Of a stretch of DNA of 64,000 nucleotides, positions 1 to 64,000 are shown one piece after another. Numbering within the stretch: the stretch's first letter is position 1; every line of letters starts with the position of its first letter. Origin of the DNA: Neisseria sp. (GTDB taxonomy: Bacteria; Pseudomonadota; Gammaproteobacteria; Burkholderiales; Neisseriaceae); NCBI GenBank assembly GCA_030528455.1, contig JAUMYW010000002.1:87704-151703 (forward strand), read 5' to 3'. Made by a program: the position numbers and the translations under genes. Under the pieces are notes generated by a model. That model saw only the letters and a list, made by a program, of their open reading frames with translations. It had not been told where the DNA came from and did no database searches.

Positions 1-667
1 TCAGAAACGGCGTACCGCTGGCCGCATCGCTGCTGAACAAACCCAAAGGTGGCAGAGGATTGCCTGTCAACTCGAATGAAATAAATACAGCAGGAATAAT
101 GTAGGCTGTAATCAAAACCGCATATTGAGCCACTTGGGTGTATGTAATACCTTTCATACCGCCCAATACGGCATAGAACAGCACTACAACTGCAGCAATA
201 ATCAAACCGGTAGTATTATCTACCTCCAAGAAGCGTGAGAATGCCACACCCGCACCGGTCATCTGACCGATAACGTAAGTTGTCGATGCCATAATCAAAC
301 ATGCTACGGCAATCAAACGGGCATTACGGCTGTAAAAACGGTCGCCGATAAAATCAGGTACGGTAAATTTACCGAATTTACGCAAATACGGAGCCAGCAG
401 CAGTGCCAACAATACATAACCGCCCGTCCAGCCCATCAGATAAGCCGAAGCAGAATAACCGTTCATAGCCAGCATACCGGCCATCGAGATAAATGATGCT
501 GCACTCATCCAGTCTGCGCCGGTAGCCATGCCGTTCAGCACGGGATGTACACCGCCGCCGGCCACATAAAATTCTTTGGTCGACCCTGCTCGCGCCCAAA
601 TCGCAATACCGAAGTATAAGGCGAAGGAAAGCCCGACAAAAATAACGTTGATTGCAAATTGACTCAT
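1..667 (-). CDS. Sodium:solute symporter (SSS family) large subunit, 3' part cut by the window edge
   Basis: The reading frame starts at the ATG ending at 667 and runs off the window, so only the first 222 residues are seen. The translation is strongly hydrophobic with repeated membrane helices and reads like the acetate/solute symporters of the SSS family: an N-terminal helix, a Gly-Gly-Gly segment after WARAGSTKEFYVAGGG, and a TGADWMSAASFIS stretch typical of ActP-like proteins. It would couple sodium entry to uptake of a small organic acid such as acetate; the substrate is inferred. The small DUF4212 protein lies 4 bases upstream on the same strand, the usual two-subunit arrangement of the VC_2705-type transporters. 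Confidence 0.85.
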   Translation of the reverse strand, partial: MSQFAINVIFVGLSFALYFGIAIWARAGSTKEFYVAGGGVHPVLNGMATGADWMSAASFISMAGMLAMNGYSASAYLMGWTGGYVLLALLLAPYLRKFGKFTVPDFIGDRFYSRNARLIAVACLIMASTTYVIGQMTGAGVAFSRFLEVDNTTGLIIAAVVVLFYAVLGGMKGITYTQVAQYAVLITAYIIPAVFISFELTGNPLPPLGLFSSDAASGTPFL

Positions 668-671
668 ATGT

Positions 672-935
672 TTACTCCTCGTTTACGCCGAATGCCTCGT
701 CGATTTTGTTCATACGCCAAGAGTAATAAAAAATAATGGCGATAAACGTCAGCATCGAACCTTGCTGCCCGAACCAGAAACCGATATCGGTTCCTGCAAA
801 TTGGATACCCGACAAAGCCGGACGCAGCAAAATAGCGAAACCGTAAGAGCAAACGGCCCATACCACCATGCACTGAATAATCAAACGGACGTTTGCTTTC
901 CAATATGCAGCGGAATCATGCTTGTTCACTGACAT
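672..935 (-). CDS. DUF4212 family sodium/substrate symporter small subunit
   Basis: An 87-residue protein with two hydrophobic segments (about residues 16-38 and 58-72) and the conserved Gln-Gln-Gly-Ser motif (residues 56-59) of DUF4212 proteins. This family is known as the small partner of SSS transporters. A strong AGGAGG ribosome site sits just upstream of the ATG, and the stop lies only 4 bases before the symporter start, so the two are surely co-translated in one operon. It is probably an inner membrane subunit needed for assembly or activity of the transporter; its exact role is not settled for the family. Confidence 0.85.
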   Translation of the reverse strand: MSVNKHDSAAYWKANVRLIIQCMVVWAVCSYGFAILLRPALSGIQFAGTDIGFWFGQQGSMLTFIAIIFYYSWRMNKIDEAFGVNEE

Positions 936-1377
936 ACAACCTCCTCTTATATTTAAGCTGTCTGTATTGCTTTTTTCATAATCAAACTAAGCACCAAAGT
1001 GCCCGAAGCGTAGAGTAAGTGAAAGCAAAAACGAGGTGCAACTTTTTTTTATCAAAAATTAACAAAATTAAACGAATACTTAAATCTTAATCTTGATTTC
1101 CTTATTGCTGCTCCGTCTTCAACGGATTACTGAAAAATCATTCAGTTTCAAATAACTAAAAAAACAGTTGCGCACCAGAAAAACAGTCAGGCCTACACGG
1201 CAAATGCATTTTTTTTAAGCATTATTGTTTTTTCTGATGCTTGCCATAAACTTGCATCAATACATGATTTTACTGACGGTCTTTCTCAAAATTCCTTTTC
1301 CAACCACAACAATGCCGTCTGCAGAACCTTTGCAGACGGCATCCGAAACCAATGTTTCAGCTGTTTGTTTAAACCTG
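936..1377. other. Intergenic region upstream of the symporter operon
   Basis: This 442-base stretch is AT-rich and holds no convincing gene. It should contain the promoter of the leftward symporter operon; two T8 runs (near 1043-1050 and 1209-1216) and many A/T runs are present, but I cannot pick out a clear -35/-10 pair. The end near hemE carries an inverted DUS pair listed separately. Confidence 0.5.
1312..1342 (-). terminator. Inverted DUS pair, likely hemE terminator
   Basis: ATGCCGTCTGCA and its reverse complement are separated by 7 bases, giving a 12-bp perfect stem. It lies 35 bases beyond the hemE stop. There is no U-run on the hemE strand, so termination strength is uncertain; such inverted DUS pairs are a known terminator type in Neisseria. 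Confidence 0.6.
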
Positions 1378-2442
1378 CTATGTACCGTGGTACTGTTTTG
1401 ACAACTCATGCACTGCTTCCACCAAAACTTCCGCATGTTCCGGGTTGGTATATTGGTTGATGCCGTGGCCGAGATTGAACACATGACCGCTGCCATGACC
1501 GTATGCCGCCAAAATTCGGGCAGCTTCGGTACGGATACTCTCAGGCGTACCGAACAGGGCGAACGGGTCGAAATTGCCTTGCAATGCCACTTTGCCACCC
1601 ACGCGCTTGCGGGCTTCGCCGATGTTGCACGTCCAATCCAAGCCGAGGGCATCGGCACCTGTGTCGGCCATTTTTTCCAGCCACAAACCGCCGCCTTTGG
1701 TAAACACAATCACCGGCACGCGGCGGCCTTCGCTTTCGCGTTTCAAACCGCCGACAATCTGCTTCATATAACGCAGGCTGAACGCTTCAAACGCCGCATC
1801 GCTCAACACGCCGCCCCATGTATCGAAAATCTGCACCGCTTGCGCGCCCGCATCGATTTGTGCATTGAGATAAGCTGTTACGGCTTGGGCGTTGATATCC
1901 AAAATCCTGTGCAGCAAGTCGGGGCGCGAATACATCATGGTTTTAATGGTGCGGAATTCTTTGCTGCTGCCTCCTTCCACCATATAGCAGGCCAGCGTGA
2001 ACGGGCTGCCGGAAAAACCGATTAAAGGTACGCGACCGTCTAAGGCTTGGCGGATAGACGTAACGGCATCAAACACATATTGCAGCCTGACCATGTCGGG
2101 CACTTCCAACTTGGCGATGTCGGCTTCATGCTGCAAGGCACGCTCGAACTTGGGGCCTTCGCCTTCTGCAAAATACAAGCCCAAACCCATCGCATCAGGC
2201 ACGGTTAAGATGTCGGAAAACAGAATCGCCGCATCCAAATCGAAACGTTCCAACGGTTGGATAGTTACTTCGGTGGCCAGATCGGTGTTTTTGCACAAAT
2301 CCAAAAAACTGCCTGCACTGGTGCGGGTGGCTTTGTATTCGGGCAGATAGCGGCCTGCCTGACGCATCATCCAAATCGGTGTGTATTCAACCGGTTGTTT
2401 TAACAATGCACGCAGGAAAGTATCGTTTTGCAGCGGTTTCAC
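1378..2442 (-). CDS. hemE: Uroporphyrinogen decarboxylase
   Basis: HemE removes four carboxyl groups from uroporphyrinogen III to give coproporphyrinogen III in cytosolic heme synthesis. The 354-residue protein is full length and holds both family signatures: [10 protein letters not shown] near residues 22-31 and GFSGSPFTL in the 140s. The start is a GTG (AAA CCG follows) preceded by AGAAGGA at good distance; no better ATG lies nearby. It stands alone, divergent from lgt, and is followed by an inverted DUS hairpin. Confidence 0.97.
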
Positions 2443-2588
2443 GGTTTGTCCTTCTCACAATATAAAAACGATTGAAAGTGCAATCATATCATGAAAAGTA
2501 TCATAAAAAGCGGCGGCCAAACCGTTTGCCAGGACTCCGGCCGCGCGTATAATGCCGTCTGCATTCATCTTAAAGGATTTGAAACGCC

Positions 2589-3443
2589 ATGATCATCCAC
2601 CCCGAATTCGACCCCGTCGCCCTTTCGCTCGGGCCGCTTGCCATACGCTGGTATGCTTTAAGCTATATCGTGGGCTTCGCTCTGTTTATTCTGCTGGGCA
2701 AACGCCGTATCCGCAAAGGCGGCAGCGTGTTTACCGAAGAAATGCTCGACAATTTCGTTACCTGGGGCGTATTGGGCGTGATTTTGGGAGGACGTTTGGG
2801 TTTTATCCTGTTTTACAACTTGGATTACTATCTCGCCCATCCTGCCGATATGATTAAAATATGGGAAGGCGGTATGTCGTTCCACGGCGGTTTTTTGGGC
2901 GTACTGACCGCATCTTTGCTGTTCGCTAAAAAATACAAGCTGCGCTTTTGGCAGGTTTTGGATTTTATCGCACCGCTTGTTCCGCTGGGTCTGGCCTCCG
3001 GCCGTATCGGTAATTTTATCAACGGCGAGCTTTGGGGGCGGCTGACCGAACCGGACAAATGGTGGGCGGTCGGCTTTCCGCAGGCAGCCGGTGAAGATTT
3101 GGCTTTGGCTGCTGGCAATCGGCAATGGGCGGCTTGGCTGGCCGAATACGGCGCGTTGCCGCGCCATGCTTCTCAACTGTATCAATTTGCTTTGGAAGGC
3201 CTGCTTTTATTTGTCATCGTATGGCTGTTTTCCGGGAAAAAGCGTCCCGAAGGGCAAGTTGCCGCACTGTTTCTCGGCGGCTACGGCCTGTTTCGTTTTA
3301 TTGCGGAATACTTCCGCCAACCGGACGGCCACTTGGGGCTGCTGACTTTCGGCCTGTCGATGGGACAATGGTTGAGCCTGCCTATGCTGGTAATGGGCAT
3401 CTTGGGATTTTTCTGGTTCGGACGGCACAAATCTCCAATATAA
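2589..3443 (+). CDS. lgt: Prolipoprotein diacylglyceryl transferase
   Basis: Lgt is an inner membrane enzyme that moves the diacylglyceryl group of phosphatidylglycerol to the lipobox cysteine of prelipoproteins, the first step in lipoprotein maturation. The 284-residue protein has about seven membrane segments, the HGGFLG motif near residue 98 and the Lgt signature [13 protein letters not shown] near residue 139. Length is normal. AAAGGA precedes the ATG by 11 bases. It converges on pyrC, with a DUS hairpin between them. The window encodes at least two clients, the lipoproteins at 16636 and 23051. Confidence 0.97.
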
Positions 3444-3469
3444 AACAGTAAAATACAAACGTTAAAACA

Positions 3470-3499
3470 ATGCCGTCTGCAGACAGTTGCAGACGGCAT
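3470..3499. terminator. Inverted DUS pair between lgt and pyrC
   Basis: ATGCCGTCTGCA and its reverse complement sit 6 bases apart between two converging genes. A stem of 12 bp could serve as a bidirectional terminator. Confidence 0.65.
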
Positions 3500-3528
3500 A
3501 TGGTTTTTGCCGTCGATCAGGAATATTT

Positions 3529-4569
3529 TTAAGAATATTGCACCGTCCAAGAAACGCTGCTGCCCGCACGCATAGGTACCAATTCGGAACCGCTGCCGAA
3601 GGGAACGCTTTCCGGAACGGTTTGCGGCTGTTTGAGCAAAGTCAGCTTGTCCGCGTTTTCCGGCAAACCGTAAAAACGCGCTCCGTTTTTCGAGGCAAAC
3701 GCTTCAAGCTTATCCAAAGCACCTGCTTGTTCGAATACTTCGGCATACAATTCGATTGCGGTAATCGCGCTAAACATACCCGCACATCCGCAAGCATTTT
3801 CCTTTGCGTGTTTCGGATGCGGCGCAGAGTCCGTACCCAAAAAGAATTTATGCGCTTTTTCACCCGTTACCGCCTCAACCAGTGCTTTTCGGTGGCTTTC
3901 GCGTTTTAATACGGGAAGACAGTAGTGATGAGGGCGTACGCCTCCTAGCAGCAAATCGTTACGGTTCAACATCAGGTGCTGGGGGGTAACGGTTGCCGCC
4001 ACATTATCACCCGCCTCGCACACCAGTTTGGCAGCATCGGCGGTTGTAATGTGCTCGAAAACGACTTTCAAACCGGGCACTTTGGCCAATACGGGCTTCA
4101 TCACGCGTTCGATAAATTCGGCTTCTCTGTCGAAAATATCGATTTCCGGGTCGGTAACCTCTCCATGAACCAAAAAACGCATATCCTGTGCGGCGATTTC
4201 TTCCAATACCGGCAAAAGTTTGAACAAATCGGTAACGCCGGAATCCGAATTGGTGGTCGCCCCGGCCGGATAGAGTTTGAATGCGACAATACCCGCTGCT
4301 TTTGCTTCTCGTACGGTTTCCGGTGTAGTATGGTCGGTCAGATAAAGGCACATCAGAGGCTCAAAGGAAATTCCTTCCGGCACGGCATCGAGAATCTGCT
4401 GTCTATATGCAGAAGCCTGAGCGACTGTTGTTACCGGCGGTTTCAGATTCGGCATAATCAAAGCACGCCCCATCTGGCGCGCGGTATAAGGCACAACGGC
4501 CTGCAATGCTTCTCCGTTACGTACGTGCAGATGAAAATCATCGGGACGGATAATGGTCAGAGTGTTCAT
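3529..4569 (-). CDS. pyrC: Dihydroorotase (class II, PyrC)
   Basis: PyrC is the zinc amidohydrolase that cyclises N-carbamoyl-aspartate to dihydroorotate in pyrimidine synthesis. I chose the ATG of [11 protein letters not shown] because AAAGGA lies just upstream; a longer frame begins 9 codons earlier without support. The 346-residue protein shows the HLHVR metal motif (about residues 12-16), the likely carbamylated lysine in VAFKLYPAG, the metal histidines of LVHGEV and FEHITTADA, and the catalytic aspartate of [12 protein letters not shown]. This pattern and size fit the class II bacterial type that acts without a partner transcarbamylase. Confidence 0.96.
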
Positions 4570-4640
4570 TTTTTTCCTTTGAGATTTGTTTGGCAAGATT
4601 TTCTATGCCGTCTGCAGTTTTTCCTTGCAGACAACCGGCT

Positions 4641-4865
4641 TTATTTGCGGCGGACGACCAGGGTAAACTCACCGTCTGCTTCTTGCGCAGACAACAATTC
4701 GTGCCCTGTATGGCGGCAAAAAGCGGCAAAATCGTCCGGCGCGCCGGCATCGGTCGCCAATACGGTTAATACGCCGCCGCCTTGCATCTGGGCCAAAGTT
4801 TTTTTCGCCCGCAAAATCGGCAAGGGACATTTCAAGCCGCGTACGTCTAAAATATGTTCGCTCAT
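4641..4865 (-). CDS. tusA: TusA/SirA-like sulfurtransferase
   Basis: A 74-residue protein with the family motif CPLP at residues 13-16, inside LDVRGLKCPLPILRAKK. The cysteine would carry a persulfide in sulfur relay, for example toward tRNA 2-thiouridine or molybdenum cofactor synthesis. Length is typical. It sits upstream of pyrC on the same strand with about 70 bases between, including an imperfect DUS pair (4603-4635). The family also contains paralogs of other function, such as YedF-like and DsrE-linked proteins, so the exact relay partner is unknown. Confidence 0.85.
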   Translation of the reverse strand: MSEHILDVRGLKCPLPILRAKKTLAQMQGGGVLTVLATDAGAPDDFAAFCRHTGHELLSAQEADGEFTLVVRRK

Positions 4866-4978
4866 TTTTACATAACTTGGATAAAGGTTGCAGTTTATTA
4901 TACTCCGCTGCCACTTGCATGTCAGTCGGCGGCTGCTACAATGGCTGTTTTCATTTTTTTCCGACAGGAGCAGATATC

Positions 4979-5590
4979 ATGCGGTTGCGCTTTCTGCCGG
5001 GCGTTCTGTGCCTGGCTGCCTCGGTACAGGCTTCCGATTACTCTTTACCAGCTTACGATATTATCGGAAAAAACAGCAGCTACAATACACGCTACGTGGA
5101 AACAGAACGCGACAGGGCTTTTGAAGAAAGCGAGCTTGCTCTGCCCGGATTTCCCGACCGGCAGACAAGCTGGCTGGAAATAGAGGTTGCAGACGGCACA
5201 AACCGCCGAATTGCCGTCTCGGAGCAAAGTATTGCTTTAGCACCCGACCGGACCGTCCGTTATCTGTTGAATATCCGTTCGGCAAAAGGCAGCGACAACA
5301 TCAGTGCCGAAGCCCTGTATTGCTCGCCCTACACCCTGTCCGCCAAACCTTCTTCTTATAAAATATATGCCTATGGGGATTCGACCGGCAAACGCTGGAT
5401 TCCGGTACGCCGTCCGGAATGGAAGAATTTGGGTACACTCCTGAATTCCGAACACTCCGTCCGCTCGGTGATTTATCAGGCTTGGTGCGTAGACGGCCTG
5501 CCTGGCGACACGGCCGGTTTGGTCCGCCGCCTGAAAGAACGTGCCGGCAATTTTCCCGTTCCCGGCAAATTAAATCGGGACAAAAAATAA
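4979..5590 (+). CDS. CNP1-like family secreted protein
   Basis: The ATG at 4979 follows CAGGAG and gives 203 residues beginning with a signal peptide (MRLRFLPGVLCLAASVQAS, cut near residue 19). An upstream in-frame start exists but would bury the signal peptide. The body, with the GxSxxxxYVxTxRxRxFEExE and LPxFP pattern, RYLLNIRSAKGSDNISAEALYC and a Cys near the end, reads like the CNP1-like family known from Neisseria and other beta-proteobacteria. Function is not established. It converges on ansA across a DUS hairpin. Confidence 0.75.
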   Translation: MRLRFLPGVLCLAASVQASDYSLPAYDIIGKNSSYNTRYVETERDRAFEESELALPGFPDRQTSWLEIEVADGTNRRIAVSEQSIALAPDRTVRYLLNIRSAKGSDNISAEALYCSPYTLSAKPSSYKIYAYGDSTGKRWIPVRRPEWKNLGTLLNSEHSVRSVIYQAWCVDGLPGDTAGLVRRLKERAGNFPVPGKLNRDKK

Positions 5591-5603
5591 ATGCTGTTTC
5601 CGT

Positions 5604-5635
5604 ATGCCGTCTGCAAGCTCGATTGCAGGCGGCAT
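5604..5635. terminator. Inverted DUS pair between the CNP1-like gene and ansA
   Basis: ATGCCGTCTGCA faces TGCAGGCGGCAT (one mismatch) across an 8-base loop between converging genes, a likely shared terminator. Confidence 0.6.
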
Positions 5636-5647
5636 ATTCCTGCCGTT

Positions 5648-6637
5648 TTACAACAAATTCAAACGCAGCAGTTCGCAGCGCATGTCGTCAGCCGTCCAAG
5701 CATTGCCCGCCGCCAATACAGCCAATACGGAAGCCGTTTCCAAATTACATTTTCCGCCCTGAACCGCCCCCGCCTGCCGCAATGCGCTGCCCTGTTCATA
5801 AACAGCAGCCGCCCTGCCCTGCACGCTCTGACTGATATTGAGCAGAATGCCGCCGCTTTCGGCAAACTGCCGTACGGCAGATATAAAAGCTTCGTCATCC
5901 GGCGTATTGCCGTGGCCGTAGCTCTGCAACACGACGGCACGGGCGGTTTTGCGCCGTAAATCTTGCGCAATATAGTGCTGCATCATGCCGGGAACCAGCG
6001 TATAAACGGCGGTATCTGCAGACGGCCTGAGAGAACGGGGCAGATTGTCTGCCGCGTTTTCCGACAAAAACCCTCCGCTACCTCCACACAACTGCCACGC
6101 ACCGTGCTGCCACACCGCTGCTGCCCCGAAATGCGGATTGTCGAAGCCCCGTGCGTGTTCCGTACTGACTTTGCTGCTGCCGACTGCTTGCAGCAAACGC
6201 CTCCCGAATGCAATCCAAACGCCCCGTACATCGGGTAGGGTGAAAACCGCCGCTGCCGTCTGCACGTTTAAAGGCGCATCGCTTTGAGGAGCGTGAAACG
6301 GAAGCTGAGCCCCCGTCAGAACAATCGGCTTATCCACATCGGGCAAAGCAAGGGCAAACAAATTGGCTGTATAGGCCAGTGTGTCCGTACCGTGCAGAAT
6401 CAGAATGCCGTCATATTCAACCAACTTGCTGCGGACCAGTTCCAACCAGGTCTTCCAGTCTTCCAAACGCACCGCCGAAGAATCAATCAGCGGCCTGCAA
6501 ATATACCAGTCAAAAATCATGCCGTTTGCAGACGGCATCAGCATCTGCGCCAAGCCCTCATCGGGCATCAGACCGTCCGCTCCCGGCACCATGCCGATAG
6601 TACCGCCGGTATAAAGAACAAAAATCCGTTTGCTCAT
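5648..6637 (-). CDS. ansA: Type I (cytoplasmic-type) L-asparaginase
   Basis: The enzyme hydrolyses asparagine to aspartate and ammonia. The 329-residue frame starts at the ATG of MSKRIFVLYTGG, about 11 bases after AGGTGG; an in-frame GTG four codons upstream is less likely. The two threonine motifs are present: TGGTIGM near residue 10 and HGTDTLAYTA near residue 80. No signal peptide is seen, matching the type I enzyme rather than the periplasmic AnsB. An ATGCCGTTTGCAGACGGCAT DUS pair lies inside the gene near 6520-6540. Confidence 0.93.
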   Translation of the reverse strand: MSKRIFVLYTGGTIGMVPGADGLMPDEGLAQMLMPSANGMIFDWYICRPLIDSSAVRLEDWKTWLELVRSKLVEYDGILILHGTDTLAYTANLFALALPDVDKPIVLTGAQLPFHAPQSDAPLNVQTAAAVFTLPDVRGVWIAFGRRLLQAVGSSKVSTEHARGFDNPHFGAAAVWQHGAWQLCGGSGGFLSENAADNLPRSLRPSADTAVYTLVPGMMQHYIAQDLRRKTARAVVLQSYGHGNTPDDEAFISAVRQFAESGGILLNISQSVQGRAAAVYEQGSALRQAGAVQGGKCNLETASVLAVLAAGNAWTADDMRCELLRLNLL

Positions 6638-6983
6638 CACGTATTCCACCTGTCAAACAGTGTTTATTCTAACAGCAGCCAAGCCGCTTCCCGGAATAAA
6701 ACCGTTAAAATTTCCCAAAATACCCATGCACGGAAAACAATTGATGCAGGAAAATCCGGCTGATGAAATAATGAACGGCAGCATACACCCGATTAATGAC
6801 TGTGCCGCTGTCTGATGATTGTCCCCATTCCCGAACAGCGGCAGTTGAGATCGTTAGTCGGAAAGAGATTCCAAAACGCATCCTCGATATAGCAAATCTC
6901 GCCGCATAGGATTTTATCGGCAAATTATGCCGCCGTATTTGGTTTTTCGGTACAATCTGTCGTTTTCCCTGCTCCGAAAAATC
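6638..6983. other. Intergenic region between ansA and the pseudouridine synthase
   Basis: About 345 bases between divergent genes. It must hold both promoters. Short open frames cross it on both strands but have no ribosome site or recognisable protein pattern; I see no gene, RNA or repeat here. Confidence 0.5.
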
Positions 6984-7904
6984 ATGAAGACTTCCACTCC
7001 TTTGCCGCTTGCAGACGGCATCAAAGCCAGCTATCTGAACCTGCCGCACGATGCCCGCTTTCAAAATGCCCTACTGCTGGATTTTTTATGCGAACGCTTT
7101 CCGTTTGTCGGACAGGAAAACTGGCAGCGGCGGCTGGACAGCGGTTTTGTGGTCGATTCAGACGGCCTGCCTTTAAACCGCAGTACACCCTACCTCGCCG
7201 GCAGCAAAATTTTCTACTACCGCGAAATCAGCCGCGAAAACGAGCCGCCCGTACCGTTTGCCGAAACCGTCCTGCATACGGACGAACATCTGATTGTCGT
7301 CGACAAACCGCATTTCCTGCCGGTTATTCCGAGCGGACGCTTTCTGCGCGAAACGCTGCTCACACGCCTGCGTCTGCACCCGGAACTACAACATCTCAAT
7401 CCCGAAAATTTCACACCGCTGCACCGTTTGGATAAAGACACCGCAGGCGTGATACTGTTTTCGCACAATCCGGCTACGCGCGGCGCGTATCAGAAACTGT
7501 TTCAAAACCGTGAAGTCGGCAAGGTTTACCACGCGCTCGCGCCGCTGCGGACCGATTTGCCTTATCCCTACCGAATCAGCTCTCGCATGGTTCGCGGCGA
7601 GGCGTTTTATCTGACGCAGGAAGTCGAAGGCAAACCGAACGCGCATACGGTTGTCGAGCTTTTGGAAACGCGCGGCAGTCTCGGCCTGTACCGACTGCTG
7701 CCGGAAACCGGCAAAAAACACCAGCTTCGCGTACACATGAACCGTCTCGGTATGCCATTGCTGAACGATGCGCTCTATCCCGTTCCTCTGCCTGCCGGAG
7801 AAGAAGATTACGGCAAACCCTTGAAACTTCTTGCCAAATCGATTTCCTTCCGAGACCCGTTCAGCGGCCGAATGCGGAAGTTCGACAGCAGTTTGAGCCT
7901 TTAA
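6984..7904 (+). CDS. RluA-family pseudouridine synthase
   Basis: A 306-residue protein starting at MKTSTPLPLADG. It has the RluA catalytic motif HRLDKDTAGV near residues 148-157, where the aspartate attacks uridine, and the C-terminal KKHQLRVHM motif near residue 240. An N-terminal region before VVDKP could be a degenerate S4-like domain. It would convert uridine to pseudouridine in rRNA or tRNA; which site cannot be told from sequence alone. It stands alone and converges on the broken Imm26 gene. Confidence 0.9.
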   Translation: MKTSTPLPLADGIKASYLNLPHDARFQNALLLDFLCERFPFVGQENWQRRLDSGFVVDSDGLPLNRSTPYLAGSKIFYYREISRENEPPVPFAETVLHTDEHLIVVDKPHFLPVIPSGRFLRETLLTRLRLHPELQHLNPENFTPLHRLDKDTAGVILFSHNPATRGAYQKLFQNREVGKVYHALAPLRTDLPYPYRISSRMVRGEAFYLTQEVEGKPNAHTVVELLETRGSLGLYRLLPETGKKHQLRVHMNRLGMPLLNDALYPVPLPAGEEDYGKPLKLLAKSISFRDPFSGRMRKFDSSLSL

Positions 7905-7928
7905 TCGGACTTTTGATTTGATTTTTAC

Positions 7929-8636
7929 CTAAAATGATCTATCCCCGATCATTTTCAAATTTCCCACATAATCCAAATCGGCATCCAATCCGAATAATTC
8001 AAAGATTTCCTGCTTGTCTTTTTGATTTTTCAGATTTCTCAAATCGTAAGCATTGGCGTCAAAATAAGGCTGGTTGGATTGTTCTCGGATACATTCCTCA
8101 AAATTTTCTATGAAGAAGCTAAAACCTATGCTTTCATTTCTATAATTGACCCAATGTTCTTTTTGATATTTCTTATATTTTTCAATTGGTATTTCCTTAT
8201 AAATCAAACCGTACTGCAAATATGCAATATCCGGGTCTGTTCCGGATATGCTCGGGCTAACCGAAATAATGCTGTCATTCAAATCTCTGCCGCTGACGGA
8301 CATATTTCCGATAATCTTATATTCATTATGGAAAATCTTATTATCCATCATCGATTGGAGTGGAAAGGAGCTTAACTTTTCAAGCCCGTTGATATCGATA
8401 TCGGGTGTATCCGAAATTTTGTGATAAATCTTCACAATAAGAGCGGTTCCCATCAAATGAGATAAATCGTAGTTTTTATGATTAATAAAATCAGCTTTTT
8501 TTCTTCTTTTCACGATATCGATAATAATCTTCCCGAAACCGTATTCTCTCCGCCCCAGCTTAAAACAAAAAATATCTCCTTCCTGATATTTTTGCCTTTT
8601 TCGCTGCTCGTTTTTAAAGGCTTCAATATCTTTCAA
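7929..8636 (-). pseudogene. C-terminal piece of a broken Imm26-type immunity protein gene
   Basis: The open frame gives 235 residues beginning at a TTG without a ribosome site. From about residue 18 (YQEGDIFCFKLGRREYGFG) it reads like the Imm26 domain found in immunity proteins of polymorphic toxin systems. The same frame continues upstream as EAFDIWFEQWKKD before a stop, so the TTG is not a natural start. The missing N-terminus lies in the adjacent frame: a one-base loss in an A-rich run near 8690 separates it from MLADEKPY. See the 8761-9084 entry for the rest. A read-through of the whole unit would give about 385 residues. Confidence 0.7.
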
Positions 8637-8760
8637 ATCGGCTTCAGCGGTGTCCTTTTTCCATTGCTCGAACCAAATATCAAACGCTTCTTTCTATAAG
8701 GCTTTTCATCAGCAAGCATTTTATAAAAATAAGTTTTTTAGGTGTTAAAATTACCGATAG

Positions 8761-9084
8761 TCAAATGCCCCTCATCGTATCGAAAATACACACCAACAGG
8801 AGAAAAAAAGCGGTAGTCGCAGTGTAATTTAATTTTTTCGGCTTCCCTTTTGCTGTTTTGGGCAGAACAATGCTTCGATTTTCTGCCGTTTCTACCGAAA
8901 CATCACATTCGAAATAAGTAAAATCCTGATATTCCGAATAGTAATATCTCACCATCTTTCTGATAACGTCCCTATCAAAAAATAAGGCAATATGCTTGAT
9001 ATCCATTCTCTCCCAATGGTTGTCGATAGGAGTTAAACCCAAATATTTTCTGTCTGCATTACTTAAAATAAATTTTTCCATCAT
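8761..9084 (-). pseudogene. N-terminal piece of the broken Imm26-type immunity protein gene
   Basis: This 107-residue frame (MMEKFILSNADRKYLGLTP...) has the N-terminal pattern I associate with longer neisserial Imm26/HocA-like proteins, including LPKTAKGKPKKL. After a T7 run (A7 at 8803-8809 on the plus strand) it ends in junk. Removing one T restores AFSPVGVYFRYDEGHLTIG followed by NFNT and a TAA at 8738-8740. Reading through that TAA gives KTYFYKMLADEKPY in the same frame, leading into the C-terminal piece. The natural start is the ATG at 9084 or the next codon; a canonical-dialect DUS pair follows upstream at 9162-9195. Confidence 0.65.
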
Positions 9085-9161
9085 CTCGCCTTTTCCTTAA
9101 CAATCAACTGCCCGACGTTACCGCTTCAGTACAAATCCCTTCCTTTATTATCCATAAACCA

Positions 9162-9195
9162 ATGCCGTCTGAAAATCGATACTTTCAGACGGCAT
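9162..9195 (-). terminator. Inverted canonical DUS pair behind the DedA gene
   Basis: ATGCCGTCTGAA and TTCAGACGGCAT, 10 bases apart, form a perfect stem 22 bases beyond the DedA-family stop. This is the canonical neisserial dialect, unlike most pairs in the window. Confidence 0.65.
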
Positions 9196-9216
9196 TACTT
9201 TATCTTTTATCAGGTA

Positions 9217-9825
9217 TCAGGCGGATCGGCTGTTGCGGCGTTTGCGCCACCAGAAAAACAACAGAGCTGCGGCACCGATGCCGATTAAAACAAATACAAC
9301 GGTTTGGAACTGATGTACTTTTTCCATGAGCCATTCACGGTTGCTCGCACCATAGTCCCCCAGATAAATCCAAACCGGTACGGAAATCAAAGCGGCAAAT
9401 CCGTCCATCAGCAGAAATTGCAGAAAGGAAACTTTACGGCTCACGCCTGCGGTGATGTAAATCGGCGTCCGCAAGCCGGGCAGAAAACGGGCGACAAACA
9501 GCACCCAGTTGCCGTATTTGTCGAATTTTTCCTGCACTTGTGCGTAACGCTTCGGCGTCATGATTTTGGCAACCGGCTTGAACTTCAGGATTTTATCGCC
9601 CCACACGCGGCCTGCGGTAAACATCAGGCCGTCACCCACCAATACGCCCAACATGCCCACGGCAAACATCACATGCACATTGGTATAACCCAAGCCGGAA
9701 ATCACGCCGCCGGTAACCAGCGTAATATCCTCGGGAATCGGTACGCCGAATCCGCATGCCACTAAAACTAAAAAAACCGCTGCATAACCGTATTCGGTAA
9801 AAAAGGCTTCCAAAAGCGCAAACAT
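9217..9825 (-). CDS. DedA family (SNARE-associated/VTT domain) membrane protein
   Basis: A 202-residue inner membrane protein with about four to five hydrophobic segments. It shows the DedA hallmarks: an acidic PIPEDITLVTGG motif near residues 29-40 and the basic FVARFLPGLRTPIY motif near residue 110. DedA proteins are linked to membrane lipid flipping, membrane potential and cell division; the best studied recycle undecaprenyl phosphate or phospholipids. The C-terminus is arginine-rich (WWRKRRNSRS). Which DedA paralog this is cannot be told here. Confidence 0.9.
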   Translation of the reverse strand: MFALLEAFFTEYGYAAVFLVLVACGFGVPIPEDITLVTGGVISGLGYTNVHVMFAVGMLGVLVGDGLMFTAGRVWGDKILKFKPVAKIMTPKRYAQVQEKFDKYGNWVLFVARFLPGLRTPIYITAGVSRKVSFLQFLLMDGFAALISVPVWIYLGDYGASNREWLMEKVHQFQTVVFVLIGIGAAALLFFWWRKRRNSRSA

Positions 9826-9862
9826 CTGTTTCCTCTCGTTATTCTGCTGATTTTACAGTTTG

Positions 9863-9892
9863 ATGCCGTCTGCAGCACGGGCCCGACGGCAT
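9863..9892 (-). terminator. Imperfect inverted DUS pair behind glmM
   Basis: ATGCCGTCTGCA is followed by an incomplete inverse copy (CGACGGCAT) four bases before the glmM stop region, a likely terminator for the rlmE-ftsH-folP-glmM set. Confidence 0.5.
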
Positions 9893-9896
9893 CGGT

Positions 9897-11231
9897 TTAT
9901 GCCTGATCGCGAATAGCGGCTGCAATTTTTTCCGCGCCGTTTCGAGCCCAGTCCATCTGTTTGGCTTCCACCATCACTCGCACCACCGGCTCCGTACCCG
10001 AGGCTCTCAATACTACACGCCCTCTGCCTTCCAACTCGGATTCCACTTCATTCAAGACTTGTTGCGCCGCACCCTGCCAATCTTGGCCTTTTTGAATGCG
10101 CACATTAATCATGGTTTGCGGAAACGCCTGCCAATCGACCGCCGTTTCCAAATCCTGTCCCAAAACTTTCAAAGCAGCCAACACTTGCAAGGCGGAAATA
10201 ATGCCGTCTCCGGTATTGTGTTTGTCCATACAGAGAATATGGCCGGACGCTTCTCCGCCAATCAGCCAGCCGCGCTGTTGCAACTGTTCTAAAACATAAC
10301 GGTCGCCTACTTTCGCGCGTGCAAAATCTATACCCTGTTCTTTCAAAGCCAATTCCATTGCCAAATTGGTCATCACTGTGCCGACCACACCGCCGAAAGC
10401 TGCGCCGCTCTTTAAGCGGGCTTTGGCAATCACATAAATCAGTTTGTCGCCATCATATACTTTGCCGTTTTTATCGACCATCATCAGACGGTCGCCGTCA
10501 CCGTCCAAGGCGATACCGTAATCGGCTTCGTTCTGCAAAACGGCCGCCTGCAGGGTTTTCGTATGCGTGGCACCGCATTTGTCGTTGATATTGAAACCAT
10601 CCGGCTCGTTGCCGACGGCAACCACTTCCGCTCCCAATTCGTGAAACACTTTCGGTGCAAGGGAATAACCGGCGCCGTTAGCCGTATCGACAACCAATTT
10701 CAAATCACGCAAATCCATACAGCCGGGAAAAGTGGATTTGCAGAATTCGATATAGCGGTCATCCGCACCGCTGATGCGGCGGGCGCGCCCCAAACAAGCA
10801 GACGGCTCGGTTTCCATTTCTTCATCAAGTCTTGCTTCGATTTCCAATTCTATCTGGTCGGACAATTTCACTCCGCCTTCGGCGAAAAATTTGATTCCGT
10901 TATCGGAAAACGCATTATGCGAAGCGGAAATCATCACGCCTGCCGACAAGCGCAACGCCCTTGTCAGATATGCTACTCCGGGAGTCGGTAGCGGCCCGGT
11001 TTGCACCACATTCACACCCGCAGCCGTAAACCCGGCTACCAAGGCTGCTTCCAACATATAGCCGGAAATCCGTGTATCTTTGCCGATTAAAACAGTAGGC
11101 GTTCTGCCATCGTCGTGCTGTACCAAAACACGACCGGCCGCATAACCCAATTTCAAAACAAAATCCGGTGTAATCGGAAATTGTCCGACTTCTCCCCTGA
11201 TACCGTCGGTACCGAAATATTTTTTCGCCAT
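9897..11231 (-). CDS. glmM: Phosphoglucosamine mutase
   Basis: GlmM converts glucosamine-6-phosphate to glucosamine-1-phosphate for UDP-GlcNAc, hence peptidoglycan and lipooligosaccharide. The start [16 protein letters not shown] has AAAGGA upstream; an in-frame start 12 codons earlier is unsupported. The 444-residue protein has the phosphoserine loop ISASHN near residue 100, the metal loop DGDGDRLM near residue 240, the sugar loop GEASGH near 325 and the phosphate loop RASGTEP near 410. It lies 45 bases after folP as in E. coli. Confidence 0.97.
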
Positions 11232-11276
11232 TTTTATTCCTTTCCCAATCCGCCATGCCGTCTGCAAAGGGCGGTT

Positions 11277-12119
11277 TTACATCAAGGCCTGCCACACCTT
11301 CAAGGCATCGGCGGTTTCTTTTACGTCATGTACTCGCACAACTTTCGCACCGTATTGCACCGATGCCAAAGCCGCCGCCACACTGCCCGCCACTCTTTCA
11401 GACGGCACTTCGCGCCTCGTCAGTTCGCCAATCATGCGCTTACGCGATACGCCCGCCAGCAAAGGCAAATCACAACGTTCGGCGATTTGTGCCGAATGTT
11501 TCATTAATAAAATATTGTGTTGCAAGGTTTTTCCGAAACCGAAACCCAAATCTAGCAGCAGACGATCCGTTGCAATCCCTGCCTTTTTGCAGACATCGGC
11601 TCGTCCGCACAGATACGCTGCCACCTCTGCTGCAATATCATCGTAATGCGGCGACTGCTGCATGGTTTTGGGCTTGCCTTTCATGTGCATCAGGCAAATG
11701 CCGATGCTGTCTGAATTTGCCAGCAATTCTACCGCGCCTTCGTCTTCCAAAGCCTGCACATCGTTGATAATGTCGGCCAACCCTCCATCCAATGCGCGGC
11801 GCATGATTGGAGTGTGGCGCGTATCCAGACTGATCGGCACATTCCAAGTACTCAATTCCCGCAATAAGGGTTCAACACGCCGCCATTCTTCATCCAAGGA
11901 AATTTCTGCCGCACCCGGACGAGTCGATTCTCCGCCGATGTCCAAAATATCAGCACCATATCCCAGCATTTCTTCCGCATGACGCAATGCCGTCTGCAAG
12001 TCTGTATACGAACCGCCATCGGAAAATGAATCGGGTGTCAGATTGACTATGCCCATGATTTTTGGCTGTTGCAAATCAACACGGAAACGCCCTGCCTGCC
12101 AAACGGTATGCGCCACCAT
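11277..12119 (-). CDS. folP: Dihydropteroate synthase
   Basis: FolP condenses the pterin pyrophosphate with para-aminobenzoate in folate synthesis and is the sulfonamide target. The 280-residue protein has both signatures, [14 protein letters not shown] near residues 23-36 and [11 protein letters not shown] near 61-71, and the C-terminal SRK and RVHDV motifs. It is between ftsH and glmM in the conserved rlmE-ftsH-folP-glmM order. Its pABA substrate would come from the PabB/PabC fusion at 43389. I see no obvious insertion in the loops where sulfonamide resistance changes arise in Neisseria, but a comparison was not possible. Confidence 0.97.
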
Positions 12120-12233
12120 CTGCCCCCACTGTAAATAAAGTAAAGATTATAACAAAGCCAACGGTTCTTGTTTCAGAAAGGCATACGATATTTTCCCTAC
12201 TTTTCAGAAGCGTTTTCCGTCGTCTTCCTAAAC

Positions 12234-12266
12234 ATAAAAAAGCCCGAACTTACAACACGTTCGGGC
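12234..12266 (-). terminator. Rho-independent terminator behind ftsH
   Basis: On the minus strand an 8-bp GC-rich stem (GCCCGAAC/GTTCGGGC, 9-base loop) is followed by six T, 23 bases after the ftsH stop. This would separate ftsH from folP at least in part. Confidence 0.8.
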
Positions 12267-12288
12267 AGAATATCACATCATTGGAAAG

Positions 12289-14283
12289 TCAAGCACGATT
12301 CTCCTGAGATTTGTTCTCGGCTTCCTGTTCTGCAGACGGCACATCATTTCCCTCGGACGATGTATCCTTCGAAGATGCTTCTTCAACATCTTGATTTGCT
12401 TCCTGTTCAGAAACATCCTCGTCCGAAGCTCCACTTTCCGTGCGGACATTATGGCTGTAATCCTTAGGCGGACTCGGCTGCTTGCCTGCCATGATTTCCA
12501 ATACTTGATCACGGTCGATAGTTTCCCACTCCATTAAGGCCTTGCACATCGTTTCCATCTTTTCCCGATTTGAGTCCAAAATGTTGTAGGCAATCGCATA
12601 CTGTTCGTCCAAAATACGGCGAACCTCCGCATCAACTTCCTGTTGGGTTTTTTCGGAAATATTCTGAGAACGAGTAATGCTGCGGCCAAGGAAGACTTCA
12701 CCTTCGTTTTCCGCATAAACCATCACGCCCATTTTTTCACTCATACCGTAACGCGTTACCATCTCCCGCGCCATAGCAGTCGCACGCTCGAAATCGTTTG
12801 AAGCACCGGTCGAAATACGTCCGACAAAAATATCTTCCGCAATCCGGCCGCCGAACAAAATCGAAATCTGATTCAGCATTTGGTCCTTATACAGGCTGAT
12901 ACGGTCGCGCTCCGGCAACTGCCAGGTCAACCCCAATGCCCGACCGCGCGGCATAATGGTTACTTTATGAACAGGATCCGTACCTTCCAGACTTTCCGCC
13001 ACAATCGCATGACCGGATTCGTGATAGGCAGTCGCACGTTTTTCGTCTTCATGCATCACCATACTGCGGCGTTCCGGCCCCATATATATTTTGTCTTTAG
13101 CATCTTCAAAATCGCTCTGGTCGACTTTGATTTTATTGCGTCTGCCGGCAAACAGGGCAGCTTCATTGACCAAATTGGCCAAATCCGCACCGGAGAAACC
13201 CGGCGTACCGCGCGCCAAAGAAACCAAATCCACCGATTCGTCCAAGGGTACTTTTTTGGCATGTACTTTCAAAATCTGTTCGCGTCCTCGAATATCAGGC
13301 AAAGATACTACAACCTGACGATCGAAGCGACCCGGACGCTGCAAAGCAGGATCGAGTACGTCCGGACGGTTGGTTGCCGCAATTACAATAACAGTCTGAT
13401 CGCTTTCAAAACCATCCATCTCTACCAAAAGCTGGTTCAATGTCTGTTCGCGCTCGTCGTTACCACCGCCCAAACCGGCCCCGCGCTGACGACCGACGGC
13501 ATCAATTTCATCAATAAAAATAATGCAGGGTGAATTTTTCTTGGCCTGTTCGAACATATCGCGTACGCGGCTGGCACCCACGCCGACAAACATTTCCACA
13601 AAGTCCGAACCGGAAATACTGAAAAACGGCACTCCTGCTTCACCAGCAATCGCTTTGGCCAGCAAAGTTTTACCGGTACCCGGACTACCAGCCAGCAAAA
13701 TACCGCGCGGTACGCGTCCACCTAGACTTTGGTAGCGATCGGGAGCTTTCAGGTAATCGACTATTTCCTGCACCTCCTCTTTCGCTTCATCACAACCGGC
13801 AACATCGGCAAACGTTACCTTATTGGCATTTTTTTCCAATAATTTAGCACGGCTTTTGCCGAAGGAAAAAGCACCGCCCTTACCTCCCCCGCTTTGCAGC
13901 CTCATAAAGTAAAACCATGCACCGATTAACAACATGACCGGCAAAAGACTGAACAAAACGCTTTGGAATACGCTTGGTTTTTCTTCCGGAGTAACCTTTA
14001 CACGCACTTTTTTGTCCAACAGCGTCTGAATCAGCTTGTCATCCAAAGGCGCATTGGTAAAGAAGGCGGTTTTATCGGTACGCTCGCCTTTGACGACATA
14101 GCCGCCGACTACCGATCCTTCGATGTTCACGTTGTCGATTTCACCTTTATTCACCTGTTCGATGAACTGCGAATACTCAATTTGCTGGCTTTCTTCTTTC
14201 TTACCGCTGATTGCATTGAAAGCCGCCATCAGACCGATGGCCAGCGCTGCCCAAACCAGCAGACTTTTAACCGTGTTTCTCAC
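12289..14283 (-). CDS. ftsH: ATP-dependent zinc metalloprotease FtsH
   Basis: FtsH is the membrane-anchored AAA protease that degrades misfolded membrane proteins and regulators such as LpxC. The 664-residue protein has membrane helices at about 6-24 and 104-123 flanking a periplasmic domain, Walker [14 protein letters not shown] near 194, Walker [10 protein letters not shown] near 250, the second region of homology with RPGRFDR near 305-311, and the zinc motif HESGH near 415. The last 60 residues are rich in Ser, Glu and Asp, a tail more acidic than usual. It follows rlmE by 62 bases, the standard order. Confidence 0.98.
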
Positions 14284-14345
14284 AGAAACAAGCTCCTAAA
14301 AATATGAAAAAATAACTTCGGATTGTAGCAGACCGAACCTTCTCT

Positions 14346-14966
14346 TCAGCGTTTATTTTTACCTAATAGATAAAGTTCACTGGAGCGATTGCGTGAAGCA
14401 TCGGGTTTGCGCGTCTGCACCGATGCGAATACTTCGCGCATAGCCCGAACATATTCCTGATAACCTGCGCCCTGAAATACTTTAACCAAAAAATTACCGC
14501 CCGTTTTCAAATGTTCGCGGGCGAAATCCAAGGCAAGTTCGCACAAATAAAAGCTTTTGGCTTGGTCTGTTACGGCATTTCCCGACATATTGGGGGCCAT
14601 ATCGCAGATTACAAGGTCCAAAGGCCGCCCTGCCAACAAACTTTCAAACTCTGCCAAGACGCTCTCTTCCCGAAAATCACCCTGGATAAACGATACGCCC
14701 TCCAAGGCTTCCATCGGCAGAATATCCAAAGCAAACACTTCTCCGTCCTTTCCTGCCAGTCCGACCGCAACCTGCGACCAACTGCCCGGTGCGCTACCTA
14801 AATCCGCCAAAATCGTTCCCGGCTTGATTATTTTATCTTTTTCATTTATTTCCAGTAATTTATACGCAGCTCTTGCACGATAACCGTCTTTTTGCGCCTT
14901 ATGCACATAATAATCGTTAATGTGCTCATTGAGCCAGGCTTTGGAAGATTTAGAACGTACAGCCAT
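14346..14966 (-). CDS. rlmE: 23S rRNA (uridine-2'-O)-methyltransferase RlmE (FtsJ/RrmJ)
   Basis: RlmE methylates the 2'-O of the A-loop uridine (U2552 in E. coli) of 23S rRNA late in 50S assembly. The 206-residue protein carries the SAM motif DLGSAPGSW near residue 56, and the K-D-K-E catalytic set can be read as a Lys in the KAQKDGYRARAAYKL region, Asp of CDMAPN, Lys of FLVKVFQG and a C-terminal Glu of SSELYLL. It heads the ftsH cluster and is divergent from yhbY, exactly as in E. coli. Confidence 0.96.
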   Translation of the reverse strand: MAVRSKSSKAWLNEHINDYYVHKAQKDGYRARAAYKLLEINEKDKIIKPGTILADLGSAPGSWSQVAVGLAGKDGEVFALDILPMEALEGVSFIQGDFREESVLAEFESLLAGRPLDLVICDMAPNMSGNAVTDQAKSFYLCELALDFAREHLKTGGNFLVKVFQGAGYQEYVRAMREVFASVQTRKPDASRNRSSELYLLGKNKR

Positions 14967-15095
14967 ATATATTCCGCCTTAATACAGAAGCGGCATATTG
15001 TACCGATTTTTATGCTGCCTGTATGCTGCCCGCGCTTTAAAGGGCATTTGAAATCGCGTAAAATACACTTTTATTTTGTACTCAGAGCCTTAAAA

Positions 15096-15377
15096 ATGAA
15101 TGAAAAATTAAGTACCAAAGACATTTTGGAACTGAAAACCCGCGCCCACCACATCAATCCGGTCGTCATGATTGGTCAAAACGGACTGACCGATTCCGTT
15201 ATCAAGGAAACTGATGCGGCTTTAACGGCACACGAGCTGATTAAAGTACGGGTGTTCGGCGACGATCGTGCCGAACGCATAGAAATGTGCGAAGCCTTAT
15301 GCGATGCTGTTGATGCACAACTGGTTCAACATATCGGCAAACTTTTGGTTTTATGGCGGAAAAACGAAGAGCAATAA
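15096..15377 (+). CDS. yhbY: CRM-domain RNA-binding protein YhbY
   Basis: A 93-residue CRM-domain protein that binds pre-50S ribosomal particles. I start it at MNEKLSTKDILELKTRAH; the longer open frame upstream has no pattern and crosses the rlmE promoter. The GxxGLTxxxxxE stretch (GQNGLTDSVIKETDAAL) and the LVLWR end are family features. Its place divergent from rlmE is conserved. Confidence 0.92.
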   Translation: MNEKLSTKDILELKTRAHHINPVVMIGQNGLTDSVIKETDAALTAHELIKVRVFGDDRAERIEMCEALCDAVDAQLVQHIGKLLVLWRKNEEQ

Positions 15378-15399
15378 TTTCTCCACTCCTAAACAATTT

Positions 15400-15433
15400 A
15401 AGCCGTCTGCAAGATTCGAAATGCAGACGGCTT
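15400..15433. terminator. Inverted DUS pair between yhbY and the 15477 gene
   Basis: AGCCGTCTGCA and its inverse are spaced by 10 bases between converging genes. Just after it comes TTATATATTACAG, the same run found twice at the window's right end. Confidence 0.65.
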
Positions 15434-15476
15434 ATATATTACAGGCTTAATCCATCAAAAAATGGATAAAAAAACC

Positions 15477-16208
15477 TTATTTCTGTGCCTTCAATTTATA
15501 TTTGATTGCTCCAAATGCAGCTTTCAGGTTGTAATCCAACACCTCACGCACCAACTCAGGCGTTTCGTTTTCCAAGCTTTTCTGCAACTGGAAGGTCAAC
15601 TGCACGGCCTGTCGCTGCACCGCCGTTCTTACCATACCGTTAACCGCATCAGTCAAATGCGGCAGCAGACGTTCACCCAATCTCTCCAACAACTCGCTTT
15701 CCGACAAACACAAAACAGGACGATTGGCTGGAACGACGGAAGGTTCCAACACATTGACGCAAACAGGAAGTATCTTTTCTCCTTCCTTCTCGTCTCCTGC
15801 TCCGCATACCTCCTGCCCTCCTGCTTCCCGCAAAGGAGCGACATGTTTCGGATTCACCCATACAGCAGCCGTTTTAGCAATCATCTCTTCGCCTGCAGCC
15901 CCTTGTAAAGCAGTTTGCGCATTAAGCCAATCCTCCTGCAACAAAACCGCCGTATCGGTTTCCGGTCCGTCATATTCGGCAGCTGCCAGATTATGTTCTG
16001 CTTCCCACTGCTTCAAATATTCACCCAAAACATAACGTCTGGCCTCCATCTCTTCTTGGCTGTAACGTCCCGGCTGCAAACCGCTTCGTACCGGTTTGGA
16101 GACGGTAGTGTCGGCAATCTTCGCCGAACGGTTGCGGCGCAACTGTTTCAAACGGTTTTCCCAACCCTCTCTTCCATCGGACGGATGATGATCGAACAAA
16201 TCATTCAT
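15477..16208 (-). CDS. Unrecognised cytoplasmic protein
   Basis: A 243-residue protein without signal peptide or membrane segments. The first 100 residues are charged and include RRNRSAKIAD and YSQEEMEARRYVLGEYLKQWEAEHNL; the last 80 residues (ESELLERLGERLLPHLTDAVNGMVRTAVQRQA) look helical and amphipathic and could form a coiled-coil or dimer region. An in-frame GTG three codons upstream is an alternative start. I do not recognise a family. It is divergent from the small protein at 16294. Confidence 0.7.
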   Translation of the reverse strand: MNDLFDHHPSDGREGWENRLKQLRRNRSAKIADTTVSKPVRSGLQPGRYSQEEMEARRYVLGEYLKQWEAEHNLAAAEYDGPETDTAVLLQEDWLNAQTALQGAAGEEMIAKTAAVWVNPKHVAPLREAGGQEVCGAGDEKEGEKILPVCVNVLEPSVVPANRPVLCLSESELLERLGERLLPHLTDAVNGMVRTAVQRQAVQLTFQLQKSLENETPELVREVLDYNLKAAFGAIKYKLKAQK

Positions 16209-16293
16209 ATTTCTCACACGCTTTCTTTGCTAAGGATTTCAAAGCGGAACTATAATATAAGGATTTTAGCAGAAAACAGAAAGGGACAAAGCC

Positions 16294-16542
16294 GTGAACA
16301 CTATCGAGCAACGCTTGGAATACCTGGAAGAAGCCAATGAAGTACTGCGAATGCAGAATAAAGTTTTGTCAACTGCTTTCAAAGGAATGCTTCGAGGCCT
16401 GCCGCACGAAACCGCTCAAGATGTCGTAGAAGCCGTTCAGCTGGCATTTGAAGACGAACTGGTTCGCCTGAGTTATGAAGACAGTCCTCATATCGACTTA
16501 TTTCACGATGTTACCTATTCATTTTTCCGAGAAAAAGAATAA
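16294..16542 (+). CDS. Small unrecognised protein with N-terminal coiled coil
   Basis: The 82-residue product begins with a heptad-like helix (MNTIEQRLEYLEEANEVLRMQ), somewhat like SlyX or other short coiled-coil proteins, followed by an acidic half ending in FFREKE. AGAAAGGGA lies upstream. No function can be assigned. The rightward binding-lipoprotein gene begins 94 bases later under what is probably its own promoter. Confidence 0.65.
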   Translation: MNTIEQRLEYLEEANEVLRMQNKVLSTAFKGMLRGLPHETAQDVVEAVQLAFEDELVRLSYEDSPHIDLFHDVTYSFFREKE

Positions 16543-16635
16543 AAACGAATATCCCGTTCCGGAAACCTGTTTTCATTGTAAAATTATGCTAAACTACGTT
16601 TCTTAAATTAATTCCCGATTTTAAAGGACTCACAC

Positions 16636-17427
16636 ATGAATATGAAAAAATGGCTCTCTGTTGCTTTGGCCTGCTCCGTTTTGACTTTGGGCGCATGCGG
16701 TGGGCAAAAATCACAGGAAACCGCCGCTTCCGCACCTGCGGCGGAAGGTAAGGTTTACCGTGTCGGCATGAATGCAGAATTTGCTCCCTTCGAATCTCTT
16801 GATGCCAATAACAACGTACAAGGTTTCGATGTCGACTTACTGAATGCGATGGCTGAAGCCGGTGGCTTCAAAGTAGAATACAAACATCAGCCTTGGGACA
16901 GTCTGTTTGCTGCTTTGAGCAACGGAGATGTCGATTTACTGGCCTCTGCTGTAACCATTACCGAAGAGCGCAAACAAACCATGGCTTTTACCGATCCTTA
17001 CTTTGAAATTACCCAAGTAATTCTGGTACCGAAAGGTAAAGACATCAAATCGGTTGAGGATTTGAAACAAGCTAACAAAGTCGGTGTCGTTACCGGCAAT
17101 ACCGGTGATTTGGCTGCTACCAAACTGCTGGGGGCAAACAGCCAGAAAATCGCCCGCTTCGAAAATCTAACTTTGGTAATCAAAGAATTGGAAAACGGCG
17201 GCTTGGATGCAGTAGTCAGCGACAGTGCTGTTGTCGGCAACTATATCCGCAACAATAGCGACAAGGGCTTTACAATGGTCCAAGTTCCTGATTTTGAAAT
17301 TGAAAACTACGGCATTGCAGTTCGCTTGAATGATACGGAAACTCTAACTATGCTGAATGATGCTTTGAAAAAAGTCCGTGAAAACGGTGAATACGAAAAA
17401 GTGTCCGCAAAGTATTTCGCAGAATAA
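16636..17427 (+). CDS. ABC transporter substrate-binding lipoprotein, amino-acid family (SBP_bac_3)
   Basis: A 263-residue family 3 binding protein. The signal peptide ends in LTLGAC with the lipid-modified cysteine at residue 21, so the protein is anchored to a membrane by Lgt and Lsp. The mature part opens VYRVGMNAEFAPFE and includes GFDVDLLNAM, SAVTITEERKQTMAFTDPY and GVVTGNTGD, all typical of polar amino acid binders; the exact ligand is unknown. No permease or ATPase gene is adjacent, so its transporter partners lie elsewhere. A clear terminator follows. Confidence 0.9.
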   Translation: MNMKKWLSVALACSVLTLGACGGQKSQETAASAPAAEGKVYRVGMNAEFAPFESLDANNNVQGFDVDLLNAMAEAGGFKVEYKHQPWDSLFAALSNGDVDLLASAVTITEERKQTMAFTDPYFEITQVILVPKGKDIKSVEDLKQANKVGVVTGNTGDLAATKLLGANSQKIARFENLTLVIKELENGGLDAVVSDSAVVGNYIRNNSDKGFTMVQVPDFEIENYGIAVRLNDTETLTMLNDALKKVRENGEYEKVSAKYFAE

Positions 17428-17443
17428 AAATCAATTATCAGCC

Positions 17444-17472
17444 AAAGACCGGAATATCTTTCCGGTCTTTTT
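17444..17472 (+). terminator. Rho-independent terminator behind the binding-protein gene
   Basis: AAAGACCGGAA pairs with TTCCGGTCTTT across a 5-base loop and runs into five T, 17 bases after the stop. Confidence 0.85.
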
Positions 17473-17626
17473 CTATACATTATTCCGTTTCTTCTGCACG
17501 AAACACTGCGGACAAATCAATTTTATTTAGCCGTATTATTTCGATATTAAAAATGTTATGGTGTTTTCCAATCAAGCACCCATTACTCAAAGCATGCATA
17601 TTCCATCCGCCTCATCTGACAAAAGC

Positions 17627-17649
17627 GGCTGCTACCAAAGGTAACAGCC
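17627..17649 (-). terminator. Hairpin behind purA
   Basis: GGCTGCTACC and GGTAACAGCC pair with one mismatch around a 3-base loop, followed on the minus strand by CTTTTG. A DUS core (GCCGTCTGCA) overlaps one arm. Likely terminator of hisZ-purA. Confidence 0.6.
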
Positions 17650-17670
17650 GTCTGCAGCTCAAACATAGCT

Positions 17671-18987
<1,317 letters not shown>

Positions 18988-19019
18988 TTAAAATGTGAAA
19001 GTTCTGGAAATACTTGAAA

Positions 19020-20171
19020 TTACTTTTCAACCAGCCATATGCCGTCTGCATCTTTTTTCAATCGACCTGCAACGCAACCCGAATGATTGGTTTGCACTCC
19101 GTAATCAATCACTACGCTTGCTCCGTCGGCACGCAAACGCTCGATGGCTTCACTGGCATTTGCCGCATCGCGGTAATCCACCCAAATCCATTCTCGCTTT
19201 TCAGGTTCGGGGAGACGACGCAAAAAGGTTCGCAAATCAAAACTGAATCCCGTTGCCGGACGGGAGCGACCGAAATATCCGCCTAATCCGTCATAACGCC
19301 CACCACGTGCCACAGCATCATGGCAGTCGCTGCCGTAAACAGCATACAGCAAGCCCGTGTGATAATTGTCTACACGCAATTCCGACAAATCGATATGTAT
19401 CTCCCGATTCGGAAAAGCTCTGCAGACGGCTTCCAATTCGTCCAAGGCCGTCGATACAGCCCCCAGCTCGGGCAATATTCTGCGAGCTTCGTTCAATACC
19501 TCCCTGCCGCCATACAGACCGCACAAAGCCGACAAGGCCTTACGCCACATCATATCGACTTTCAGGTGTTCCAACAGCTCTTTTACAGCATCGGTATCTT
19601 TATCCTGCATCAGTGCCAGTAATTCCCGAGCCTGCCTTTCGGCCAACCCCGCCGCATCCGCCAAAGCACGGAATACGCCGATATGGCCGAGTGAAAGTAA
19701 AACCGTACCGATATGGCCGATGCTCATACTTTCCAACATCAGGCCGATTAACTCTATATCGGCTTCTATGCCTTGATAACCGTACAATTCTGCGCCGCAT
19801 TGGAACGGTTCCCTCGTTGTCAGAAAACCGTCCGGCCGCGCATGCAGTACCGAGCCTGCGTAACACAGACGGTTAATGCCGTTATTGCCAGCCAAAAGAT
19901 GTGCATCGATACGCGCAACCTGAGGGGTGATATCTGCACGTATGCCGAGTTGGCGGCCGCTGATCTGATCGACAAAACGGATAGTTTTCAAAGAAAGACC
20001 GGAATCGATATGGGTCAGAAGAGAATCGCTGTATTCCATTAAAGGCGGATGAACGAGCTCATAGCCGTGCGAACGGAAAATCGCCAACAACCGCTCTTTC
20101 GCGCTTTCGAGATGGCGCGCATTATTGGGTAGAATGTCGGCAATATATTCGGGAAGCTGCCAAGACTGCAT
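19020..20171 (-). CDS. hisZ: ATP phosphoribosyltransferase regulatory subunit
   Basis: HisZ is a class II aaRS-like paralog of histidyl-tRNA synthetase that binds the short form of HisG and controls the first step of histidine synthesis. The 383-residue protein starts MQSWQLPEYIADILP and has motif 2-like FRFVDQISGRQLGIRADITPQVAR-type residues near 84-107 and GRYDGLGGYFGRSRPATGF near 290-308. It lacks the C-terminal anticodon-binding domain of HisS, which supports HisZ. The catalytic HisG is not in the window. Confidence 0.93.
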   Translation of the reverse strand: MQSWQLPEYIADILPNNARHLESAKERLLAIFRSHGYELVHPPLMEYSDSLLTHIDSGLSLKTIRFVDQISGRQLGIRADITPQVARIDAHLLAGNNGINRLCYAGSVLHARPDGFLTTREPFQCGAELYGYQGIEADIELIGLMLESMSIGHIGTVLLSLGHIGVFRALADAAGLAERQARELLALMQDKDTDAVKELLEHLKVDMMWRKALSALCGLYGGREVLNEARRILPELGAVSTALDELEAVCRAFPNREIHIDLSELRVDNYHTGLLYAVYGSDCHDAVARGGRYDGLGGYFGRSRPATGFSFDLRTFLRRLPEPEKREWIWVDYRDAANASEAIERLRADGASVVIDYGVQTNHSGCVAGRLKKDADGIWLVEK

Positions 20172-20362
20172 TGGTATGTATTCCGTTGCCGGTGCAATCG
20201 GAAGTATCTTGCACCTGAGTTTTTAAAACCGAACTGTAACATAAAATAACAGCCAAAGACAAACCGTGTTCCCGATTCGTTCCAAGCTGCCCTGAAGAGA
20301 TTACGGCCAGGAGGAAGTCCTGAGAAATTTCACGCCACCTGCAGACGGCCGGCTTCACCCTA

Positions 20363-20394
20363 GCAAAAAGAAAACAGCCTGCAAAAGCAGGCTG
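20363..20394 (-). terminator. Rho-independent terminator behind the mgl operon
   Basis: CAGCCTGC and GCAGGCTG form an 8-bp stem with a 4-base loop; on the minus strand TTTTCTTTTT follows. It is 14 bases after the mglC stop. Confidence 0.85.
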
Positions 20395-20407
20395 CGACAA
20401 CAGGAGA

Positions 20408-21418
20408 TTACTTTTTCTTTGCATGTTTCAACGAATCGATAGCCACCGCCAAAATAATGATGCCGCCCTTGATGATGTATTGCCAATAAGGATTGACACC
20501 GATATAACTCAAACCGTAATTAATCAGAGTGAAGATAATCACACCGATAACGACACCGATGACGCTGCCGACACCGCCGCTGAACGATACGCCGCCGATA
20601 ACGCAAGCGGCAATAGCATCCAACTCATACATAAAGCCGAGATTGTTAGTAGCAGAACCGATACGTCCTGCTTCCAAGAAACCTCCGAACGCGTAAAAAA
20701 TGCCGGATAAGGTGTAAATACCGAGCAAATTAAGCGTAACGTTCACACCGGAAACTTTGGCTGCTTCGGGATTGCCTCCTATGGCAAAAATATTTTTACC
20801 AAAACGTGTTTTGTTCCAAATTACCCAAACCAATACGATTGCCACTAATGCATAAATTGTAATGTAGGATAAACGAAAGCTGCCGAGTTGGACAAATCCT
20901 TGCGTAAATGCGGAATATCCTGCATCAAAGCCTGCAATCGGGGCAGAACCGACATGGTCGTAATAAAGCGAATTGATGCCGTAAATGACCAGCATGGTGC
21001 CCAAAGTGGCAATAAACGGCGTTACATTCATCACGGTAACGATAATGCCGTTCAGCAGACCGAGCAGTGCTCCGACCGCACAAACCAATAAAATCACCAA
21101 CGGAATCGGCACAACGTCCATTGCAGGGAAAACCTTATTGATATTGCCCACCGATTGCAACAAAGTAGCTGAAATCACAGCTGCCAATCCAACCTGGCGA
21201 CCAACCGACAAATCCGTACCCTGCGTAACAATCAAACCCGCCACACCCAATGCAATAATGATGCGGACGGAGGATTGCGTAAGAATATTGCTGAAATTAG
21301 TCAGACTCAAAAAGCTGGTATCACGCGAGATAATAACCAGCAAAAGCAGGAGCAGAACAAAATATAAGGCATAATTTTTAAAAAAATCAAAAGCCTTTTG
21401 AGAAATCGTTGCATTCAT
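20408..21418 (-). CDS. mglC: Galactose/methyl-galactoside ABC transporter permease
   Basis: A 336-residue polytopic permease of the RbsC/MglC sugar family, with about nine or ten hydrophobic segments and the family stretches GLIVTQGTDLSVG (near 61-73), TLGTMLVIYGINSLYY and GNPEAAKVSGVNV, the latter being the cytoplasmic loop that meets the ATPase. Together with mglA and mglB it would import galactose and methyl-galactosides. It is the last gene of the leftward mglBAC operon and is followed by a strong terminator. Confidence 0.93.
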   Translation of the reverse strand: MNATISQKAFDFFKNYALYFVLLLLLLVIISRDTSFLSLTNFSNILTQSSVRIIIALGVAGLIVTQGTDLSVGRQVGLAAVISATLLQSVGNINKVFPAMDVVPIPLVILLVCAVGALLGLLNGIIVTVMNVTPFIATLGTMLVIYGINSLYYDHVGSAPIAGFDAGYSAFTQGFVQLGSFRLSYITIYALVAIVLVWVIWNKTRFGKNIFAIGGNPEAAKVSGVNVTLNLLGIYTLSGIFYAFGGFLEAGRIGSATNNLGFMYELDAIAACVIGGVSFSGGVGSVIGVVIGVIIFTLINYGLSYIGVNPYWQYIIKGGIIILAVAIDSLKHAKKK

Positions 21419-21454
21419 TTATACATAATCCTTTGAATTGGTGCCGTCTGCAGC

Positions 21455-22972
21455 TTACAAATATTTGGCCGACAGCTGCAAAATTTCTTCCTGATTGGTG
21501 TGGGCAGTTTCCACAATACCGGCAACCTTGCCCGCGCTCATTACCATAATTCTGTCGGTAACTCCCAAGAGTTCCGGCATTTCCGAAGAAATAATAATGA
21601 CGGCCTTGCCCCGGTTGGCCAAATCGGAAATCAACTGGTAAATCTCGAATTTCGCACCGATATCGATGCCGCGCGTCGGTTCGTCCAGCATTAGAATTTC
21701 AGGCTGAGTTAGCAGCCAACGTCCCAAAATGACTTTCTGCTGATTGCCGCCTGAAAGCGTACCGATACGCGTTTTCTGATTCGGCGTTTTCACCCGCATG
21801 GAGTCAATTACCCACTGTGTGTCTTCTTTCATTTTCCCGTTGCGCAAAAAACCGCCTTTTTCATATTTTTTAATGTTTGCAATCAGTGAGTTGAAACTTA
21901 TATCCAAACCTGCAAAAATACCTGTGCTGCGGCGTTCTTCCGTTACCAGTGCGAAACCGTTTCTGATGGCTTCGACCGGTGATTTGTTCTGTACTGTCCG
22001 GCCATGCACTTTGATGGTTCCTCCGCCACACTCGCGAATTCCGAATAATGTTTCCACTATGTCGGTACGCTTTGCTCCGACCAAGCCGCCGATGCCCAGC
22101 ACTTCGCCGCGACGGAGTTGGAAAGAAATATTTTGGATAGAGGGTTGGTTTTTGGCAGTCAGATTTTCTACTTCCAACACTACTTCCGCAGGCGTATTGG
22201 TTTTTTCCGGAAAACGCTGAGTCAGGCTACGGCCGACCATTTTGGCAACCAAATCGTTCATATCCGTATCGGCCGTTGCTACCGTATCAATCCATTTTCC
22301 GTCACGCAAAATGGTAATTTCGTCACAAATTTTAAAAATTTCTTCCATTTTGTGCGAAATATAAATAATACCGCAGCCGCGCTGTTTGAGTTTTTCAATA
22401 ATGGTAAACAAATGTGCCACTTCCTTTTCCGATAAGGAGGAAGTCGGCTCGTCCATAATGACGATTTTGGCATCGTATGAAAAAGCTTTCGCGATTTCAA
22501 TCATCTGCATATCTGACACGGTCAGTTTGTCGACTTTCTGATGTGGGTCAATATTGATGCCCAGTTCGTCAAAAATCGCCTTGGTATCCCGATACATTTT
22601 TTTATGGTCGACAAACAACCCCTTGGTCGGATACCGTCCCAACCAGAGATTGTCCATTACCGAACGCTGTTTGACCAGATTCAGTTCCTGATGCACCATG
22701 GAAATACCGTTTTCCAATGCCTCTTTGGCATTGTGAAAGTCAATCTCTTTACCTAGAAAGCGGATACTGCCTGCATCTTTGGCATAAATACCGAACAAAC
22801 ATTTGAGAAGCGTAGATTTGCCCGCGCCGTTTTCGCCCATCAAAGCATGTACCGAATGTGATCTGACTTGAAGATTAACTCCGTCAAGTGCTTTCACTCC
22901 AGGAAACGACTTATGGACATCTGTCATGGTAAGCAAAACGCTGCGGCCGTCTGCTGTGCCTGAGGCGGTCAT
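21455..22972 (-). CDS. mglA: Galactose/methyl-galactoside ABC transporter ATP-binding protein
   Basis: A 505-residue double ATPase. I start it at [12 protein letters not shown], preceded by AAGGA; a longer frame 24 codons upstream lies mostly in the intergenic gap. The first cassette has Walker [11 protein letters not shown] near 52 and Walker [11 protein letters not shown] near 175. The second has a degenerate A site ([14 protein letters not shown]), the signature LSGGNQQKV near 405 and [11 protein letters not shown] near 430. The degenerate second A loop is normal for MglA/RbsA. Gene order mglB-mglA-mglC matches E. coli. Confidence 0.95.
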
Positions 22973-23050
22973 TACTTTTTCCTTATTTTTATCGCACAGA
23001 AACCGACCAGAAAAATCCGGTCGGTTATTGGTTTGGAATATCAATTTGTT

Positions 23051-24085
23051 TTATTTCAGAAATTGATCGAGATTGGCTTTATCGATACCGACATAGGGAA
23101 TACGGACGTTGCTGCCTTCCAATTTAACAGTTTCATTGGCTTTGGGATCTTTGCCAGCAGCCAAATCGGTAACCAATGCATAAACTGCTTTGGCCTGCCC
23201 TTCTCCGTCATTGAGTACCGTGCCGGTCAGGGTATCCGCCTTAACCATTTGCAGTGCTTCGGGCAAAGCATCGACACCAAAAATCGGCAGCAGCGCATCT
23301 TGGGCCTTCATTGCTTCAACCGCCCCCATTGCCATTGCATCGTTATTGGCAATAACCACTTCGATTTGTTTGCCGCTGGGACCGGACAGCCAGGCCTGCA
23401 TAATATCTTTTGCTTTGGCGGCATCCCACATGCCCGTATCCAATTGCAACTGATTGGTTTTGATGCCGTCTGCATTCAGTTTTTCAACCGAGAATTTGGT
23501 ACGCGCCTCAGCATCAGGATGACCCGGTTCGCCTTTCAGCAATACATAATCCAACACGTCGTCCTGATTCAAATCCCAATTCGGGTTGGCTTTCCACATT
23601 TTAGCAATCAATTCGCCCTGGATTTCACCTGACTGCTTAGGATCGGCACCGACATAAAAAGCTTTGTCATACGTTTTCAACGCTTCTTCGCCGGGATCTT
23701 TATTGAAGAAAACAACCGGAATGCCGGCGGCTTTGGCTTTGTCGATAACGGTTACTCCGGCAGCCGGGTCAACCAGATTGATGGCCAATGCTTTCACGCC
23801 CTTGGCAATCAAGACATCCACTTGATCGTTTTGAGTCGATTGGTTGTTTTGAGAATCGTTCATCAGCAGCTCGACATTGTTGTGCGCTGCGGCCTCGCCT
23901 TCCAATGCTTTGCGCATCAAAGACATAAAGTTGTCGTCGTATTTGTAAATGGTTACACCGATTTTAGGCGCGCCCTCGGCAGCCGGAGCAGCTTTGTTTT
24001 CTGCCGCTTTGTCTCCGCCAGAGCACGCTGTCAGTCCCAAAACCGCAGCCAATGCCGCTGCGGCAACTCGTTTTTGAAATTTCAT
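23051..24085 (-). CDS. mglB: Galactose/glucose-binding protein, predicted lipoprotein
   Basis: The 344-residue binding protein resembles periplasmic Mgl[23 protein letters not shown] at the mature N-terminus, [32 protein letters not shown] and a terminal [13 protein letters not shown]. The signal ends LGLTAC, with Cys21 as lipid site, so here the protein is a lipoprotein, while the E. coli one is free in the periplasm. It heads the mgl operon and faces galT across a long divergent region. Confidence 0.93.
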
Positions 24086-25523
<1,438 letters not shown>

Positions 25524-25550
25524 AAAGCTGCAGACAGCATCAGTAAGAAA

Positions 25551-26711
25551 GTGCCGACCGTGAACATAATTTCCGATTTGCAAACATTATTCCGCCGACA
25601 ATTTTCCGACGCTCCCCGGCTGATTGTCCGCGCGCCCGGCCGAGTGAACCTGATTGGCGAACATACCGATTACAACGACGGCTTCGTCCTGCCCTGTGCG
25701 ATTGATTTTGCCGCCTATATCGCCGTTGCCAAAAACAACAGCCGGACGGTGCGTGTGTTCGCAGCCGATTACGGCGAACGCGACGAATTTTCCTTAGACG
25801 GCAGCTTCATACCGTCTGGCAAGCCGTGGGCAAACTACATTCGCGGCGTGGTTAGGGCAATGGCCGACAACGGCTTCCCTCTGCCCGAAGGAGCGGATAT
25901 CGCGGTAAAAGGCAATGTACCGCAAGGCGCGGGCTTAAGCTCTTCCGCCGCATTGGAAGTCGGCATTGCCAAAGCTCTGCAAGCCCTGTTTGGCTTGGAT
26001 TTGACCGCTGCCGAACTTGCCCGAATAGGCCAATATGCCGAAAACCGCTTTGTCGGCTGCCAATGCGGCATTATGGACCAACTCGCCAGTGCCTGCGGTC
26101 AAGCCGGACACGCCGTACTAATCGATTGCCGCAGCTTGGAAACCCAAGCCATTCCGATGCCCGACGGACTCAGCGTGATGATTGTCCACTCCCGCGTCAA
26201 ACGCGGCCTGGTCGACAGCGAATACAACATCCGCCGCGAACAATGTGAAACTGCCGCAAGACATTTCGGCGTTGCAGCCCTACGCGACTTGGACGAAGCG
26301 GCATTTGCAGACGGCAAACAAGGTTTGGACGAAACCGCCGCACGCCGTGCTTTATACGTTATCCGGGAAAACCGCCGCACGCTCGAAGCCGCCGAAGCCC
26401 TGCGCCGCAACGACACCGCCGCGCTGAGCCGTCTGATGGCCGAAAGCCATGTCGGCATGCGGGACGAATTTGAAATCACTCATCCGGCGATTGATACTTT
26501 GGTCAAGCTTATCAGTGAGATAATCGGCAAAGAGGGCGGTGTCCGCATGACCGGCGGCGGCTTCGGCGGCTGCGTTGTCGCCCTGATGCCGCATCACCTG
26601 GTCGACCCCGTACGCCGGCATCTCGCCGCACACTACCAAACCCAAACCGGCCTGAAAGAAGAAATCTTCGTCTGCACCGCACAAAAGGGGGCAGCCGTTA
26701 TCCCGTATTAG
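25551..26711 (+). CDS. galK: Galactokinase
   Basis: GalK phosphorylates galactose at C1. The 386-residue GHMP kinase has GRVNLIGEHTDYNDG near residues 28-42, the phosphate loop GAGLSSSAALE near 124-134, and a C-terminal MTGGGFGGCVV near 335. The start is a GTG; another GTG three codons further on (25560) is equally placed relative to a weak AAGAAA site, so the N-terminus is uncertain. Together with galT and mglBAC this forms a complete uptake and early catabolism module. Confidence 0.95.
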   Translation: MPTVNIISDLQTLFRRQFSDAPRLIVRAPGRVNLIGEHTDYNDGFVLPCAIDFAAYIAVAKNNSRTVRVFAADYGERDEFSLDGSFIPSGKPWANYIRGVVRAMADNGFPLPEGADIAVKGNVPQGAGLSSSAALEVGIAKALQALFGLDLTAAELARIGQYAENRFVGCQCGIMDQLASACGQAGHAVLIDCRSLETQAIPMPDGLSVMIVHSRVKRGLVDSEYNIRREQCETAARHFGVAALRDLDEAAFADGKQGLDETAARRALYVIRENRRTLEAAEALRRNDTAALSRLMAESHVGMRDEFEITHPAIDTLVKLISEIIGKEGGVRMTGGGFGGCVVALMPHHLVDPVRRHLAAHYQTQTGLKEEIFVCTAQKGAAVIPY

Positions 26712-27059
26712 AAATTAAAATCAGAAAGAAGCGATTCAAATACCCGATACTGCGTTTCGGACAAAAAGAAAGACACATTTGGTAAAACACATCAGTATAC
26801 TATTCGGAACATATTGAGATAGAATCGGGCAAACTCGGCTTTGGATGCGGTGCAAAAACGGTAATGGCAAGCCGTTTCAAATCAGGTTTTATACGGGAAG
26901 ACAAATTGCATCTGTGCTGCGTACTTGTTTGCAAAATCCCGAGCCGAAGCAAATAATCTGCCGATTTAATTGATGATTGATGAAAGATGCCGTTATACCG
27001 TCTGCTGCCGGATAGCCGTACCGGACTGCCAACAAACCTTTTATCTATTTGAATATAAA
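26712..27059. other. Intergenic region after galK
   Basis: About 350 bases with no convincing gene, repeat or RNA. No strong hairpin follows galK, which is unusual here. An in-frame extension of the next gene upstream of 27060 has no pattern. Confidence 0.45.
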
Positions 27060-27425
27060 ATGAAAAAAATTTTAACAGTATTATTAGTAAGCTTGCCGAC
27101 GAGTTCTTTTGTCATCGCGAAACCTGTCAAAACAATCGAACAGGCCGTCTCCATGGTAACCAAATCAGTTGAGAAAAATAATCTGACACCGCTTAAATCA
27201 GCATGTCTGATGTTTATGAAAAGCGGTGAAACCAAACACACGTATATGATCGATGTACGGGAGAATCATAATGAACAATGCGGCGGCGACCCCGAAACAG
27301 CACCAAGACTGATGAGTTATGAAGTCAACAGGCAAACGGGTAAAATGTGTACGGACAGCGTTCGTTGGGCCGAACGTTTAAAAGCTCAAGATCCTTATGA
27401 CTTCCAATGTCGGCCAATTAAGTAA
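27060..27425 (+). CDS. Small unrecognised secreted protein
   Basis: The ATG at 27060 gives 121 residues with a signal peptide (MKKILTVLLVSLPTSSFVIA, cleavage near residue 20). The mature part of about 100 residues has four cysteines, enough for two disulfides in the periplasm, and is basic at the end (CRPIK). The base composition is lower in GC than the flanking genes and there is no Shine-Dalgarno site, so expression is uncertain. I do not recognise the family. Confidence 0.6.
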   Translation: MKKILTVLLVSLPTSSFVIAKPVKTIEQAVSMVTKSVEKNNLTPLKSACLMFMKSGETKHTYMIDVRENHNEQCGGDPETAPRLMSYEVNRQTGKMCTDSVRWAERLKAQDPYDFQCRPIK

Positions 27426-27557
27426 GGGCAGACAATAAAAATGTCATCTTTCGCGAACAATAACATTTTTTCGAATACCGTAAAAATACAGATGATGTCA
27501 AATGATGTAAAAAAGACAAGCCAATCTGTACTGCACCCTTCCCCAAACGCATAGAAA

Positions 27558-27588
27558 ATGCCGTCTGCACCCCAACTGCCGACGGCAT
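27558..27588 (-). terminator. Inverted DUS-derived hairpin behind trpB
   Basis: ATGCCGTC pairs with GACGGCAT across a 15-base loop, 17 bases beyond the trpB stop. Confidence 0.55.
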
Positions 27589-27604
27589 TTCCCACATTCA
27601 ATTT

Positions 27605-28813
27605 TCACACATCAATCTTACCCAAGACATAATCAATGTCTTTGTCGCCCCTGCCAGACAGATTCACCAGCAAACGTTTACTGCCGTCCAATTGTGCCGC
27701 TCGGCGTAAAGCGTAAGCTACGGCATGCGAAGACTCCAAGGCCGGAATAATACCTTCCTCGCGCGACAAAGCCATAAATGCTTCCAAACATTCCGCATCG
27801 GTCGCAGTTTCATAGCGCCCCCTGCCGATGTCTTTCAAATGGCAATGCTGCGGGCCGACACCCGGATAATCCAAACCCGAAGCGATCGAATGCACCGCAG
27901 ACGGCGTACCGTCTTCCTCTTGTAGGTAATAACAATTGAAACCTTGGATATTGCCGAATTTGCCCAAGGTCAGCGTTGCCGCATGACGGCCCGGCTTGTC
28001 CAAACCTTCGCCCGCCGGTTCCACGCCGACCAATTCCACATCTTCATCGTCCAAAAACGCATTAAACAAACCCAATGCGTTGGAACCGCCGCCTACGCAG
28101 GCAATCACTTCGTCCGGCAGGCCGCCGTATTGGTTTTGAAACTGCACGCGTGCTTCATGCCCCACAATCGACTGGAAATAAGCCACCATTTCCGGATAAG
28201 GTGCCGGACCGACTACCGAGCCGATAGCAAACATACTGTCGTCCGGCTGTCCCATATACGACTCGAACGCACTATCTACCGCTTCCTTCAAAGTCCCTGC
28301 TCCGGCAGAAACAGGCACAATTTTGGCTCCCAAAATCTTCATACGCGAAACATTCGGATGCTCTTTCGCAATATCGACCACGCCCATATGGATTTCACAC
28401 TCCAAACCGAGCAGCGCGGAAGCCGTTGCCAGCGCCACCCCGTGCTGGCCGGCTCCCGTTTCCGCAATCACCTTTTTCTTCCCCAGTTTTTTCGCCAGCA
28501 GAACTTCACCGATACAATGATTGATTTTATGCGCACCGGTATGGTTCAAATCCTCGCGTTTCAAGAAAATCTGCGCACCGCGTTGCGACAAAGTACGCGC
28601 ATGGTAAATCGGACTGGGCCGGCCGACATAAGTCGCCTGCAAGCGCTTCATTTCTGCCAAAAAATCATTATCTTTAACAATACTGCGGAAACCGCGTTCG
28701 ATTTCGTCCAAAGCCTTGGCCAATTCCGGATGTCCGATTTTACCGCCGTGTTTGCCGAACAAGCCGTCTGCATCCGGCAGCACCATTGCATTTAATTGTT
28801 CCTGAACCGTCAT
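27605..28813 (-). CDS. trpB: Tryptophan synthase beta subunit
   Basis: TrpB joins indole and serine to make tryptophan, using PLP. The 402-residue protein has the PLP lysine in HTGAHKINH near residue 93, the GGGSNALG phosphate loop near 240 and the substrate loop AETGAGQHG near 117. No trpA is adjacent; in Neisseria the two genes are known to lie apart. The gene stands alone. Confidence 0.97.
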
Positions 28814-28995
28814 GATTTTTCCTAACTATGTAAAGCAAACGTAAAGAAAAGAGTATCGCATTATCTCGTATAACTGGCAAATCCAGCCCGACCGACCGCA
28901 CATACCGAGTGCCTTCCCGGTCTCAGCACTCGAAACTTAATTCCATTCAATATGAAACAGTTAAATAAAAATATCCCTAAAATCACTCACAAACA

Positions 28996-29024
28996 TTGAC
29001 AAATAAAACCTAAAAAAAGATAAT
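28996..29024 (+). promoter_or_regulatory. Sigma-70-type promoter of tRNA-Ser
   Basis: A perfect TTGACA -35 box (28996-29001), a 17-base AT-rich spacer and GATAAT as -10 (29019-29024) lie 17 bases before the tRNA. This is the best promoter match in the window. Confidence 0.8.
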
Positions 29025-29040
29025 AAACGCTTACCCAAAC

Positions 29041-29133
29041 GGAGTAATGGCTGAGAGGCTGAAGGCACTTCCCTGCTAAGGAAGCATGTGGGGTCAACCT
29101 GCATCGAGGGTTCGAATCCCTCTTACTCCGCCA
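29041..29133 (+). tRNA. tRNA-Ser (anticodon GCU)
   Basis: The 93-base gene folds into a serine tRNA: acceptor stem GGAGTAA/TTACTCC, discriminator G and encoded CCA, a D arm, an anticodon loop CTGCTAA between CTTCC and GGAAG with anticodon GCT at 29075-29077, a long variable arm and a T arm with GGTTCGAATCC. It reads AGC/AGU serine codons. A consensus promoter precedes it and a terminator follows. Confidence 0.97.
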
Positions 29134-29174
29134 ATTACACTTTGCAATGTTTTTCAAAACATTGCAAAACAAAC

Positions 29175-29211
29175 AAAAAATCCCTAAATGACAATGATTT
29201 AGGGATTTTTT
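29175..29211 (+). terminator. Rho-independent terminator behind tRNA-Ser
   Basis: AAAAATCCCTAAAT and its exact inverse are separated by about 7 bases and end in six T. The A/T flanks make it work in both directions, but its place suits the tRNA transcript. Confidence 0.85.
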
Positions 29212-29361
29212 GCTTTAATTCCAAACATCTCACCAGACAATTTGAAATTTTATGTGTTTTATGTGGCGATTGATTTGCCAAATAACAAAATACCCATCAT
29301 CACACTCAAGGCAATTTCATCAAATCCTCCCTCAGTATAAAAACAAATCGGCAAAGAAGAT

Positions 29362-30102
29362 TCAACCGGACGATTTTCGGCGGGCCGCAAAAAAGTTTTG
29401 CAGCAAAGTTCGCGACTGTTCGGCACAAATGCCGCTGCAGACGGCTGTGTGTTTGTTCAAACGGCTGTCTGCAAACAGATTCAACACACTGCCGGCCGCA
29501 CCGGTTTTCGGCTCGGCGGCGGCATAAACTACACGGCTCACGCGGGACTGTATCAATGCGGAAGCACACATTGTGCAGGGTTCGAGCGTTACATACACAT
29601 CGCAATTTTCAAGACGGTAGTTGCCCAACACGCGGCCGGCTTCCGCCAGAGCGGACATTTCTGCATGGCTGCCGATGTTGTTTGCCGCCACGCAGGCATT
29701 GCGACCGCGGGCAATAATGCGGCCTTGATAAACCACCACCGCGCCGACCGGAATTTCGCCTGCCCGTCCGGCCTGTTCGGCTTCCGACAAAGCCTCAAAC
29801 ATCCACCGTTCCATCTCTTCGCGCGGAGGGAAAACAGATATCGGAGGTGAACTTTTCAAAGCCAGATTCAAACTGTTTTTTTCCGCATCGCCGATGTCCG
29901 CCACAATTTTCCCCTGTTCTGCGGCATAAAGCTGCCACAAAACACTCCGTGTAACGGTATGTCCTGCCGCTTTAAGCAGCAAAAACGCACGTACGGCACC
30001 CGTCTGCCGCACGTCCTCTGCCGTCTGCAGCCCCAAATCGGCCAGCGCTTGCACGGTTTTCGGTGCAAAAGGCGGCGTAGAAAGCCTTTCTTGTTCATTC
30101 AT
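29362..30102 (-). CDS. tadA: tRNA-specific adenosine deaminase with N-terminal TfoX_C-type domain
   Basis: TadA makes inosine at position 34 of tRNA-Arg(ACG). The catalytic part begins near residue 95 and has the zinc motifs HAEM (near 147) and PCTMC (near 177). The first 75 residues (FAPKTVQALADLGLQTAEDVRQTG...AFLLLKAAG) read like the TfoX C-terminal helix-hairpin domain, which is absent from the E. coli enzyme of about 167 residues; here the total is 246. The gene converges on the tRNA-Ser terminator and is 60-odd bases after an inverted DUS pair. Confidence 0.92.
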   Translation of the reverse strand: MNEQERLSTPPFAPKTVQALADLGLQTAEDVRQTGAVRAFLLLKAAGHTVTRSVLWQLYAAEQGKIVADIGDAEKNSLNLALKSSPPISVFPPREEMERWMFEALSEAEQAGRAGEIPVGAVVVYQGRIIARGRNACVAANNIGSHAEMSALAEAGRVLGNYRLENCDVYVTLEPCTMCASALIQSRVSRVVYAAAEPKTGAAGSVLNLFADSRLNKHTAVCSGICAEQSRTLLQNFFAARRKSSG

Positions 30103-30126
30103 GGATACAAAACATCTTTAATCAAC

Positions 30127-30170
30127 GCCGTCTGCACCTTCACCCAGAACAAACCAGCGGTGCAGACGGC
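30127..30170 (-). terminator. Inverted DUS pair behind the RluE-type gene
   Basis: GCCGTCTGCACC and GGTGCAGACGGC form a perfect 12-bp stem with a 20-base loop between the tadA start and the upstream gene's stop. Confidence 0.6.
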
Positions 30171-30177
30171 AGGATGT

Positions 30178-30738
30178 TTACGGCAGACAGCCGGCGTAAC
30201 GCCATTGCCCCAAATCCAGTGCTTCGTCAAACAGATTGATGCGGCCGACAGCCACACGCACCAAGCGCAGACAAGGAAAACCGGCTTTCGCCGTCATGCG
30301 CCGCACCTGACGGTTTTTACCCTCGGAAATTTTGATTTCCAACCAAAAATCCGGAACGGTTTTACGCACGCGTATCGGCGGCACACGCGGCCACAACACA
30401 GCCGTTTCCTCCGGCGGCAACAGGCGCACTTTTGCCGGTTTCGTTACAAAATCACCCAAGTCCACGCCTTGTTCCAACATCTTCAAGCCGTCTGCAGACG
30501 GCACGCCCTCCACCTGGGTCCAATACGTTTTCTCGATTTTAAAGCGCGGATGGGCGATTTCCGCCTGCAAAGCACCGTCGTCGGTCAGCAGCAGCAGACC
30601 CTCGCTGTCCGTATCCAAACGCCCTGCCGGATAAAAATCCGGCACATCGATATAACTTTTCAGCGTATCGTGTTTTTCATGCTGCCCGAATTGGCAGACT
30701 ACACCGTAAGGCTTATTAAAAATAATCAGGTTTTTCAT
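30178..30738 (-). CDS. rluE: RsuA/RluE-family pseudouridine synthase
   Basis: A 186-residue enzyme starting at MKNLIIFNKPYGVV. It has the catalytic motif GRLDTDSEGLLLLTDDG, where the first Asp is the nucleophile, and KNRQVRRM toward the end, both typical of the RsuA family. It lacks the N-terminal S4 domain, as does RluE, which modifies U2457 of 23S rRNA; the specific assignment is an inference from size. A compact palindromic DUS lies within the coding sequence (30487-30502). Confidence 0.85.
   Translation of the reverse strand: MKNLIIFNKPYGVVCQFGQHEKHDTLKSYIDVPDFYPAGRLDTDSEGLLLLTDDGALQAEIAHPRFKIEKTYWTQVEGVPSADGLKMLEQGVDLGDFVTKPAKVRLLPPEETAVLWPRVPPIRVRKTVPDFWLEIKISEGKNRQVRRMTAKAGFPCLRLVRVAVGRINLFDEALDLGQWRYAGCLP
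30487..30502. repeat. Compact palindromic DUS inside rluE
   Basis: GCCGTCTGCAGACGGC is a perfect 16-base palindrome: two DUS cores of the local dialect sharing TGCA. It is translated as part of the gene. Confidence 0.85.
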
Positions 30739-30834
30739 GGATTTTGTAAATTGCAAACCGGAACCGGCCGCGTATTCTACCCTAAATCACTAGCAAAGAA
30801 GCAGAAAATCAAGCATAATCGCGAAGTTGCTTAT

Positions 30835-30852
30835 GCCGTCTGAACAGACGGC
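30835..30852 (+). terminator. Palindromic canonical DUS upstream of icd
   Basis: GCCGTCTG and CAGACGGC are separated by two bases. The left copy is the canonical ATGCCGTCTGAA. It lies in the icd leader, 45 bases before its start. Confidence 0.45.
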
Positions 30853-30896
30853 GCAAGTTTTCTAAAAAGAAAATGATTAACCGTCTAGGAGACACC

Positions 30897-32135
<1,239 letters not shown>

Positions 32136-32164
32136 TACGCATTGCCGCCGAAGCGGCAATATCG

Positions 32165-32213
32165 GGCCGTCTGAAAATCATCTGCATCTGCGCGTGTTTT
32201 CAGACGGCCTTTT
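32165..32213 (+). terminator. Inverted canonical DUS pair behind icd
   Basis: GGCCGTCTGAAAA and TTTTCAGACGGCC flank a 19-base loop and end in TTTT, 30 bases after the icd stop. The dialect is the canonical GCCGTCTGAA. Confidence 0.7.
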
Positions 32214-32230
32214 CATACCGGAAACCGTTT

Positions 32231-34780
32231 ATGCCTTTAACTGCCGCCTTCTCCGAACTCCAACAGCAAAAGCAACACGCCGTAGAAAACTATCTGCTGC
32301 AGCGCCGTCCAGATGATTTTTTCTCACAATACAGCCGGGCTCTGGACCAGATGCTGTGCACTATTTTTCCGCATTTTTTCGATAGCGGCTGCTGTCTCTT
32401 GGCCGCAGGCGGCTACGGTCGGGGCGAAATGTATCCCCATTCCGATTTGGATTTGGTTTTACTGTGGCCGCAACAGCCGTCTGCAGCCGGAGAAGATGCA
32501 GTCGGCTGCTTCTTGCAGACCTTGTGGGACATGAAACTGCACCCTGCACTGAAAAGCGGAACTGCGGCAGAACTGTGTGCCGACACAATCAATGACCTGA
32601 CGGCGGAAACCGCCTTTCTGGAAGCACGCTTCCTTTGCGGCAGCCGGGATTTGGCGGAAACTTTTATCGGCCAACTTGATTTGCAGCGCAATCCGGCGGT
32701 TTTTATCGAAAGCAAGCTCTTGGAAATGCAACTGCGGCACGATAAACAACAAGGCTCGGGCACAGTATTGGAGCCGAATCTCAAAACCTGTCCGGGCGGT
32801 CTGCGCGACATTCATACTATGAGCTGGCTGGCACGCGTGCAAGGTCTGCAGCCCGACATCGCCTCACTGATGGCAAACGGCATTCTCACCCGTTCCGAAG
32901 CCGGCATTTTAAGCCACAGCCGCAAACAGCTCGCCCGTCTTCGCATCGATCTGCACTTGGCAGCCGGTCGCGAAGAAGACCGTCTGATTTTCGACTTCCA
33001 ACGGCAGATTGCCGATGCGCGCGGTTGGACTGACGACGAGAGCCGTTTGAAAAGCGAGAAAGTGATGCGGATTGTTTACCGCGCCATCAAAGCCGTCAAA
33101 CAATTAAACGGTATCATTCTGCCCATGCTGCAAGGTCGCGTATATTCTCGCCTGCCGCGCATCGTTCACGATATCGACAGCGATTATTACCAGCTCGGCA
33201 ACGGTATTGCCGCCCGCAATAAAAACCTGTTCCGCGAACAGCCGGAACACATCTTCAAAATCGTCGAACTGATGCAGCGACGCAAAGACATTACCTCGCT
33301 TGCGCCCAAAACCCTACGGGCATGGTGGGAAGCCGTCCAGCACATTGACAGCGCGTTTTACCGCAATGAGACCAACCGCCACCGCTTTATCGGTTTTTTC
33401 AAGCACGGAGCAGGTCTGACCGCAACCATGCGCTTTCTCAATCTTTACGGTGTTCTGTCGCACTATTTGCCCACTTGGGGCAAAATCGTCGGTCTGCTCC
33501 AGCACGACTTATTCCATATTTATCCTGTGGACGACCATATTCTGACTGTTTTGCGGAATATGCGCCGCTTTGCCATGGAGCAGTATGTTCACGAATTTCC
33601 CTTCGCGTCCTCACTGATGTACCGCTTCGACCGTCCCGAGCTGCTCTATCTGGCAGCCCTGTTTCACGACATTGCCAAAGGCCGCGGCGGCGACCACGCC
33701 ATAGAAGGCATTGCCGATGCGCAACGTTTTGCCTCCGACCATTTTTTAGATGCAGACGGCAGCGAACTGCTGGCATGGCTGGTAGAACACCATCTGCTGA
33801 TGTCGATGACCGCACAAAAAGAAGACATTCAAGATCCGGAAGTCATCCGCCGCTTCTGCAGCAAGGTCGGCACTTCCTACCGCCTTCACGCACTCTACCT
33901 GCTGACTGTTGCAGACATACGCGGCACCAATCCGAAAATCTGGAACTCTTGGAAAGCCAATCTGCTGGAAAACCTGTTTAAAGCAGCAGAACAGCATTTT
34001 GCCGGTGAAAACCCAACCGCCGCCGTCCTGACCGGCCGCCGCCAACAACATGCCGCCGCACTTCTTGCACAGGCAGGATTCGACTCCAAACACCAGCAAC
34101 GCTTGTGGCGGGCACTCGGTCCGGCATATTTCGTCCGACACGAAACCGGCGAAATAGAATGGCACACCTTTCTGCTGGCAGCAGACTTCGAGCGTCCTCA
34201 AACCGCAATACGTCCCTATCTTGATCCTCAAACCTGGCAGATTATGGCGTTTCTACCCAACGCACCGCGCGTATTTGCCCGCCTGTGCCGTATTCTCAGC
34301 CGCCACATGCTAGACATCGTCAGTGCACGCGTTTTTGTAACCGAACACGATTACGTATTGGATACCTTCGTCGTCCGGCTTCCCGAGCACGCGGCTCCAA
34401 CCGATGCAGCACGCATTCAAAAAGCCCTGTTACGGGAATTGGAACAATTCGTCAACGGACAAAGCCGACCTGCAGACGGCATACAGCAAGGTCCCGGCCG
34501 CCGCGCACGCTGCCTGCCGATTGCCCCAACCGTACAGCTCAGCCCCGAAGAAGAGCGTCCCGACTGGTATACTTTGGACATTGTTTCCGCCAACCGCCCT
34601 TACCTTTTGGCAGACATCGCCGACGTATTCAACGCACACAGCATCAGCCTGCGCTACGCCAAAATCAACACTTTGGACGCGCGCGCCGAAGACAGTTTTC
34701 TGCTGTACAGCCGCGATTTGTCTGCTCCAGCCAAACAATTGGAATTAGAAAAAGCCCTGCTCGGTGTTTTAACGGTTTGA
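32231..34780 (+). CDS. glnD: Bifunctional [protein-PII] uridylyltransferase/uridylyl-removing enzyme
   Basis: GlnD senses glutamine and adds or removes UMP on PII, controlling nitrogen metabolism. The 849-residue protein has the nucleotidyltransferase motif GGYGRGEMYPHSDLDL near residues 58-73, an HD hydrolase motif FHDIAKGRGGDH near 475-486, and two ACT domains at the C-terminus (about 690-849, with ADVFNAHSISLRYAKI in the last). Length and order are normal. It precedes the copper cluster without an obvious terminator; only an AT-rich inverted repeat (ATTATTT/AAATAAT, near 34798-34813) lies between. Confidence 0.95.
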   Translation: MPLTAAFSELQQQKQHAVENYLLQRRPDDFFSQYSRALDQMLCTIFPHFFDSGCCLLAAGGYGRGEMYPHSDLDLVLLWPQQPSAAGEDAVGCFLQTLWDMKLHPALKSGTAAELCADTINDLTAETAFLEARFLCGSRDLAETFIGQLDLQRNPAVFIESKLLEMQLRHDKQQGSGTVLEPNLKTCPGGLRDIHTMSWLARVQGLQPDIASLMANGILTRSEAGILSHSRKQLARLRIDLHLAAGREEDRLIFDFQRQIADARGWTDDESRLKSEKVMRIVYRAIKAVKQLNGIILPMLQGRVYSRLPRIVHDIDSDYYQLGNGIAARNKNLFREQPEHIFKIVELMQRRKDITSLAPKTLRAWWEAVQHIDSAFYRNETNRHRFIGFFKHGAGLTATMRFLNLYGVLSHYLPTWGKIVGLLQHDLFHIYPVDDHILTVLRNMRRFAMEQYVHEFPFASSLMYRFDRPELLYLAALFHDIAKGRGGDHAIEGIADAQRFASDHFLDADGSELLAWLVEHHLLMSMTAQKEDIQDPEVIRRFCSKVGTSYRLHALYLLTVADIRGTNPKIWNSWKANLLENLFKAAEQHFAGENPTAAVLTGRRQQHAAALLAQAGFDSKHQQRLWRALGPAYFVRHETGEIEWHTFLLAADFERPQTAIRPYLDPQTWQIMAFLPNAPRVFARLCRILSRHMLDIVSARVFVTEHDYVLDTFVVRLPEHAAPTDAARIQKALLRELEQFVNGQSRPADGIQQGPGRRARCLPIAPTVQLSPEEERPDWYTLDIVSANRPYLLADIADVFNAHSISLRYAKINTLDARAEDSFLLYSRDLSAPAKQLELEKALLGVLTV

Positions 34781-34880
34781 TCCGACCGAATATAATATAA
34801 TTATTTTGAAATAATTTTCATTTGCCGAACAAATCTGCAGACGGCATCGAATACCGTTTGCATCACAACAAGGAAAAACT

Positions 34881-35093
34881 ATGAATACGGTTACTCTGAA
34901 TATTTCCGGTATGACCTGCAACGGATGCTCTGCAAGCATACAGCGCGTATTGCTGGCAGTCGAAGGAGTAAACCGGGTGGAGACCGATTGGCAGCATGGT
35001 CGCGCAGAAATTGAATTCGATGCAAATCAAACCAATACGGCAATTTTGATTGAAGCAGTGGAAGATGCCGGTTTCGATGCCGAAACCGCCTAA
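34881..35093 (+). CDS. HMA-domain metallochaperone (CopZ-like)
   Basis: A 70-residue protein that is a single heavy-metal-associated domain with the metal site GMTCNGC (Cys 13 and 16). It would carry Cu(I) to the P-type ATPase encoded two genes on. AAGGAA precedes the ATG. The fold, size and neighbourhood all fit CopZ/Atx1-like chaperones, though the metal cannot be proved by sequence. Confidence 0.88.
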   Translation: MNTVTLNISGMTCNGCSASIQRVLLAVEGVNRVETDWQHGRAEIEFDANQTNTAILIEAVEDAGFDAETA

Positions 35094-35125
35094 ACATACG
35101 ATTTTCCTTTATTAAAAATCAAAAT

Positions 35126-36109
35126 ATGCACAATTTAACCGATAAGTCCTCCTTGCTCGCCCAACTTCCGTCCCTGCATACTCCGCGCTGGCTCAAAGGC
35201 GGCAATCTGCAAACCTTATACGCCAAAGCCTTGCAGCCCGAACCGCCCGCCTACCGCCGCGAGCTGCTGCCTGACCGTTTCGGCACGGATGTGGCCGCAT
35301 ATGACTTTGTCGATGCAGAGAACGCTGATGCACCCTTGGTCGTACTGTTTCACGGTCTGGAAGGCAGCAGCCGCAGCCATTACGCCGCCGCACTGATGCA
35401 CGCGGTAAAAGCAAAAGGCTGGCACGGCGCAGTAGCGCATTTCCGCAGCTGCGGCGGCGTTGCCTCAAACGCGCTCTACCACAGCGGCGACACGCCCGAA
35501 ATCGCGCATATGCTGGGCATTCTGACGGCGCGTTACCGCAAAGTATATGCGGTCGGCGTATCTTTGGGAGGAAACGTGCTGGCGAAATATTTAGGCGAAC
35601 AAGGCCGTCTGAAAAACAGCGGAGAACCCTGTTCCGCCCTGCCCGCTGCCGCTGCGGCCGTTTCCGCACCTGTGGATCTGCCCGCTGCCGGCGAAGCCTT
35701 GGAACACGGTTTGCCGCGTCTGCTGTATGCACGCTATTTTCTCAATACGCTGATGGAAAAAGTCCCGCCTCCGGCACGCAAAATCCGTTCGCTGGGCGAG
35801 TTCGACAACGCCTATACCGCACCGCTGCACGGTTTCGCCGACAAAGACGATTATTACCACCGCTCAATGTGCAAACCGTATCTGTGCGACATCGACGTGC
35901 CGATGCTGCTCCTGAACGCCCGAAACGATCCTTTCCTGCCCGCACGTTTTCTGCCGTCCGAAGACGAAGTGTCGCCGCAGGTTTTCCTCTTGCAGCCGGA
36001 AAACGGCGGCCATGTCGGTTTTGTCTCCGGCAGCGGGCGCGGACATCTGGACTGGCTGCCGAGCGTACTGCTGCGCTTCTTCGAGTCGGCCGGTCATGAG
36101 GCCGTCTGA
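35126..36109 (+). CDS. Alpha/beta hydrolase of the YheT/EMB8 family
   Basis: A 327-residue hydrolase. Family features are TPRWLKGGNLQTLYAK near residues 17-32, LFHGLEGSSRSHYA near 74, the nucleophile Ser in GVSLGGNVLAKY near 141-152 and the catalytic His in NGGHVGF near 296. The substrate of the family is unknown, with esterase activity likely. It lies between the HMA chaperone and the copper ATPase and its stop codon falls inside a canonical DUS (36101-36110), 21 bases before copA. Its link to metal handling is only by position. Confidence 0.88.
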   Translation: MHNLTDKSSLLAQLPSLHTPRWLKGGNLQTLYAKALQPEPPAYRRELLPDRFGTDVAAYDFVDAENADAPLVVLFHGLEGSSRSHYAAALMHAVKAKGWHGAVAHFRSCGGVASNALYHSGDTPEIAHMLGILTARYRKVYAVGVSLGGNVLAKYLGEQGRLKNSGEPCSALPAAAAAVSAPVDLPAAGEALEHGLPRLLYARYFLNTLMEKVPPPARKIRSLGEFDNAYTAPLHGFADKDDYYHRSMCKPYLCDIDVPMLLLNARNDPFLPARFLPSEDEVSPQVFLLQPENGGHVGFVSGSGRGHLDWLPSVLLRFFESAGHEAV

Positions 36110-36130
36110 AAACGCAGAACCGAGCCGATT

Positions 36131-38296
<2,166 letters not shown>

Positions 38297-38312
38297 ACAG
38301 CACTCAAAAGAA

Positions 38313-38342
38313 AGCCGTCTGCAACTTCTGCTGCAGACGGCT
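38313..38342. terminator. Inverted DUS pair between copA and fbpA
   Basis: AGCCGTCTGCA and its inverse, 8 bases apart, sit 17 bases after copA and 42 bases after the fbpA stop on the other strand; a likely shared terminator. Confidence 0.7.
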
Positions 38343-38383
38343 GGGTCTTAATGCGTTTAGTTAACACATTGAATGTTTGAAAA

Positions 38384-39382
38384 TTATTGATAACCTGCTG
38401 CTTTCATCAGCATAACGGCACGTTTCTGGTTGGTACCCGCCACAGAGACATTGATGACATCTTGTTTGAATTTCCCCCATTTCGCCACTTCCGGTGCAGG
38501 CAGAATATCCGGATTGGCAGGATACTCACGGTTTTTATCCGCAAACAGGTTTTGAGCCTCGCTGCCGGACAACCATTCGATAAATTTCTGTGCTTGGGCA
38601 GGCTGCTTACTGTATTTCGCCACACCGGCACCGGATACGTTCACATGCGTACCTTTGCCTTTCTGGTCGGCAAAGAAGATACCGACTTTATCGGCAATTG
38701 CAGGCTGTTTGTCCAGCAGACGGCCGTAGTAATAAGTGTTCGCAACACCAACATCACACTGTCCCGCTGCAATGGCTTCCAGCATTTTGGTATCGTTGCT
38801 GAATGGTGTTACTGCCAAATTATTTACCCAACCCTTGACTACTTCTGTCGTTTTCTTCGGCCCGAAGTTTTGCAGCATCGTACCAACCAAAGATTGGTTG
38901 TAAACATTGTTGGAGGTACGCAGACACAACCTGCCTTTCCACTTCGGATCCGCCAGGCCGACATAACCGTTCAATTCGGCCGGATTTACTTTCTGCTTGT
39001 TAAAAAAGATAGTACGCGCACGTACGGACAAACCGAACCATTGGTTCTTCGGATCGCGCAAATGTGCGGGAATATTTTTATTCAAAACAGCCGATTGAGT
39101 CGGACGCAACAAACCCAGTCGGGTTGCCTGCCACAAATTGCCGCCATCAACGGTAATCAGAACATCAGCAGGACTGTTTTTGCCTTCCGCCTTCATTTTT
39201 TCCATCAAGGCATTGGCATTTTTATCAAAAACCAGTTTTACCTGAACACCGGTACGCTTCGCATACACTTCTGCAATCGGACGCAGCAATTCATCCGAAC
39301 GGGAAGTATATACAACCAATTCGTTAGACATCGCCGGAGCAGCCACCAACAGCCCGAACGACAATGCAAGGATTTTTTTCAT
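38384..39382 (-). CDS. fbpA: Ferric iron ABC transporter, periplasmic binding protein
   Basis: A 332-residue bacterial transferrin. The signal peptide ([19 protein letters not shown]) is followed by [29 protein letters not shown] near residue 213 supplies the paired tyrosines that bind Fe(III) in FbpA/FutA proteins. It would pass iron stripped from transferrin or xenosiderophores to FbpBC. Unlike the fbpABC operon of gonococcus and meningococcus, fbpA here is on the opposite strand to fbpBC. A Fur-like box lies upstream. Confidence 0.92.
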
Positions 39383-39476
39383 AATTCCATTCCCTCTGCT
39401 AAATAAATAATGTTAATAAAGTTTAAGAAAACTATTCGACACACTTAAAATTCTAAGCGATTGCCCAAATAAAAAC

Positions 39477-39495
39477 AACATTTATTATCATTTTC
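39477..39495 (-). promoter_or_regulatory. Fur-like box between fbpA and fbpB
   Basis: On the minus strand the 19 bases GAAAATGATAATAAATGTT match 14 of the 19 positions of the classic Fur consensus, with the central ATGATAAT exact. It is 95 bases upstream of fbpA and 110 bases before fbpB, so Fur could control both. Confidence 0.45.
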
Positions 39496-39604
39496 TAAAT
39501 AAAACATCTATCACTCCGTTGCCATATCAGCAAATTGTCTAGATAATACTGCTGCTTTACAAAATGAAACAAACCACCCAATTCCGCCAAAGGCCGTCTG
39601 CAAC

Positions 39605-41215
39605 ATGCTTTCCCGCTTTATCCGACTGATTCCCGCCCGTACATGGATGATTTTATGCATCGTTCTGCTGCTTATTCCTTTAAGTGTAATCCTAATGGCG
39701 TGGAAAGAAACTGACGCAGAAATCTGGTCTTTTTTATTGGAATACCAACTCGGCAAATTACTTGCCAACACTCTGTGGCTGATTATCAGTGTCGGTTTCG
39801 GAACAGTCTTTTTGGGTACGACCAGTGCCTGGTTGACCGCAATGTACGACTTCCCCCTGCGCCGCTTTTATTTTTGGGCAATGATGCTTCCCTTGGCCGT
39901 TCCTTCTTATGTTCTGGCATTTACACAGCTCGGTCTGTTTGACTATACCGGTCCCGTCAGTACTTTTATGCGGGAACACTGGGGATTTGCCGAAGGGCTT
40001 CCCGATATCCGAAACGGCTTCGGTCTTGCTTTGGTAATGAGTCTGACCTTTTATCCCTATGTTTATCTTTTGGCCAGAAACGCATTTTCCAGCATGGGCA
40101 GCCAGGCATTGGAGGCCGGAGCCTCACTCGGACTGACCCCTTTGCACTCCTTCCTGAAAATCGCTCTTCCTATGGCAAGACCTTGGATAAGCAGCGGCAT
40201 GATTTTGGCTCTGATGGAAGTATTGGCTGACTTCGGTACGGTTTCCGTATTCAGCTACAGTACATTCACTACAGCCATCTATGAAGCATGGTTTGATTTT
40301 TTCTCTATCGAAACCGCCAAACAACTTGCTTCGATTTTAATTTTGGGTGTCTTTTCCCTGCTGGTATTCGAGCAGCTTTCGCGCGGCAACCGCAGATTCA
40401 CGCCCTCTGGAAAAGGTCGGCAGTACATACGTAAAAATCTTCACGGAACACGGGCTTTTGCCGCCTTCCTGTTCTGCAGTATGATTCTATTAGCTGCTTT
40501 TCTCATTCCATTGATTCAACTGTCGGTTTGGGTGGTAGAAACCTTTAATGACGGTTTCAATATCATTTTATGGGAACAAGCCTGGCATTCTTTTACCGCC
40601 TCACTTGCGGCGGCAGGCTTGGTTACCGCCGTTGCACTGCTGCTGGCTCTGGCAAAACGTGCGGACAAAAGCCGCTTTGCCGCTATAGCAGCCCGTATCG
40701 CCACTTTGGGCTATGCGGTTCCCGGTTCGGTACTTGCCGTCGGCGTTTTCGTCCCGATTGCCGGTATCGACAACTTTCTGATTGATTACTTCGGGCTTCC
40801 CGAAGAAGTTGATGCCGTTTTCAAAGGCACTTTGGCCGTCATGATGATTGCCTATTTAATCCGCTTTCTTGCAGTCGCTTATTCTGTTTTGGAAAGCGGT
40901 CTGGAACGCATCAGTCCCAATCTTGCCGAAGCCGCCCGTTCGCTCGGCCGCAACGGAAGCAGTACCGTCCGACTCATTTATCTGCCTCTGCTCAAAGGAT
41001 CGCTCGGCACTGCCATGCTGATGGTCTTTGTCGACGTAATGAAAGAAATGCCGATTACCCTGATGACCAAACCGTTTGACTGGGACACACTTTCTGCACG
41101 GGTTTATTCCTTTACCAGCGAAGGATTGTATGCCAATGCCGCACTGCCCGCCCTACTGATTGTTCTGACGGGTCTGCTGCCCGTTATCCTGTTCTCGCGC
41201 AACAACAACCACTAA
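39605..41215 (+). CDS. fbpB: Ferric iron ABC transporter permease
   Basis: A 536-residue inner membrane permease made of two fused halves of about six helices each, as in FbpB/SfuB. Each half has an EAA loop: ALEAGASLGLTPLHSFLKIALP near residues 177-198 and LAEAARSLGRNGSSTVRLIYLPLL near 440-463, which contact FbpC. A DUS remnant ends just at the start codon. fbpC follows after 20 bases. Confidence 0.92.
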   Translation: MLSRFIRLIPARTWMILCIVLLLIPLSVILMAWKETDAEIWSFLLEYQLGKLLANTLWLIISVGFGTVFLGTTSAWLTAMYDFPLRRFYFWAMMLPLAVPSYVLAFTQLGLFDYTGPVSTFMREHWGFAEGLPDIRNGFGLALVMSLTFYPYVYLLARNAFSSMGSQALEAGASLGLTPLHSFLKIALPMARPWISSGMILALMEVLADFGTVSVFSYSTFTTAIYEAWFDFFSIETAKQLASILILGVFSLLVFEQLSRGNRRFTPSGKGRQYIRKNLHGTRAFAAFLFCSMILLAAFLIPLIQLSVWVVETFNDGFNIILWEQAWHSFTASLAAAGLVTAVALLLALAKRADKSRFAAIAARIATLGYAVPGSVLAVGVFVPIAGIDNFLIDYFGLPEEVDAVFKGTLAVMMIAYLIRFLAVAYSVLESGLERISPNLAEAARSLGRNGSSTVRLIYLPLLKGSLGTAMLMVFVDVMKEMPITLMTKPFDWDTLSARVYSFTSEGLYANAALPALLIVLTGLLPVILFSRNNNH

Positions 41216-41235
41216 CCTGCTTGGATCCGGTCTTT

Positions 41236-42249
41236 ATGTTGAATGTTTCCGATTTAACCGTTGCCTTTGGCAGACACATTGTTTTACAAAACTTCTGCTT
41301 GGAACTTGCAGACGGCGAAACAGCCTGCCTGCTCGGTTCTTCCGGCTGCGGAAAAACCACAGCCTTACGCGCCATTGCCGGCTTCGAAACACCGCAAAGC
41401 GGAAAAATCATTCTGAAAAACCGCAACTTATTGAATATTCCGCCGCACAAACGCGGTATAGGCATGGTATTTCAAGATTACGCGCTGTTTCCGCATCTGA
41501 ACATTTCCGACAACATCGCTTTCGGCCTGCACAGACAAAACAAAACCGAACGTGCAAAACGTGTCGGCGAACTCTTGGAGCTGATTAATCTGCAAGGCTG
41601 CGCCAAAAAATATCCCCACCAGCTCTCGGGCGGCCAGCAGCAGCGCGTCGCACTTGCCCGCGCACTCGCACCGAAACCCGACTTGATTTTACTGGACGAA
41701 CCTTTTTCCAACTTGGATACCGATTTGCGCCACCGCTTGTCTAAAGATGTCCGCGAACTGCTCAAACAGCACCATACCACCGCCATATTGGTTACACACG
41801 ACCAGCAAGAGGCTTTTACCATCGCCGACCGCATCGCTGTGATGCAGAACGGCCGTCTGCAGCAATACGGTACCGCCCGAGAACTGTATAACCACCCGTC
41901 ATCACCCGAAGTAGCGGCTTTTATCGGACAAGGCTCGCTGCTAAACGGTCGGATTACCGTCGATCGACGGATAGACAGCGGATTGGGCATGCTTGATTTG
42001 CCCTTACCGCAAGATGCAGACGGCATAGTCCGTATTTTTGTCCGCCCGAACGGTCTGCATCCGGATTCTTCCCTTCCGACAGTAGGGCAAATCCGCGATG
42101 TCGAATTCAAAGGCAGCTGTTGTACGGCTTCTGTAATTTTGGACAGCGGCGAGAAGCTGCTGCTGGAACTGCCGCCGGATACAGGTCTGCAATGCGGCAA
42201 CCGAATCGGAGTGGCACTCAGCCGCCCCGCTGCCGTGTTCCGCGCTTAA
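41236..42249 (+). CDS. fbpC: Ferric iron ABC transporter ATP-binding protein
   Basis: A 337-residue ABC ATPase. I choose the ATG at 41236; an in-frame TTG at 41221 is possible. Walker A is GSSGCGKTTALRA near residue 36, the signature LSGGQQQRVALARAL near 135, Walker B LILLDEPFSNLD near 155, and the switch His in VTHDQQEA. The C-terminal 100 residues form the TOBE-like regulatory domain of the FbpC/AfuC group. It ends the fbpBC unit. Confidence 0.93.
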   Translation: MLNVSDLTVAFGRHIVLQNFCLELADGETACLLGSSGCGKTTALRAIAGFETPQSGKIILKNRNLLNIPPHKRGIGMVFQDYALFPHLNISDNIAFGLHRQNKTERAKRVGELLELINLQGCAKKYPHQLSGGQQQRVALARALAPKPDLILLDEPFSNLDTDLRHRLSKDVRELLKQHHTTAILVTHDQQEAFTIADRIAVMQNGRLQQYGTARELYNHPSSPEVAAFIGQGSLLNGRITVDRRIDSGLGMLDLPLPQDADGIVRIFVRPNGLHPDSSLPTVGQIRDVEFKGSCCTASVILDSGEKLLLELPPDTGLQCGNRIGVALSRPAAVFRA

Positions 42250-42280
42250 CTTCTCACCCCCCATTAATCCGTCAAACCAG

Positions 42281-42314
42281 AAACGGCAGACTTCTTGCAA
42301 GCCTGCCGTTTTTT
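42281..42314 (+). terminator. Rho-independent terminator behind fbpC
   Basis: AAACGGCAG pairs with CTGCCGTTT around a 13-base loop and runs into six T, 31 bases after the stop. Confidence 0.8.
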
Positions 42315-42340
42315 CATGGATATATCTCAATAAACATTTA

Positions 42341-43264
42341 TCAGTCTTCGATACCGTCGAAATTGCTGTCGGTCAGCTGGTTGGGTACTTTCACAATCAG
42401 GCCGTCCACTTCGCCGATTGCCTCGACATCCTTGTTCGGATAATCGAGCTGGTGCAGGAAATGGCGGATACAGTTCAAACGCGCGCGTTTTTTATCGTCT
42501 GATTTGATAATCGTCCAAGGCGCATCACCCGTATGGGTATGGAAGAACATCGCATTTTTCGCTTCGGTGTAGTCGTCCCAACGGTCGAGCGACTGAATAT
42601 CCACCGGCGAAAGTTTCCAGTGTTTCAAGGGATCGTCGCGGCGGGAAATAAAGCGGCGCAGCTGCTCTTCGCGACTGACGGAAAACCAGAATTTGAACAG
42701 TTTCACACCGCTGGACACCAGCATGCGTTCAAATTCGGGCGTTTGGCGCATAAACTGCAGATACTCGTGAGGTTCGCAGAAACCCATCACACGCTCCACG
42801 CCTGCACGGTTATACCAGGAACGGTCGAAAAACACCATTTCGCCCGCTGTCGGCAGATTTTGGATATAACGCTGGAAATACCATTGACCGCGTTCGGTTT
42901 CGGTCGGTTTTTCCAAAGCCACCACGCGCGCACCGCGCGGATTCAGATGCTCCATAAAGCGTTTGATGGTACCGCCCTTACCCGCCGCATCGCGGCCTTC
43001 AAACAGGCTGACGATGCGCTGGCCTGACTCTTTCACCCAACTTTGCACCTTCAACAATTCGATTTGCAGCAGCTTCTTCTCTTGTTCGTAAGTTTTGCGG
43101 CTCATCCGTTTGCGGTAAGGATAGCTTTCGGGCAAGGGCGCGTTGGCGGCTTCCTCGCCCTGTCCTCTCCCTTGGTGTTTCAACACCTCTTCCTCAAAAA
43201 TCTGCAAGCGGTCTTTCTGATCGCCCAAATCTACTTTTTCAAACGGTTGCAACTGTTTGCTCAT
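42341..43264 (-). CDS. ppk2: Polyphosphate kinase 2
   Basis: PPK2 transfers phosphate between polyphosphate and nucleotides, mostly making GTP or ATP from the diphosphate. The 307-residue protein has Walker A FEGRDAAGKGGTIKR near residue 89, a catalytic Asp/Arg region FFDRSWYNRAGVERVMGF near 145-162 and the lid FISRRDDPLKHWKLS near 205. It is a single-domain member. It stands alone between the fbpBC terminator and pabB. Confidence 0.92.
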   Translation of the reverse strand: MSKQLQPFEKVDLGDQKDRLQIFEEEVLKHQGRGQGEEAANAPLPESYPYRKRMSRKTYEQEKKLLQIELLKVQSWVKESGQRIVSLFEGRDAAGKGGTIKRFMEHLNPRGARVVALEKPTETERGQWYFQRYIQNLPTAGEMVFFDRSWYNRAGVERVMGFCEPHEYLQFMRQTPEFERMLVSSGVKLFKFWFSVSREEQLRRFISRRDDPLKHWKLSPVDIQSLDRWDDYTEAKNAMFFHTHTGDAPWTIIKSDDKKRARLNCIRHFLHQLDYPNKDVEAIGEVDGLIVKVPNQLTDSNFDGIED

Positions 43265-43388
43265 ATTCTGCTCCTTTCTTTTGCATAACTTGTCTTTCCG
43301 TAATATTTTACCGCAAAAAGTCGGGAAGCAATGCGGGGCAAATCAAACTTTTTTTGTATAATCGTGCTTTTGTTTCCGCTTTTTCGCC

Positions 43389-45248
43389 ATGCCTTATTTT
43401 GCCCTGCTCGATGATGCGCTGACCGGATGCGCCGTACTGTACCGCCGCCATATCCGGAGCGATTTTATTTCTCCGAATGCTACGGATACTCTGGACGGAA
43501 TCCTTCGGCAGGGCTGGCAGCAGGGTCTGCATTCGGTTTTGTTTGTCGGATATGAATTCGGTCTGCCGCTGAATGCGCTGCCGCCATCGGACAAACCGGA
43601 ACGCAATGAAACTTTGGCGGTTCACTGGTTTGCCGACAAAGCAAATATCGGCCGTACCGAAGAGTGGCTGGCGGCACAAACCGTACATGCAGACGGCTTG
43701 TGCGGCATCAGCCGTCCGCAGCCGTCTGTCGGAAAAACGCAATATCTGCAAGACATTTCCGCCATTCGAGAAGCCATCGGACGCGGGGAGACTTACCAAA
43801 TCAATTATACGTTGCGGCTGCATATGCAGGCTTACGGCAACCCTGTCGCACTTTACCGAAAATTGCGCCAACCCGTGCCTTACGGTGTGTTGGCACATCT
43901 TCCCGCCCAACCTTCCGGCGATGCGTCGGCGGTCAGCCCTGATGACGGAAACCTTGTTGCAGACGGCATCTGGACGCTGTGTTTTTCACCCGAACTGTTT
44001 CTGAATATCGGTACGGACGGCATCATCCGCACCGAGCCGATGAAAGGCACTGCTCCGTTTTTGGGCGACGGTCTGGACGACCGGCGTGCCGAACAATTGC
44101 GTGCCGACCCGAAAAACCGTGCGGAAAATGTGATGATAGTCGATCTGCTGCGCAACGATTTGGGTAAGATCTCGCGCACGGGCGGCGTGGCCGTCCCCGA
44201 ACCGTTCAAAGTATCCCGGTTCGGCAGCGTGTGGCAGATGACCTCCGAAATCACTGCCCGTGCTGCAGACGGCATTACTGCCGCCGATATTTTCCGCGCT
44301 GCTTTTCCCTGCGGTTCGATTACCGGCGCGCCCAAACGCATGAGTATGAGCATCATTGAAAATTTGGAATACGAAGGCCGCGGACTCTATACCGGCAGCA
44401 TCGGGTTTCTGGAACCGTGCAGCGGCGGCTTGGGATTTTCCGGCACGCTCAACGTGGTTATCCGCACGCTGGAACTGCGGAAACGTGAGAACGGCCTGTT
44501 TGACGGCGTATACGGTGTCGGATCGGGCATTGTAATTGACAGCAACGCTGAAGCCGAATACGAAGAATGTGCTTGGAAAGCACGTTTTCTCAATAACTTA
44601 ATGCCCGACTTCGGCATATTCGAAACCATGCGCTGCGAACAGGGCCGCATCGCTCTGCTCGCCCGGCACGAAAGCCGTCTGCAGACTGCCGCCGGCACGC
44701 TCAACCTGCCCGAACCGCACGACTTTGCTTCCCGTGCGGCAGATTATGCCGCCGCACTGCCGCAAGGTATCTTCCGTATCAAGGCAGAATTGGCTGCAGA
44801 CGGCATCAAACTGTCGCACGCTCCTTTAAACGGTCTCCCGCAAGCGTTCGCCGTAATCTCGGACACACTCGCCGAGCCCGATTATCTGAGCCGTTTCAAA
44901 ACCACCCGCCGCAGCACACTCGATGCGGTCTGGCAGAATGCAGAAAAACAAGGCGCATTTGACGGACTGATATTCGATGCAGACGGCTTTCTGCTCGAAG
45001 GCGGACGCAGCAACGTTTTCGTCCGTACCGGCAGCCAATGGCATACGCCTCCGGCAGACGGCCGTATTCTGAACGGCATTATGCGGCAGGAAATTTTGCG
45101 CCGCCCGCAAGATTATCTCGGCACTCAGGCGGTACAGGAAAGCCGTATCAGTCTCGAAACCCTGCTCTCTGCCGACGAAATCCGCCTGAGCAATGCTCTG
45201 CGCGGCGTGTTTGCCGTCCGCCTGCTGCCCCCCCGTTGCTGCATCTGA
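43389..45248 (+). CDS. pabB: Aminodeoxychorismate synthase component I fused to aminodeoxychorismate lyase (PabB-PabC)
   Basis: A 619-residue two-domain protein for para-aminobenzoate synthesis. Residues 1-395 are the chorismate-binding half, with GETYQINYTLRL near 132-143, EPMKGT near 218, RNDLGKISRTGGV and FPCGSITGAPKRM near 305. Residues about 410-619 are an aminotransferase class IV lyase-like half (FGIFETMRCEQGRI, FDADGFLLEGGRSNVFV, RQEIL). Such fusions are known. It feeds FolP at 11277. A C7 run (45228-45234) lies eight codons before the stop, so the C-terminal residues could vary. Confidence 0.92.
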   Translation: MPYFALLDDALTGCAVLYRRHIRSDFISPNATDTLDGILRQGWQQGLHSVLFVGYEFGLPLNALPPSDKPERNETLAVHWFADKANIGRTEEWLAAQTVHADGLCGISRPQPSVGKTQYLQDISAIREAIGRGETYQINYTLRLHMQAYGNPVALYRKLRQPVPYGVLAHLPAQPSGDASAVSPDDGNLVADGIWTLCFSPELFLNIGTDGIIRTEPMKGTAPFLGDGLDDRRAEQLRADPKNRAENVMIVDLLRNDLGKISRTGGVAVPEPFKVSRFGSVWQMTSEITARAADGITAADIFRAAFPCGSITGAPKRMSMSIIENLEYEGRGLYTGSIGFLEPCSGGLGFSGTLNVVIRTLELRKRENGLFDGVYGVGSGIVIDSNAEAEYEECAWKARFLNNLMPDFGIFETMRCEQGRIALLARHESRLQTAAGTLNLPEPHDFASRAADYAAALPQGIFRIKAELAADGIKLSHAPLNGLPQAFAVISDTLAEPDYLSRFKTTRRSTLDAVWQNAEKQGAFDGLIFDADGFLLEGGRSNVFVRTGSQWHTPPADGRILNGIMRQEILRRPQDYLGTQAVQESRISLETLLSADEIRLSNALRGVFAVRLLPPRCCI

Positions 45249-45291
45249 TTACTCGGACGGGCCTGAGTCGTGCCCGTTCCGAAACCCTCAG

Positions 45292-45326
45292 CAAAACGCC
45301 CTGCATTTCCGATATGCAGGGCGTTT
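45292..45326 (+). terminator. Rho-independent terminator behind pabB
   Basis: AAAACGCCCTGCAT and its inverse, 6 bases apart, end in a T5 run, 43 bases after the stop. Confidence 0.88.
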
Positions 45327-45388
45327 TTCATGATGTTCGCCATCTCTGCGCAAACAGCCCTTATGCCCAAGCCGTCTGCAGCTCCCAA

Positions 45389-46204
45389 TCAAACCGACTG
45401 CAGCAAACGCCGTGCCTCCTCAATCACCGGTTTGTCAATCATTTTTCCGTCGAGTGCGAACACTTCCCCGCCTGCACGCTCATATTCGGCCAACACCCGT
45501 GCGGCAAACAGCAAACGCCCGTCCGAACCCTGTTGCACATCTCGCGCCACCGCCACCTGCCTCGGATGCAGACACAAAGTCCCCCTGAATCCCAAGTCTC
45601 GGCCGAACTGCAGATATTCCCTATATCCCTCATCATTTTTCAACTCCGGATAAATCCCTTCTACCGGCGGATGCAGCCCCTTTGCCGCACTGTGCAGCAC
45701 CAAATCGGCACGCAAACGGTCCAACAGCATACGCCCGGCCTCGCTTTCCCTGTCTGCACCTACTTGCGCCAACAAATCCAGACAACCGTAAGTCAGAGCC
45801 GACAAACCCTCTGCCGCTGCAATATCTGCCAACCCCAGCCAGGCACGACTGTCTTCAATCATAGCGATTACCGGTTTCCCGCAAGCCTCAGCAGCAGCTT
45901 CCACACCAGATGCCGTCTGCACCTTGGGCAGGAAAACACCGGCCAGACTGCTTATTTGACCCAACACCTTCAAATCATCGGCGAAAAAGCCGGACTCCTC
46001 ACCGTTAATCCGCAACCAAACCGGACGCTGTTCTCCGTCCAGCCGCCGCACGGTCTGCCTCCGCACTTCCGATTTCATTTCCGCCGCAACCGTATCTTCC
46101 CAATCGATAACCGGCGCATCCGCTCCGCAGCCAAAAGTCTTGTCCAACAAATCCGGACGCGTGCCAGGCACAAACAGCCATATATCCCCTGTCGTTTTTT
46201 GCAT
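45389..46204 (-). CDS. HpcH/HpaI-type aldolase/lyase, CitE-like
   Basis: A 271-residue protein of the citrate lyase beta subunit family: FVPGTRPDLLDK near residues 11-22, a DWEDTVA metal/phosphate motif near 34, an Arg in LRINGEES, PKVQTASGVE and IMIEDS-like AMIEDSRAWLG near 135. No citrate lyase alpha, gamma or accessory genes are adjacent, so it is not part of a citrate lyase complex here. Free-standing CitE-like proteins act on citramalyl-CoA or malyl-CoA type substrates; the true substrate is unknown. The start has only a weak site. Confidence 0.8.
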   Translation of the reverse strand: MQKTTGDIWLFVPGTRPDLLDKTFGCGADAPVIDWEDTVAAEMKSEVRRQTVRRLDGEQRPVWLRINGEESGFFADDLKVLGQISSLAGVFLPKVQTASGVEAAAEACGKPVIAMIEDSRAWLGLADIAAAEGLSALTYGCLDLLAQVGADRESEAGRMLLDRLRADLVLHSAAKGLHPPVEGIYPELKNDEGYREYLQFGRDLGFRGTLCLHPRQVAVARDVQQGSDGRLLFAARVLAEYERAGGEVFALDGKMIDKPVIEEARRLLQSV

Positions 46205-46266
46205 TGTCTCTCCCGTATATTGCAGCGACAGAATATTATCTGTCTCTGTCCGACATTATTTCTTCA

Positions 46267-47238
46267 TCAGCCATGCCAGAAATAGCGTACGATATGAAAA
46301 AATACCGGTGCGGCGAAACATACCGAATCGACCCGGTCGAGCATACCGCCGTGCCCGGAAATCATTTTGCCCCAATCCTTCACGCCGTAGCTGCGTTTGA
46401 TGGCAGACATCACCAAACCTCCGGCAAAACCGGACAGGCAAACAATCAAACCGGTTGCCGCAGCCTGCCAAACGCCAAACGGCGTAATCGGTGCCAGCAA
46501 CGCCGCCAAAAGAGTGGCAGAAACAATCCCGCCGACCGTTCCCGACACGGTTTTCGACGGCGACAGACCCGGCATGATTTTGCGTCCTCCGAGCAGTTTT
46601 CCCCAAACATATTGCAGCACATCGCTGGCCTGAACCACAATAATCATAAAAATCAGCAAAAGGATATTGTTTTCGCGGGCAAAACCGTCCAATTCCAAAA
46701 ACAGCAGCGCAGGAACGTGCGACAAACAGAAAATACAGGCCATCGCCATCCACTGCGTTTTAGCAGTGCGTTCCAGAAAGGCCCCGGTATCGCCGCTCAA
46801 ACCCGCCACGATAGACAACAGCAAAAAGCCGTACACAGGGATAAAAATCGAAAACATACCGTACCACTGATCAAGAACGAAATAATATTGCAGCGGCAGT
46901 AAAACATAAAAACAGGCAATCATGCTGTTGTAGTCGGTGAAGCGGCGGTAAACCAGCGTCATAAATTCGCGCATGGCTGCAAAGGAAATCAGGCAGAACA
47001 GCAAAGTCGTTCCGACACGTCCCAAACCAAAAGCCAGCAACAGTACGAAAATCATCAGCCACCAGGCATAAATCCGCGCATTCAGATTACCGACTACTGC
47101 ATTATCCGCACCGTAACGGCGTTTCAAAGCCTGTCCGATTACACTGGCCAACAGCAATACGGCGAATACGCCGAGAAAAATATACCCGGCAGCGGGAGGC
47201 CAGCCTCCTTGCGCTACCGTCAAATCCCACTCATTCAT
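46267..47238 (-). CDS. Phosphatidate cytidylyltransferase (CdsA-family), YnbB-like
   Basis: A 323-residue membrane protein with eight or nine hydrophobic segments and the CDP-DAG synthase motif region: SPSKTVSGTVGGI near residues 226-238 and SAIKRSYGVKDWGKMISGHGGMLDRVDS near 277-304, with the invariant D-K-D style acidic and basic residues. It would make CDP-diacylglycerol from phosphatidate and CTP. It overlaps the acyltransferase gene by 8 bases and ends a three-gene lipid cluster. A housekeeping cdsA is expected elsewhere next to dxr and uppS, so this is probably a second copy. Confidence 0.85.
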   Translation of the reverse strand: MNEWDLTVAQGGWPPAAGYIFLGVFAVLLLASVIGQALKRRYGADNAVVGNLNARIYAWWLMIFVLLLAFGLGRVGTTLLFCLISFAAMREFMTLVYRRFTDYNSMIACFYVLLPLQYYFVLDQWYGMFSIFIPVYGFLLLSIVAGLSGDTGAFLERTAKTQWMAMACIFCLSHVPALLFLELDGFARENNILLLIFMIIVVQASDVLQYVWGKLLGGRKIMPGLSPSKTVSGTVGGIVSATLLAALLAPITPFGVWQAAATGLIVCLSGFAGGLVMSAIKRSYGVKDWGKMISGHGGMLDRVDSVCFAAPVFFHIVRYFWHG

Positions 47239-48088
47239 CTTCCTTCCCTTTCACATTCTGCACCGTCCGGCGGTTCTGCAATCCGGCTGCAGACGGCATG
47301 CATTCATGTTCGGCCTGACCGCCTGCCGTTTCTGTTCCGGTCGGCAATATCTGTTCCTTGTCCGGGCTGTTTCTATACGGTTTAACAGACGGCAGCAGCA
47401 GAACCTGCTGACACATTTTGTCCTGTTCTGCTGCCGCAGCCTGCGTGTCGGGCGGAGCCAAAGCCAGCAGGGCATCGCGCGTGCGCTTTAAAAAGTCTTC
47501 CTTGCTTTCGCCCTCCTGCAAACCCAGCGGCTCGCCTACCGCCACATCGCACAACAAAGGGACGGGCAATATTCTGCCCTTAGGAAGAACCTTATTGATA
47601 TTATGTATCCAAATCGGCACAAATTCGGTTTGCGGACGGCTGTTCGCCAAATGGAAAATACCGGATTTGAACGGCAGCAACACGATTTCATCACTGGTAT
47701 TGCGCGTACCTTCCGGGAAAATAATCAACGAATTTCCGGTATCCAGAGCGTCGCGCATTCTCTCGACCACGGCTTGCGGATTATCGCTTCTGCGCGGAAT
47801 CAGAAGGGCATTGAACACATTCTGGCTGATAAAACGCCGGATACGGCCGCGCTCCCAATAATCGGCACCGGCTACCGGCCTCGTGTGGATACGCCAGCGG
47901 CGCGGCAGCGAAACCCACACCATCACAAAATCGCCGTGGCTGCCGTGGTTGGCATAATAAACTTTCTGTTTCGAACCGAATCCCAAATCGGCGGCGGCTT
48001 TCGGACGTATGCCGGTAATAAACGAAATAAACAGGCACAATAATTGGTCGGTCAGCCAGGCCAAACGTTTTTTTATCATATTTTTCAT
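47231..48088 (-). CDS. 1-acylglycerol-3-phosphate acyltransferase-like protein (PlsC family)
   Basis: I start it at MKNMIKKRLAW, which follows AGAGATAA with the upstream stop just 4 bases earlier. The 285-residue protein has the acyltransferase box NHGSHGDFVMVW (His and Asp, four residues apart) near residue 46 and FPEGTRN near 123. It should add the second acyl chain to lysophosphatidate. The last 70 residues are a low-complexity tail ending in NVKGKEDE and carry a DUS. Neighbours are a CDP-alcohol phosphatidyltransferase and a CdsA-like enzyme. Confidence 0.85.
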   Translation of the reverse strand: MKNMIKKRLAWLTDQLLCLFISFITGIRPKAAADLGFGSKQKVYYANHGSHGDFVMVWVSLPRRWRIHTRPVAGADYWERGRIRRFISQNVFNALLIPRRSDNPQAVVERMRDALDTGNSLIIFPEGTRNTSDEIVLLPFKSGIFHLANSRPQTEFVPIWIHNINKVLPKGRILPVPLLCDVAVGEPLGLQEGESKEDFLKRTRDALLALAPPDTQAAAAEQDKMCQQVLLLPSVKPYRNSPDKEQILPTGTETAGGQAEHECMPSAAGLQNRRTVQNVKGKEDE

Positions 48089-48092
48089 ACTG

Positions 48093-48824
48093 TTATCTCT
48101 TTTCTGTTCCGACATCGGCTGCAGACGGAACTTCCTGTGCTGCACGCCGGTTCAAATCAACAGCCATCATTCCTGCACGGCGGACACAGGTCAGCACGCT
48201 GCCCGAAACAATCAGCAGCAATGCCGTCTGCAAAACAAACTGCGTACCGTAAGCCGCACTCTCCCAGGCACCGGCAATGCAGGCGGCGGTCAAAACCGCC
48301 ATGCGGTGCTGCTTGGCCATCGGCCCGGCAAACCGCTGCGGCAGCCCCAAACTGCCGCCGAACACGCGTATGTAAGCGGTTAATGCCGCCGCCAGTGCCG
48401 CCAGCCAGCCCAGCCAGCCCCAGTCAACAGCATATCCCAAGGCGATCAGGAATAGGCTGTCGGCAATACGGTCGGGAAATTCGTTGAACATTTCTCCGGT
48501 CGGCGTTTTCCGGCCGCCTTCCACCGCCACCATACCGTCAAACAGATTGCACAGCAGACGCAGCTGGATACAGACGGCACAGGCAAGCAAAGCCGCCGGA
48601 TGCGCAGACGGCAACAATGCCGCACCGATGGCGGAGAATACAACGCCCGCACAGGAAATGCGGTTGGGTGTGATAAAACTGCAGGCTGCCAACCGTCGGG
48701 CGGCGGCCTGTATCAGGCGGTTCTTTCGCGAAGCCAGAGGGCGGCGGTTGCCGGTATTGTCCAATTCTGTTTCTCCGTCAGTGAAAATCCGATTGTTTTC
48801 CAAGCCGGGGGCAGACGGCATCAT
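48093..48824 (-). CDS. CDP-alcohol phosphatidyltransferase family protein
   Basis: The ATG at 48824, 14 bases after the upstream oxidase stop, gives 243 residues; the longer open frame overlaps the oxidase gene. The family motif D-G-x2-A-x-GGR...G...D...D is read in FDGMVAVEGGRKTPTGEMFNEFPDRIAD-type spacing near residues 118-145, within a run of about five to six membrane helices. It would swap CMP of CDP-diacylglycerol for an alcohol; the alcohol is unknown. The start codons overlap a DUS-like ATGCCGTCTGC. It leads the lipid triad. Confidence 0.82.
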   Translation of the reverse strand: MMPSAPGLENNRIFTDGETELDNTGNRRPLASRKNRLIQAAARRLAACSFITPNRISCAGVVFSAIGAALLPSAHPAALLACAVCIQLRLLCNLFDGMVAVEGGRKTPTGEMFNEFPDRIADSLFLIALGYAVDWGWLGWLAALAAALTAYIRVFGGSLGLPQRFAGPMAKQHRMAVLTAACIAGAWESAAYGTQFVLQTALLLIVSGSVLTCVRRAGMMAVDLNRRAAQEVPSAADVGTEKR

Positions 48825-48837
48825 TTTTGCCAACCCG

Positions 48838-50331
48838 TCAGAAACGTTCCAATTCAGGAAAGCGTCCGATAACCGAAGGAGTACCGGAACGGCGGCTCCG
48901 GTATTCGGTACAACGTGCTTTGACCGGCAGGGCTTTGTCGGGATTGAGCAGGCAGTCCGGGTCGAAAGCAAGCTTCACGCCCCACATTCTGCTGCGTTCT
49001 TCATCTGAAAACTGGCTGCACATACCGTCCAGCTTTTCCACGCCCACACCGTGTTCGCCCGTAATCGTACCGCCCAAACGCACGCATTCCTCCATAATGT
49101 CGCCCCCGAAGGCTTCTGCCGCCGGCCATTCGCCGTTTTGGTTGCTGAACAGAATCATCGGATGCATATTGCCGTCGCCCGCATGGAAAACACTGATGCA
49201 TTGCAAACCGTAATGTCCGGACAGTCTGCCTATATAATCGAGCATATCGCCGATGCGGCGGCGCGGAACGGTACCGTCCATGCAGTAGGAGTCGGGAGCC
49301 AGACGGGCGGCGGCGGGAAAAACGGCTTTGCGGGCCGCCCAAATCGCCGCGCGTTCGATTTCATTGCGCGAAATCCGAACGGCCGTTGCGCCGCCGTTGC
49401 GGAAAATCGTTTCCATACGGGCGGTTTCTTCTTCCACTTCTTCCACCGAGCCGTCCGATTCGCATAATAAAACCGCTTCGGCCTTTCTGTCCAAACCGGC
49501 CTGCAAAAAATCCTCCACCGCCCGCGTGGCGGCTCCGTCCATCATTTCCAGCCCCGAAGGAATGATGCCTGCCGCAATCACGTCCGCCACCGCAGCACCC
49601 GCTTTGCCCATATCGTCAAACGACACCTGTATCACTTTCGCCGTTGGCGGCAAAGGCAGCAGTTTCAATACTGCCTCGGTCAGCACACCGAACATGCCTT
49701 CGCTGCCGACAAACAGGGGCAGCAGATCCAATCCCGGCGCATCGGGCGCGGTACCGCCCAACTCGATAATCGACCCGTCCATCAGAACCGCACGGATTTT
49801 CAACACATTATGGGTAGTCAAACCATATTTCACACAATGCAGGCCGCCGGAATTTTGTGCGATATTACCGCCGATGGTGCAGGCCAGCTGGCTGGACGGG
49901 TCAGGCGCGTAAAACAAGCCATAAGGAGCGGCTGCCTCGGACACCGCCAGATTGCGCACGCCTGCCTGAACGCTGGCCGTACGTGCGACCGGGTCGATGT
50001 TTAGAATACGGTCAAACGCCGCCATTGCCAAAACAACACCGTCCGGGACGGGTTTGGAACTGCCGGTCAGCCCCGTTCCCGCACCCCGCGCCGTTACAGG
50101 CACACCCAAACGGTGGCAGGTTTTCAATATCCTGCTCACTTCTTCTTCGTTTTTCGGCAGCACCACGGCCAAGGGCATCTGACGCGCTACCGACATGGCA
50201 TCGCATTCATAGGCCGCCATTTCGGCATTTTCGGTCAGCAGGTGCAAATCCGCCCATTCCCTGCGCAATCCGGCCAGCAACTCCTCCCTTGCTTCTGGGC
50301 TCAATGGCTCTCTTTGCGGTGCTTCGGTCAT
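48838..50331 (-). CDS. FAD-binding oxidoreductase, GlcD/D-lactate dehydrogenase family
   Basis: A 497-residue flavoprotein starting at MTEAPQREPLSPEAR. The PCMH FAD domain includes PVTARGAGTGLTGSSKPVP near residues 78-96 and GGNIAQNSGGLHCVKYG near 145. The C-terminal FAD-linked oxidase domain has FHAGDGNMHP near 395 and GTITGEHGVGVEK near 425, and closes with DPDCLLNPDKALP. It oxidises a 2-hydroxy acid such as glycolate or D-lactate and feeds electrons to quinone; no GlcE/GlcF neighbours are seen. It is followed after 13 bases by the lipid cluster, perhaps by chance. Confidence 0.88.
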   Translation of the reverse strand: MTEAPQREPLSPEAREELLAGLRREWADLHLLTENAEMAAYECDAMSVARQMPLAVVLPKNEEEVSRILKTCHRLGVPVTARGAGTGLTGSSKPVPDGVVLAMAAFDRILNIDPVARTASVQAGVRNLAVSEAAAPYGLFYAPDPSSQLACTIGGNIAQNSGGLHCVKYGLTTHNVLKIRAVLMDGSIIELGGTAPDAPGLDLLPLFVGSEGMFGVLTEAVLKLLPLPPTAKVIQVSFDDMGKAGAAVADVIAAGIIPSGLEMMDGAATRAVEDFLQAGLDRKAEAVLLCESDGSVEEVEEETARMETIFRNGGATAVRISRNEIERAAIWAARKAVFPAAARLAPDSYCMDGTVPRRRIGDMLDYIGRLSGHYGLQCISVFHAGDGNMHPMILFSNQNGEWPAAEAFGGDIMEECVRLGGTITGEHGVGVEKLDGMCSQFSDEERSRMWGVKLAFDPDCLLNPDKALPVKARCTEYRSRRSGTPSVIGRFPELERF

Positions 50332-50455
50332 TGCAGGCTCCAAAAGCTGTTTGTTTGAAACGGCGTATCTTAACACAAACCTGCACAGAGCCTGAAAAGC
50401 GGCGGCTCCCCCGTTTTCCCACAGCGTTTTCCTCCCGCACGGGCGAAATCAAAAC

Positions 50456-50486
50456 TGCCGTCTGCAGACCCAAGCTGCAGACGGCA
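50456..50486 (-). terminator. Inverted DUS pair behind the usher gene
   Basis: TGCCGTCTGCAG and CTGCAGACGGCA form a perfect 12-bp stem with a 7-base loop, 58 bases past the usher stop. Confidence 0.65.
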
Positions 50487-50544
50487 CACAAAGACAAAAC
50501 CGCACAGGAACCTGCGCGGTTTCCGACAACCGGCTTGCGAGAAT

Positions 50545-52992
50545 TTAAAGCTGCGAGGCTTCGGCGGCACGACATACTGCAGGGTGGCGCACCATTGTTT
50601 TCGAAGCCGTATTCCGGTTCTGCAGACGATACGCAATGCTGCAACGCTGCGCGGCATCTGTTCCCCATACTGCTTCCAAGCCGCCCTTCTGCGCTATGCC
50701 GCGTACCCAGACGCGTCCTCCCTGCACCACATAGCCGACCCTGCGGTCGTTTTCGTACACTTCCGCTCCCAAAGGCGGCATCACGCCTTCGGGCTGCAAC
50801 GCCAGCATCACCGGCCGGCCCGAAACTGCGCCAAACCGTAACACCGGTACAAGATAACGGCGCGGCACGATGCGGCGCACCGGTTCGTCGATTTCGATGC
50901 TGTCTTTCAGCGGCCGCCCGTCCAAAGCGATGCGGTTGTAACGGTAGGCATTCAGCCCGCCGACTACGCCGTTGCCGAGATAGTCGAGCCGCTGCCGCGA
51001 AGAGCCGACACGTACTCCCGCGCCGCCCGGCACGTGTACGACTGCAAAGGTTTCGTCCAAATCGGGTACTGCTGTAATGCCGTAGGAATGTGCCACAAAC
51101 GCACCGTCGATACGGTAGGAAAGCTGGCGGCCGCCTCTGTTGTCTCCGCCGAAACCCGCTCCCAGGCTTGCGAACGGCAGACGGTAGGCTGCGTTCGCAC
51201 TGTAATGCCTGCGATTACCGGCAACCGCCAGCGATGCGCTGTAATTCAAATTCCGCGAGACTGCCGACAGCGATACATTGCGGTAGATATCGTCTGCCGG
51301 GCTCCGGCCGATGCCGACACTCGACATCATATTCCGATACCGCTCTCCGGAACCCGTCTCCAACGGCAGACTCAAACTCAAACCTATACTGTTGCGGCGT
51401 TCCGCCGTATCGTTCAGGCGGCTTCGCGAAACATTCAGGCGGTATTGCAGGCGTTGCCATGCATTGCCGTATACCAGTTGGTATTCGTGCTGCCGACGAC
51501 CCTGTCTGTGCTGCGTACTGATACCGCTCAAATAAAGCGTGCCGTATTTCCGCCCCAGTTTCTGATTCAAAGAAATGCTGTACCGCGACCTGATGCCGTC
51601 TGCAGACGGCTGCCCACCCTGCACCTGCTGCATACGGTAACGGCCGCTGCCGCCGTAATAAGCGGTTTTAATATTCAGATAAGTATCCGAACGGCCGATG
51701 TGTTTGCTCCACGATGCTTCGATACTGCTGCTGCGGGTATGTTGCGGCAATTTTACCTGCTGCTGCGACAGGGACAATTCGCCCAACCCCCATTTCGTAT
51801 TGACCAAAGCCGATATGGAAGCATCCGTATAGCGGCGGGCAGCCGTCAAACCGCTTTTCACAGTCAGATGGTTACTGACACCGTATTGCACGCCGCCCTG
51901 CACCACCGGCACGTCCGCCCCTCTATCGCTGCCGCGCAGATAACCGGCGGCCGCCCGATAGGCGAAACGTCCCGGACGCAGCAAACCGTAATGCTGTGAA
52001 AAAGGCAGGGCGAAACGGCGGACTTCCCCGTTGTCTTCGGTGATTTCCACTTCTATATCGCCGCTGCCGTAGGCGTTCAGATTGTCGATGGAAAATGCAC
52101 CGCCCGACACGGTGGTTTCATAAATCAGGCGGCCGCCCTGTCTGACGCTCACGCGGGCGTTGCTCCGCACCGTGCCCTGAATCAGCGGTGCGAACGCCTG
52201 TTGCGATTCCGGCAGCATCTGCTGTTCCGAATAAAGCATCAGACCGCGCAAAGGCAGAGTGTCGCCGCTTTCGTTCCGGCTGTAGAAATCTCCCAATACT
52301 ATGCGGCTGTTCCACGCATCGATGTCGCGGGTCAGATAAGTTTCGCTGCTGAGGTAACGCCCCTTCCCTGCGCCCGAAGTGTAATGGCCGCTGTGCCGCA
52401 AAGCCCACATACTGCCCGATATGCCGGCACGCACACCCAAATACCGGCTGGCGGAACGTTTGCCCGCATAGCTGCTGCGGTATTCGTTGAAATGATAGGC
52501 GGCAAAAGCCGCCGGCGACCCTGGCAAACGCAAAGAAGCAGCTACTTCGTCTGCCGGACGCGTAATCTGCAAAGCCTGCGGCACGGCTACATCCAAACGC
52601 AGGCGGCCGATGTCGAATTTCCAATCCGCTTCGGGCAGCAGCGTCTTCGCGGCAACGCAGCCTTCCGACGGCCACTCCGGCAAACGGCGCAACTCCAATT
52701 CGCGCAACCAGTCTCCGGCACACAGGCCGTCTGCACCTGCCGCATCATCGAAACGCACGGACAATTGTTTCACATAGCGGCCGTTCAGATACAGATCGAC
52801 CCGGTATTTTCCCGGTAAAACCGCCCCGGGTCTGCCGAATCTCGAAATGTCCGCCGCTACCGAACCTGCGGTGCGGTGCAGCAGCGAGCTGTCAAACTCC
52901 ACTTCTTCGGCAGCCGCCGCCCCGCTCTGCATCATGACGGCAGCAGCAGCCGAAAAATACATTGTCAGACGGGGATAAACGCACGGTTTCAT
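50545..52992 (-). CDS. Fimbrial outer membrane usher protein (FimD/PapC family)
   Basis: An 815-residue usher, full length for the family. A signal peptide (to about residue 27, ending SGAAAAEE) leads to the N-terminal chaperone-binding domain (VEFDSSLL... GKYRVDLYLNGRYV), then the beta-barrel with GDFYSRNESGDTLPLRGLML near 240 and the plug region around GGAFSIDNLNAYGSGDIEVEI near 310. The C-terminus (GMLPPLGAEVY-type EGVMPPLGAEVYEND, GYVVQGGRVWV, a late Cys) fits the substrate-handover domains. A palindromic DUS is built into it. It is third in the subunit-chaperone-usher operon. Confidence 0.93.
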   Translation of the reverse strand: MKPCVYPRLTMYFSAAAAVMMQSGAAAAEEVEFDSSLLHRTAGSVAADISRFGRPGAVLPGKYRVDLYLNGRYVKQLSVRFDDAAGADGLCAGDWLRELELRRLPEWPSEGCVAAKTLLPEADWKFDIGRLRLDVAVPQALQITRPADEVAASLRLPGSPAAFAAYHFNEYRSSYAGKRSASRYLGVRAGISGSMWALRHSGHYTSGAGKGRYLSSETYLTRDIDAWNSRIVLGDFYSRNESGDTLPLRGLMLYSEQQMLPESQQAFAPLIQGTVRSNARVSVRQGGRLIYETTVSGGAFSIDNLNAYGSGDIEVEITEDNGEVRRFALPFSQHYGLLRPGRFAYRAAAGYLRGSDRGADVPVVQGGVQYGVSNHLTVKSGLTAARRYTDASISALVNTKWGLGELSLSQQQVKLPQHTRSSSIEASWSKHIGRSDTYLNIKTAYYGGSGRYRMQQVQGGQPSADGIRSRYSISLNQKLGRKYGTLYLSGISTQHRQGRRQHEYQLVYGNAWQRLQYRLNVSRSRLNDTAERRNSIGLSLSLPLETGSGERYRNMMSSVGIGRSPADDIYRNVSLSAVSRNLNYSASLAVAGNRRHYSANAAYRLPFASLGAGFGGDNRGGRQLSYRIDGAFVAHSYGITAVPDLDETFAVVHVPGGAGVRVGSSRQRLDYLGNGVVGGLNAYRYNRIALDGRPLKDSIEIDEPVRRIVPRRYLVPVLRFGAVSGRPVMLALQPEGVMPPLGAEVYENDRRVGYVVQGGRVWVRGIAQKGGLEAVWGTDAAQRCSIAYRLQNRNTASKTMVRHPAVCRAAEASQL
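51595..51610. repeat. Compact palindromic DUS inside the usher gene
   Basis: A perfect 16-base palindrome GCCGTCTGCAGACGGC within the coding sequence, the same as the one in rluE. Confidence 0.85.
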
Positions 52993-53002
52993 CTTTGTCT
53001 CC

Positions 53003-53704
53003 CTAATTCTTCTCCGGCAAAGCCGCTTCTTTCAATACAAAGCCTCCGTAATCGTTAATCACTTCCCATTTCACCTTGCCGCCCGCAGCCGCGTCTCCTC
53101 TCAAACGGAAAGTATGCGAAGCAAACGGTCCGATCATGGCAGTGTCCTGCACAGCAACCGTTCTGCCGTCCTTTTCTGTTCCGACAAACGAGAAAGTCAG
53201 ATAATAAGGCGTGGGATTTTCCGCAAGCAGTTCCCGTCCCTGCCGCCGCCATTTCACTTTCCCGTAAGCTTCGTATACCGGATAGGCCAAACCGGCCGGA
53301 CGGTAAAAAAATTTCAAACGGTGGGTAAAGCTCAAATTCAGCATATTCTTACCGGCACTGCCCGGCTGCTTGGGCGGAATTTCCATCACATTCAGATAAA
53401 ACAGGCTTTCCCTGTCCTGCGGCAGCGGTTCGCCTGTATACACAATCCGCAATACCTGTTCGCGGCCGCCTTCCACCCGGCTCAACGGCGGAGTCAGCAC
53501 AAAAGGAACTTCCTGTCCTCCGTCCTTCCCGTTTTCCACCCAAGCCTGCACCAAAGCAGGCTTCTTGCCCCGATTGACCGTATTGACCTCAATCAGCGGA
53601 GCATCTCCCGGATACACTGCACGGGTGCCGATTACCGCCACATCGGCCGCCGCATAAAACGGCATCAGCAACAAAACCGCCCAAAACATCAATTGTCGAT
53701 ACAT
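53003..53704 (-). CDS. Periplasmic fimbrial chaperone (PapD/FimC family)
   Basis: The start [10 protein letters not shown] follows a very strong GGAGGAG site; an upstream in-frame start is ignored. The 233-residue protein has a signal peptide cut near AAA-DVAV, the edge-strand Arg in [23 protein letters not shown] near 55, [20 protein letters not shown] near 72-91 and the subunit-anchoring Lys in [10 protein letters not shown] near 147. It caps fimbrial subunits by donor-strand complementation before the usher. The usher gene begins 10 bases later, so the two are translated together. Confidence 0.92.
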
Positions 53705-53762
53705 CTTTCTCCTCCGTCTGCCGGTTTTGCATCCGTCCCGACAACTGCAGACGGCATACGGC

Positions 53763-53802
53763 AAAAAACACCCGTCCTACCGGACAGCTCGGACAGGACG
53801 GG
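53763..53802 (-). terminator. Terminator-like hairpin between fimbrial subunit and chaperone genes
   Basis: CCCGTCCT and AGGACGGG flank a 16-base centre that can itself pair in part; six T follow within 3 bases on the minus strand. Placed 18 bases after the subunit stop and before the chaperone, it could make subunit mRNA far more abundant than chaperone-usher mRNA. Confidence 0.75.
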
Positions 53803-53819
53803 AAGCAGTCAAACAACTC

Positions 53820-54401
53820 TTATTTGTACTCAATCACAAAAGGAGTTGCAGCAGATACCTGACCGGCAGTAATCGGCAGATTCTGACCGGCGAACAAACG
53901 GGCTTGGAACACCAATTGTGCACGGCCTCCGGCAGTATCTGCCTCACTAAAGGCAACCGAAGTTGCATTTTGCCCTTCTTCATCAAAATTCAAAGGCGCA
54001 CCGTCTTTGTTCAACAACTGTACGCCGATATTCTCGGCACGCTGCTCTTGGGCAGCCGTATTGGACAGCACACCCAAATTGCTGTGCAGCGGATTGTTAG
54101 GCGCAAAGCGTACGCTGATCGCCTCTTTACCCGGATTGGCTTTCGCCAACACGCTGCCGGTAGGACAGCCTTCCAACTCGATCGTAAAATTCCGCTTTTC
54201 GCCCACATTGTTTTCCAGATCATTGCTCTCAACCGTAGGAAGAGTAACCTGAATATCCTGAGAAGCCGCAGCAACCGCACACGTGCTGGCCAGAACTTCG
54301 CCGGTGAAAGATACCCGTCCGCCGGTTTGCGCAACCGTGCCGTCAGCCCAAACCGAAGCTGCCGCAGCAGCCAATCCCAAGGAAAACATCATTTTTTTCA
54401 T
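53820..54401 (-). CDS. Type 1-like fimbrial major subunit
   Basis: A 193-residue pilin of the chaperone-usher class. The signal peptide ([19 protein letters not shown]) leads to [20 protein letters not shown] with Cys41; Cys79 in LEGCPTG completes the family's disulfide. The end ATPFVIEYK has the penultimate tyrosine that chaperones grip. It is first in the operon with AGGA before the ATG. No minor subunit or tip adhesin gene is present, so fibres may be built of this one protein, or adhesins lie elsewhere. Confidence 0.92.
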
Positions 54402-54782
54402 TGCAAATTCCTAAAAACAAATATCCAAACAACGGTCAAACCGTATCCAAAAATAACACTGCTCTCGTTAAAATTGACATTACAGCTAACAGAAAACACC
54501 TTAATTTGGCATTTCATACTGCAGTGCGGGTTGAATTATTACTCCAACGCAAAAAAAAAAAACAAGTTTTTTTACAATGTCAATATTTTTTACACTTTAA
54601 TGCGGAAATTTACCAAGCCGCAAAATCAAACCACCCTCCGCAGAAAAAAGCATCTGCCGACCTATGCCGTCTGCATCCGAATCACCTCCTGCCTCCTTCA
54701 AAACCGATTTCGGCTTGAAAGCCCCATGAAAAGCACGGATAATTCAGCCCGTCTCGCAACCCACTCAGCAAAAGGCATAAAA
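54402..54782. promoter_or_regulatory. Divergent control region between the fimbrial operon and tkt, with an A12/T12 tract
   Basis: This 381-base AT-rich gap lies between two genes read outward. It holds a run of 12 A (54551-54562; T12 on the fimbrial strand) and, on the minus strand, a TTGACA followed by 15 bases and then the T12. A local-dialect DUS is near 54665. The open frame of tkt extends through here to 53727 but without protein pattern. The long homopolymer could alter promoter spacing. Confidence 0.5.
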
Positions 54783-56771
54783 ATGTCATCACAAGCGGCA
54801 AACGCCATCCGTTTTCTTTCCGTCGATGCAGTTCAAAAAGCCAATTCCGGCCACCCCGGTGCGCCGATGGGCATGGCCGAAATGGCCGAAGTACTGTGGA
54901 CGAAATTTTTAAACCACAACCCCACCAATCCCAAATTCTGCAACCGCGACCGTTTCGTCCTTTCCAACGGTCATGCGTCAATGATTCTTTACAGCCTGCT
55001 GCACCTTACCGGCTATAACGTATCGATTGAAGATTTAAAAAACTTCCGCCAATTGCACAGCAAAACCCCCGGCCACCCGGAATACGGCTATACCGACGGC
55101 GTGGAAACCACCACCGGCCCCTTGGGGCAAGGCATTGCCAACGCAGTCGGTATGGCTCTGGCCGAAAAAATCCTCGCCGCCGAATTCAATAAAGAAGGCC
55201 TCGATATCGTCGACCACCACACCTACGTATTCATGGGCGACGGCTGCCTGATGGAAGGCGTATCGCACGAAGCCTGTTCGTTAGCCGGCACTTTGGGCTT
55301 GGGCAAACTGATTGTGCTCTACGACGACAACAATATCTCTATCGACGGCAAAGTCGACGGCTGGTTTACCGAAAACATTCCGCAACGCTTCGAAAGCTAC
55401 GGCTGGCATGTGGTGCCGAATGTAAACGGCCACGACACCGCCGCCATTCAAGCGGCCATCGAAGCAGCCAAAGTCGAAACCGGCAAACCCTCCATCATCT
55501 GCTGCAAAACATTGATCGGCAAAGGCGCGGCCACTAAAGAAGGCAGCCACAAAACCCACGGCGCACCGTTGGGCGCAGAAGAAATCGAAGCCACCCGCAA
55601 ACATTTGGGCTGGAATTACGGCCCGTTTGAAATTCCGCAAGACGTTTACGCCGTGTGGAACGCCAAAGAAAAGGGCGCGAAACTCGAAGCCGAATGGAAC
55701 GAAAAATTCGCCCGTTATCAAGAACAATTCCCTGCCGAAGCCGCCGAATTCGTGCGCCGCATGAACGGCAGCCTGCCCGAAAACTTCGATGCCTACCTGC
55801 AGACGGCTTTAAAAGAGGTCTGCGGCAAAGCCGAAAAAATCGCCACCCGCAAGGCCAGCCAAAACAGCATTGAAATCCTCGCCAAAGTCTTGCCCGAATT
55901 GGTAGGCGGTTCCGCCGACCTTACCCCGTCTAACCTGACCGATTGGTCGGCAAGCAAAGCCGTAACCAGCGAAAACGGCGGCAACTATATCCACTACGGC
56001 GTGCGCGAATTCGGCATGGCCGCCGTCATGAACGGCATGACCCTGCACGGCGGCGTGAAACCCTTCGGTGCCACCTTTCTGATGTTCAGCGAATACGCCC
56101 GCAACGCCCTGCGCATGGCTTCATTGATGAAAATCAACCCGATCTTCGTGTTTACCCACGACTCCATCGGCCTCGGCGAAGACGGCCCCACCCACCAACC
56201 CGTCGAGCAAACCGCCACCCTGCGCCTGATTCCCAACATGGCCGTATGGCGGCCGTGCGACACTGCCGAATCGCTGGTGGCATGGGCGGAGGCCGCCAAA
56301 GCCGCCGACCATCCGAGCTGCCTGATTTTCAGCCGCCAAAACCTGCCGTTTATTCCGCGCAACCAAGCCCAACTGGATAACATCAAACGCGGCGGCTATG
56401 TCATCAGCGAAGCCGAAAACGGTCAAGCCCAAGCCGTAGTAATTGCTACCGGCTCCGAAGTTGAGTTGGCTTTGAACGCTCAAAAAGCATTGGCGGAACA
56501 AGGCATTGCCGTAAACGTTGTTTCCATGCCTTCCACCAACGTATTCGACCGGCAAGATGCCGCCTACCGCAACAGCGTGCTGCCGCAAAACCTGCCGCGC
56601 ATCGCTGTTGAAGCAGGCGTTACCGACGGTTGGTACAAATACGTCGGCCTGAACGGCACTGTTGTCGGTCTCGACCGCTTCGGCGAATCGGCTCCGGCAG
56701 ACGAGTTGTTCAAGCTGTTCGGCTTTACGGCAGACAATGTTGTCGAAACCGTTAAACGCGTATTGGCATAA
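54783..56771 (+). CDS. tkt: Transketolase
   Basis: A thiamine-diphosphate enzyme moving two-carbon units between sugar phosphates of the pentose pathway. I start it at [17 protein letters not shown] with AAAGG upstream; the frame is open much further but that part covers the fimbrial gene antisense. The 662-residue protein has [12 protein letters not shown] near 22-33, the TPP motif [14 protein letters not shown] near 150-163 through DDNNISIDG, and in the second domain the catalytic Glu of [14 protein letters not shown] near 405 and [17 protein letters not shown] near 462. Normal length. Confidence 0.97.
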
Positions 56772-56796
56772 GTACCGAACAGCAAACACAGCAATA

Positions 56797-56828
56797 ATGC
56801 CGTCTGCACACCAAGCTGCAGACGGCAT
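56797..56828 (+). terminator. Inverted DUS pair behind tkt
   Basis: ATGCCGTCTGCA and its inverse, 8 bases apart, 25 bases after the stop and running into TTGTTTT. Confidence 0.75.
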
Positions 56829-56897
56829 TGTTTTCAACAAACAGCCGGTTGCTATCTTGAAACTCCTTGCCGTACAGATATTTTTCCCGGCACGCCA

Positions 56898-56933
56898 CAA
56901 CAAAACCGTCCGGAACATTCCGTTCCGGACGGT
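56898..56933 (-). terminator. Rho-independent terminator behind fixH
   Basis: ACCGTCCGGAAC and GTTCCGGACGGT form a perfect 12-bp stem with a 5-base loop; on the minus strand TTTTG follows. It lies 48 bases past the fixH stop. Confidence 0.8.
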
Positions 56934-56981
56934 CATATCCGAACCTTCAAATTGCTTCCAATCAACTGCAGACGGCACCGG

Positions 56982-57533
56982 CTATTGCACGGACTCGCGG
57001 TTAAGCAGGCGGCCCAAGGGTTTCAACTCCACCGACTGCCCTTGGCTGACAATCCATTTATCTTCCACACGCCAAACATTGCCGCCGTCTTCCAAACGGA
57101 CATACCAATGTTTTGCATTGGCCAAAGGCTCGAAACGGGCGGCAAATTCCGTTTTATTCCCCGACGGCGGCAAACCCGTATCCTTCAAATCAACTGTTTG
57201 ATCGTAAGCCTTTTTGGCCGGATGCAGAAAGGTCAGCTTTAAAGGAGAAGACTTGTCGAAATCCCCGCTGACAAAAACTTTGGCCGCATTGCTGTCGGGC
57301 GAAATCAAAACTTGTGCATGAATATTTCTGCCGACAGCCTCCCTGTCTCGTTTCAAGTCCAAATCAATATGTTTGCCGTCTTTATAATAATCGTCGCTGA
57401 CCAAATCGGAATTGCTGGTTTGGGCAATATATAAGGTTACAAATGCGGCAATCACAACCAATACGGGACCCGACATCAGAATCCACGGCCAAGGCTCTTT
57501 ATACCAGACTTTGGAATGTTGCTGTTCCGTCAC
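56982..57533 (-). CDS. FixH family protein
   Basis: A 183-residue protein with one membrane helix (about residues 17-38, WILMSGPVLVVIAAFVTLYIA) and a periplasmic domain with DDYYKDGKHIDLDLKRD, typical of FixH proteins that help assembly of cbb3 cytochrome oxidase, probably in copper delivery with the CcoI ATPase. It begins 3 bases after the ccoG stop, so translation is coupled. Its ccoNOP targets are not in the window. Confidence 0.85.
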   Translation of the reverse strand: MTEQQHSKVWYKEPWPWILMSGPVLVVIAAFVTLYIAQTSNSDLVSDDYYKDGKHIDLDLKRDREAVGRNIHAQVLISPDSNAAKVFVSGDFDKSSPLKLTFLHPAKKAYDQTVDLKDTGLPPSGNKTEFAARFEPLANAKHWYVRLEDGGNVWRVEDKWIVSQGQSVELKPLGRLLNRESVQ

Positions 57534-57536
57534 GTT

Positions 57537-58973
57537 TTATTCTCCAATAAACGAAGCATTTTCTTTAATTACCCTCACATCGCTGCCGTCTGCATCTGCT
57601 GCACGGTAGCCGAATTCAAACTCGATAGGATGACTGCCTTTGTCGGCATATTCCGGAATCGTCGACACCTGGACAGGAACCGTTACCGTTTCGCGTGCAG
57701 GCACCAGCAGACCCTCTTCCGGCAAACCGGTCAGCACAATATCTTCAAAACCGCTGACCTTGGCCGTCAGCATCTGATCGCTTTCATTATTGTTGATGAT
57801 ACGCAGATTGTAGGCATTTTCCAACCAGCCTTTGGAGTTTTCGCGCACCATTACACCCCGGTCCTTAATAATATCGACATGCAGCGTATCCCGGGTTGCA
57901 ATACCGACCAGCAAAGCACACACAACGGCAAACAATACCGCGCCATAACCCAAAACACGAGGCCGCAGCAGGCGTTTCCTGATGTCTTGCTCAGTGTATT
58001 CGTGTTTCAAAGCACTTTCGGTCGTATAACGAATCAAACCGCGCGGATAATTCATTTTGTCCATGATTTCGTCGCAGGCATCGATGCAGGCGGCACAACC
58101 GATACACTCGTATTGCAGACCGTCGCGGATGTCGATGCCGGTCGGGCATACCTGCACACACATGGTGCAGTTGATACAGTCGCCCAAAGACCGATCTTTC
58201 GGATCAGCATTTTTCTTACGGGCACCCCTGGGTTCGCCACGTTCCTCGTCATAAGAAATAATCAGCGTGTCTTTGTCGAACATCGCACTCTGGAAACGGG
58301 CATACGGACACATATGCAGGCACACCTGCTCGCGCATGATATGTCCCATAAACCATGTCATAAAGCCGTAGAAACAAGCGGCAAACAGCGAACCGCCTCC
58401 GACATTCAAACCGTCAAACAAATTGGGCACAAATTCGCGGATAGGCGTAAACCAGCCGGCAAAAGTAATGCCCGTCCAAGCGGCAACGGCAAACACCAGC
58501 AGATATTTGACGGCCTTGATACGGATTTTGCGGAAATGCCAAGGTTCTTTATCCAGTTTCAAACGTTTGTTGCGGTCGCCCTCGACCAAATGATCAATCC
58601 ACAACATAATTTCGGTATAAACTGTTTGCGGACAGGTATAACCGCACCACAAACGGCCTGCAATAGTCGTCCACCAAAACAGACCGAAAGCCGAAATCAT
58701 CAGGATCAGAGCCAGATAAATCAAATCGCCCATACCGAGCGACAACCAGAAAATATAGAAGTGCCGTTCGGGAATATCAAACAGCACCGCCTGGCGGTCT
58801 CCCCAATTGAACCAGGGAATAATATAAAACACAAACTGTGTTGCCAAAACAGCCAAAATCCGCAAATTGGCAAAACGGCCTTTGGCTAATTTCGGGTGAA
58901 TACGTTTGGCTCCTTTATAAAGCGAAACAACCTGCTCTTGCGGCTTGGCAGTAGGTTTGTTGTTGTCCGACAT
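57537..58973 (-). CDS. ccoG: Cytochrome c oxidase accessory protein CcoG (FixG/RdxA)
   Basis: A 478-residue inner membrane iron-sulfur protein. The start MSDNNKPTAKPQEQ has AAGGA upstream. It has about five membrane helices, a Cys pair in CGYTCPQTVYTEI near 107, and two 4Fe-4S clusters in CINCTMCVQVCPTGID near 255-270 and CIGCAACIDACDEI near 280. The C-terminal 120 residues form the Ig-like domain. CcoG is now known as a cupric reductase for cbb3 oxidase assembly. It begins the ccoG-fixH unit. Confidence 0.95.
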   Translation of the reverse strand: MSDNNKPTAKPQEQVVSLYKGAKRIHPKLAKGRFANLRILAVLATQFVFYIIPWFNWGDRQAVLFDIPERHFYIFWLSLGMGDLIYLALILMISAFGLFWWTTIAGRLWCGYTCPQTVYTEIMLWIDHLVEGDRNKRLKLDKEPWHFRKIRIKAVKYLLVFAVAAWTGITFAGWFTPIREFVPNLFDGLNVGGGSLFAACFYGFMTWFMGHIMREQVCLHMCPYARFQSAMFDKDTLIISYDEERGEPRGARKKNADPKDRSLGDCINCTMCVQVCPTGIDIRDGLQYECIGCAACIDACDEIMDKMNYPRGLIRYTTESALKHEYTEQDIRKRLLRPRVLGYGAVLFAVVCALLVGIATRDTLHVDIIKDRGVMVRENSKGWLENAYNLRIINNNESDQMLTAKVSGFEDIVLTGLPEEGLLVPARETVTVPVQVSTIPEYADKGSHPIEFEFGYRAADADGSDVRVIKENASFIGE

Positions 58974-59181
58974 TATAGTATTCCTTAAAATTATCATTAT
59001 CCTAATTTAACGGATTATACACCCTTGCAGACGGCATACTGTAATCCAAGTCAAACAATCGGCAATATTTCCCTCAGGCATGAAAGGCCGCCCGAAAACA
59101 GATTCGGACGGCTTTTATACTAAACCTTTCAAAACTGGTATGATTCGGCTCTATTAAACAACCCAAGATAAAAGGTCAAAG

Positions 59182-61106
59182 ATGGGCAACCAGCAACCAG
59201 CAACCAGATTATAAATGAGAATTACAATAAAATCAATATATTAAAACTAAAATCCCTCTTTCCCGAAGTCTTTTGCGAAGACCGAATCGACTGGGAAAAA
59301 CTCAAACTTATTCTCGGCGAAGAAAACCTCGCACATCACAACGAACGCTACCAGCTCAACTGGGCAGGCAAAAGCGAAGCCTACCGCACGCTGCAAGTGC
59401 CCACATCCAATACCCTGATTCCCTGCCGAGCCGAATCGGTGGATTTCGACGGCACGAACAATCTCTTTATTGAAGCCGAAAACCTCGAAGCCCTGAAAAT
59501 CCTGCAAAAAGCCTATGCCGGCAGCGTGAAGATGATCTATATCGACCCGCCCTACAACACCGGCAGCGATTCCTTTATCTATCCCGACAAATTCAGCGAA
59601 ACCCGCGAAGAATACGCCCGCCGCGTCGGCGACAAAGACGGCGAAGGCTGCCTGAAACGCGACGGCGTATTCCAAGGAGCATGGCGCAAAAACAGCAAAG
59701 AAAGCGGCCATTATCACAGCAACTGGCTTTCCATGATGCTGCCGCGCCTGCATCTGGCGAAAACCCTGCTGCGCGACGACGGTGTGATATTTATCTCGAT
59801 TGACGACAATGAACAGGCGCAATTGAAACTGCTGTGCGATGAAGTGTTTGGGGCGGAGAATTTTGTTGCAGAGCTAGTGTGGAATAACGGCAGAACATCC
59901 TCTGCTCATTTTACTCATTGTCACGAATATATTTTTTGTTATACAAAAAATAAGGAGGGCTTGGGTTTATTCCAATATTCAGGAAAAGATGTTATTTCGG
60001 ATAGAACAATTAAAAAGCCAGGTGAAAAAAACCCTGAATCTACGATTTTCTTTCCAGCCGGCATGGATTTTGAATGTGAAGACAAAGTTTTCCCTAGCCA
60101 TTTTGGGGGATCAGAGCCAGTTGCAATTATAGATGGGGTTTTACAAGCTCATAATGGTAAGTTAGCAGAGCCTGTAAAGATTAAAGCCGCATGGGCAATG
60201 AAAGACATGATTCAGTCATGGATAAATGGGGAAGAAGTAATCGATCAAAAAGGACAGAAAATTCTTAGATTTTATTTTAAATCTAATGGTGTTTTGCAAT
60301 ATGAGAAAAGTAAAGGAACTTTTCACCCAAGAACTATTGTAGATGGTTATTCAACCAAACAAGGTAGTAATTTAATAAAAAGTTTGTTTGAAAATAACGA
60401 TTTATTTTCTTTCCCGAAGCCAGTGGGCTTGCTTCAATTTTTGATTCAGACAATAACTATACAGGACGATCTAATTCTCGACTTCTTCTCCGGCTCCGGC
60501 ACCACCGCCCACGCCGTGATGCAGCTTAACGCCGAAGACGGCGGCAACCGCCGCTATATCTGCGTGCAGCTTCCCGAAGAAACCGACGAAAAATCCGAAG
60601 CACGCAAAGCCGGTTTCGACACCATCGCCGAAATCGCCAAAGAACGTATCCGCCGTGCAGGCAGGCAAATCCGCGAACAACACCCCGAAAAAAACGTTGA
60701 TACCGGTTTTAAAGTATTCAAGCTGGCCGAAAGCCATTTCAAACAGTGGCGGCCGTCTGAAAACGCTGCAGACGGCATCGAGGCGCAACTGGCCATGTTT
60801 ATCGACCCCGTTGCCGAACATGCCGAACCGCTGAATATGGCTTACGAACTGATGCTGCGTTTGGGCTTGCAACTCACCTGCCCCGTTACGCATGAAGATG
60901 ATGTGTTTTGGATTGACGATCAAGACAGCGGCAAACACATTGCCCTGCTGCTCACCCGTGCCGATGAAGCTTTGATTGATGCGGTGATTGCCAAACAACC
61001 CGCCAAAGCCGTTGCGCTCGACCGTTTGTTTGACGGCAACGATGCACTGAAAACCAATACCGTATTGCAGATGCAGGAAGCCGATATTGTATTTATATGC
61101 GTATAA
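59182..61106 (+). CDS. mod: Type III DNA methyltransferase Mod, phase-variable and out of frame as sequenced
   Basis: A beta-class adenine methyltransferase: IDPPYNTGSDSF first, then the target-recognition region, then FFSGSGTTAHAVMQLN. AAAGG lies 6 bases before the ATG at 59182. The next bases are three GCAACCA units, and the ATG frame meets TAA at 59212. The long frame is open from 59172 to 61106 and has no ATG, GTG or TTG before a GTG at 59397, too late for a normal N-terminus. A fourth repeat would give 643 residues reading MGNQQPATSNQIINENYNK onward. A TGGTATGAT extended -10 lies at 59136-59144. Bases 59860-60470 are AT-rich. Confidence 0.88.
59186..59206 (+). repeat. Heptanucleotide repeat (GCAACCA)3 at the mod start
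   Basis: Three perfect tandem copies begin 4 bases after the A of the ATG. Since 7 leaves remainder 1 on division by 3, each gain or loss shifts the frame: three copies are OFF, four copies (or one) are ON, five are OFF. Confidence 0.9.
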
Positions 61107-61227
61107 GCATGTAGGCCGGATTGCTGCAGACGGCATCAAAAAGCCCGTTTAATTGCTCGGGCTGGACGGGAAAGACAGTATCTACCGACTCCGTACGGCG
61201 CAACAGATGATTTGAAGAGAAAACGAT

Positions 61228-63876
61228 ATGGAATTGAAATTTGAAACGCTGAATTACCAGCTTGATGCGGTCAATGCGGTTTTGCGCCTGTTTGAAGGGC
61301 AACCGAACCGCAAACGGGATTTTGAATTGCAAAGCGGTCCGAGCGGCCGCTTTGTGGCAAATGAGTTGGTTGTGGATTGGGAAACCATAGGCCGCAACCT
61401 GAATACGGTACAGACCGAAAAGGGGCTGCCTGAAACCGACATCGGCGAACACGGCTTGAATTTTTCGGTAGAAATGGAAACGGGTACGGGCAAAACATAT
61501 GTTTATCTGCGCACGATTTTCGAGCTGAACCGGCAATACGGCTGGACAAAATTCGTGATCGTCGTGCCGAGCGTGGCCATCCGCGAGGGGGTGTTGCAGA
61601 CTTTGCGCAGCACGCGCACGCACTTTGCCGAAATGTTTGATAAACCGGTGATGAATTACGCAGAGTACAGCAGCAGCCGTTTGTCGGCTTTGCGCTCCTT
61701 TGCCGTTAACGACAATATTGAAATTTTGGTGATCAATATCCAGTCGTTTGAAAAAGATTTGAATGTGATTAACAAAGAAAACGAAAGCGGCGAAGCGCCG
61801 ATCACACAAATCAGCCAAACCTGCCCCGTAGTTATTATCGACGAACCGCAGAATATGGAAACGGAAGGCCGTCTGAAAGCTTTGGAATCACTCAATCCGC
61901 TGTTTACATTGCGTTATTCGGCCACCCACAAAGAAGGCCGCCACAAAATATACAGCTTAAACCCCGTGCAGGCTTATAACTTGAAGCTGGTGAAGCAGAT
62001 TGAAGTGTTGTCGGTGCTGGCTGAAAACGATGTCAACGGTGCGTTTGTGGAATTGCTGGAAGTGTTGCAGCAAAGAGGCCGTCTGAAAGCGAAGTTAAGC
62101 ATTCATTATCAAGATAAGAAAGAAACCAAGAAAAAAACCGTTACCGTGCAATCGGGTGATGATTTGTTTGAAATATCGGGCGGCAACGAAGCATACCGCC
62201 ACGGTTATATGGTTGACGGTTTGAATATGGATACTCAGGAAATCGCCCTTTCAAACGGCCGCATCATCAGCCGCGACAATAACGGCGATGCCGTGCGCGA
62301 CGAAGTAATGAAAATGCAGATACGCCGCACCATAGAAGAGCATTTGCATAAAGAAAAACGCCTGAACCCGCAAGGCATTAAAGTGCTGTCGCTGTTTTTT
62401 ATCGACAAAGTGGAAAACTACCGCACGGCGGCGGGCGAAGCAGGCAAGTTTGCTTTGTGGTTTGAAGAGATTTACACCGAACTTTCGGGCGGAGAAAGCC
62501 CGGAAGGCGTACACAACGGCTATTTTTCGCAAGACAAACAAGGCCGTCTGAAAAACACCAACGGCACAACGCAGGCCGACAACGACACTTACCATCTGAT
62601 TATGCGTGACAAAGAAACGCTGCTCTCGTTCGACAGCCCTTTGCGCTTTATCTTTTCGCATTCCGCCCTGAAAGAAGGCTGGGACAACCCGAACGTGTTT
62701 CAAATCTGCACGCTTAACGAAAGCAACTCTCCGATTAAAAAACGGCAGGAAATCGGGCGCGGCCTGCGTTTGGCGGTCAACCAAAACGGCGTGCGGGTGC
62801 GCGATGAAAAAGTGAATATCCTCACCGTGATTCCCAACGAAAGCTACGAATTATTCGCCGCCACGCTGCAAAAAGAATATGAAGACGAATGCGGCATCAC
62901 ATTTTCCTGCGACAACATCAAATCCGCCGACAAACGCACAAAGCTTACCTACCGCAAAAATTTCAGCTTAGACCCGAAATTCCTCGAAATCTGGAACAAA
63001 CTGCAACACAAAACCCGCTACCGCGTGCAATACGACACGGCCTGCCTGATTCAGACGGCCTCCGAAGCCGTAAAAAAGCTGCCTGTAATCCAAAAGCCGA
63101 AAATCCGCTGGCAGAAAGCCGATATACACCAATCTGCGACCTACGGTATTGAAACCACGGAAACCGCCAGCAAAAGCCATGATATAGATGTGCAGTGGGC
63201 GATACCCGACATACTCGGCGAAATTCAAAAGAAAACCGGTTTAACGCGGCGCACAGTATTTGAAATCATCAAACAATCAAGCCGTCTGAATGATGCCGCC
63301 AACAACCCGCAGCGTTTTATCGACCTTACCGCCGAAAAAATCAACCAAGCATTGCAAAGCGTGATGGTGGAAGGAATCCGCTATCAAATTGTTGAAGACA
63401 GCCGTTATAGCCAAAGTCTGATCAGAAAACTGCAAGAAATGGAAAAAAGCGGCATGGAATTCTATGCCAATTCCTTCACATTCAAAGTGGGCAATCCTGA
63501 AAAAACCATCTATGCCGACTTTATCCCGCTGGATTCCGATACGGAAAACCGCTTCGCCCGCGATTGCGAAAACTACAACGACGAAGCCGCCGGCAAAATC
63601 GCTTTTTATTTCAAACTGCCTTCTTGGTTCAAAGTGCCGACACCGATTGGAAACTACAATCCCGATTGGGCGGTGGTTATGGAGCAGGCCGAGAAAGTCT
63701 ATTTTGTGGCGGAAACCAAAAATACCGGCAAAGGCATACAGAGCGGTGTGGACGAAAGCAAACTGCACCTTGAGGAAGCACTGAAAATCGGTTTTGCCAA
63801 AAAATATTTTGCAGAATGTACCGGTTTGAAATATCGGGTTGTTCAGAAAGTTAGCGAATTGAAAGCCGATGAATAA
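61228..63876 (+). CDS. res: Type III restriction enzyme, Res subunit
   Basis: An 882-residue helicase-nuclease. It has Walker A METGTGKTYVYL near residue 83, the DEAD-like DEPQNME near 205, a later helicase motif QEIGRGLRL near 505 and a PD-(D/E)xK nuclease site in NPDWAVV...VAETKNTGKG near 810-835. It needs Mod for DNA recognition, so it is silent in cutting while mod is OFF. The stop of mod is 121 bases upstream with a DUS between. Several canonical-dialect DUSs occur within it. It is slightly shorter than EcoP15I Res but looks intact. Confidence 0.95.
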   Translation: MELKFETLNYQLDAVNAVLRLFEGQPNRKRDFELQSGPSGRFVANELVVDWETIGRNLNTVQTEKGLPETDIGEHGLNFSVEMETGTGKTYVYLRTIFELNRQYGWTKFVIVVPSVAIREGVLQTLRSTRTHFAEMFDKPVMNYAEYSSSRLSALRSFAVNDNIEILVINIQSFEKDLNVINKENESGEAPITQISQTCPVVIIDEPQNMETEGRLKALESLNPLFTLRYSATHKEGRHKIYSLNPVQAYNLKLVKQIEVLSVLAENDVNGAFVELLEVLQQRGRLKAKLSIHYQDKKETKKKTVTVQSGDDLFEISGGNEAYRHGYMVDGLNMDTQEIALSNGRIISRDNNGDAVRDEVMKMQIRRTIEEHLHKEKRLNPQGIKVLSLFFIDKVENYRTAAGEAGKFALWFEEIYTELSGGESPEGVHNGYFSQDKQGRLKNTNGTTQADNDTYHLIMRDKETLLSFDSPLRFIFSHSALKEGWDNPNVFQICTLNESNSPIKKRQEIGRGLRLAVNQNGVRVRDEKVNILTVIPNESYELFAATLQKEYEDECGITFSCDNIKSADKRTKLTYRKNFSLDPKFLEIWNKLQHKTRYRVQYDTACLIQTASEAVKKLPVIQKPKIRWQKADIHQSATYGIETTETASKSHDIDVQWAIPDILGEIQKKTGLTRRTVFEIIKQSSRLNDAANNPQRFIDLTAEKINQALQSVMVEGIRYQIVEDSRYSQSLIRKLQEMEKSGMEFYANSFTFKVGNPEKTIYADFIPLDSDTENRFARDCENYNDEAAGKIAFYFKLPSWFKVPTPIGNYNPDWAVVMEQAEKVYFVAETKNTGKGIQSGVDESKLHLEEALKIGFAKKYFAECTGLKYRVVQKVSELKADE

Positions 63877-63910
63877 GAAATAACCGTTCCGCTGTTCGAG
63901 TAATCATAGA

Positions 63911-63972
63911 GGCCGTCTGAAAAAAATGAACTGTCCCCCAAATCTTAAACATAAAAGCCTTTTCAGACGGCC
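63911..63972 (+). terminator. Inverted canonical DUS pair behind res
   Basis: GGCCGTCTGAAAA and TTTTCAGACGGCC flank a loop of about 37 bases. The loop contains TGAACTGTCCCCCAAATC, which resembles an IS3-type terminus. TTATATATTACA follows twice at the window edge. Confidence 0.5.
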
Positions 63973-64000
63973 TTATATATTACAAGCTTATATATTACAG

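Follow-up and report, generated by a model that had tools for sequence, protein, structure and literature searches.

Type III methyltransferase (mod) genes of Neisseria and Haemophilus can be phase-variable at the level of translation, by means of repeat units that are not divisible by three. In the passages of PMC4751487 that deal with these tracts, the units are AGCC or AGTC for modA and CCCAA or GCCAA for modB, same-length variants occurring within one gene, and modD carries 2–15 pentamers; ModD alleles are recognized there by N- and C-terminal parts more than 90% identical to one another. CCGAA is the modD tract in the part of PMC5149525 that lists N. polysaccharea with modD and gives CACAG as the tract of the Pasteurella haemolytica mod. 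At odds with CCGAA, Table 3 of PMC5953494 reports CCAATG (7–31) for modD (NMB1261); a count in the same paper comprises 127 modD genes, 70 of them with translational tracts. A passage of PMC7394358, citing a survey, puts such tracts in 17.4% of type III mod genes. The locus described here would share with modA and modB this kind of switching, but its unit is a heptamer and not a tetramer or pentamer. With ModD it shares the genus Neisseria, the mod–res pair, a tract at the start codon, conserved protein ends and a variable recognition domain; it differs in its unit, which is GCAACCA and not CCGAA. It is also like the CACAG mod genes (P. haemolytica, Gallibacterium, Actinobacillus ureae and the Neisseria genomes G001 and G010) in being a type III mod with an array at its start, but these have another unit and encode a more distant protein (C-terminal part 49% identical for G001 and G010).

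Heptamers are known as phase-variation tracts at genes other than mod. The Neisseria gene pglE has a genic CAAACAC tract of 5–34 copies and is entered as known phase-variable in Table 3 of PMC5953494, and a passage of PMC7157529 also has it controlled by a heptanucleotide. It shares the unit length with our locus, but is a pilin glycosylation gene with another unit sequence and encodes no methyltransferase. For Haemophilus influenzae, the section of PMC2651432 on repeats describes heptamers, some of them in frame, and hmw tracts made of hepta-, octa- or nonanucleotides according to the strain; heptamers in HMW promoters also appear in passages of PMC4525171 and PMC11475388. The H. influenzae cases (hmw1a/hmw2a, and AACAACC in the frame of the HI1369 homologue) are comparable to ours in using heptamers for phase variation, and at hmw the unit class differs between strains at one gene, which is a precedent for a changed unit class. 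Unlike our locus, they concern adhesin and TonB-receptor-like genes, with hmw tracts mainly in promoters, and no mod. In the relevant parts of PMC4525171, PMC7157529 and PMC2651432 the heptamers sit at hmw, pglE and TonB-receptor genes, and the word 'heptanucleotide' is absent from PMC11868660. Neisseria units range up to nonamers, and those above five bases are described as little studied in a passage of PMC5953494. In the literature searched, covered largely as excerpts and with the REBASE survey (Atack et al., 2018) outside its scope, we found no heptamer-driven mod, nor a GCAACCA-driven one or a mod gene with a locally exchanged unit class.

The window analyzed here is a stretch of 64,000 nucleotides from a Neisseria sp. 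genome of 1,216,678 bases in 25 contigs (68.7% complete). On its plus strand, a purine-rich stretch, AAAAGGTCAAAG (59170–59181), which is a putative ribosome-binding site, is followed by an ATG start codon (59182–59184), a single G and 22 bases made up of 3.14 perfect copies of GCAACCA (59186–59207). The frame opened by this ATG ends after 10 codons (MGNQQPATRL) at a TAA (59212–59214). The frame encoding Mod is out of register with the ATG; it extends from the first base after the array to its own stop codon (59208–61106, 632 codons plus the stop at 61104–61106), and is also open for 12 codons upstream of 59208. As the array lies inside the reading frame, contains no stop in any frame and has a unit that is not a multiple of three, each unit gained or lost shifts the Mod frame relative to the ATG. 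An earlier reading, made from the sequence only, had described the ATG, the three units, the stop 10 codons on and the uninterrupted Mod frame, all of which are confirmed by direct reading; frame arithmetic agrees with its claim that a one-unit change restores the register of ATG and Mod. Reinitiation at a second ATG just after the stop (59215) would not rescue Mod, since this codon is in the same frame as the first and soon meets a stop. A promoter scan gave a weak plus-strand match (9 of 12) at 58963–58991, about 190 bp upstream, and one further match, located after the ATG.

The product of the Mod frame matches PF01555 (N6_N4_Mtase) in Pfam and has the motif order of the beta type, with DPPY at residue 113, a variable recognition domain at about residues 215–415 and FSGSG (FxGxG) at residue 427, from which a type III adenine methyltransferase is predicted. 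Three solved chains match it: 6k0w (named Mod), 4zcf (the EcoP15I modification subunit) and 7dsu (Mbo45V). Adjoining Mod on the same strand, an intact frame of 882 aa (61228–63876) encodes a predicted type III restriction subunit (Res) matching ResIII, DEAD and RE_endonuc, that is, helicase and nuclease domains, as well as the EcoP15I restriction subunit (4zcf_C) and, below the cut-off of that model, PRK15483 type III endonuclease. Neither Mod nor Res passes a curated cut-off in NCBIfam. The mod–res pair fits the architecture of a type III restriction-modification system, the activity of which is predicted.

Four of the 46 genus genomes, among them that of the window, have a GCAACCA stretch of 20 exact bases (nearly three units); in each of the four it occupies a single place, always at the start of mod. 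The window, with 3.14 copies, has an offset of 2 between ATG and Mod frame and is OFF. G041, with 6.57 copies, has an offset of 0 and a 634-aa ORF from the ATG, and reads ON; the offset is 1 both in G006 (9.00 copies) and in G045 (11.14 copies). Since one genome per species was sampled, these copy-number differences are differences between species; the junction of ATG and array and the upstream DNA also differ among the four loci. The sequence-only reading had proposed a phase-variable type III mod with a heptanucleotide tract caught at an OFF length, had suggested a search for the repeat at mod starts of related genomes, and had named an invariant repeat number as evidence to the contrary. 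The search places the repeat at mod in all four genomes and the repeat number is not invariant: three relatives have other copy numbers, one of them ON, which backs the core of that proposal. Outside Neisseria, in an order-level sample of 399 genomes (the window's own included, with only 10 from the genus and the other three heptamer genomes missing), GCAACCA arrays were found in two genomes (G275 and G366), neither at a mod start. The array of G366 (L133, same order), of at least 7 copies, precedes a TonB-receptor-like ORF and is unrelated to mod, and the other overlaps the 5′ end of an integrase-like ORF, both ORFs having been named by eye.

The mod start region was matched in 25 of the 46 genus genomes (window's own counted), some of which match only by remnants or by a paralogue with CCCAA or CCAAG tracts. 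Twenty relatives were extracted: 15 have mod and res, both frameshifted in G043, and 5 have remnants only. Tracts in the 15 are GCAACCA (three loci), register variants of CCGAA (nine), CACAG (one, G001) and poly-G (two, G042 and G043), and the second mod of G010 (L063) has a CACAG tract, in the ON state. In all 15 and in L063, a tandem tract is found beside an ATG or within about 30 bp after it. When the five remnant and two poly-G loci are set aside and the window is included, the ATG begins 3–5 bp before the array in 14 out of 14 Neisseria pentamer or heptamer loci. Three of 17 tract-bearing Neisseria loci (the window, the 15 relatives including the broken G043, and L063) are ON, namely G041, G001 and L063; this does not differ from the expected one third (P(3 or fewer) = 0.13), so we claim no bias to OFF among assemblies, and frequent use of the ON state is not shown either. 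The poly-G tract of G043 (L042) consists of 11 G, and its frameshifts in mod and res may reflect a decayed copy or assembly errors. The loci L047–L051 (in G037, G014, G009, G025 and G035) match over 38–61 residues within the first 62 of Mod and begin with a CCGAA-type start that is very short. Among these five loci the 400 bp upstream are 95–97% alike, and no res match was obtained in the 6.5 kb extracted per locus.

In the wider family, 43 of 80 related loci were examined, seven of the 43 being from genus genomes already counted. By the thresholds used, a tandem tract is near the start in 33 of the 43, some of these tracts lying outside the reading frame (L116, L091), and there is none in 10. 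Other units near related mod starts are CCAG in Stenoxybacter, GGATC in Lonepinella, AACC/ACCA in Moraxella and, in Cardiobacterium valvarum, CCGAA in at least 45.8 copies. In Actinobacillus seminis ATCC 15768 (L062), a related mod, OFF in the assembly, has 17.2 copies of the eight-base unit ACAGCACA immediately behind its ATG, the array beginning about 190 bp before position 5001. Heptamers also lie upstream of distant mod genes in Moraxella lacunata (L116, AATTCGC in 15.6 copies) and in a Moraxella sp. MAG (L091, 3.1 copies of the same unit in another register). As these arrays precede a stop located ahead of the Mod ATG, a reading-frame switch is ruled out for them, and they are perhaps promoter-type tracts.

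Taken as a whole, the window very probably carries a ModD-like type III mod–res pair in which translation of Mod is switched by slippage of the GCAACCA array next to the start codon. Slippage within a strain would alter the copy number of the array, and gain or loss of seven-base units would move the Mod frame relative to the ATG. Full-length Mod (ON) would then result from one copy-number class in three, the remaining classes ending early (OFF). Methylation would be expected in the ON form, possibly with effects on the expression of several other genes, as in a phasevarion. Type III Res of the EcoP1/EcoP15 type cuts only in complex with Mod, and an OFF array would for this reason turn off methylation and restriction together, which should be safe for the cell. 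In the lineage of the window, the heptamer would have replaced the CCGAA pentamer found in most other relatives in the genus.

Three copies make a short array, so switching may be slow in the window; three is also the minimum stated for units of 6–9 bp in the corresponding passage of the phasome paper (PMC5953494). It could be argued that the array shrank to three units and that slippage is now too rare, the allele being locked OFF and mod being lost in the window while the relatives still switch. The 3.14 copies fit such a decaying allele, and loss does happen in the genus, as five genomes keep only a remnant of the mod start, and mod and res of G043 contain additional frameshifts. However, Mod of the window is free of stops over its 632 codons and keeps both DPPY and FxGxG, an intact res frame follows, and pN/pS to the relatives is low (see below), which makes a locked allele an unlikely explanation.

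Selection on the beginning of the Mod frame was evaluated in the 63 codons (59208–59396) that precede the first ATG, GTG or TTG in this frame, a GTG at 59397. Against G045 there are 5 synonymous and 2 nonsynonymous changes (pN 0.013, pS 0.136), against G006 again 5 and 2 (pN 0.013, pS 0.137), and against the ON allele of G041, 9 and 2 (pN 0.013, pS 0.247). Constraint is less strict against G028, with 11 synonymous and 11 nonsynonymous changes (pN 0.072, pS 0.303). Judged from these substitutions, the part of the Mod frame that precedes its first usual start codon is under purifying selection, which gives further backing to the phase-variable reading. Such low pN relative to pS means that the region is most likely translated as Mod, and this argues against an internal start. 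Production of the protein from another start regardless of repeat number had been named by the sequence-only reading as evidence against a switch. The GTG at 59397 is indeed in frame, and either this codon or some non-ATG codon of the Mod frame might yield Mod at any copy number; but that GTG would drop the 63 conserved codons (pN/pS about 0.05–0.10 against the three heptamer relatives), no ribosome-site-like sequence is apparent by eye just before it, and the ATG abuts the tract in all 14 pentamer or heptamer loci. On the conservation of the preceding codons the GTG itself is rejected, and an internal start of any kind is very improbable.

Within the 64 kb window, the GCAACCA array is the sole perfect array with a period of 5–9 and at least three copies. 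In 200 order-1 simulations, the mean number of such arrays per window was 0.14 and the maximum 2; an array somewhere in the window is by itself roughly a one-in-seven event, which is modest. Two facts set it apart from chance: the array touches the start codon of a mod gene, and GCAACCA arrays, present in four of the 46 genus genomes, are always at the mod start. A window of this composition is expected to have 0.14 such arrays, but an accidental or coding-neutral duplication without a selected role is scarcely credible and is dismissed in view of the arrays in relatives: GCAACCA is at the mod start of three other genomes in 6.6–11.1 copies, and the 12 remaining genus relatives that have mod and res carry other units there. 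An imperfect tandem of the GCCA/CCAGCCAGC type, about 36 bp long, is located at 48384–48420.

A 21-row tree, built on 200 columns from around the catalytic motif, relates the GCAACCA mod to the CCGAA genes. In it G028, the tract of which is CCGAA x 12.8, groups with the four heptamer loci (support 99/97); this group sits among 18 rows mostly with CCGAA, without resolved branching inside it or, for the most part, outside it. In relation to the ModD identity criterion, the N- and C-terminal parts of the window's Mod are 94% and 92% identical to those of G028, and 81% and 65% identical to those of N. polysaccharea ATCC 43768 (G023), a non-meningococcal reference from a species listed with modD. 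With the other eight CCGAA loci in the genus, identity at the ends is 79–87% (N) and 57–66% (C), and in the recognition domain at best 63% (G039). The best reading of the window gene is that of a ModD-like phase switch with a variant unit. The sequence-only reading had regarded a seven-base unit at this place as different from the Neisseria tracts known to it. This holds in part: heptamers are known at pglE, and the gene groups with ModD-like genes that mostly have CCGAA, but a heptamer mod was not found in the literature searched.

G041 and G028 have their mod genes at the same site, in the order ccoG, a GntR/aminotransferase-like gene, mod and res (flanking genes at these loci were named by eye). 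Downstream, a transhydrogenase-subunit-like gene directly follows in G041, and in G028 an acetyltransferase-like ORF precedes it. On the upstream side, identity between the two is 94.9% across 336 bases, a stretch that stops about 60 bp short of the ATG; over 1.4 kb it is 87%. The last upstream sequence they share is the GCCGTCTGAA inverted repeat, which we take to be a neisserial uptake-sequence hairpin. Differences begin with the segment that has the start codon and continue through the tract and some 50 bases beyond it; past these, identity returns to 91–95%, and complete 80-column blocks on both sides are 91–98% identical. Flanks that are alike around a different start segment and tract at one site indicate that the unit was replaced locally. 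These alignments are most simply explained by local unit replacement through recombination and, as we infer from the tree, the direction was probably from pentamer to heptamer.

Among the other heptamer loci, the window has a ccoG neighbor like G041 and G028, without the gene in between, and its upstream DNA matches that of G028 in one 94-base stretch, at the ccoG end. G045 has the transhydrogenase-like gene downstream as G041 does, with different upstream genes, and G006 has different genes on both sides. In the 1.7 kb before the ATG, no match was obtained between any two of the four heptamer loci (blastn, E 1e-5, both strands). Outside these four, upstream DNA is common to three pairs of loci (G023–G039, G017–G021 and G042–G043), so the module's location is not new in every case. 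The protein itself is a mosaic. Compared to the heptamer relatives, Mod of the window is 96% identical in its N-terminal part, 20–21% in the recognition domain and 82–83% in the C-terminal part; the corresponding values against G028 are 94, 23 and 92%. Res is 96% identical to that of G028 and 76–77% to those of the heptamer relatives. The recognition domain has its nearest counterparts in G039 (63%) and G011 (60%) among the 15 rows compared; as it is not close to any row, a target motif is not transferable from any of them.

The general principle is ordinary and this kind of switch is already known; what deserves following up is that a unit has been replaced at a fixed locus. We tentatively suggest, as a possibility and somewhat short of an even chance, that start codon and tract form an exchangeable cassette at a fixed mod locus, in which recombination would swap 5- and 7-bp units, perhaps also poly-G and CACAG, with phase variability being kept. 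If so, the unit type, and with it the switching rate or the escape of the tract from methylation, would evolve apart from the enzyme and its target. The distribution of tracts suggests that what is kept in the mod family is the ability to switch, rather than any particular repeat. These loci form a natural series in which the influence of unit length on the switching rate could be studied, and they argue for covering units longer than five bases in screens of mod genes for switches.
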